Origin: an uncultured Selenomonadales bacterium
GTDB taxonomy: Bacteria > Bacillota > Negativicutes > Selenomonadales > Selenomonadaceae
DNA: 33,859 nt
Reading direction: 5' to 3'
Assembly (NCBI GenBank): GCA_946407095.1
Contig: CAMJMR010000026.1
Span: forward strand, 1 to 33,859
Position numbers and translations under genes: made by a program
Shown: positions 1-33,859 of the stretch, one piece after another
Layout: the number at the start of each line of letters is the position of its first letter
How positions within the stretch are numbered: the stretch's first letter is position 1
The notes under the pieces: model-generated
The model's database searches: none
The model's input: only the letters and a program-made list of their open reading frames with translations
What the model was told of the DNA's origin: nothing

Positions 1-216
1 GACGCGGGCTGTTGCGGCATTTCGGGCAATTACGGCTTCCGCAAGGACAAATACGAAATTTCCATGAAGATAGGCGCGAAACTCTTTGAACGCGTCAAGC
101 AGGGCGGCTTCGACAAAGTCATCTGCGATTGCGGCACGTGTCGAATGCAAATTCATCACGGCACCGACGTCAAGCCCGTCCATCCGATTGAAGTTTTGGC
201 GAAGGCTTACGCTTAA
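1..216 (+). CDS. glpC: Anaerobic glycerol-3-phosphate dehydrogenase subunit C, 3' end (partial)
   Basis: Reading frame open from base 1 to the TAA at 214-216, giving the last 71 residues. It contains a CCG-type motif near its start (AGCCGISGNYG) followed by DCGTCRMQI, the cysteine-rich CCG domain that closes GlpC and related heterodisulfide-reductase-like subunits. GlpC is the Fe-S, membrane-anchoring subunit that passes electrons from the GlpAB glycerol-3-phosphate dehydrogenase to quinone. The identification is supported by glpK and glpF downstream on the same strand. The N-terminal part and any glpA/glpB lie outside the window. A different CCG-domain protein is possible but unlikely in this setting. 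Confidence 0.85.
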   Translation, partial: DAGCCGISGNYGFRKDKYEISMKIGAKLFERVKQGGFDKVICDCGTCRMQIHHGTDVKPVHPIEVLAKAYA

Positions 217-289
217 GGGGGTGATATTTTTTCCGCAGCAAGGCGTGTCATTATCTAAGGAGTGAGCAACTGTAGTTTAAAATGTGTAA

Positions 290-517
290 AAAAGTCTAGT
301 CAGGTAGACAAATGTGCAGCTTAAAGCTGAAAGCTCATAAACCAAAATAGCCGTTGAGCCAGTTTGCCGCTTTAAGGCAGTCTAGCGTCGGGAAGCCAGT
401 GCAGGTTGAAACAGTCCTGATAACTAAAAGGTAGAACTCCGAGGGTGACATGCGGACGTGGCACTTAAGCCGGAGGGCTTTATACTCATCAAATATTACG
501 AAAGGAGAAAGCTACAG
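290..517 (+). ncRNA. Structured RNA resembling the IscB omega-RNA (HEARO) class
   Basis: This segment lies between glpC and glpK, has no reading frame and is full of paired segments: TGCC/GGCA around 365-378, CAGG/CCTG at 402-419, CTCCG/CGGAG enclosing 437-476, and TGAGCC near 355 able to pair with GGC and CTCA near 477-489. It runs straight into AAAGGAG and an ATG at 518. A structured RNA ending at the ribosome-binding site of a downstream start is the layout of HEARO/omega-RNAs, which precede the IscB nuclease ORF in IS200/IS605-type elements. The family call rests on architecture and remembered resemblance (AGCC-rich 5' arm, GATAA loop, GTAGAAC segment), not on a covariance search. Boundaries are approximate. 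Confidence 0.45.
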
Positions 518-541
518 ATGAATCAACAGATTGTCACCTGA
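518..541 (+). pseudogene. Seven-residue ORF remnant, possible dead IscB start
   Basis: A well-placed Shine-Dalgarno (AAAGGAG, about 502-508) precedes ATG 518, but the frame reads only MNQQIVT before TGA. The start context is good, while the coding part is missing. This fits an IscB-type ORF lost by deletion, leaving the structured RNA. It could instead be a meaningless short frame. Confidence 0.3.
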
Positions 542-725
542 AAGACGCTGTTGATATGTACCGGTGGCTGGCCGGGAATTTACGACTGTGGAGTGTTAAA
601 CAAAAGTCGGTAGCTAAGGCAAAGACGGACACGTAGAAGCAGTAAGACAGAACCGCGAGGTCTGTCCGAATCATCTTGACATGGATACAAAGGACGCTTG
701 TCTATAAGTGTCTATGTTTTAAGTA
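542..725 (+). other. Non-coding segment with hairpins, right part of the insertion
   Basis: No coding frame of any length. It can fold into several hairpins: CGACT/AGTCG (583-609), GACAGA/TCTGTC around an ACCGCGAG loop (645-666) and GACGCTT/AAGTGTC (693-712). I read it as the right-hand part of the element that separates glpC from glpK, although an independent regulatory RNA upstream of glpK cannot be excluded. The glpK ribosome-binding site (AGGA, 728-731) lies just beyond it. Confidence 0.35.
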
Positions 726-737
726 GCAGGAATTTGA

Positions 738-2234
<1,497 letters not shown>

Positions 2235-2304
2235 AATTTTTTCGGCTTAAAAGTTTTGGAGGGCGGGAAATTTTCGCCTCCCGTCCTCTAAGGAGGGACT
2301 CATT

Positions 2305-3030
2305 ATGGATAACTTGTTCGGCGAATTCATGGGCACTATGGTGCTTATAGTCTTCGGTGCGGGCGTCTGCGCGAACATGACGCTGACGCACTCGAAAGGT
2401 CAAGGCGGCGGCTGGGTTTGCATAGCACTGGGCTGGGGTTTTGCAGTTACGCTTGGCGTCTTCACTGCCACGACGCTCGGAGCCCCGCAAGGCGATTTGA
2501 ATCCTGCCGTCACGCTCGCCAAAACTATGGTCGGCATCTACACGCCCGCGCAGTTCTTGGCAACGTCGGCGGCGCAACTGGTCGGCGCGATTTTGGGCGC
2601 GGCTATCGTTTGGCTGGCATACTTGCCGCACTGGGAAAAGACCGCAGACCCCGCCGCTAAGCTCGGCGTCTTTGCAACGGGTCCTGCCATTCGCAGCCCC
2701 ATGGCGAACTTCCTCACAGAAATGATTGCCACGTTCTTCCTGATGTTCGTTATCTGGATGATTTTCGGCGAACCCGTCGGTCAACTCGTTCCCGGCTACG
2801 GTCCTTACATGGTCGGCATTCTGATTATCGCTTTGGGCTTGTCTTTGGGCGGTCCCACGGGCTACGCTATGAATCCTGCCCGTGACTTGGGTCCGCGCAT
2901 TGCTCATGCCATCCTGCCCATTGCTGGCAAAGGCGGCTCCGATTGGGGCTACGCTTGGGTGCCGATTGCCGGTCCGTTTGCGGGCGCAGCATTGGCTTAC
3001 GTCGTTGCGGCGGCTTGCGGTTACTTCTGA
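2305..3030 (+). CDS. glpF: Glycerol uptake facilitator (aquaglyceroporin, MIP family)
   Basis: 241 residues, six predicted membrane helices with the two half-helix NPA boxes of aquaporins: GDLNPAVTLAK near residue 69 and YAMNPARDLGPR near residue 190. The Asp after the second box (NPARD) and the Gly-rich surroundings are typical of glycerol-conducting members rather than strict water channels. It lets glycerol enter the cell passively, where GlpK traps it. A strong AAGGAGG at 2290-2296 precedes ATG 2305. It lies 70 bp after glpK and is followed by a terminator, so it closes the operon. Confidence 0.95.
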   Translation: MDNLFGEFMGTMVLIVFGAGVCANMTLTHSKGQGGGWVCIALGWGFAVTLGVFTATTLGAPQGDLNPAVTLAKTMVGIYTPAQFLATSAAQLVGAILGAAIVWLAYLPHWEKTADPAAKLGVFATGPAIRSPMANFLTEMIATFFLMFVIWMIFGEPVGQLVPGYGPYMVGILIIALGLSLGGPTGYAMNPARDLGPRIAHAILPIAGKGGSDWGYAWVPIAGPFAGAALAYVVAAACGYF

Positions 3031-3060
3031 GAATAAAATTTCATTCCACGCAAAAAATTT

Positions 3061-3090
3061 CCCCCTCCGAATCGGAAGGGGATTTTTTTT
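3061..3090 (+). terminator. Rho-independent terminator of the glp operon
   Basis: CCCC...CCG / CGG...GGGG stem with a short AAT loop and one bulge, followed by eight T (3083-3090), 30 bp after the glpF stop. Confidence 0.85.
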
Positions 3091-3196
3091 GTCTTGAATG
3101 TACAATGTAAGTGCAACAGCACGCCACGAGCTTTCTTTTGAAAATCCATTTAATGCCGTTGAGCGTTCGCCCACTTCGACGCGTCATACATGTGTT

Positions 3197-4087
3197 TTAG
3201 TCATAGTTAAGCATTTGCTCCATATTGTCGTGCAAGGCATTAAGGTAATTCTTCAAGTCGTCGGCAATTTCGGAATTGCGCAGGGCAAATTCAATATTCG
3301 CTTGCAAGAATCCTATCTTGGTTCCCACGTCGTAGCGGTGCCCCTTGAAAATGTAAGCGTACATTGCCTCGTTTTTGGCAAGGCGTTTAAGCCCGTCGGT
3401 CAACTGAATTTCGCCGCCCGCGCCGGGTTCTTGCGTCTCTAGGAAGGAAAAAATCGTCGGCGTCAAAATGTATCTGCCCAAAATAGCAATGCGACTCGGT
3501 GCCGCCTCAAGTGAAGGCTTTTCGACTAAATCTTTAACCTTGTAAATGCCCTCGTCGACGTGCTTGCAATCGACAATACCGTATTTGTGAACGACTTCGT
3601 CGGCAACTTCCTGCACGCCAAGAATCGAAGTCTTATACTCGTTGAAAACCTCAACCATCTGCTGAAGGACGGGCTTGCGTGCAACGACGACGTCATCGCC
3701 CAAAAGGACGGCAAAGGGTTCGTCGCCGATAAAGTGGCTGGCAGTCAAGACGGCGTGCCCAAGACCGAGCGGTTGCTTTTGGCGGATAAAGTGAATGTTC
3801 GCGATTTCGGGAATGGCGCGCACCATCTGCAACATATCTTCCTTATCCTTGCGTTCAAGTTCAAACTCAAGCTCAATGGAGCGGTCGAAGTGGTCTTCAA
3901 TCGAACGCTTGTTGCGCCCCGTGACGACGATGATATCTTCGATGCCCGCGGCGGCCGCCTCTTCGATTATGTATTGAATCGTGGGCTTGTCGACAATCGG
4001 CAACATCTCTTTGGGTTGAGACTTCGTGGCGGGCAAAAATCTGGTGCCGAGACCGGCGGCGGGGATTACAGCTTTACGAACTTCCAT
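3197..4087 (-). CDS. galU: UTP--glucose-1-phosphate uridylyltransferase
   Basis: 296 residues, normal for bacterial GalU. It makes UDP-glucose from UTP and glucose-1-phosphate for cell-envelope polysaccharides and galactose metabolism. The N-terminal nucleotide-binding loop AVIPAAGLGTRFLPATKS is at residues 6-23, followed by PKEMLPIVDKP, a GLGHAVL segment, the GDD metal site (about residue 129) and VEKP near residue 189. It starts at ATG 4087 with a GAAGGGA-type ribosome-binding site and has its own consensus promoter upstream. It is monocistronic and convergent with the glp operon. About 100 bp downstream (3098-3196) shows nothing recognisable. Confidence 0.97.
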   Translation of the reverse strand: MEVRKAVIPAAGLGTRFLPATKSQPKEMLPIVDKPTIQYIIEEAAAAGIEDIIVVTGRNKRSIEDHFDRSIELEFELERKDKEDMLQMVRAIPEIANIHFIRQKQPLGLGHAVLTASHFIGDEPFAVLLGDDVVVARKPVLQQMVEVFNEYKTSILGVQEVADEVVHKYGIVDCKHVDEGIYKVKDLVEKPSLEAAPSRIAILGRYILTPTIFSFLETQEPGAGGEIQLTDGLKRLAKNEAMYAYIFKGHRYDVGTKIGFLQANIEFALRNSEIADDLKNYLNALHDNMEQMLNYD

Positions 4088-4120
4088 GGTTATTGCGTCC
4101 CTTCGCGTGAAATTTTTTTT

Positions 4121-4149
4121 ATTATAACAGATAAGCGGCTTGCTTGCAA
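4121..4149 (-). promoter_or_regulatory. Sigma-70/A-type promoter of galU
   Basis: On the minus strand TTGCAA (4149-4144) and a perfect TATAAT (4126-4121) are separated by 17 bp, about 33 bp upstream of the galU start codon. Confidence 0.8.
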
Positions 4150-4289
4150 AATAAATTATTGCGCCTATTTTTCATTGACATTGAAATTCGGTTGCGAATG
4201 AAAGGAAATAAGACGCAATCTCGATGATTCAGGAAGCTCCCATCTCTACAAGCAGGAGTAATTCACAAGTCAAAGTCTGGTTCGCGAAT

Positions 4290-4366
4290 TTTACGATTAA
4301 TTGAAGTCGTAAGCAGCTTGGACGCGCTAACAGGCGGCAACGTCACGTTACCCTCTTTAAAAGCGT
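4290..4366 (+). repeat. ~75-bp intergenic repeat (CCCGCC-hairpin family, diverged copy)
   Basis: Shares the stretch GATTAATTGAAGTCGT, then GACGCGCTAAC, then a near-palindrome GGCAACGTCACGTTACC and an A/T-rich tail with the copies at 6024 and 23836. This copy lies in the 220-bp gap between galU and the small ORF at 4424, a gap (4202-4423) in which nothing else is visible. The hairpin core differs from that of the 6024 copy. Confidence 0.55.
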
Positions 4367-4423
4367 AAAAGTTTGTCGGGCGGAAAAGTTTGATTGAGCA
4401 AAGAATATGCCACGTACTTCACG

Positions 4424-4501
4424 TCATTGATTCGCGGCAATGAGCGCGTCGATTTCCGTTTTGTCGATGCCGAGCATGCCATATTTTTGAATAATCTTCA
4501 T
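4424..4501 (-). CDS. Tiny ORF translationally coupled to cobA-hemD
   Basis: 25 residues beginning MKIIQKYGMLGIDKTEID. Its ATG (4501-4499) overlaps the hemD stop TGA (4500-4498) as ATGA, the arrangement used elsewhere in this operon for real gene junctions, and its codon use resembles its neighbours. No family recognised. It may be the beginning of a gene truncated by the repeat at 4290-4366, or a genuine small protein. Confidence 0.35.
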   Translation of the reverse strand: MKIIQKYGMLGIDKTEIDALIAANQ

Positions 4502-5964
4502 AAGACTTTGCCTCCGTAAAAATTTTTGACGGCGGCGACAAGCCCGCCGATAGTGAATTCCTTGGCGATGACGGCGGGCGTTATGCCGAAGTCTTTCAAC
4601 GTTTGCGCGGTTATCGTGCCGATTGCGGCGGACGGAATTTTTTTCAGCGGCTCGACGCCGTAAGCCGCCACAAAATTTTTAACCGTCGAAGAACTGGTGA
4701 ACGTTATCAAGTCAAGCGCGTCGAAGGCAATCTGCGCGGGCGTCTCGGCAAGCGTCCGATAGGCGGGGGCGATTGTGACAGCCGCGCCGAAAGTTTTCAG
4801 CATGTCGGGCAAAACGTCACGCGCCTCCTGGGCACGGGCAAGCAAAACTTTTTTCCCGCCGACCAAATCTTTCAGCGACTCCGCCAAACTTTCCGCGACA
4901 AAATTTTTCGGCACGACGTCCGCGATTATTCCGTAGCCGGAAAGTTTTTCCGCCGTAGCAGAGCCAATCGCCGCGACTTTGTTCAGAGCCCGCGAATCAA
5001 GCTCGTGAAGTTTCAGCCGCGCAAAAAATTGTTCGACGCCATTCGCACTGGTGAAGATTGTCCAGTCGAAGCCGCGCAGGTTTTCTATCGCCGTGTCAAG
5101 CATTCGGAAGTCGTCTGACGGCGGAGCGATTCGGATTGTCGGGCACTCGACGACCTCCGCGCCCAATGACCGAAGTTCGCTTGACAGTTTCGACGCTTGA
5201 GACCGTGCGCGCGTCACGAGAATTCTTTTGCCGAACAGCGGACGATTTTCAAACCACTTGAGCCGTTCGCGCAGATTAACGACTTCGCCCACTACGAAAA
5301 TCGCGGGCGGCGCAATTTTTACGTTCGGAGCCTCGGCAAGCGTCGTGACGAAGACTTCCTGCGCGGGCTTTGTTCCCCAACAAATCAGAGCGGCGGGCGT
5401 TTCGGGCGGGCGTCCGTATTCGATGAGCTTGGCGACGATTTGCGGCAAGTTAGCGACGCCCATCAAAAAAATCAGCGTGTCGACTGCCGTTGAAAGCTTT
5501 GACCAGTTGATTGTCGATTCGGGCTTAGTCGGGTCTTCGTGACCCGTGACGACCGCGAAACTCGTTGCAATGCCTCGATGCGTGACGGGAATGCCGGCAT
5601 AGGCGGGGACTGCAACCGCGCTGGTGACGCCGGGGACAATCTCGAACGGCAAACCGTTTTCGCGCAGATAAAGAGCCTCCTCGCCGCCGCGCCCGAATAC
5701 GAACGGGTCACCGCCCTTTAGCCTCACGACGACGCCATTTTGCCGCGCCTCCTCGACAAGCAGCTGATTTATTTCCGTCTGCTTGAGCGTGTGCTCGCCC
5801 GCCGCCTTCCCGACGTAAATTTTTTTCGCTCCCGCGCAGAAATTCAAAATCGCGTCATCGGCAAGCCTGTCGTAAATCACGACGTCCGCCGCCTGTAAAA
5901 GTTCGCAAGCCCGCAGCGTCAACAAGCCGACATCGCCCGCGCCCGCTCCGACAAGATAGACCAT
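4498..5964 (-). CDS. cobA-hemD: Fused uroporphyrinogen-III C-methyltransferase / uroporphyrinogen-III synthase
   Basis: 488 residues with two complete domains. Residues 1-240 are a SUMT (CobA/SirA) methylase: VYLVGAGAGDVGLLTLRA at the start, the GGDPFVFGRGGEEA SAM-binding motif near residue 85 and the PGVTSA segment. It methylates uroporphyrinogen III at C2 and C7 to precorrin-2. Residues 245-488 are HemD, beginning GKRILVTRARSQASKLSS, which cyclises hydroxymethylbilane to uroporphyrinogen III. The fusion makes and immediately uses uroporphyrinogen III, committing it to cobalamin or siroheme; it is common in Firmicutes. ATG 5964 has GGAGGGG 5'. The start region is duplicated 150 bp upstream. 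A cobalamin supply fits the B12-binding radical-SAM enzyme encoded further on. Confidence 0.95.
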   Translation of the reverse strand: MVYLVGAGAGDVGLLTLRACELLQAADVVIYDRLADDAILNFCAGAKKIYVGKAAGEHTLKQTEINQLLVEEARQNGVVVRLKGGDPFVFGRGGEEALYLRENGLPFEIVPGVTSAVAVPAYAGIPVTHRGIATSFAVVTGHEDPTKPESTINWSKLSTAVDTLIFLMGVANLPQIVAKLIEYGRPPETPAALICWGTKPAQEVFVTTLAEAPNVKIAPPAIFVVGEVVNLRERLKWFENRPLFGKRILVTRARSQASKLSSELRSLGAEVVECPTIRIAPPSDDFRMLDTAIENLRGFDWTIFTSANGVEQFFARLKLHELDSRALNKVAAIGSATAEKLSGYGIIADVVPKNFVAESLAESLKDLVGGKKVLLARAQEARDVLPDMLKTFGAAVTIAPAYRTLAETPAQIAFDALDLITFTSSSTVKNFVAAYGVEPLKKIPSAAIGTITAQTLKDFGITPAVIAKEFTIGGLVAAVKNFYGGKVL

Positions 5965-6114
5965 TCAATCCCCTCCGAAAAATATTAAGCTAGAAATGCG
6001 CATGCATTTCGTATCGGCGCGGCGATTAGCTGAAATCGTCGAACGGTGCGGCGCGCTAACTGTTCCGCCGCTTTTAAAGCGGCCGCCCGCGCCTGCGCCG
6101 ACAAGATAGACCAT
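5965..6114 (-). other. Duplicated cobA start forming a 49-codon leader ORF
   Basis: ATG 6114 has the same GGAGGGGATTGA ribosome-binding context as cobA and encodes the same first ten residues (MVYLVGAGAG), then departs into GRFKSGG and unrelated sequence, ending in TGA at 5967-5965 directly before the cobA ATG. The copies are offset by exactly 150 bp and the similarity covers about 45 bp including the ribosome-binding site. A hairpin repeat lies between them. The leader could couple to cobA by termination and reinitiation, but it may simply be the scar of an insertion. Confidence 0.6.
6024..6090 (+). repeat. ~70-bp repeat with CCGCTTTTAAAGCGG hairpin
   Basis: GATTAGCTGAAATCGTC, then GGCGCGCTAACTGTT, then the palindrome CCGCTTTTAAAGCGG and CCGCCCG. 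The same order is found at 23836-23896 with a compensatorily different hairpin, and at 4290. It sits between the two copies of the cobA start. Confidence 0.7.
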
Positions 6115-6133
6115 TCAATCCCCTCCGAAAATT

Positions 6134-6679
6134 TTAATAGACGCCATGCACAGCGTAACAACTGCGCGGCTCAAGCTTTGCAATGTCAATCAAGCGGTCG
6201 ACGAGCGGAATCAATTCGCCATACTCTTTCGGAATGACGCACCAACATTTGAACTTACGGACTTGTTCGCCATAAATTTTTATGTCGTAACTATGACCGT
6301 CAAGCCCGCAACGATACTTTTCGTCTTGCCAATTCGCATTGACAATGGCATTAACAAGTTTCATATCGTCCGCGTCAAGGTCGGCAATGGAAATCGGCGG
6401 CGCGTTCTGCCTCATGAAGGCGGCAAATTCTTCGCTGTCCCAAATTTTTATTGTCAAGGTCTTTGGGGCAATTTCATTAAGCCTGGTGTATTCTACTGTT
6501 GCCGAATAAATTTCGCGTCCAACCATGCCGAAATTCCAAAAGAGTTGATACGAATTATTTTTCATTTCGTGAACTTGAAAGCCAATTCCCTTTGCAAAAG
6601 CAGGACTTATCGCTAAATCCATTACGTGCCGATTGCTTTTAATCTCGAACGAAAACCAATCTGATTTGTATTCGCCCAT
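6134..6679 (-). CDS. Hypothetical protein, operon partner of the DUF815 ATPase
   Basis: 181 residues from ATG 6679 (MGEYKSDWFSFEIKSNRHVM), 2 bp after the stop of the DUF815 gene. An upstream in-frame extension overlapping that gene is unlikely to be used. There is no signal peptide or membrane segment and no motif that I recognise; several Trp and Cys (KCWCVIP near residue 150) suggest a compact soluble fold. Very tight spacing implies co-translation with the ATPase, and perhaps work in the same process. Family unknown. Confidence 0.75.
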   Translation of the reverse strand: MGEYKSDWFSFEIKSNRHVMDLAISPAFAKGIGFQVHEMKNNSYQLFWNFGMVGREIYSATVEYTRLNEIAPKTLTIKIWDSEEFAAFMRQNAPPISIADLDADDMKLVNAIVNANWQDEKYRCGLDGHSYDIKIYGEQVRKFKCWCVIPKEYGELIPLVDRLIDIAKLEPRSCYAVHGVY

Positions 6680-6681
6680 GA

Positions 6682-7872
6682 TTATCGTTGCCCCAAGTAG
6701 TAATTGACGAATTGTTGAGCCGTGCGCCCGTTGCGCCCCGAATGCGACATTTCCCAACGCAAGCCTTCAATCCGAAGCTGTTCCGCGTCAAGCTCGACGC
6801 CCCGCCGCCGCAACATGCTGCGAATTATTTCAAGGTATTCTGCCTGCGTCGGCGCGTAGTAGTGAATTATCAGCCCGAAGCGGTCAGACAACGAAATCGT
6901 CTCGTTGGTGCTGTCGTCTCGATAAAGTTCGTCTTGCCCCTCCGAACGGTCGCGCCACGTCTCGCGAATCAAATGCCGCCTGTTGCTCGTCGCGTAGATT
7001 AAAACGTTTTCGGGACGCGATTCGACGCCGCCTTCAATCGCCGACTTCAAGTACTTGTACTCCGCCTCCGACTCCTCGAACGACAAATCGTCCAGAAAAA
7101 TGATAAACCGCTTGCTCATGAAGCGGCGCAACGTCTCCATCAGGTCGGGCAAGGTTTTCAGTTGCGGCTTGGTGATTTGAACGAGCCTCAAGCCCTGCGC
7201 GTAGTATTCGTTGACCAAAGCCTTGACGCCCGAAGATTTGCCGGTGCCGCGCGCGCCGACAAGCAGGACGTTATTGGCGGGCTTGCCGTCGACAAAGGCG
7301 GTCGTGTTGCCCGTGAGCAGTTCCTTTTGGTGCGCGTAGCCGATAAGGTCGTCCAAGCGAATCGTCTCGAAGTGGCGAATCCCGACGATATTTTTGGTCG
7401 ATGCGTCCCAGCGGAAGGCGCGATAGGTCGCGATGTCTCCGCAACCGAATTTCCGCCAATGTTCGATAAAGGCGTCCGCAATTTCGCTCGCGCCGCGCAG
7501 ATTGTCCAGCCGTCTCGTCAAAGCGTTAAAAGCCTCGTCGGAATTCGGGACGGTCGGCTTGTACAGGTTGAGGATGTTCAAATCGCTCCAAAGCTCGCCG
7601 TTGAATATCGGCAAAAGAATTTCCACGTCGTGAATAAAAACTTCGCGGAGGCTTTCGCCGATTTTCCCGCCGTTGACTTCAAGCGTCGTCGAAATGAGAT
7701 TCGGCTCGTTGGCAAGCAGATAAATCAGGTAGGAACGGTACAGGTTGCCGCTCAAGCCGAGACTTTCGGCGTGTTCAATCAAGCGGGCGGTCACTTCAAA
7801 TTCGTCAGCCGCGCCGTCGAAAATTTCCGCGTCAAGCAAGTTGCGGCAAACGATTAAGCCTTGCAAATTCAT
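6682..7872 (-). CDS. DUF815-family P-loop ATPase
   Basis: 396 residues. Walker A GARGTGKSS is at residues 206-214, Walker B FIIFLDDLSFE at 256-266, and ATSNRRHLI with a downstream Arg-rich WRDR stretch fits sensor and arginine-finger positions of AAA-like ATPases. The pattern VDGKPANNVLLVGARGTGKSS preceded by a ~200-residue N-terminal domain is that of DUF815, a widespread family of unknown biological role. The start ATG 7872 overlaps the stop of the upstream phosphoesterase (ATGA). No transmembrane segment. Confidence 0.9.
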   Translation of the reverse strand: MNLQGLIVCRNLLDAEIFDGAADEFEVTARLIEHAESLGLSGNLYRSYLIYLLANEPNLISTTLEVNGGKIGESLREVFIHDVEILLPIFNGELWSDLNILNLYKPTVPNSDEAFNALTRRLDNLRGASEIADAFIEHWRKFGCGDIATYRAFRWDASTKNIVGIRHFETIRLDDLIGYAHQKELLTGNTTAFVDGKPANNVLLVGARGTGKSSGVKALVNEYYAQGLRLVQITKPQLKTLPDLMETLRRFMSKRFIIFLDDLSFEESEAEYKYLKSAIEGGVESRPENVLIYATSNRRHLIRETWRDRSEGQDELYRDDSTNETISLSDRFGLIIHYYAPTQAEYLEIIRSMLRRRGVELDAEQLRIEGLRWEMSHSGRNGRTAQQFVNYYLGQR

Positions 7873-9104
7873 GATACATTTCCTTTCGTAAGCGTGAAGT
7901 TGTCCAAAATTATTCCGTCGACAGTGCGCGCCGTCAAAGTTATCGCGGCGGCTGAAACGTCAAGCGCAATGAAACTTTCGGGCTCCTCGCGCAGATTTTT
8001 AAAAACTACGTCGTCAATCGCCGAATTCGGCTCGACGTATTTTTGGTCGCCCGCTCGCCCGCACAAAATGTAAGTCGTGCCCCGCGCAGATTTTTTCCGC
8101 GCGAAAATCTTCCCGCGATTGCGATAGGTGTGCAGGTGCCCCGTGAAGACCAAATCAATCTCCAGCTCGTCGAACAGCTCCAAAAATCTGTCGGCAATGT
8201 CGTTAAAGGCGTCCTGCGCGTAGTCGTAGATGTCCTTGTGCATGAAAACGATTTTCCACGGGCGATTGACGTTGGCGGCGTCGCGGCGAAGAAAATATTC
8301 CTGCGCGGACTGCATACCGGGATTGAGCGCGTCAAGCTCGGTGAATTGCGTATTGAGCATAAAAAAATGCGCGGCTCCGTAGTCGAAGGAATAAAAGTAG
8401 CCGCCGAAGTGCTTGGCGTCGTTGGCGGGCAGGACGAACTGATTCAGGTAGCCAATCGGCAGGGCGTTGAACCAGTCGACGCCGTAGCATTCGTGATTGC
8501 CCATGACGGGCGCGAAGATTTTCCCCGCAAGCAGTTTCGTAGCGGCAAGGTGCCACGCTCGCCACTGATAATCAGCCTCGCCGTTGTCGACCAAATCGCC
8601 CACGACCGTCACCAGTTCGGCGTCGGGGAAAGCCTCGCTCGCGGTGTCGGCCGTCCGTTGCCAAATTTCGTAGTGCTCGCATTGAGAATCGGCGAAGACC
8701 AGCATTTGAAAGGCTCCGTCGCCCGCCGTCCGCAAGTTTTGCCAAGACGTTGCCCGCTCGCCCGCCACGATTCGGAACTTGTAAAGACTTTCGGGCTTGA
8801 GACCCTCCAGCGCGCATGAGTAAATCAGCTCGCGTCGCGTTGCCGTCGAAAAGTGCGCCAAGTCCTCGCCGACAAGCCGCCACTCCAAAGAAAATTCTTC
8901 CGCCGCCTCAGCCTGCCACATTATCACTCGTGACGACCGCGAATCGCGCGTGACGACCTGCCGCAAAAATTTTACGCTCGTCAGCGGCTCGTAACCGTCT
9001 TGCGGCGTGTGCAGTTCGTCAAGCCGTGCCGCCTCCGTCAAGCTCGGAAACCAACTGCTCAAGCCCAATGCGATTAACAGCTTTACAAACAGCCGCCGAC
9101 TCAT
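7869..9104 (-). CDS. Tat-exported metallophosphoesterase, purple-acid-phosphatase-like
   Basis: 411 residues from ATG 9104, chosen because it overlaps the upstream stop (ATGA) and puts the signal peptide at the N-terminus. The signal starts MSRRLFVKLLIALGL, a near-consensus twin-arginine motif (S-R-R-x-F-x-K) with a hydrophobic stretch and LTEA cleavage region. A fibronectin-like N-terminal domain (about 45-125) precedes the calcineurin-like domain with FADSQ, VVGDLVDNG, MGNHECYG, FMHKD and FTGHLHTYR. These supply the usual Asp, Asn and His metal ligands, although the first motif is DSQ where many relatives have DxH or DxG. It probably acts on phosphoesters outside the cytoplasmic membrane; the substrate is unknown. 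Confidence 0.88.
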   Translation of the reverse strand: MSRRLFVKLLIALGLSSWFPSLTEAARLDELHTPQDGYEPLTSVKFLRQVVTRDSRSSRVIMWQAEAAEEFSLEWRLVGEDLAHFSTATRRELIYSCALEGLKPESLYKFRIVAGERATSWQNLRTAGDGAFQMLVFADSQCEHYEIWQRTADTASEAFPDAELVTVVGDLVDNGEADYQWRAWHLAATKLLAGKIFAPVMGNHECYGVDWFNALPIGYLNQFVLPANDAKHFGGYFYSFDYGAAHFFMLNTQFTELDALNPGMQSAQEYFLRRDAANVNRPWKIVFMHKDIYDYAQDAFNDIADRFLELFDELEIDLVFTGHLHTYRNRGKIFARKKSARGTTYILCGRAGDQKYVEPNSAIDDVVFKNLREEPESFIALDVSAAAITLTARTVDGIILDNFTLTKGNVS

Positions 9105-9502
9105 TCCAAGCCTCGCGCCAATTTCGCAGAATATTTTTCGGGCAAGCGGCAAATCTTTCCGTCGTGCGTGAAGACGTTCGTACTCGTGCCCTCCGTCAAA
9201 ACTTTTTCCTCGCCGACGCGCCGAATCTCGTACTTGAATTGCATTTTAGCCCGCGTCAAAGCCGTTGCCGTCGTCGCGATTTCCAAGTCGTCATCGAAGC
9301 GGGCGGGCGCATGAAAGCGCGCGTTAATCTCGATTATCGGGAACAAAATGCCGTCGCTCATCAAATCGTTCAAGTCTATGCCGACCGCTCGCAAAAATTC
9401 TACGCGTCCCGTCTCGAACCATTTGATATAATTCGCATGGTGCGCCACGCCCATGACGTCCGTGTCGAAAAATTTCACTCGATGCCGCGTCGTTACTGTC
9501 AT
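9101..9502 (-). CDS. ybgC: YbgC/4-hydroxybenzoyl-CoA-type acyl-CoA thioesterase
   Basis: 133 residues, single hotdog domain. The active-site signature FFDTDVMGVAHHANYIKWFE (catalytic Asp after the first Thr; MGVAHHANY) is at the N-terminus. It hydrolyses short acyl-CoA thioesters in the cytoplasm. ATG 9502 is preferred over the GTG nine bases upstream because GAGGTG stands six bases before it. First gene of the leftward run that leads into the phosphoesterase, DUF815 and cobA-hemD; its stop overlaps the next start. The gene symbol reflects family membership only. Confidence 0.88.
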   Translation of the reverse strand: MTVTTRHRVKFFDTDVMGVAHHANYIKWFETGRVEFLRAVGIDLNDLMSDGILFPIIEINARFHAPARFDDDLEIATTATALTRAKMQFKYEIRRVGEEKVLTEGTSTNVFTHDGKICRLPEKYSAKLARGLE

Positions 9503-9560
9503 TACCTTCACCTCGGCGAAACTATATCACATTGCCGCGAACTGTGCTATAATTTTTTTT

Positions 9561-9806
9561 AGGGCTGTTGGCAAGTTGTCGGCTCTGATTCGGCGTTATC
9601 TGCCTACTTTCTTTGACTGGCCAAAGAAAGTAGCAAAGAAAGCCACCACTGCGCGTGGAGCGGATACCGTCCGCCTACGAAATGCCCGCGTCCCAATCAG
9701 CCGCTCGTGCCGCTATCGATGCTTCCGGCATCGAAGTCGCGGCGGGCGCGCGTCCTTGCGCGCCCTCATTCCTTGCGACGACTTCTTTACTTTACCAACA
9801 GTCCCT
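9561..9806 (+). mobile_element. ~246-bp MITE-like element, copy A
   Basis: Left end AGGGCTGTTGGCAAG and right end CTTTACCAACAGTCCCT are imperfect inverted repeats. Inside is a long hairpin CTACTTTCTTT/AAAGAAAGTAG around GACTGGCC and a second stem near CGATGCTTCCGGCATCG. The core GGCTCTGATTCGGCGTTA and the right end recur in copies B (13489) and C (about 33470). No transposase is encoded. It fills the space between the divergent ybgC and rsmI starts (9503-9827). Confidence 0.7.
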
Positions 9807-9827
9807 TAGCAGTTGGGAGGGTTGAGC

Positions 9828-10646
9828 TTGCTTTACTTGTGCGCCACGCCGATTGGCAACCTTGAAGACATGACTTTTCGGGCGATTAGGATTCTGCGCG
9901 AAGTCGATTTGATTGCGGCGGAGGACACTCGCCGAACGCGGAAACTTTTGACGCATTTCGACATTCATACGCCGATGATTCGCTTCGACGAGAATTGCAA
10001 GTCGGACGTCGGCGAAAAAATTTTGCGGCGGCTTCAAGCGGGCGAATCGGTTGCAGTCGTCAGCGACGCGGGCTTGCCTGCCATATCGGACCCCGGCGCG
10101 GACTTGGTACGGTTTGCTGTCAACGCGGGGATAACGGTTTGCCCTGTGCCCGGCGCGAATGCCGCTTTGAGCGCGCTGATTTGTTCGGGGCTCGACACGA
10201 CGAAATTTTTATTCGCGGGCTTCGCGCCCAAGACAAACAAAAATCGCCGCGACTTCCTGCAACGGCTTGCGACCGTCGACGCGACGATAATTTTCTATGA
10301 GGCACCGCACAGATTGAAAAATTTCTTGACGGAGCTGTTGGAAGTCTTCGGCGACCGCCGCGCAGTTTTGGCAAGGGAACTGACCAAGATTCACGAAGAA
10401 TTTCTTCGCGGGCGATTGTCGGAGCTGCTTGAGACGCTCGGCGAAGTGCTCGGCGAATTCGTCATCGTCGTCGAAGGGCAACCGTTATCAAAAGCCGTTG
10501 CGCCCGAAGAAACCGTTTCGGAAGTCGTCGAAAAATTTTTGGCGGCGGGCATGGACAAAAAATCAGCAATGCGCGAGGCAGCCAAGAGATTCAACGTCAG
10601 CCGCCGCGAAATTTATAACACACTGCTCAAGGAGGAAACTCAATGA
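9828..10646 (+). CDS. rsmI: 16S rRNA (cytidine(1402)-2'-O)-methyltransferase
   Basis: 272 residues. RsmI 2'-O-methylates C1402 in the decoding centre using SAM. Diagnostic segments are LYLCATPIGNLEDMTFRAI at the start, AAEDTRRTRKLL, SDAGLPAISDPGADLV and PVPGANAALSALICSG, followed by FYEAPHRL and a C-terminal helical tail. TTG 9828 is taken as start because GGGAGGG ends six bases before it and it puts LYLCATPIGN at the usual N-terminus; earlier in-frame TTG codons overlap the ribosome-binding site. The stop overlaps the metG start (ATGA), so the two are translated together. Confidence 0.95.
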   Translation: MLYLCATPIGNLEDMTFRAIRILREVDLIAAEDTRRTRKLLTHFDIHTPMIRFDENCKSDVGEKILRRLQAGESVAVVSDAGLPAISDPGADLVRFAVNAGITVCPVPGANAALSALICSGLDTTKFLFAGFAPKTNKNRRDFLQRLATVDATIIFYEAPHRLKNFLTELLEVFGDRRAVLARELTKIHEEFLRGRLSELLETLGEVLGEFVIVVEGQPLSKAVAPEETVSEVVEKFLAAGMDKKSAMREAAKRFNVSRREIYNTLLKEETQ

Positions 10647-12163
10647 AAACTTTTTACATCACGACGCCGATTTACTATCCCAGCGCGAAATTGCACATCG
10701 GACACGCCTACTGCACGACAATCGCCGACGCCATTGCCCGTTTCAAGCGGCTTGCGGGCTACGACGTGTTTTTTTTGACGGGCTCGGACGAACACGGGCA
10801 GAAAATCCAGAAAACCGCTCAATCTTTCGGGAAAACGCCGCTCGAATACGTTGACCCCATCGTCGACAGCTTCAAAGACCTCTGGAAGAAATTTCACATA
10901 TCTAACGACGATTTCATTCGCACAAGTGAGCCGCGCCACGAAAAAGTTGTTCAAGAAATTTTCAAGCGCATTCGGGATAACGGCGACATTTACAAGGGCG
11001 AATACACGGGGCTTTACTGCACGCCCTGCGAATCGTATTGGACGGAGCTTCAGCTCGACGAAAACGGCTGTTGCCCCGATTGTCATCGTCCCGTCGAAAA
11101 AGTTTCGGAGGAGGCTTATTTCTTCAAGCTGTCCAAATATGCCGACGCACTCTTGAATCACATAGAAAATCATCCCGAATTCATCGTGCCGACCTCGCGG
11201 CGCAACGAAATGATTAACTTCATTAAAAGCGGGCTCGAAGACCTTTGCATATCGCGCACGTCGTTCGATTGGGGCATCCCCGTGCCCGACGACACGCGCC
11301 ACGTCATTTACGTTTGGTTCGACGCCGTCATCAACTACATAACGCCGCTGATTCACAAGCCCGATATGGAAAAGTTTTGGCCGGCCGATATTCACCTCGT
11401 CGGCAAGGAAATTGTCCGCTTCCACTCGATTATCTGGCCTGCAATGCTCATGGCGGCGAATCTTCCTTTGCCCAAGCAAATCTACGGGCACGGCTGGCTC
11501 GTCACTGACGGCGACAAGATGTCGAAGTCAAAGGGCAACGTCGTCGACCCCGTGCTTTTGGTTGAGGAATTCGGCGCGGACGCCATAAGATATTTCCTCC
11601 TGCGCGAAATAACGCTCGGGCTCGACGGGAATTTTAATCGCGACGCGCTGATTCAGAGGATTAACGCCGACCTCGCCAACGACCTCGGAAATCTTTTGCA
11701 CCGCTCGCTGAACATGATTGGCAAGTTCCAAGGCGGCAAGCTCGCGGCGTCGACGGAAGGCACCGCGCTTGACAAGTCGTTCCGCCAAGAGGCTGTCGAC
11801 ACGGCGGCGGAATATCGGCGGCTCATGGAAAACGTTCAGCTGTCCGACGCCGTTAAGCTCGTCTGGAAATTTATCGGGCGCGCGAACAAGTATATCGATG
11901 AAACCATGCCGTGGAAGCTCGCCAAGGACGAAACGCAACGTCAAGCCCTCGCGAACGTCCTTTACAATCTCGCCGAATCGCTCCGAATCGTAAGCATTTT
12001 GATTTCGCCGTTCATGCCGTCGACCGCGCTCAAGATTCGCGAACAGTTAAGAGTCTCGGCGGAATTTACGCTCGACGAAGCAGAAACTTTCGGCCTAATC
12101 GAAGCGAATCACGAAGTCGGTAAGCCCGAACAACTTTTCCCGCGCATTCAAGTCGAAAAATAA
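10643..12163 (+). CDS. metG: Methionyl-tRNA synthetase, short form
   Basis: 506 residues. It charges tRNA-Met. Class I signatures are AKLHIGHAY (HIGH, residues 18-21) and DKMSKSKGNVVDP (KMSKS, about 292-296). A zinc knuckle CTPC...CCPDC lies near residues 126-147. The catalytic core and anticodon-binding helical domain are complete, but the C-terminal EMAP-II/Trbp111-like tRNA-binding domain that extends many bacterial enzymes to about 640 residues is absent; the protein ends just after the helical domain. The start ATG overlaps the rsmI stop. Confidence 0.96.
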   Translation: MKTFYITTPIYYPSAKLHIGHAYCTTIADAIARFKRLAGYDVFFLTGSDEHGQKIQKTAQSFGKTPLEYVDPIVDSFKDLWKKFHISNDDFIRTSEPRHEKVVQEIFKRIRDNGDIYKGEYTGLYCTPCESYWTELQLDENGCCPDCHRPVEKVSEEAYFFKLSKYADALLNHIENHPEFIVPTSRRNEMINFIKSGLEDLCISRTSFDWGIPVPDDTRHVIYVWFDAVINYITPLIHKPDMEKFWPADIHLVGKEIVRFHSIIWPAMLMAANLPLPKQIYGHGWLVTDGDKMSKSKGNVVDPVLLVEEFGADAIRYFLLREITLGLDGNFNRDALIQRINADLANDLGNLLHRSLNMIGKFQGGKLAASTEGTALDKSFRQEAVDTAAEYRRLMENVQLSDAVKLVWKFIGRANKYIDETMPWKLAKDETQRQALANVLYNLAESLRIVSILISPFMPSTALKIREQLRVSAEFTLDEAETFGLIEANHEVGKPEQLFPRIQVEK

Positions 12164-12182
12164 ATTCTGACAAAAAATTTAA

Positions 12183-12214
12183 GCCCCGACAAAGCATCGG
12201 GGCATTTTTATTTT
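12183..12214 (+). terminator. Rho-independent terminator after metG
   Basis: Perfect 7-bp stem GCCCCGA/TCGGGGC around CAAAGCA, followed by ATTTTTATTTT, 20 bp after the metG stop. The glycosyltransferase converges on it from the right. Confidence 0.85.
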
Positions 12215-12234
12215 CTCGACAAAAACAGATGTTC

Positions 12235-13401
12235 TCATACGATTTGAAAACCAATCAGATTATTTACGTTCATCGCAACTCTATCGAAACTGAAATTCTC
12301 TAAGGCAAATTCCTGACATCTTTTTACTATGCGTTTTCTTTTGTTCTCGTCTTTAAGTAAACTTCTACAAATTCTATAAGCCTCATGAGCGTTGCGGTAG
12401 ACGGGGAATAAATTTTTTGGAAAAAACTTGTCGAAGTCTCTATGATAATCTGTAACCAGGCAAGCGTTGCTTTGCATTATATCCAAGATTCTCCAAGGAA
12501 ACCCGTCGACAGCTTGCAGATGCCCTATGCTTATGCCAATCTTTGAAGAGTTGTAGGCGGCGGAATTTTCGGATAAAGACATGATTTTTTCACTGGAATA
12601 AGAGAGCGCTAGTGTTGAGTTGTAAAGTTGAAACTCCGTCCAATTTGGCGTACCGTACAATGTCAAGCCTAAATTTGCAACGGCAGACAGCACAGATATT
12701 CTTTTCTCGTCACTCAGTTGCGTAATGAGAGAAGGTATATTGAAATACTTTGCAACTAACTCGTCCGTTATGATTTTTTTGTTTATGAGCTCCGCAAGAT
12801 CTGCGAAAGGGTTTTCTCTCAAATAATTCAGTGCTTGAACAAATTCTTCTCTTTGCTTACGGTTAGGTTTTTCTTTAAGAAAGAAATTAATTGGCGTGAC
12901 GGGCTCCGAACCAAATTTACTTCCTATGAAAACGATATTTTGTTTCAATGGCATGTCTTGTGGGCGAATACTTGAAAACGGAACAACTGATGTTATTTGA
13001 TTTTCTTTTACGCAAAAATTTTCGACCAAAGACTTTTTTGAACTGTTGTCGGTAATGAAAAAGTACCTTGACGGATTAAGTTTTATGCGGCTTTTGTTGG
13101 CAAAATACAAGACGGAATCCGAGGTATATATTACGATAGGACACGCTACAACATCGCTAATATCCCAAAAACTGTTGTTAAACAGTATGCATAAATCGGG
13201 ATTAAACTTCGTAAGCTCGTTTTTAACGGTTTCGTTTATCTCGCCCCACTCGTGGGCACCAAATAACGCATGAGGGAAATAGACCACATTATGTCCGCGC
13301 ATTTTTAATGAAGATATAAACGCTTCGTAAAAAGGCGGAAGCACATGATTTTTAAGGTTATCCCCCCCCCCCACAGCGAATGCCAAGAAAATTTTTGCCA
13401 T
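12235..13401 (-). CDS. CgeB/GT1-like glycosyltransferase, probably phase-variable
   Basis: 388 residues. The C-terminal third (IGISIGHLQAVDGFPWRILDIMQSNACLVTDYHRDFDKFF) has the layout of CgeB-type or family-4-like glycosyltransferases, in which a spore-maturation-like DFF segment follows the donor-binding helix; the N-terminus (IFLAFAVGGGDNLKNHVLPPFYEAFISSLKMRGHNV) fits a Rossmann-type acceptor domain. It probably adds a sugar to a surface molecule. Base composition is clearly more AT-rich than the neighbours and codon use differs, suggesting transfer. GAGGTGAGG precedes ATG 13401. Codons 10-14 contain an uninterrupted run of 11 G, so slippage would switch the gene off. In the sequenced state the frame is intact (ON). 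The exact substrate is unknown. Confidence 0.75.
   Translation of the reverse strand: MAKIFLAFAVGGGDNLKNHVLPPFYEAFISSLKMRGHNVVYFPHALFGAHEWGEINETVKNELTKFNPDLCILFNNSFWDISDVVACPIVIYTSDSVLYFANKSRIKLNPSRYFFITDNSSKKSLVENFCVKENQITSVVPFSSIRPQDMPLKQNIVFIGSKFGSEPVTPINFFLKEKPNRKQREEFVQALNYLRENPFADLAELINKKIITDELVAKYFNIPSLITQLSDEKRISVLSAVANLGLTLYGTPNWTEFQLYNSTLALSYSSEKIMSLSENSAAYNSSKIGISIGHLQAVDGFPWRILDIMQSNACLVTDYHRDFDKFFPKNLFPVYRNAHEAYRICRSLLKDENKRKRIVKRCQEFALENFSFDRVAMNVNNLIGFQIV
13372..13382 (-). repeat. Poly-G(11) tract inside the glycosyltransferase 5' end
   Basis: Eleven consecutive C on the plus strand (G on the coding strand), about 20 bp into the gene. Homopolymers of this length slip readily during replication and are classic contingency-locus switches of surface glycosyltransferases. 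Confidence 0.85.
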
Positions 13402-13442
13402 ACAACCTCACCTCGTACATTTTTTACTGTCTAAGTTTTCGT

Positions 13443-13471
13443 AGGCTAACATTAACCATTTGCTTTGTCAA
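13443..13471 (-). promoter_or_regulatory. Probable promoter of the glycosyltransferase
   Basis: Minus strand TTGACA (13471-13466), 17-bp spacer, then TAGCCT (13448-13443), about 41 bp upstream of the start codon. The -35 is perfect and the -10 weak. Confidence 0.5.
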
Positions 13472-13488
13472 TATTTATTATGGCTGTT

Positions 13489-13730
13489 AGGGTCTGTTGG
13501 TAAATTGAATTTGTGATTCAGATTCGGTGTTTCAACGGCTTTAAGTTGGTTAAACTACTTTCTTTCAGCGAGGAAAGACCCGCAACGCGGGGGAACAGCT
13601 GGGACGCGGCGTCCACCCTTCAGCCGTCGATGACTTTCAACGCGCTATCTGGATGCAACGTTCACGTTGCCCGCCATCCTTGGCGGTCTCTGTCCTCTGC
13701 AACGTCTTCGTTAATTTACCAACAGTCCCT
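13489..13730 (+). mobile_element. ~242-bp MITE-like element, copy B
   Basis: Best-preserved ends of the family: left AGGGTCTGTTGGTAAATT, right AATTTACCAACAGTCCCT, an inverted repeat with one mismatch in 18. The internal hairpin ACTACTTTCTTTCAGCG is truncated relative to copies A and C. It also carries GCGCTATCTGGATGCAACG followed by TTCACGTTGCCCGCC, the hairpin module seen in the tandem array at 29599. No ORF of substance. Confidence 0.75.
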
Positions 13731-13737
13731 AGTAAAG

Positions 13738-13792
13738 TCGGCGCGCTCTCCGTGTGCAAAGTCACGTTGCCCGCCGCTTTTAAAGCGCCCGT
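13738..13792 (+). repeat. CCCGCC-hairpin repeat fragment next to copy B
   Basis: GGCGCGCTCTC..., GTCACGTTGCCCGCC, then GCTTTTAAAGC and GCCCGTGC: two of the hairpin modules found at other repeat copies stand back to back. It lies immediately upstream of the terminator stem. Confidence 0.5.
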
Positions 13793-13793
13793 G

Positions 13794-13837
13794 CAAAAAA
13801 AGTCGGTCATCTGACAGCAGACGACCGATTTTTTTTT
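13794..13837 (-). terminator. Terminator of the dynamin/radical-SAM operon (bidirectional form)
   Basis: Ten-bp stem CGGTCGTCTG/CAGATGACCG (minus strand, one wobble pair) with a 3-nt loop, flanked by A9 and T7 so it can act in either direction; it lies 15 bp after the vanX-like stop. Confidence 0.8.
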
Positions 13838-13852
13838 ATGATATGCCCCGAA

Positions 13853-14575
13853 TTATTTTTTCAGCGCGGTTACGGGGAAAGTGAAGTACGTGTCGGGATA
13901 AGGCTCGTCCTTCAGCGTGAAGTGCCACCACTCGGTATCAAGCGGCTTGAATCCGTGCTTCAGCATGGCGTCGCGCAGGAATTGCCGATTCTTCAACTGC
14001 GCCTTGGTGAGATTGCCCTTGTAGTCGGGATGCGATTCTACGCCGAAATGGTCGAACGTGCCGCCCATGTCGACTTCTTTGCCGGTCTTCATGTCGAACA
14101 GCGTCAAGTCAATCGTAGAGCCGCGACTGTGCCCCGACTTCGCGTCAATGTAGCCGTCAGCGAAAAGCCGCGTCTTGTCGACTTTCGGGTAGAAATATTT
14201 TTTCATGCGCTTGTCGTTGAGATCCTCCGCCCAACGCACGAAGTGGTCAACCGCCATTTGCGGACGGTAGGCGTCGTAGACCTTGAGACGATAGCCGAAC
14301 TTTTTCACGTAGTCCGAAACTTTTTTCAGAGCCTCGGCCGCCTCAATCGTCATTAGCGCGCAAGGCTGTTGGTAGCCGTTAATCCTGTCGCCCACGAAAT
14401 TGTACGTCGAATAGTAGCGAATCTCCTGGATTATGTCGGGCACGACCTCCGATAGCACCACAAAGCCCGACGGGTCATCGGGCGCGGTTGAACGTTGCGC
14501 GGCGGCGGGCGTCACGAACAAGCTCAACGCCAACAGCGCGCCGACCAAAACTTTAACGAACTTCAAAGCGAACAC
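13853..14575 (-). CDS. ddpX: VanX/DdpX-type D-Ala-D-Ala dipeptidase, secreted
   Basis: 240 residues, M15D zinc peptidase. An N-terminal signal peptide (KFVKVLVGALLALSLFVTPAAA) sends it out of the cytoplasm. Zinc ligands and catalytic residues are in place: SGHSRGSTIDL (His149, Asp156) and EWWHF (Glu205, His208), with the substrate Arg in DAYRP (about 104). It cleaves D-Ala-D-Ala; being exported and without vanHA, a role in peptidoglycan peptide turnover is likelier than vancomycin resistance. The frame begins at GTG 14575, but TTG 14566 (KFVKVL...) has a better-spaced AAGAG and may be the true start. It overlaps the cyclo-ligase gene. Confidence 0.9.
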   Translation of the reverse strand: MFALKFVKVLVGALLALSLFVTPAAAQRSTAPDDPSGFVVLSEVVPDIIQEIRYYSTYNFVGDRINGYQQPCALMTIEAAEALKKVSDYVKKFGYRLKVYDAYRPQMAVDHFVRWAEDLNDKRMKKYFYPKVDKTRLFADGYIDAKSGHSRGSTIDLTLFDMKTGKEVDMGGTFDHFGVESHPDYKGNLTKAQLKNRQFLRDAMLKHGFKPLDTEWWHFTLKDEPYPDTYFTFPVTALKK

Positions 14576-15122
14576 TCTTTTCAGTCGTTATGACGACGTC
14601 AATTTTAGCGTCATGCGGCTCCGTCGGCAAGGCGTCGACCAGCTGAAAATCGTAAGCAAGTGCAACCTTGACGGCATTGGCGGCTTGCGGCAAAAATCTG
14701 TCGTAGTAGCCGCCGCCCAAGCCCAATCGCCCGCCGCGCAAATCGAACGCCGCTCCGGGGACAATCACGCAGTCAATCTGCGCGGGTTCGACGAAACGCC
14801 TAAGCTCCGGCTTGACGGTCTGAATGCCGAACGCGCCGACTTCCAAGGCGTCAAAGTTCGGGACTTCGACCGCTCGCATGATGCCCTTGCCGACAATCAG
14901 CGGTATCGCCAAAATTTTCCCGTCGTCGAAACAAGCGGCGAACAGCTCGGCAAGCTGAAGTTCTTCGGGCGTCGACGCGTATGCCATTAAAATTTTTGCC
15001 TCGCGATAAAAATCTGTCGCCGTGAACTTTTTTATCAGCGCGTGACTGATTCGGTCGCGTTCGTCGCGGGGAAGTGCCGCCCGCTTCGACAAAAATTCTC
15101 GCCGCAAAAGTTTCTTCGTCAC
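14553..15122 (-). CDS. 5-formyltetrahydrofolate cyclo-ligase
   Basis: 189 residues from GTG 15122, which overlaps the preceding stop (GTGA). It converts 5-formyl-THF to 5,10-methenyl-THF with ATP, returning the storage folate to one-carbon metabolism. The signature GGRLGLGGGYYDRFL lies near residue 130; KKLLRREFLSKRAALPRDER at the start is the usual basic N-terminus with the ATP-binding Arg/Lys. It is translationally coupled to the large GTPase upstream and the dipeptidase downstream, an unexpected housekeeping passenger in this operon. Confidence 0.92.
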   Translation of the reverse strand: MTKKLLRREFLSKRAALPRDERDRISHALIKKFTATDFYREAKILMAYASTPEELQLAELFAACFDDGKILAIPLIVGKGIMRAVEVPNFDALEVGAFGIQTVKPELRRFVEPAQIDCVIVPGAAFDLRGGRLGLGGGYYDRFLPQAANAVKVALAYDFQLVDALPTEPHDAKIDVVITTEKSVRFEVR

Positions 15123-16819
15123 CGCGCGCCCAACTCCACGCGAATCAAATCGTATTCGTTGCAAAGCTCGCGCAAAGCCACGACGTCCGCACTGACCTGT
15201 TCGTCTTGCGCCTGCCGTGATTCGATTTCCGCCTTGAAGGGCTCTTCGTATTTCGCCAAAGCCTCCGCAATGCCGCCGTCCGCCGCCGCCTTGAGTTCAT
15301 CGGCAAGCTTGTCCGCCATGTAGCGGCACTTCTGATTGAGTTCCTGACGCGCCTGCATTTCGGCCTCCACCCGCCGACGTTCAGCTTCATTCTGCGCGGC
15401 AAGTTGGGCGTCGAGTTTCCGTCTGTCGTCGTTGCCGCCCAAAAATTTTCCGAGCGCGCCGACGACGCTTACGATTGTTATCAGCGGGCCGATAACGGGG
15501 ACGACCGAGCCCAACGCTCTGCCGAGGACGGTTTTGGCGATTGCGCCGCCGATTTCCGTTTTGGCGAGCTGCGCGGCAATGGCGGTTGCGCTTTCCGTCA
15601 AAAGTCCTGCCGCAATGCCCATAGTCGACGGGTCAAGCTTGCCGCCGCCCTCCGACACCGCAACGGGCACTTGAACGGCTTGCGCGTTGACTTCGTTGAG
15701 TCGCGCCAAAATATTTTTGAAACCGTCCGCGTCGACGCCCGCGCCGTCCAATTTTATTTCAGCGAAGGATGTCAATTCCAATTCCAAAAGCGTCGCCGTA
15801 TCTTTGAGCTGTTGCTGAATTTCGCGCTGAACTTTGGCGTTGAGCTGTTCGATTTCGCGCGCCACGATGCCGTTAATCTCGTCCTGCCTGTCGCGGCTCG
15901 ACCAGATTAATTGCGGAAGATTCGCGCCGAGGTTTTCGGCTTGCGTGTCGATGTACGTGTTGATTTCGCGGCGCATGGAAATTTTTTGCTTGTTGAAGGT
16001 CTGCAGGATGTGATTCGCCTGCTGAAGGAGTTCGGAGTTTTCGCGCGCCGACAGCTTGCCGATAAAATCTTCCAAAACATTTTCCAACTGCTTAATCCCG
16101 CCGCGCAGGAGGTCAAAGGAAGTCGTGCGCTTGAGTTCGCTTAGGATAACGTCTTTGAGTTCGGCAAGCCCGCTCTGCTCGATAAACAACGGCTCATTTT
16201 CCAAACGCCCTTGCCGCGCCAATTCTGCGCTGACCGTGACGATGCAATATTTTTCGTCGACGTTGTCAATGCCGGTCTGTTTCATGTTGACGGCGACCTT
16301 GCGCTTAATCGCTTGAATATTGTCGTCGTTGTAGCCCAAATCGCCGCCCTTGTCGTTTAGGATTATGATAATTTTTTTGCCGGCGTCGGCGATTTCCTTC
16401 ATGCGCTTGTAGTTTTCCGCCTTCTCGTTGGAGCCCGTCGTGCTCATGACGAACAGGACGATGTCGGCCTTCTTCAAGTGGGCTTGCGTAACTTCCTCGT
16501 GCTTAATCGGCGCGCCGATTCCGGGCGTGTCGGCGATTTTGTAGCCCTGCCAGTCGTAATAGGTGACGGTGTCGGTTGTGGGGACGTCTTCGACCTTCGC
16601 CCTGTCCTCGCCGATAAGTTCGTTGAGAATGCTAGACTTGCCCGCGTTGTAAATGCCGTAAACCATAATTTCGGGCTCGACCTTGCGGATTTTGCCGGCG
16701 TTTATGTCGGCGAAGGTTTTGGCAAGTTCGGCGGCGTCTTCGGGATATTTCGCGAAAAATTTTTCGACGCGCCCCGCCTTATCCGCCAAGATGTCTTGAT
16801 AATTTTTTAAATCGTTCAT
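15119..16819 (-). CDS. Dynamin-like GTPase with hydrophobic C-terminal region (third of three)
   Basis: 566 residues. G1 GIYNAGKSS (55-63), G2 Thr in TTDTVTYYDW, G3 DTPG (97-100), G4-like LNDKGGD (154-160). The GTPase domain is followed by long helices (240-380), a hydrophobic Gly/Ala/Val-rich stretch (about 400-465, GSVVPVIGPLITIVSVVGAL) that could be a membrane paddle, and a charged coiled-coil tail (470-550). This is the architecture of bacterial dynamin-like proteins, which bind and remodel membranes. Neighbours are two more GTPases and two radical-SAM enzymes. Related LeoABC-type operons also contain several GTPases; membership is not proven. Confidence 0.85.
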   Translation of the reverse strand: MNDLKNYQDILADKAGRVEKFFAKYPEDAAELAKTFADINAGKIRKVEPEIMVYGIYNAGKSSILNELIGEDRAKVEDVPTTDTVTYYDWQGYKIADTPGIGAPIKHEEVTQAHLKKADIVLFVMSTTGSNEKAENYKRMKEIADAGKKIIIILNDKGGDLGYNDDNIQAIKRKVAVNMKQTGIDNVDEKYCIVTVSAELARQGRLENEPLFIEQSGLAELKDVILSELKRTTSFDLLRGGIKQLENVLEDFIGKLSARENSELLQQANHILQTFNKQKISMRREINTYIDTQAENLGANLPQLIWSSRDRQDEINGIVAREIEQLNAKVQREIQQQLKDTATLLELELTSFAEIKLDGAGVDADGFKNILARLNEVNAQAVQVPVAVSEGGGKLDPSTMGIAAGLLTESATAIAAQLAKTEIGGAIAKTVLGRALGSVVPVIGPLITIVSVVGALGKFLGGNDDRRKLDAQLAAQNEAERRRVEAEMQARQELNQKCRYMADKLADELKAAADGGIAEALAKYEEPFKAEIESRQAQDEQVSADVVALRELCNEYDLIRVELGAR

Positions 16820-16831
16820 GTTAAAGCCTCC

Positions 16832-18556
16832 TCAATGCAAAGTGTAAACGATTAAGTGCCGTCGCTCCAGTCGATTCAAAATTTTTGTCACGGCGTCAAG
16901 ATTTTGTTCGACGCGCCGCGAAATTTCCTCGACGCTCAGCTTGCCCGTCGCCAAAAGCAAAATTTCCAGTTCGACGCCCGACAACCTTTCGCCGCAAATT
17001 TCAGCCGTCGTCGCGTCGATTCGGTGCAGGTGCCTTGAAAGTTGTACGACGCGCAACGGATGCGCCGCCGATAGATTTTCGACCTGCGCGGCTTGAAGAC
17101 CTTCGCCCAGCTTGAGCATTTCGTAGTAGGCGAACAAAATTTCGCGCTCCATGAGCACCTTGAACCACATGCCGTAACTTTTTGTGCGGCGCGAAGTCGG
17201 GAACCAACTCAAAACCCGCTCCGTCGGCACGCGCCAATTTTCCAGCATGTCAATCATCTGCGCGGATATTTCTTGAGTAAATTCGCGTCGCATGTCGTTT
17301 ATCGTCAGGCGGTCAAGCGCGGGCGTCTCGATTTGCGGGAAGTCGCCGACCGATGTCAGAAAGTCCGTGTCGCGAATCTTCAGCCCGAATGCGGCGGGGC
17401 AACGCGTCATTTTCGTTTCGGGCAGCGGCCAAAAAAATACGACGCCAATTTCCACGACGCCTTGACTTTCCGCAATCAGTTCGCGGACAAAATTTTTATC
17501 GGCCTCGAAAGTCTCGCGCGTGAAGTTCGCGCCGCCCAAAATTATGTTGCCGTAGACTTGCTCAATGCCCGCGTCTCGACAAAGCCTCACGACCTCGAAA
17601 ATTTCTTCGGGCGTAGAATTTTTACCGTAAGACTGCAAAACGGGCGCGGTGCCCGCCTCAATGCCAAGCTGAATCCTCACGCAGCCCGCCGCCGCCAAGT
17701 CGCGAATCATTTCGGGGTTTTTGTAGAGCGTGTGGACGTGACCCTCGCAAAAGAACTTGAAATTATGCCGCTTGCGTCGCTCGGCAAGACCCGTGCAGAT
17801 TTGCTTGACTCGCTCGCCGTTTAGCGTGAAGGTGTCGTCATTAAACAAAATGTAAAGTTCGTCGTCGCCCCAATGTTCCAGGAAGGCGTCAATCTCGGCA
17901 AGGACGTTTTCCACCGAACGGAAGCGGACGGCTCGCGTATGTGCGCCCTCGTGGCAAAAGGTGCAACGAAACGGACAGCCTCGCCCCGTCAAGATGCTCA
18001 AGCCGCGATAAAAATATTTAGGCTCAAGATAACAATCTGCGTCGATAAACGGCAGGGCGTCAAGATTTTTAATCGGCGGGCGTTCGGCATTTTTAACAAG
18101 CTCGTCGCCGCGCAGGTAACTTATCCCCAAAATATTTTCAAGCGCGCCGACTTCCTCAAGGAAAAAATTCATCAGTTCAAGGACGGTAAGCTCGCCCTCG
18201 TAGCGGACAACGGCGTCGCATTTCGATTCGCGGAAAAAATTTTTGTCAAGGGCAGTGGCTTGGGGGCCGCCGACAATCACGGGCAAGTTGTAAGTTTCCT
18301 TGACGCGGCGGCTAAGGAAAATGTTTTCGGTGATGTTTTCGTAGTCGCAGTAAAGCCCGACCATTGCCACTTCGCCCGCCGAACAAAGCCTGTCGACGTG
18401 ACGCAAGCCCGCCTCCAATGTGCCGGAAAAACTTTTCGCCTCGAAGCCCTCCTGCCGCACGAACGCCGCCAACAAGTAAATCCCAAGGAAGCCGCCGTGT
18501 GTCGGCTCGACGTTCAGATAGCGGCGGTGCACGTTCAGAAACAAAATGTCAAGCAT
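16832..18556 (-). CDS. B12-binding-domain radical-SAM enzyme with C-terminal winged-helix-like segment
   Basis: 574 residues from ATG 18556, which overlaps the upstream stop by 8 bp and has GGTGAG five bases before it. Residues 1-150 form a Rossmann-like cobalamin-binding domain (LDILFLNVHRRYLNVEP... VVGGPQATAL). The radical-SAM cluster ligands are Cys194, Cys198 and Cys201 (GCPFRCTFC), followed by the TIM-barrel segments FNDDTFTL, FFCEGHVHTL and RIQLGIEAG. The last 60 residues (LSGVELEILLLATGKLSVEEISRR and on) resemble a small winged-helix/PqqD-like domain. Such enzymes methylate or rearrange unreactive carbons on lipids, peptides or antibiotics; the substrate here is unknown. Operon mates are a SPASM enzyme and dynamin-like GTPases. 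Confidence 0.88.
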   Translation of the reverse strand: MLDILFLNVHRRYLNVEPTHGGFLGIYLLAAFVRQEGFEAKSFSGTLEAGLRHVDRLCSAGEVAMVGLYCDYENITENIFLSRRVKETYNLPVIVGGPQATALDKNFFRESKCDAVVRYEGELTVLELMNFFLEEVGALENILGISYLRGDELVKNAERPPIKNLDALPFIDADCYLEPKYFYRGLSILTGRGCPFRCTFCHEGAHTRAVRFRSVENVLAEIDAFLEHWGDDELYILFNDDTFTLNGERVKQICTGLAERRKRHNFKFFCEGHVHTLYKNPEMIRDLAAAGCVRIQLGIEAGTAPVLQSYGKNSTPEEIFEVVRLCRDAGIEQVYGNIILGGANFTRETFEADKNFVRELIAESQGVVEIGVVFFWPLPETKMTRCPAAFGLKIRDTDFLTSVGDFPQIETPALDRLTINDMRREFTQEISAQMIDMLENWRVPTERVLSWFPTSRRTKSYGMWFKVLMEREILFAYYEMLKLGEGLQAAQVENLSAAHPLRVVQLSRHLHRIDATTAEICGERLSGVELEILLLATGKLSVEEISRRVEQNLDAVTKILNRLERRHLIVYTLH

Positions 18557-19721
18557 GATTCTCACCAAGCTGTTCAATCTCGCCGCGCAGTTGCCGCTTG
18601 ATTCGGATAGCGTTGCGGCGTTTGACTTTCTCGCGAACAAGAGCCGACTTCAAAAGCTTAAGCCCGTCAGTCCTAAGCCACGCGATAAATTTTTTCCTCG
18701 CCTCGCAGTGCGGATATTTCGCCTCAAGCTTGCCAAAAACATTGACCGCCTCGAAGGCGCAACCGCCGTGACACAAATTCCAATCGGCACAGCCTTTGCA
18801 GTCGTGATTCGGCAGATAAGCTTGCCGCGCCCGAATTCGTTTGGCGTTGGCGGAATTGTACAGCTCAAGCAGAGTCTTGTCGCGCAGGTTGCCGTAAGTC
18901 AGGAGCCGCGCAAGGTTATCGCGCCCGCAAAAGCCGACTTCGCCGTCGGGGTAGACGCTGATAAAGCCTTCGCCGCAAGAACCGTTGAACGAACACTCCC
19001 GGACGGGCGCAACGCCCAAAATCGCGTCGACAAGCTCGTCAAGCGGCTCGATGACATCTGCGCCGTCGCGGGCAAGGGACAGCTCGAACAGCCGCTTCAT
19101 AAGCTCGACCCATGCGCCGTAAATTTCGGCGGAATGCTTTTCGTTGGCGGCGCGTCCGCACGGCACGACCGAATGAATTTTCGGGTGAAGTTCGTGTTCC
19201 TGAATGAAGTCGAAAAGTTTTTGGGCGTCGACGGCTTCGGGCGAATTGAAAACCATCAGCGTCCCGACGCTCAAGCCCGCCGCACGCATTCGTTTCAAGT
19301 TCGCCAAAATTTTTTCGGCAGTGGGCTCGTCCGATTTTGTACGGCGATTTGCGTCGTGCAGGGCGGGGTAGCCGTCAAGCGAAACGCCGACGCCAATTTC
19401 CTCCGCCGCGAAAAATTTTATCCAATCGTCGTCAATCAGCGTGCCGTTCGTCTGCATGAGGAATCGGACGTTGTAGCCGCGCAGATTGTCCTTGGCTCGG
19501 TCAATCAGCCGTTTCAAGTTGTCGCGCCCGTAAAGCATGGGCTCGCCGCCGTGAAACAAAAATTCCGCGTCCTTGGTGCCGATATGGTCAAGGAGCGGCG
19601 GCAATTCGTCAACCAGCTTGAAAAAAATTTCTTCGGGCAAAGTCTCGGCGGGTTGGTCGCCCTCGCTGCAATAGATGCAGTTCAAGTTGCAAGCCGTCGT
19701 CATTTTCAAGATTATCTGCAT
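18549..19721 (-). CDS. Radical-SAM/SPASM enzyme (peptide- or protein-modifying type)
   Basis: 390 residues. Cluster ligands Cys11, Cys15, Cys18 (ACNLNCIYC) stand almost at the N-terminus, with FHGGEP and QTNGTLID barrel motifs. The C-terminal SPASM region has CSFNGSCGEGF, PDGEVGFCGR and DCKGCADWNLCHGGCAFEA followed by CEARKKF, enough cysteines for two auxiliary Fe-S clusters. This is the class of anaerobic sulfatase-maturating enzymes and RiPP maturases, which act on protein or peptide side chains. No sulfatase is encoded nearby; the Tyr-x-Asp-rich protein two genes upstream is the obvious local candidate substrate. ATG 19721 lies 9 bp after the preceding stop. Confidence 0.88.
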   Translation of the reverse strand: MQIILKMTTACNLNCIYCSEGDQPAETLPEEIFFKLVDELPPLLDHIGTKDAEFLFHGGEPMLYGRDNLKRLIDRAKDNLRGYNVRFLMQTNGTLIDDDWIKFFAAEEIGVGVSLDGYPALHDANRRTKSDEPTAEKILANLKRMRAAGLSVGTLMVFNSPEAVDAQKLFDFIQEHELHPKIHSVVPCGRAANEKHSAEIYGAWVELMKRLFELSLARDGADVIEPLDELVDAILGVAPVRECSFNGSCGEGFISVYPDGEVGFCGRDNLARLLTYGNLRDKTLLELYNSANAKRIRARQAYLPNHDCKGCADWNLCHGGCAFEAVNVFGKLEAKYPHCEARKKFIAWLRTDGLKLLKSALVREKVKRRNAIRIKRQLRGEIEQLGENHA

Positions 19722-19730
19722 GATGTCGCC

Positions 19731-21494
19731 TCAAAATTTCAGCGCAAGGAGTTCGCCGCGCAGTTTGTCAATCTCGCCGCGCATGCGCCTCGCAAAGTTT
19801 TCGCGCTCGACGAAATATTTTTCGCGCAAATCGGCAACGGCCTCGCTCGCCTGGCTTTTGGCGTAAGATTCGACTTGCGGCATGAGGCTGTCCAAAAATT
19901 CGTCGATGTTCGTGCCCAAATCGATTGTCTGATATTCGGTGCGCGTCGTGTGCTCTGTGCGATAATATTCCTTGCCGAAGAAACTTCTGATGTGCTCCCA
20001 AAGACCTCTCGGCTCTCGGCTCACGGTATAGCTTTCGGTGTAGGTGTGGGAAATCTGCGCGGTCTTCTTTTCGAGTGCTGCGGCTGAAATGTTCGCTTTG
20101 ACGGTCTTGAATTCGGTGCTTTGAAAGTCTTCGATGACGCGGCGCATTTGCGAATCAATTTCCACATTCAGCGCGTCCTGCAAGATTTTGGAAACCTCCG
20201 CGCTGATTGTGTCGTTGCTGACGCTTGAGCCGCGTTTGACTTGCCTGTTCCACTCGTTCGCCCGCGCAGACACCTCCGAACGAACGGCGCGCCGAACATT
20301 GGTCACGATAAGGTTGGTCATGCGTTCCATGTCGGCTTTGTACTTTTCGACGGCGGCGGTCATTGTTTCGATATCGGCGTCGAAATTTTTCAAGTCGGCA
20401 ACCACGCTGTCGACGAAGGTGTTGAGGAGGCGGCGCGGATTTTCTTGCTTGCGGGCAATGGCGTTGTCGCTGACTTTGTCGCCCAAAATCTTCATGAGCT
20501 TATCGAGCCCGCTTGCTTTGAATTTTTCGTCGTCGGCTTCGTTAATCGCCTCGTTCGCCAACTTCGTCGAAATGCTTATGGCTCTGAACTTGTTGGCGTC
20601 GATTTCGGGATAAGTTTCTTTGACGCGGGCGCAAATGTCGTTTTCCTGCAAGCGGCGGGTCTCTTCGGGCTTTGGGACGGTCTCGCCGACCAAAATTTTT
20701 TTGCCGTCGGCGTCGAAGGCGATTTTGTTCTTCGTCCTGTCGGAACGCGTTACGACAATCAAAGCCTCCTGCCCGTCGCGGCTCAAGCGTTGCATGTAGC
20801 GCATATCGTCCTGCAAGCCGGGTTCGGAACTGTTCATAAGGAAAATGCACATGTCGGTGTAACTCAAGTACTCTTCGACGAGCGCGGTCATATCCTTGGT
20901 GTCGCCCGCCTTGGCAACGGCTCCTGTGCCGGGCGAATCAATCCAGCGCAAGCCGCTGAGCGTGAAGTACTGAATCGCGCCCGTCGTGTCGATTATGCCT
21001 TCTTGAAACCAGGTGTCGCCGCGCGAATCTTTTTCGATGTGTCCCGTATCGCGTCCGCTCTCTTCGGTCTCGAAGACGGGCTTGGCGATTTTTTTGTAGC
21101 GGTTGTCGAAGGGCGCGTTGAAAAATTTTTTGCCCGCGAAGAAATTGCCCAGCGTCGACTTGCCCGCCTTGACTGCGCCGAAAATCATCACGACAAGGTA
21201 GCGTTCGTTCTTCTTTATGAATTGCTTGCCTTTACGGTCGTGTTCGATTTTGTCGCTCCACGTTTCGACGACGGCACGCATATTTTCAAGGGATTTCTGC
21301 GCGGCGCGTTCGACGGCATTGCCGCCCGAAGTTTTCTTGCCGCTCGTCGCGAAGACGGCTTGCTCAAAGTTTTTCAGCAACGTCGGAATTTGTTCGCTGC
21401 GTCGGTCAAGGTTTTGGGAAAACTTTGCAAGGTCGCCCTGCATCTTGTCCAGCTTGACAAAAAAATCGTCGACGGTCTGCGTTATGTAGCTCAT
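19731..21494 (-). CDS. Dynamin-like GTPase (second of three)
   Basis: 587 residues from ATG 21494 (GGGAG eight bases 5'). A helical N-terminal region (1-95) precedes the GTPase domain: G1 GAVKAGKST (106-114), G3 DSPG (186-189), G4 TRSD (249-252). The remaining ~300 residues are predominantly helical and charged, with a Tyr/Thr/Glu-rich segment (SHTYTESYTV... YYRTEHTTRTEYQTI) and a terminal coiled coil. There is no clear transmembrane pair, so membrane contact would be through the helical bundle or a partner. Differs from the 15119-16819 GTPase enough to be a hetero-oligomer partner, as in paired bacterial dynamins. Confidence 0.83.
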   Translation of the reverse strand: MSYITQTVDDFFVKLDKMQGDLAKFSQNLDRRSEQIPTLLKNFEQAVFATSGKKTSGGNAVERAAQKSLENMRAVVETWSDKIEHDRKGKQFIKKNERYLVVMIFGAVKAGKSTLGNFFAGKKFFNAPFDNRYKKIAKPVFETEESGRDTGHIEKDSRGDTWFQEGIIDTTGAIQYFTLSGLRWIDSPGTGAVAKAGDTKDMTALVEEYLSYTDMCIFLMNSSEPGLQDDMRYMQRLSRDGQEALIVVTRSDRTKNKIAFDADGKKILVGETVPKPEETRRLQENDICARVKETYPEIDANKFRAISISTKLANEAINEADDEKFKASGLDKLMKILGDKVSDNAIARKQENPRRLLNTFVDSVVADLKNFDADIETMTAAVEKYKADMERMTNLIVTNVRRAVRSEVSARANEWNRQVKRGSSVSNDTISAEVSKILQDALNVEIDSQMRRVIEDFQSTEFKTVKANISAAALEKKTAQISHTYTESYTVSREPRGLWEHIRSFFGKEYYRTEHTTRTEYQTIDLGTNIDEFLDSLMPQVESYAKSQASEAVADLREKYFVERENFARRMRGEIDKLRGELLALKF

Positions 21495-21499
21495 TTGAA

Positions 21500-21928
21500 T
21501 CACTCCCGTTTCGCCTGAAGTTCAAGTTCGTTAATGCGGGCTATCATTTTGTCAATCGCCTCAAGTTCCTGCTTGTCCCGCGCGATTTCGTCGTCAAGTT
21601 CGTCGCGCATTTCCTCTTTGACGTTGTCGATAATATCTTCCGCGTCCGAATAGTTGAACGAAGAATAATTTTGCTCCGCCTTAAGCTTGTTGACGCGCGC
21701 TTGAAAATTTTCTTCCATTTTCTCGCGCAGGCGGTCAACCTCGTCTTCCTTGGCGTCGATTTCGTTTTTCTTTTTGTCAATCGCATTCACCAGAGCCGAG
21801 TCGCCGTATTGACGATGATTTGAATGATTATAGTGGTCGCTGTAACGATCCGAGTAATCCGAATAATTGTCATGGCTTGCTCTATAAACAATCACGCCGC
21901 CGCCAAAAGCACCTACGATAAATGCCAT
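21500..21928 (-). CDS. Membrane-anchored coiled-coil protein with Tyr-x-Asp motifs
   Basis: 142 residues, family not recognised. Residues 1-16 are a short Gly-rich hydrophobic segment (MAFIVGAFGGGVIVY) that could be a membrane anchor. Residues 19-43 are extremely rich in Tyr, Ser, Asp, His and Asn and contain YSD at 22-24, 25-27 and 29-31, and YGD at 41-43. Residues 45-142 are a highly charged coiled coil. GGAGGTGA precedes ATG 21928. It lies between the small and large GTPase genes, 16 bp and 5 bp from them. A scaffold linking the GTPases to membrane is plausible; the Tyr-x-Asp run may be modified by the radical-SAM enzymes. Confidence 0.75.
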   Translation of the reverse strand: MAFIVGAFGGGVIVYRASHDNYSDYSDRYSDHYNHSNHRQYGDSALVNAIDKKKNEIDAKEDEVDRLREKMEENFQARVNKLKAEQNYSSFNYSDAEDIIDNVKEEMRDELDDEIARDKQELEAIDKMIARINELELQAKRE

Positions 21929-21944
21929 AAAAAATCACCTCCGA

Positions 21945-22847
21945 TTAGTAATGTTCGTTTTGCCAACGTTGCGTCAACGAAACAAATTCGTCGTTCAAAT
22001 CGTCGAGCACCGAGTCTTGATATTCGTATTCCGACTTGTCCGCATTGTAAAAGCTGACGGCCTCCTCCAATTTTTGCAAGAAAATCTTTTGCCGTTGCTG
22101 AATTTGTTCGGTCTTCGATTGAATGCGCGCTTGAACGTTGGAACGCTCCTTATTGAGTTGGGCAAGGAAGTCGTCCTTTTCGCGGGCGAGGCGGTCTTGG
22201 CGGATGGCTTTATTTTCGGCGCGCCACGTTGAAATATTTTTCTGCAGATAGTCGCGCAATTCGATTATGCCGCTCTGCTCAATGAAAAAATCTTCGTGCT
22301 CCTCTACGCCCTGCTTGTAAAGCGCATTCGAGACCGGAAAAATTTTGAAACCGCTAAGCCCGCAATAATTTTTTATGTCGGCACGAATTTTGCCTATGAT
22401 TGTTTTAAGATTTTTACTTGCGTTTTGTTCTTCAATCGATGTCAGCACAAGGCAAAGGTGGTTGACGAAAAATTTTTCGTCGGGGAAAAGAGATTTGATT
22501 TTGTTCAGCCCGTCGATGCCGTTCTTATGCAATTCGCCCGTGTCGACTCTGTGAACGAAGACAATCACATTGGCGCGCCGATAAGCCTCGTAAGCAACCT
22601 TGTCGTCGACAATCTCCGCGCTCAAGCCGGGCGTGTCAATCAGATAAACGTTGTCCGTCCACTGTTCGACTTGCGTTTTAACCGTCGTGCGGATGTCCTC
22701 TTCGGGGAAAACGTTTTTGTCGAGCAACGAGTTAAACAGCGAGCTTTTGCCGTGATTCATGACGCCCGCGTTGATTATGTTGACTTTGTCGGCGTCGGCG
22801 TCAATGGCGGCGATTTTGTCTTGAAAGGCCTTGACGTAGTCTTTCAT
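21945..22847 (-). CDS. Small dynamin-superfamily GTPase (first of three)
   Basis: 300 residues from ATG 22847, chosen over an upstream ATG because AAGGAGGG stands seven bases before it. G1 GVMNHGKSS (28-36), a Thr-rich switch I (EDIRTTVKTQV), G3 DTPG (71-74); the G4 position (LVLTSIEE) is not a clear N/TKxD. The C-terminal 90 residues are a coiled coil (about 210-290). It is shorter than full dynamins and could be a regulatory or partner GTPase for the two large ones. First gene of the operon, with its own promoter. Confidence 0.82.
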   Translation of the reverse strand: MKDYVKAFQDKIAAIDADADKVNIINAGVMNHGKSSLFNSLLDKNVFPEEDIRTTVKTQVEQWTDNVYLIDTPGLSAEIVDDKVAYEAYRRANVIVFVHRVDTGELHKNGIDGLNKIKSLFPDEKFFVNHLCLVLTSIEEQNASKNLKTIIGKIRADIKNYCGLSGFKIFPVSNALYKQGVEEHEDFFIEQSGIIELRDYLQKNISTWRAENKAIRQDRLAREKDDFLAQLNKERSNVQARIQSKTEQIQQRQKIFLQKLEEAVSFYNADKSEYEYQDSVLDDLNDEFVSLTQRWQNEHY

Positions 22848-22880
22848 GCGGCATCCCTCCTTGAAAGTAAAATTCGATTC

Positions 22881-22910
22881 ATTATCCTCCCCCCCAGTCG
22901 GCATTGTCAA
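22881..22910 (-). promoter_or_regulatory. Promoter of the dynamin/radical-SAM operon with a G7 run in the spacer
   Basis: Minus strand TTGACA (22910-22905), an 18-bp spacer containing seven consecutive G (22895-22889), then GATAAT (22886-22881), 33 bp upstream of the first GTPase start. A one-base loss in the G run would give the optimal 17-bp spacing. Confidence 0.65.
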
Positions 22911-22919
22911 GATTGGCGC

Positions 22920-22954
22920 AAAAAAAATCTGCCCTCCGCGTTGGAAAGCAGATT
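22920..22954 (-). terminator. Terminator after the CPCC-protein gene
   Basis: Minus strand stem AATCTGC/GCAGATT with an inner TCC/GGA pairing, followed by eight T (22927-22920). It isolates the downstream GTPase operon from read-through. Confidence 0.75.
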
Positions 22955-22967
22955 GAAATTTTGTTCA

Positions 22968-23171
22968 TTAAGCGGAAACATTCTTGCGCTCTCTGTAGGC
23001 TTTGCGCGCCTCGTTCAAAGACATGCGATTTGCTCCGCCGCGATAATCGGGGTCAGCGAATTGAACGGGATCATCCTCCCAATAACAAGTGTCGCAAATG
23101 TCATAGTTGTGCCCCGCCTCGACATAATCTTCGCCACAGCAGGGACAAAGTACTTTAAGTTCTCCCTCCAT
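22968..23171 (-). CDS. Small CPCC-type cysteine-rich protein
   Basis: 67 residues. VLCPCCGEDYV followed by YDICDTCYWEDDPVQFADPDYRGGAN gives two Cys pairs for a zinc ribbon-like fold, the pattern of the Cys-rich CPCC family. ATG 23171 is favoured over the TTG six bases upstream because GGAG is nine bases from it. It overlaps the 3' end of the toxin-like pseudogene by 17 bp; small CPCC proteins are found beside polymorphic-toxin genes, so an immunity function is a reasonable guess but not shown by the sequence. Metal binding is inferred from the cysteines. Confidence 0.75.
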   Translation of the reverse strand: MEGELKVLCPCCGEDYVEAGHNYDICDTCYWEDDPVQFADPDYRGGANRMSLNEARKAYRERKNVSA

Positions 23172-23472
23172 GTTCAAGGTCTCCTTTCAATGCACGCCAA
23201 TAATATTCTTCGCCGTCTTCGGGTTTAAACATGGTTATAATTCCCTTGTACGGGTGTCCTTTTGCAAAATCGTTTGTTAATCTGTCGTAACGAATAACAT
23301 GTCCGTATTTATCTGCGTGCCCCAAAATATTTTCGCTTACCGGCTGTTCCAAAAGCTCAAGTGCACGCTGAACATATTATTCAATGGTGAAGTCGGGATA
23401 TTCGTCACGATGCGTTCTGCCGTTTTGCTAATGATTCATTAGCTTTTGCCGATTTTTGAAGCCGCGAACCAT
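23155..23472 (-). pseudogene. Polymorphic-toxin/phage-type C-terminal domain, broken by two stops
   Basis: One frame from ATG 23472 reads MVRGFKNRQKLMNH, a TAG at 23430-23428, QNGRTHRDEYPDFTIE, a TAA at 23379-23377, then YVQRALELLEQPVSENILGH and on to VIRYDRLTNDF...GIITMFKPEDGEEYYW and TAA. The protein similarity pattern is continuous across both stops, so this is one gene of about 105 codons with two nonsense mutations. The VIRYDxxTNDF...FKPxxGxxYW pattern is what I associate with C-terminal domains of polymorphic toxins and some phage head proteins; function is inference. Confidence 0.65.
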
Positions 23473-23501
23473 AAACGTATTTGCACCGGAAGGTGAGGTT
23501 G

Positions 23502-23795
23502 TCATTTGGCGGGCTCCTTAGTATCCTCGACGACGCCGTTAATCGCATTGCGCGAAACTTCAACTTCGACCTTGTCCGCTATCTTCACCGTGACAATCTC
23601 GTCTTTAAGCGCGACAATCGTGCCGTAAATGCCGCCGAGCGTAATAACCCTGTTGCCAACCTTCAAGGCGTCAAGCATTTTGTTGCGCTCGTCGTGCGCC
23701 TTTTTCTGCGGACGATACAGCAGGAAGTAGAAAATCAAAATCATCAAGAGTATCGGCGTGAAATTCGCAAACAATGCCGTTGCTTCGTTATCCAT
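23502..23795 (-). CDS. yajC: Preprotein translocase accessory protein YajC
   Basis: 97 residues. One N-terminal membrane helix (PILLMILIFYFLLYRPQKK), then the conserved KMLDALKVGNRVITLGGIYGTIVAL block. YajC joins SecDF in the Sec holotranslocon. GAGGAGG precedes ATG 23795. It follows tgt as in many bacteria; secD/secF are not found downstream here, where a degenerate toxin gene lies instead. Confidence 0.95.
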   Translation of the reverse strand: MDNEATALFANFTPILLMILIFYFLLYRPQKKAHDERNKMLDALKVGNRVITLGGIYGTIVALKDEIVTVKIADKVEVEVSRNAINGVVEDTKEPAK

Positions 23796-23835
23796 TAAAA
23801 AAATACCTCCTCAATAAAACTTCAAGCGCGGCGGT

Positions 23836-25037
<1,202 letters not shown>

Positions 25038-25081
25038 TCAAACTATCTCCGTTATCTTAAATTTTCCGTCCGTGATTATCG

Positions 25082-25828
25082 TTACAAAATTTTTTCCACA
25101 TGCGCAATCATTATCGCCGCAACGTCGTTTTCGGTCAAGCTGTCCAGAACTTTCGTGCCGCCGACTTTGTTCAGTTCAGTCATCGCCGATTGGATGTGTT
25201 TTTTCCTGTCGAGTTCGACGCCGCGCGCTTTGAAGTGTTGCAAAAATTTCACGAAGCCGCCGCGCAGTTTTTCATTGCCTATAAACGAGCGTGACGCAAT
25301 GGAAAAAAGTTTGCTGTAAAAATCTTTCGTGCCCAAGGCGTCCAAGCCGTCATTGCCGAAGATGCGTCCCGCCCACCAGTATTTTGACAGCGTGTTGGTA
25401 AAAAGTCTTTCGCGCGAGCCGCCGCTGAAAAAGAATCGATTACTAAGTTCCTTAATAGTCTCCGCCTTGTCAATGCCGCTTAAGTTGTCGAGCTTGTCGT
25501 AGCCCCAACGCCGCCTCACATAATCGTAAAAGACTCCGTGACAGAAGCCCGCCCAAAATCTTTCGTCGGCAGCCTGTCGCGGCGTCAAGAAGTGCAAATT
25601 CTTGTAAAGGATTTTGCTGTTGCGAAAGTCGACTTCACTGACATCAAGCCCCCCGTCGAGCGGCGCAAGTTCAAAGTCGGGCACGTCGCGAAACTTCACG
25701 AAAGGATTTTCCCTCAAGACTTCAACGAGCCATGAGTTATCGCGCTCCGTCAAATATTTGGTGTAAATCGTCGGCAAACCGTCTTTGAGCGTGTCGAGTG
25801 CGTTGCCGTTCATGTAGCAAAGTTCCAT
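25082..25828 (-). CDS. DUF6339-like protein, third gene of the GHKL island
   Basis: 248 residues from ATG 25828, which overlaps the preceding stop (TGATG) with GGAGG seven bases upstream. Features: ERFWAGFCHGVFYDYVRRRWGY, then FFFSGGSRERLFTNTLSKYWWAGRIF, an aromatic- and Arg-rich pattern I associate with DUF6339. No catalytic motif or membrane segment is evident; mostly helical. Always-coupled starts with the two upstream genes suggest one complex. The family assignment is from memory and moderate. Confidence 0.7.
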   Translation of the reverse strand: MELCYMNGNALDTLKDGLPTIYTKYLTERDNSWLVEVLRENPFVKFRDVPDFELAPLDGGLDVSEVDFRNSKILYKNLHFLTPRQAADERFWAGFCHGVFYDYVRRRWGYDKLDNLSGIDKAETIKELSNRFFFSGGSRERLFTNTLSKYWWAGRIFGNDGLDALGTKDFYSKLFSIASRSFIGNEKLRGGFVKFLQHFKARGVELDRKKHIQSAMTELNKVGGTKVLDSLTENDVAAIMIAHVEKIL

Positions 25829-26697
25829 CACGAATCCTCCGCCGAGTCGTCGTCGAATGCCGCCGCGATACTTTTCAATGCCCGCGTTATCGGCAAGCCC
25901 ATGACTTCCTGCGCCAACGTCAGCGCGTCCGCCGAGTCAAGCACTTCGCCGAAATTTTGTCCGCGCCGCTTGTAAGCCGCCGCCAACGACAAAAACCACG
26001 CGTCCGATTCGTGATCTTGAATGTCCTGCTTGAGTTCGTCGAAGACGGCGACCAGCACGGGCAAAATTATCATCGCGTTCAAAATCGGTTGCATTGACGG
26101 GTTGGCGCAATATCGGCGGTACAAGTCGTAATCCTCCGCGTTCAAGCCGATTCGGATTTTTTGCGTCGTTAAGTCGAAGATAAAAGGCGCGGAGGGGTCG
26201 AGCCGCCTGTACACGCTGAAAATCGAGCCCACGTTCTTGAAAAGGTTCGGGTCTTCGACGAGCGGCAACGGCTTGAAATTTTGGTAGGCGAGGATGCTGC
26301 CGCGTTGCAAGTCGAAGGTCAAGCCGTCGAAGTCGTCGTTCCAATCGGCGCAGGAAAAATTTTTCACGTCGCGGCGCAGGACGATAAACGCCACCGTATG
26401 GAGCTTGTCCTTCACATCGCTCAACGGAATTCTGCAAACGAATTCGCCGACAGCGTGAGTAAAAATTTTTCGGAAAATGGTCGTCGGACATTCGACGTGA
26501 AAAAGATATTCCGCGTCGCCGGCCGCAATCAGTCGATTCAATTCCGCGCAGTCCGTCGAAAATTTGCAATCGAAAACCAAATTGTCCGCCGCGTCCGCTG
26601 AAGGTTCAATCTTGGCGGAAAATGTGCAAGTCTTGTAGTCGTCGCGTCCTTCGGCGAGCACGGGGCAGGTGAACAGTCGGCGAGGCTCAATCTTCAT
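25828..26697 (-). CDS. Unknown protein, second gene of the GHKL island
   Basis: 289 residues from ATG 26697, which lies inside the last codons of the GHKL gene (11-bp overlap). Begins MKIEPRRLFTCPVLAEGRDD. The N-terminal half is rich in beta-strand-like alternation (DNLVFDCKFSTDCAEL, YLFHVECPTTIFRKIF, LHTVAFIVLRRDVKNF); the C-terminal half is helical and acidic, ending SAEDS. No recognisable enzyme motif. The close coupling to both neighbours indicates a dedicated partner of the ATPase. Confidence 0.72.
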   Translation of the reverse strand: MKIEPRRLFTCPVLAEGRDDYKTCTFSAKIEPSADAADNLVFDCKFSTDCAELNRLIAAGDAEYLFHVECPTTIFRKIFTHAVGEFVCRIPLSDVKDKLHTVAFIVLRRDVKNFSCADWNDDFDGLTFDLQRGSILAYQNFKPLPLVEDPNLFKNVGSIFSVYRRLDPSAPFIFDLTTQKIRIGLNAEDYDLYRRYCANPSMQPILNAMIILPVLVAVFDELKQDIQDHESDAWFLSLAAAYKRRGQNFGEVLDSADALTLAQEVMGLPITRALKSIAAAFDDDSAEDS

Positions 26698-28555
26698 GAA
26701 CGGCAACCCCCAGCGCGTAATTTTTGGCGTCCTGCAGTTCAAAGGTTATCGTGGCTTCGACTTCGCCGCGCAGGTTTTGAAAGGCAATCGCGTCGCCGAC
26801 CGTGAGCACTTGGATGTTTGAATCGTCGGCTCTTGCCCGCGTGACGAAAAGTTTTTCGCCGGCATTGCTTTCGCCGACAGCCGAAATTTCAATGCGTCCG
26901 CCCGAAATTTTTCGCGGCACCTTGAGAATCAGCCGATAGCTCTTCGCGCCGAGCCGTATCACGCGAATTTTGTTGCAAGCGATTTTTTTGCCGACAAGAT
27001 TCAAAATTATGTCATTGCCGTCGGGATTTTCTTTGCCGGTGTGATCGTCGGGCTGTTGTCGCGGTCGTTGCCCTTTATGCGTTCGGATAGCGGAAGAGCC
27101 GCCCGTGTCCGTCACGTCGCCGGGCGTCCGTTGCGTCTTTGAATTGTCGTCGCCGTCCGTCGTCGTCAAAGTGCTTTTGGGACTGCCGACATCGGGCGAA
27201 AGTTCTTGCGGCAAGTTGAGCCCGACAGAGCCGCCGAACGTTTCAGCTGCCGCAGAATTGCCGCCAATCGCGCCGTGGTCGAAGTCAAGCATATTCCCCA
27301 AGCCTTCAACGTCGGTTTCGTCGGAAATGTTCGCGTCGCCGAGGCTTGCAATCGTGTCGCGCACCCAACGTTTCAATTCCGCCAGATAAGCCTTTGCCAG
27401 CTTGCGATAGGTCGAGTGACGTGACGGCTCCCAATTTGTATGGTCGGGCGTCTCCATTTCGCGGAAAAAGGCGTTGAGGTCGTGCCCTTCAAGTTCAAGA
27501 ATTGCCGTGAAGTTCAGCGTCCGAGCAAAGCGGTCGAGTTCAAAAAGTTTCATGCCGCTCTTGCGAACGATTAAAACCCGCCGATTGAGCTTGGCAGTCG
27601 GGTCGACAAGGACGCCGAGCCTAAGCGTGCCCATGCCGTGAAAATCTTCCGTAAAAAATTTAACGGCGTCGTCGCCCGTCAAAATCTTGTGGTAGTTGGC
27701 GGCGTCGCCTTCGACGAACGCGCCGAGCGTGTCCTTGTTAATCGCTTGCCCTTGAACCGTGACGCGTAACCTGTCGCGGTGGACGGCAACCAAAAAATTT
27801 TCAATCAGCTCGCCGATGAGTTCGTCAGCCCAATGCTCCCCGCCGTTGAAGCCGTAAACGAAAACGTCGGTGCCGATTCCCGTGCGCCGATAAATCCTTT
27901 CAAGCGCGGGAATGATTTTGACGGGCATGTTGCCACGCGTCTCGCCGTAGTAGCCCATGCCCGCCGCAATGTTTTGAGCGTCCAGATTGAACGACACCAG
28001 CTTGGCAACGGCCTGCGCGGCGCGTTCGTTGTCCTTGTTGAGCGTGCGATAGAAAACCATGAGGAAAACGGAATTTGCGAAGGGCGCGTTCTTGCCAATG
28101 CCGAAATTGCCCGCCTTGTCGGAGGATTTGATTGCGCCGCCGTTGATTTTCGTCAGCGTGTTCCAACCTTGCATTGCGCGGGCGTCGAACGGCTCGGCAA
28201 GCCCCGTCGTGTTGAAGTCGCTGATTCGCAGGACGGCGGTTTGAGAACTTTTCAGCTTAAGAATCGCTTCCTTAATGAAAGTCTCGGTCTTGCCGGATTT
28301 TTTAGCCCAAAAGTTCAGGCAAGCTTGAAAAATATTTTTGACGGCTTGAACGTTGGGAATGTCCTTCGGGCTTATCTCGTGGCGTTGAAATTCGACAAGC
28401 ACGGCGGAATTTTCGTCAAGTGCCGCGTCCAATGAGTTTTGGCAAATCTCGCGCGCCAACGACGGAATTTCTTTGCCTCTGAAAATTTCGATGCCCGAAT
28501 CGGCCACGCCGTTAATCGCTCCGCCGCCGTTCGACGGAAAGTTCCAGCCCGTCAT
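26687..28555 (-). CDS. GHKL-fold ATPase, first gene of a putative defence island
   Basis: 622 residues. The GHKL ATP-binding site is visible: N-box REICQNSLDA (35-44), G1-like ISDFNTTGL (111-119) and lid GNFGIGKNAPFA (139-150). The N-terminus GWNFPSNGGGAINGVADSGI is characteristic of a group of MutL/Hsp90-like ATPases found in prokaryotic defence regions. Residues 440-520 are low-complexity (Ser/Thr/Gly/Asp) and probably a linker to a beta-rich C-terminal domain (525-622). The start lies 6 bp after the queA stop with GGGAG between, so the gene is translated off queA. Role in defence is inferred from fold and setting, not shown. Confidence 0.82.
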   Translation of the reverse strand: MTGWNFPSNGGGAINGVADSGIEIFRGKEIPSLAREICQNSLDAALDENSAVLVEFQRHEISPKDIPNVQAVKNIFQACLNFWAKKSGKTETFIKEAILKLKSSQTAVLRISDFNTTGLAEPFDARAMQGWNTLTKINGGAIKSSDKAGNFGIGKNAPFANSVFLMVFYRTLNKDNERAAQAVAKLVSFNLDAQNIAAGMGYYGETRGNMPVKIIPALERIYRRTGIGTDVFVYGFNGGEHWADELIGELIENFLVAVHRDRLRVTVQGQAINKDTLGAFVEGDAANYHKILTGDDAVKFFTEDFHGMGTLRLGVLVDPTAKLNRRVLIVRKSGMKLFELDRFARTLNFTAILELEGHDLNAFFREMETPDHTNWEPSRHSTYRKLAKAYLAELKRWVRDTIASLGDANISDETDVEGLGNMLDFDHGAIGGNSAAAETFGGSVGLNLPQELSPDVGSPKSTLTTTDGDDNSKTQRTPGDVTDTGGSSAIRTHKGQRPRQQPDDHTGKENPDGNDIILNLVGKKIACNKIRVIRLGAKSYRLILKVPRKISGGRIEISAVGESNAGEKLFVTRARADDSNIQVLTVGDAIAFQNLRGEVEATITFELQDAKNYALGVAVHED

Positions 28556-28561
28556 GAATCG

Positions 28562-29590
28562 TCACTCCCTGCGCGTGATGAACATTGCGTCTCCGAAAGA
28601 AAAAAATCTGTACCGCTCCTTGACCGCCTCGCGATAGGCTTGCAAGATGAATTCTCGTCCCGCGAACGCGCTCACCAACATCAAAAGCGTCGACTTGGGC
28701 AAGTGGAAGTTCGTTATCAGCGCGTCGACGATTTTAAATTCGTAGCCTGGGTAAATGAAAATTTTCGTTGAGCTTGAGCCGACCTCCACAGAATTTTTGC
28801 CGACGGCGGCCGCCTCCAGCGTTCGGATTGACGTGGTGCCCACCGCGATGACTCGTCCGCCGCGCAGTTTCGTTTCGCGAATCAAATCGGCAGTGGCTTG
28901 CGGTATCGAATAAAATTCCTCGTGCATTTCGTGATTTTCAATCGTCTCGACTTGTACGGGGCGGAAGGTGCCCAAGCCCACGTGCAACGTCACGAATCCA
29001 AGCTTGACGCCGAAATTTTCAAGCGCGCGCATTTGTTGAGTCGTGAAATGCAAGCCGGCAGTCGGTGCGGCGGCGGAGCCTCGTTCGCGATTGTAAACCG
29101 TCTGATAGCGTTCGGAATCGGCAAGTTTCTCGTGAATGTAGGGCGGCAAGGGCGTTTCGCCCAGCCTGTCAAGAATTTCCTCGAACACGCCGCTGAATCG
29201 GAATTCGACGACTCGCCCGCCGAAATCCGTCCGTCCGACGACCTTACAGCTCAGCTCGTCGCCGAAAAAAATTTCCGCGCCTTCCGCCAATTTCCTGCCC
29301 GGCTTAACCAAAGTTTCCCACGTCACGGCGTCCAGTCGCCGCAACAAGAAAACTTCCACCCGTGCGCCCGTCGACTTGTGGCCGATAAGCCGCGCGGGTA
29401 TCACTCGCGTGTCGTTGAAGATTAGCGCGTCGCCCGCCGCCAAAAATTTTTGCAGGTCGTAAAAGTGTTCGTGTTCAATCGCCCGCCGCGCAGGGTCAAG
29501 CACCATCAGCCTCGACGCGTTGCGCGGTTCAATCGGTCGTTGCGCGATTAGTTCTTCGGGCAATTCGTAATCAAAGTCGCTTAGCAGCAT
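28562..29590 (-). CDS. queA: S-adenosylmethionine:tRNA ribosyltransferase-isomerase
   Basis: 342 residues from ATG 29590 (GGAG eight bases upstream), giving the standard N-terminus [18 protein letters not shown]. Makes epoxyqueuosine from preQ1-tRNA, the step after Tgt. Conserved blocks: [17 protein letters not shown], the [16 protein letters not shown] segment, [25 protein letters not shown] and [17 protein letters not shown]. The frame is open for a further 132 codons upstream, but those encode the 162-bp tandem repeat and are not part of QueA. Separated from tgt by the three-gene island. Confidence 0.96.
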
Positions 29591-29598
29591 TCGTTCTC

Positions 29599-29974
29599 CG
29601 TCCCAAGTATTTAATCTCCAGCTGTTCAAGTCTGCCGTCCATACGGCAACGTGACGTTGCATCCAGATAGCGCGCCGTGCCGTTCGTGACTCAAAGGTTA
29701 TCGCCGCGTTCATACGCAACGCTAGCGCATTGCTAGCCCGCCGATTATTTGCGCGGTTTTCGTCCCAAATATTTGACTTCCAGCTGTTCAAGTCTGCCGT
29801 CCATACGGCAACGTGACGTTGCATCCAGATAGCGCGCCGTGCCGTTCGTGACTCAAAGGTTATCGCCGCGTTCATACGCAACGCTAGCGCATTGCTAGCC
29901 CGCCGATTATTTGCGCGGTTTTCGTCCCAAATATTTGACTTCCAGCTGTTCAAGTCTGCCGTCCATACGCAATT
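29599..29974 (-). repeat. 162-bp tandem repeat carrying copies of the pheC 3' end
   Basis: GCTGTTCAAGTCTGCCGTCC occurs at 29621, 29783 and 29945, a period of exactly 162 bp (54 codons). Each unit consists of about 60 bp matching the last codons of the adjacent pheC-like gene and about 100 bp of other sequence, including GCAACGTGACGTTGC (palindrome) next to ATCCAGATAGCGCGCC and GCTAGCGCATTGCTAGC followed by CCCGCC. The two complete units are almost identical, so the amplification is recent; the queA-proximal partial copy has drifted. Confidence 0.9.
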
Positions 29975-30704
29975 CAGCCAAGACAAAGTTCACATAGTTG
30001 AGCCATTCTTGGTCGCCCTTTTGCATGAGGATGCCGCAAGAATGTCGCGTGCCCGCGAACGGTTTATCGACAAGCGGCGCGGCAAGTCTCGGCTCGCGCT
30101 TAACCCAACTGACCGCCTCGACGGTCTCGGTTATCATGATGTCGGCTTTGCCCTCGGCTATTTGAATCGGGATGTCGGCGTTTTCCTCGTGAACAATCAG
30201 CGTCGCGTTCGGCAAGTTGGCGCGGGCAAATTTCTCGTTGGTGCCGCCGGGGTTAATCATGATTCGGACGCTCGGCTTGTTGAGGTCGGCAACGCTCTTG
30301 AACTTTTTGGCGTCGGTCTTGCGACAGAGAATCGTTTTGCCGAAAAGTCCTTCGCCGTAAGCGTCGCTCATCGCCATCGTCTTCGCCCGCGCGAAATTCC
30401 TCGAAATGCCGCAAAGCGCAATGTCAAACTTGCCCGCCTGCATATCGGCGGCAAGCGTCGGCCACGTCGTCGGAACGTATTCAATCGCCACGCCCAACGA
30501 ATCAGCGATAATCCTCGACAGTTCGGCGTCAATGCCCTCGTATTCGCCCGTCGCGGGATTCAAATACGACATCGGGATGTAGTCGCCCGTCGTGCCGATT
30601 CGGATTGTGCCGCGCACCGCTATATCCTCCAAGTGTCCCGCCTCAAGCCGTCCGAACGGCAGAAGCAAAATCGCCGCGATAATCATTAAACAAACTCTTT
30701 TCAT
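29907..30704 (-). CDS. pheC: Cyclohexadienyl (prephenate/arogenate) dehydratase, PheC-like, exported
   Basis: 265 residues in the family-3 solute-binding fold, with an N-terminal signal peptide ([18 protein letters not shown]). Specific segments match cyclohexadienyl dehydratases rather than ordinary amino-acid-binding proteins: [37 protein letters not shown], and above all [14 protein letters not shown], then [13 protein letters not shown]. PheC dehydrates prephenate or arogenate towards phenylalanine outside the cytoplasmic membrane. No ABC permease or ATPase gene is adjacent, which also argues against a transporter component. Its 3' end has been copied into the tandem repeat downstream. 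The alternative is an orphan SBP. Confidence 0.75.
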
Positions 30705-30717
30705 TGCAAACGCTCCG

Positions 30718-31833
30718 TCAATAAAGTTTCTTCAGCTTCGTGCCGCCGTAGTAGTGCGACAAAATTTTTTCGCAAGACCAACCGTTTTTGGCGTAATCGC
30801 GTGCGCCGATTTGACTCATGCCGACGCCGTGGCCGTGTCCGTAGCCCGTGAAGACGACTTCCTTGCCGCTAACCTTGATGTCGAACAGCGTGCTCGGCAA
30901 AGAAAATTTCCGCCGAAACTCTTTGCCCTCAAGCGTCACCGTCTTTTTCGTGCCGATAATCTGCGCGGACTTGACGCGCCCCGAAGCCGTCCTGTCACTC
31001 GCCTCTTTGCCGACGGTCAGCTTGCTAAGCTTAATTTCCTTCAAATCGCCGAAGCCCTCGCCGAAACGCGACGAAAAATCTTTCACGGGAACTTTAACCG
31101 TCCAAGGCTCGCTCGGCTGAATAATCTCCTTGACTGCGATAAGATACGAAACCGCCGTGCCCCAAACATCGCCGACGCTCTCTGTCATGCCGCCGCTGTC
31201 CGTGTGAAAGTTCGTGTCAGCCAATTTGTTCTTGAACGTCAAAACTTCGCCGCGCGTCCCGTCTACCGCCTTGTCAATCGAATCGTAGGCCGCCACGCCG
31301 ATATAAACTTGACAGTGCGTCGAATCGCAAAGGTCAAAGCCCTCGTCGACGTGCCGACCGCGATTTTTCATGGCGAACGACCGCGCCGCCACCGTTTGAG
31401 CCTTCAACGCCTCCAGCGGGAATGACGGCGACATTTCCTTCGACACGACCCCGCGCAGATATTCTTCCAGCGGCGCAAGATTTATCACCGTCAAGGCGTC
31501 TTTGCCCTTGTTGACCATCACGCCGCCGTAATATTCCTTGCCGTTAATCGTCGTGCGCAAATCTTTCATCGGAACCTTTTCGGGACGAATTTCAATCGCG
31601 TTGAGCTCCAGCTTGTCGAAAGTGACGATAAAATCTTTGTCGGCAGGGATTTTCTGCAAGATGTTGCCCTTGGCGGCGTTAATCGCGACGCAGGGCGCGG
31701 ACACCTTCAATGTGACCTGCTTGACGCCTTTCAACAGCCCCACGCGAATTTCGGGCTGCCACACCTTTTGCGACGCGGCTTGAGCGACGCTCGCCGTCAA
31801 CAGAATCAGCGCGACGATAAAAAATTTTTTCAT
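30718..31833 (-). CDS. SpoIID/LytB-domain protein, secreted
   Basis: 371 residues from ATG 31833, whose first bases overlap the upstream stop (ATGA); AAAGGAG stands before it. Signal peptide FFIVALILLTASVAQA. The stage II sporulation protein D domain is visible as INLAPLEEYLRGVVSKEMSPSFPLEALKAQTVAARSFAM, DSTHCQVYIG, TDSGGMTESVGDVWG and the closing GYGHGHGVGMSQIGARDYA. SpoIID is a lytic transglycosylase on denuded glycan strands; homologues without other sporulation genes act in general wall remodelling. Commonly found upstream of queA-tgt in Firmicutes, as here. Confidence 0.9.
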   Translation of the reverse strand: MKKFFIVALILLTASVAQAASQKVWQPEIRVGLLKGVKQVTLKVSAPCVAINAAKGNILQKIPADKDFIVTFDKLELNAIEIRPEKVPMKDLRTTINGKEYYGGVMVNKGKDALTVINLAPLEEYLRGVVSKEMSPSFPLEALKAQTVAARSFAMKNRGRHVDEGFDLCDSTHCQVYIGVAAYDSIDKAVDGTRGEVLTFKNKLADTNFHTDSGGMTESVGDVWGTAVSYLIAVKEIIQPSEPWTVKVPVKDFSSRFGEGFGDLKEIKLSKLTVGKEASDRTASGRVKSAQIIGTKKTVTLEGKEFRRKFSLPSTLFDIKVSGKEVVFTGYGHGHGVGMSQIGARDYAKNGWSCEKILSHYYGGTKLKKLY

Positions 31834-33452
31834 TGGCGAAACTCCTTTGGAACAAAAACTTTGCAACGAATGACGTTAGTGCCCTCGACGCGCTCGCTTT
31901 CGTAGACCGTGCGAAAATTTTTGTCGTTCGTCAGCAAGTCGAAGATAAACGGCTCATTGCTCGTCACGAAAATGTGCGTGAACTTGTAGCGGGCAAAAAA
32001 ATCTTTGTAGTCGATAAAGCCCGCCTTGAAGTTCAGATACTCGGCGAAAATGTTCGCGCGCCCGTTGTTTGCCGCCATGAAGACTTCAGAGCGCGAATCA
32101 ATGTAGTAGCGAATGCCGAACATGCCCGCCAGCCCGCCGTAGCCTTGCCCCGCGTAAAGCCGAATGTTTTCGGGACGCTCGCTTTTGAGCAGAACTTTCA
32201 TAGCGGCGGCGAAGTCTCCGTCCGTTTTGTCGGCGTGATTCTGCGTCGTGAAGAAAATCCCTCCGACTATCAACGCCGCTACGAACAGCGACAAATTTTT
32301 TCGCGGAAGTATCTTCGGGTGCAACAATCGCCCGTCGAACTTCAAGACCAGCAAATTGTACAGCATGATGATTATCGCCGCCGCCAACAAAATTTCAAGC
32401 GGCAAAGAAAATTTTCCGAGCCCGTCCTCAAGCAACGACGTAAGCATCGCCGTATTGGCGAAGACCAGCAGGAAGAACAGCGGCAAGTACGCGCCGCCCT
32501 CCGCCAAAAATTTCGGGGGCGTGAACTCGCGCCAAGCATATGCCATCGGGAATGTCGCTATCAAGTAAAAAAGTATCGCGTTGCGCTCGTGCATTACCGC
32601 CAAGTACGTCAGCCCGCCGCTAAGGAAAATGTATCGCCACGGCACTTTGAACTTTGCCAACGAAACGATTAACGCCGCCTCCATGAAGTAGAAGCCCTTG
32701 CCGAAGATATCGTGCGCCGACGGCGTGAACATCTCCTTGATGTTGTTGTTAATCAGCTCGACGCCGTATGAACGCAAAACGTAAGTCATTGCCTCGACGC
32801 CGTAAGGATTAATCAACCCGCCTATCAAAATCCCGACCATCGCCGCCAATAAGAATTTCGCATGACGCGCGCTCCTCACGAACAGGAACGGCAAGCACAG
32901 CACCGACATCATCAGCCAAACCGCCGCGTGAAGATTTATCAGCACGACGCTCAAAAGCGGCAGCGGCAATAGGAATTTGAACTCTTGCGTGCGCGTGAAC
33001 TTCTCAAGCAGAAAAACTTCGCTCAAAAGTATCAGCGTCGAAAAAATTTGCGGGCGCGGGACAATCTCCGGCACAGACAACAAAGCCGTCACGAAAGTCA
33101 GCGCGAACGACACCGCCTTATTGCCGCCGCTCACGAACAGGCACAATCGCCAATGCATTATCAGTAACGCCGTCCCGCATACGAAATCAACGGTCAGTAT
33201 GCCGTCGACGCCGAAATTTTTATACGCCTCCCAAAATATCACGCCGCTCAACCACTGCTGCGCCACCAAGTGTAAATTTTCGTGTATCGTGAACGGGTCG
33301 ACGTGCGGTATCCCGTGCTCCAAGATGTAGCGTCCCAAATTCATGACGAAGTATGTATCCGACTCCTCAATGAACTTGAACGCCGCTTGACCGCAAACAA
33401 CCACCGCCGCCAACAAAATCGCTTGTATCGGCGTCAAAAATTTTTCAGTCAT
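31830..33452 (-). CDS. Polytopic membrane protein, GT-C glycosyltransferase-like
   Basis: 540 residues with roughly ten hydrophobic segments between residues 8 and 405 and a ~130-residue soluble C-terminal domain. The first loop after helix 1 has EESDTYFVMNLGRYILEHG and DPFT...QQWLSGVIFWEAY, the acidic-residue and aromatic pattern of GT-C-fold transferases that use lipid-linked sugars. It probably moves a sugar to an extracytoplasmic acceptor; substrate unknown. ATG 33452 lies within a sequence encoding a copy of the end of the upstream FAD gene (GATGACTGA), so the two genes originally overlapped. Confidence 0.75.
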   Translation of the reverse strand: MTEKFLTPIQAILLAAVVVCGQAAFKFIEESDTYFVMNLGRYILEHGIPHVDPFTIHENLHLVAQQWLSGVIFWEAYKNFGVDGILTVDFVCGTALLIMHWRLCLFVSGGNKAVSFALTFVTALLSVPEIVPRPQIFSTLILLSEVFLLEKFTRTQEFKFLLPLPLLSVVLINLHAAVWLMMSVLCLPFLFVRSARHAKFLLAAMVGILIGGLINPYGVEAMTYVLRSYGVELINNNIKEMFTPSAHDIFGKGFYFMEAALIVSLAKFKVPWRYIFLSGGLTYLAVMHERNAILFYLIATFPMAYAWREFTPPKFLAEGGAYLPLFFLLVFANTAMLTSLLEDGLGKFSLPLEILLAAAIIIMLYNLLVLKFDGRLLHPKILPRKNLSLFVAALIVGGIFFTTQNHADKTDGDFAAAMKVLLKSERPENIRLYAGQGYGGLAGMFGIRYYIDSRSEVFMAANNGRANIFAEYLNFKAGFIDYKDFFARYKFTHIFVTSNEPFIFDLLTNDKNFRTVYESERVEGTNVIRCKVFVPKEFRQ

Positions 33453-33469
33453 CGGTCTTGGCCTCGTGG

Positions 33470-33706
33470 TAAGTGTGGATTCGACGGCTCCGATTCGGCA
33501 TTTTAAATCTACTTTCTCTCAGCGAAGAAAGAAAGTAGCAAAGAAATTCGCCTCGCAGGGGCGGAAACCGACCACCGCCGAAACGCCCGAGCAACCCAAA
33601 ACCGTCTGTGCCGGCAAAGAAACATCCTTGTTTCTGTTGCCGGCGGCCGCCATCCCTGGCGGCCTCTGTCCCTTGCAACGTCTTCGTTATTTTATCAACA
33701 GTTCCT
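33470..33706 (+). mobile_element. ~240-bp MITE-like element, copy C
   Basis: Shares GGCTCCGATTCGGCATTTTA, the CTACTTTCT/AGAAAGTAG hairpin followed by GCAAAGAAA, and the right end CCTTGCAACGTCTTCGTTA plus TTTATCAACAGTTCCT with copies A and B. The extreme left end is not conserved, so that boundary is approximate. It ends 3 bp from the stop codon of the FAD gene and separates it from the membrane protein. Confidence 0.65.
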
Positions 33707-33709
33707 GGT

Positions 33710-33859
33710 TTAATCATTGTTCTTAGCCTCGTGGTAGGTTTTCTCGGCGTTGACTTTCCAAACGTCGGCCTTGGGGAACTTGTCGGCAATCGAACAGACC
33801 GCCGCTATCGCCGTCAACATGCTGTGATCCATGTTGTTGTAGCGGTGTTGACCGTTGCG
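33710..33859 (-). CDS. FAD/NAD(P)-binding amine-oxidase-like protein, 3' end (partial)
   Basis: 49 residues to TAA 33712-33710, open to the window edge. RNGQHRYNNMDHSMLTAIAA near its start is the closing FAD-contact segment of UDP-galactopyranose-mutase/protoporphyrinogen-oxidase-like flavoproteins, and ends VNAEKTYHEAKNND. Bases 33461-33473 on the other side of the MITE encode a second copy of TYHEAK-x-D-stop in the same orientation, so the element entered this gene's 3' end. Exact function cannot be set from so short a piece. Confidence 0.7.
   Translation of the reverse strand, partial: RNGQHRYNNMDHSMLTAIAAVCSIADKFPKADVWKVNAEKTYHEAKNND

Follow-up and report, generated by a model that had tools for sequence, protein, structure and literature searches.

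What brings several dynamin-type GTPases and two radical-SAM enzymes together in one operon of an uncultured Selenomonadales bacterium? The window analysed here, a stretch of 33,859 nucleotides, carries eight genes on its minus strand (P1 to P8, Table 1), in which neighbouring genes lie 5-16 bp apart or overlap slightly. All eight genes that a preliminary description had read as one tight operon were present, and the dynamin/radical-SAM operon is confirmed as real. The promoter that had been placed at 22910 is the best of 14 promoter-like sites found within positions 13000-24000, with the correction that the TTG at 22910 belongs to the -35 box. The single terminator that had been proposed has a counterpart in a hairpin followed by a T run, although such sites are as common in shuffled sequence (25 found as a class versus 22.6 expected, which is no enrichment). 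The last two genes had been suspected of being passengers, and they were rejected as members of the system: no match to P7 or P8 was found in the other loci of the genus that were searched. P8 scores 212 against the NCBIfam VanX model, below the cut-off of 320.

Table 1. Features of the operon in the window. Scores are in bits; PADLOC matches are E-values, given without a PADLOC cut-off.
Feature	Description	Position	Strand	Basis
Promoter-like site	TTGACA-N18-GATAAT, -35/-10	22881..22910	-	11/12 consensus positions; consensus match only
P1	small dynamin-type GTPase, ~300 aa	21945..22847	-	Dynamin_N 36.9; PADLOC LeoA 2.3e-16
P2	hydrophobic N-terminus, triplet array and coiled coil, 142 aa	21500..21928	-	orthologue profile
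P2 triplet array	YSD YSD R YSD HYN HSN HRQ YGD, residues 22-43; proposed modification site	21800..21865	-	tandem-run count, shuffles, lag-3 periodicity
P3	large dynamin-like protein, 587 aa	19731..21494	-	Dynamin_N 32.1; PADLOC LeoBC 2.7e-15
P4	radical-SAM/SPASM enzyme, 390 aa	18549..19721	-	Pfam Radical_SAM and SPASM, both above cut-off
P5	radical-SAM enzyme of the B12 type, winged helix at the C-terminus, 574 aa	16832..18556	-	Pfam Radical_SAM above cut-off
P6	LeoA-like dynamin, 566 aa	15119..16819	-	Dynamin_N 52.3; PADLOC LeoA 7.6e-40
P7	5-formyltetrahydrofolate cyclo-ligase, passenger	14553..15122	-	NCBIfam MTHFS_bact 158.9, cut-off 84.9
P8	VanX-type M15 dipeptidase, passenger	13853..14575	-	Peptidase_M15 149.9
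Terminator-like site	hairpin with T run	13803..13828	-	11 pairs, 6 G-C, CTTTTTTT tail

P1, P3 and P6 all pass the Pfam gathering score of 27 for Dynamin_N. Since P1 has only about 300 residues, which make up a G domain and a short tail, the three dynamin-like GTPases of the preliminary description are better counted as two large dynamins and a small one. The match to the PADLOC LeoA model spans residues 20-560 of P6 and residues 24-290 of the longer open reading frame of P1, for which the ATG at 22847, preceded by the ribosome-binding-like sequence AAGGAGGG, is the more likely start. The nearest folds to the predicted structure of P3 are BDLP and mitofusin.

The pairing of a CxxxCxxC motif with SPASM cysteines, noticed earlier in one of the enzymes, is borne out in P4, where C249-x10-G-x4-C265, C308-x2-C311-x5-C317-x3-C321 and C339 presumably make up a full set by the usual spacing rule and are invariant in six aligned sequences. 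Its nearest NCBIfam models are the radical-SAM enzyme DynA (187 of the 450 bits required), the anaerobic sulfatase maturase TIGR03942 (151.7 of 349.45) and YhhB (132.6 of 445), followed by GrrM/OscB (88.3 of 310), FxsB (87.3 of 370) and XyeB (81.6 of 450), all below cut-off; DynA and the cyclophane formers YhhB, AmcB, GrrM/OscB, FxsB and XyeB were matched by six of six members of the P4 family. The best match among solved structures is an anaerobic sulfatase maturase. P5 had been credited with a cobalamin-type domain and a CxxxCxxC motif, of which the motif is present and the B12-binding region reaches 29.7 in Pfam, below the cut-off of 32.1. HpnJ, a hopanoid enzyme (115.7 of 577.6 bits), ApyD (109.7 of 750) and BchE are the nearest NCBIfam models of P5, and all are below cut-off. 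Its C-terminal winged helix, a candidate RRE peptide-recognition domain, is modelled with a pLDDT of 88.9, and winged helices other than the RRE (PqqD-like) type score equally high or higher against it.

A feature new to this analysis, beyond the earlier sequence-only reading, lies in P2. The protein begins with a hydrophobic N-terminus (Kyte-Doolittle mean of 1.99 over 15 residues) that is short for a membrane helix; on the same scale, the N-terminus of a P2-like protein of Photobacterium does not stand out as clearly hydrophobic. C-terminal to this segment, and ahead of a conserved coiled coil of approximately 100 residues, is a tandem array of triplets of the form Tyr/His-X-[Asp/Asn/Arg/Glu/Lys/Gln]. 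By a rule that was defined after inspection of the sequence, the eight longest tandem runs of such triplets among 376 open reading frames are all in P2, and the aromatic residues of P2 recur at lag 3 with a z of 11.6 in a periodicity test. The array, and with it a set of aromatic-X-X motifs in a protein neighbouring P4, is present in nine of the ten genomes with P2. In G025 (locus L018), P2 has a run of 1 by the rule and no clear array though P4 and P5 are present, and a second copy of P2 in G020 has none; in the two P2-like linkers from Klebsiella and Photobacterium, which occur without radical-SAM genes, the runs are 1 or 0 and the array is absent. An origin of the array by DNA slippage was set aside because neighbouring triplets often differ in their codons and the triplets vary between species, although the two leading YSD triplets have the same DNA in locus L085 and nearly the same DNA in the window. 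Known cyclophane enzymes link residue i to residue i+2, including Tyr-x-Asp and Tyr or His to Arg, among the examples in PMC11002830. The array looks like the substrate pattern of radical-SAM/SPASM enzymes that form three-residue cyclophanes, and P2 is the likely substrate of the radical-SAM pair.

The genes P1 to P6 are a mobile six-gene set in ruminant gut bacteria. Of 66 genomes examined from one Selenomonadaceae genus, 12 have them as a unit that is whole, cut by a contig end or decayed, at several sites with differing flanks and in two gene orders, the radical-SAM genes lying ahead of P1 in G003 and between P3 and P6 elsewhere; the orthologue profile of P2 was matched in ten of the 66. 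All 11 matches to P4 in the genus adjoin P3, P6 or both, and each of the 11 orthologue-level matches to P6 adjoins P5, an end of P5 or (in G034) its remains, so P4 and P5 are genuinely associated with the dynamins in this lineage, as a module that joined a more widespread dynamin cassette. The linkage asserted in the preliminary description is thus upheld within the genus. Its proviso, that the association would be accidental if the radical-SAM genes and the GTPases were regularly found apart, gives a mixed answer: outside the genus there are dynamin cassettes without radical-SAM genes, and relatives of P5 without the cassette occur in G383 outside the genus as well as in G478 and G016 within it. 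Two such four-gene cassettes, on plasmids of Klebsiella and Photobacterium (L033 and L036), were opened and have the order P1-P2-P3-P6 with no P4 or P5, genes of similar size and matches to the P1, P3 and P6 profiles. Their P2-like proteins resemble P2 weakly (E-values of 0.013 and 0.075 for a search set of 18 proteins) and have a serine-rich linker without the array, in contrast to P2 of the window. With these plasmids as comparison, P4 and P5 would seem to be a module gained by a Leo/Eleos-like dynamin cassette.

Searches farther afield were narrower. A narrow profile of P3 matched only its own genome in the phylum at 1e-15, P3 was not found in phage records, and narrow peptide patterns for P4 and P6 gave no match in viral contigs. 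Among plasmids, 339 records matched P4, all at less than 60% identity and at 25-28% among the 20 matches listed, and the DNA of the Klebsiella P3-P6 pair had no match in E. coli genomes. A search of genome contigs for P5 gave five loci (four Selenomonadaceae and one Selenomonadales), a count that provides names rather than a distribution because the peptide patterns were narrow.

These genes may encode a membrane machine built from several dynamins (P1, P3 and P6), comparable in kind to Leo and Eleos and tied to the membrane by the hydrophobic N-terminus, linker and coiled coil of P2, to which P4 and P5 would have been added as an acquired modification module. P4 would cross-link Omega-X-[D/N/R/E/K/Q] triplets of the P2 linker (Omega being Tyr, His, Trp or Phe), each triplet becoming a three-residue cyclophane, and P5 would probably C-methylate residues of the same linker, turning a floppy linker into a stiff, protease-resistant spacer that might govern how far from the membrane the dynamin assembly sits or how ready it is. 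A likely use would be envelope protection during phage attack or other damage. As a whole, the reading of the locus as a mobile cassette in which P4, probably with P5, stiffens the linker of P2 by cross-links and methylation within a dynamin machine is given a little less than an even chance. The more specific proposal is put forward tentatively, as rather doubtful: that stapling of the RiPP type builds a machine part, with tandem Tyr/His cyclophanes, possibly C-methylated, making a membrane-anchored coiled coil into a rigid spacer or sensor for an envelope-guarding multi-dynamin complex. Observations that count against stapling are that P4 and P5 score far below every family cut-off, with HpnJ at the head of the models for P5, that P2 of G025 has a run of only 1, and that P5 is also found without P2 and P4.

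It is unlikely, though it merits serious attention, that the radical-SAM pair acts on a lipid or on another protein of the cassette and that the array is a flexible, charged or metal-binding linker. P5 would then be a hopanoid-type or other membrane-lipid enzyme, as its best model suggests and as its occurrence without P2 would allow, and P4 would resemble sulfatase maturases and have a dynamin as its substrate, in keeping with its second-ranked model and its best solved structure; a linker rich in Tyr, His and Asp could bind metal. However, neither flexibility nor metal binding needs a strict three-residue aromatic period, which equals the i, i+2 unit of a cyclophane, and the cassette flanks that were looked at contained no recognisable sulfatase or hopanoid gene. 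P4 was rejected as a sulfatase maturase proper on this absence of a sulfatase and on its score. The earlier suggestion of a chemically modified scaffold or lipid is retained for the scaffold, whereas nothing except the rank of HpnJ favours the lipid.

A release of the modified array from P2 as a signal or antibacterial peptide, with the dynamins serving export, would fit the maturation of secreted peptides by relatives of P4 (PMC11002830), but it is improbable given that the array stands near the N-terminus and is followed by the conserved coiled coil, that the six conserved genes include no peptidase or transporter, and that cassettes lacking the radical-SAM genes keep a P2-like protein. An equally low probability is assigned to P4 and P5 being hitchhikers with no functional connection to the dynamins. 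Dynamin cassettes without them exist elsewhere, and in G034 both are broken next to intact copies of P3 and P6; against this, P1 and P2 were not found in G034 either, though only 290 bp of its contig lie ahead of P3, the genus cassette has retained P4 and P5 at several locations and in both of its arrangements, and P4 identity is at least 58% over nine genomes, compared with values down to 42% for P3 and 36% for P6.

If the stiffened linker is real, it would connect triceptide chemistry with dynamin systems for the first time, would extend radical-SAM cyclophane chemistry from small peptides to the shaping of a conserved intracellular protein, and would give a bacterial dynamin system a dedicated step for rigidifying its own anchor. 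The mass of P2 would then offer a directly testable handle on the substrates of many orphan SPASM enzymes and on how dynamins of the Leo/Eleos type are set up at the membrane, and the plasmid cassettes that lack radical-SAM genes lend themselves to comparison.

Eleos consists of two genes, and to our knowledge neither Leo nor Eleos includes further enzymes, whereas this operon has two radical-SAM genes, located between P3 and P6 or, in G003, before P1. It otherwise resembles LeoABC of enterotoxigenic E. coli and Eleos in having several dynamin-like GTPases per operon, the gene for a small one preceding that for a large one, in the match of P6 to LeoA over nearly its whole length and in the match of P3 to LeoBC. 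LeoABC has one dynamin split into LeoC and LeoB, according to PMC4159319, but here P1 contains a G domain of its own and P2 is distinct from P3; with two extra enzymes and no split G domain, the operon is not LeoABC as such. Eleos is termed a dynamins-like system in PMC11811056. The bacterial dynamin DynA of B. subtilis supports membrane integrity under phage attack, and the abstract of PMC8844932 that describes it reports no modification enzymes; the radical-SAM enzyme DynA has nothing but the name in common with it. The titles and beginnings of abstracts that were searched in the open-access literature yielded no system uniting dynamins with radical-SAM or cyclophane chemistry. P5 is a B12-type radical-SAM enzyme like the peptide C-methyltransferases of the ApyD type, of which ApyD methylates the beta carbon of tyrosine (PMC11002830); ApyD is among its nearest models, but far below cut-off and slightly behind HpnJ. 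The closest chemical parallel is with the triceptide or three-residue cyclophane systems (YxdB, YhhB, XncB and OscB), in which a SPASM enzyme likewise adjoins a protein that carries aromatic-X-X motifs, arranged in tandem in the present case, and for which the links covered by PMC11002830 include Tyr or His in first and Asp or Arg in third place. P4 differs from their enzymes in being below all family cut-offs, and the motif that in those systems belongs to the core of a precursor peptide here forms a row within a conserved coiled-coil protein encoded in a GTPase operon.

Eight minus-strand genes of the window make up one compact operon (22910-13803), as the preliminary description had stated. 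The first six, P1 to P6, are almost certainly a real unit: a cassette of three GTPases, an anchored coiled-coil protein (P2) and two radical-SAM enzymes (P4 and P5). All three GTPases (P1, P3 and P6) exceed the gathering score of Dynamin_N in Pfam. No sequence of a solved structure matched P3 at E 0.01; its predicted fold is similar to BDLP and mitofusin, in a model of moderate confidence (pLDDT 69.5, pTM 0.48) with parts of the G domain at low confidence. Apart from the cassette, the window's own genome has another pair of large dynamin-like ORFs, of 596 and 843 amino acids (L020:9583-13908, contig C27).

Genes of the operon in the window; the starts of P1, P3, P5 and P7 were selected from several in-frame start codons
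Gene	Product	Coordinates	Strand
P1	small GTPase	22847-21945	-
P2	coiled coil	21928-21500	-
P3	dynamin	21494-19731	-
P4	SPASM radical-SAM	19721-18549	-
P5	B12-type radical-SAM	18556-16832	-
P6	LeoA-like dynamin	16819-15119	-
P7	folate cyclo-ligase	15122-14553	-
P8	VanX-type dipeptidase	14575-13853	-

Directly after its hydrophobic N-terminus, P2 has an array of triplets: YSD YSD R YSD HYN HSN HRQ YGD in the window, HDD HSR YSD HSR HSR YNE YGD at locus L015, HDN HSN YHD WSE YNE YQD at L019 and YDD YSD HRK HSN HSN HSR YGD at L089. By a rule framed after the sequence had been seen (tandem [YHWF]-x-[DNREKQ]), the eight longest runs (4-7) among 376 ORFs are all in P2, and the remaining 368 ORFs have runs of 3 or fewer; this set comprises ORFs of at least 60 amino acids from 26 loci (121,547 amino acids), wrong-strand ORFs included. 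The P2 of L017, with a run of 7, is masked in it by an overlapping ORF. Nine of the ten genomes that have a P2 show a run of at least 4; the exception, G025 (L018), has a run of 1 by the rule and HTK FTC YSD by eye. A second P2 copy in G020, without an array (L014:8231-8659), has a run of 2. Because the rule is post hoc, each linker was trimmed to end at its last triplet and the P2 sequences share ancestry, the array statistics are descriptive: shuffling P2 residues 11-60 gave a run as long as the real one in 0-5 of 20,000 trials for the nine sequences with runs of at least 4 and commonly for the rest; aromatic pairs at lag 3 in ten linkers numbered 56, where 17.9 (sd 3.3) were expected from 5000 shuffles (z 11.6), and in the same linkers lags 6 and 9 were also elevated (z 8.5 and 6.2), with lags 1, 2, 4, 5, 7 and 8 under the shuffle mean.

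The array is a close fit to the chemistry of radical-SAM/SPASM enzymes that form three-residue cyclophanes, as set out in the review PMC11002830: an aromatic residue i is bonded to the beta carbon of residue i+2, for example Tyr to Asp with YxdB and Tyr or His to Arg with YhhB. The review also describes a Tyr-His link (i, i+2) in dynobactin and methylation of the Tyr beta carbon by ApyD. The triplets of P2 likewise begin with Tyr or His and have Asp, Asn, Arg or Glu third. The array is probably the substrate; that the product is a cyclophane is an even call.

The cassette is present in 12 of 66 genomes of one Selenomonadaceae genus (G000, G003, G008, G018, G020, G025, G034, G460, G467, G468, G477 and G479), a count that takes in copies split or cut by contig ends and the decayed copy of G034. 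Matches were found in 10 of the 66 for P2 (1e-3), 11 for P4 (1e-40; one of these is incomplete, at the end of a contig), 13 for P5 (1e-40; one is broken and two lack the cassette) and 25 for P6 (1e-12; for 11 of these E is below 1e-190, the orthologue level). A search of 60 genomes with P3 at 1e-10 matched the window's own genome and, of the rest, 6 of 36 in the same genus and none of 23 elsewhere in the class. Of five named matches, all metagenome-assembled Selenomonadaceae or Selenomonadales, four come from goat, sheep, roe deer and water buffalo. The order P1-P2-P3-P4-P5-P6 stands on one contig in G000, G020, G460, G467, G468 and G479; in G468 a piece of P3 is repeated between P2 and P3 (L087:6986-7168). 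The most divergent cassette, in G003, reads P4-P5-P1-P2-P3-P6. Contig ends divide the cassettes of G018, G025 and G477 (P2 was not found in G477), and that of G008 is cut within P4. In G034 (L016:12455-17457), P3 and P6 are intact with broken P4 and P5 between them, hinting that the dynamins persist longer than the modification module; neither P1 nor P2 turned up in this genome, which is about 80% complete and whose contig ends 290 bp before P3.

A tRNA-guanine transglycosylase gene lies upstream of the operon in the window, a DUF927 protein and a Phd/PIN toxin-antitoxin pair (Pfam) flank the cassette of G003, and hypE with a regulator, hemW, lepA and truB were recognized by eye from translations at other loci. 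Descent accounts for part of the spread: the hypE flank recurs in three genomes and the hemW flank in three. For P1, P3, P4, P5 and P6, pairwise identities covary across nine genomes (Pearson 0.78-0.95), much of which shared ancestry alone could explain. P7 and P8 had no match at the other loci of the genus.

Beyond the genus, dynamin cassettes occur without the radical-SAM pair. In a tblastn search of plasmids, P3 matched 37 records and P6 38, 29 of each from Klebsiella, Raoultella or Citrobacter. Eight records were opened: two hold four-gene cassettes, five hold dynamin pairs and one is unannotated (L095, left out of the analysis). In both four-gene cassettes, of Klebsiella NZ_CP060424 and Photobacterium NZ_AP024856, the genes run P1-P2-P3-P6; profiles confirm P1, P3 and P6, and no radical-SAM gene is annotated within 7 kb. 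The PADLOC models LeoA and LeoBC match their GTPases and those of the window. Their P2-like proteins show weak similarity to P2 (E 0.013 and 0.075 when 18 proteins were searched). Size, gene position and general layout are shared (an anchor-like stretch at the N-terminus, then linker and coil); the linker is serine-rich, with runs of 0 and 1 by the rule. A broadened P3 profile (1e-12) found 6 further genomes among 398 of the phylum; none of the ORFs of at least 70 amino acids at their loci (six in all, of which two are short or truncated) matched P4 or P5 at 1e-3 or contained CxxxCxxC. Judged by these plasmid and phylum loci, the dynamin cassette is found more widely than its combination with the two radical-SAM genes. 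The Photobacterium cassette sits between cas2 and RAMP-type genes (csm6, cas1, cas2 and RAMP are annotated at L036), and the Klebsiella cassette has a TrlF-type ATPase gene within about 3 kb. RAMP-like proteins, recognized by eye only, adjoin a dynamin cassette of G146 (L048:7687-18945). A different arrangement in the phylum (L044-L048) consists of a gene of about 210-330 amino acids followed by two adjacent large dynamin-like genes. In Acinetobacter plasmids a GTPase-dynamin pair lies between catA and catM of a catechol-degradation cluster (L093:7013-9882 and L094:7013-9882).

Relatives of P5 also occur apart from the cassette. G383 has six B12-type radical-SAM genes in succession, 33-39% identical to P5 (overlapping loci L030:10322-19901 and L031:2-2914), with no dynamin match adjoining. 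P5 orthologues (58-59%) without the cassette, in G478 (L083:6223-10847) and G016 (L084:8912-13281), lie beside genes for two partly coiled proteins rich in glycine and alanine, one of about 450 and the other of 330-360 amino acids; L083 additionally encodes a small CxxCxxCC protein. Could these loci be another type of membrane system linked to P5?

In the proposed mechanism, the short N-terminal segment would hold P2 to the membrane, leaving the array and coil in the cytosol within reach of P4 and P5. P4 would convert the triplets into cyclophanes, P5 would add methyl groups, and the modified linker may serve as a stiff spacer that keeps P1, P3 and P6 near the membrane. Broadly similar dynamins have been linked to vesicle release in ETEC (PMC4159319) and, as Eleos, to defence (PMC11811056), and a B. 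subtilis dynamin to delayed phage lysis (PMC8844932). Given the patchy distribution and the defence genes that lie near the cassettes of two distant relatives, the likeliest role is protection of the envelope, perhaps from phage, at roughly even chances.

The best explanation, that P4, probably with P5, modifies the P2 linker within a multi-dynamin membrane machine, is tentative and falls a little short of even chances. Three points weigh against it: the P2 of G025 lacks a clear array, HpnJ is the best-scoring family model for P5, and the P2-like protein of Photobacterium has an N-terminus that is not clearly hydrophobic. The earlier guess of a chemically modified scaffold was well aimed; the array now supplies a candidate substrate that is specific and cheap to test. 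Compared with known systems, the cassette is a new form of the Leo/Eleos-type dynamin cassette, to which a RiPP-type module with a specific candidate substrate has been added.
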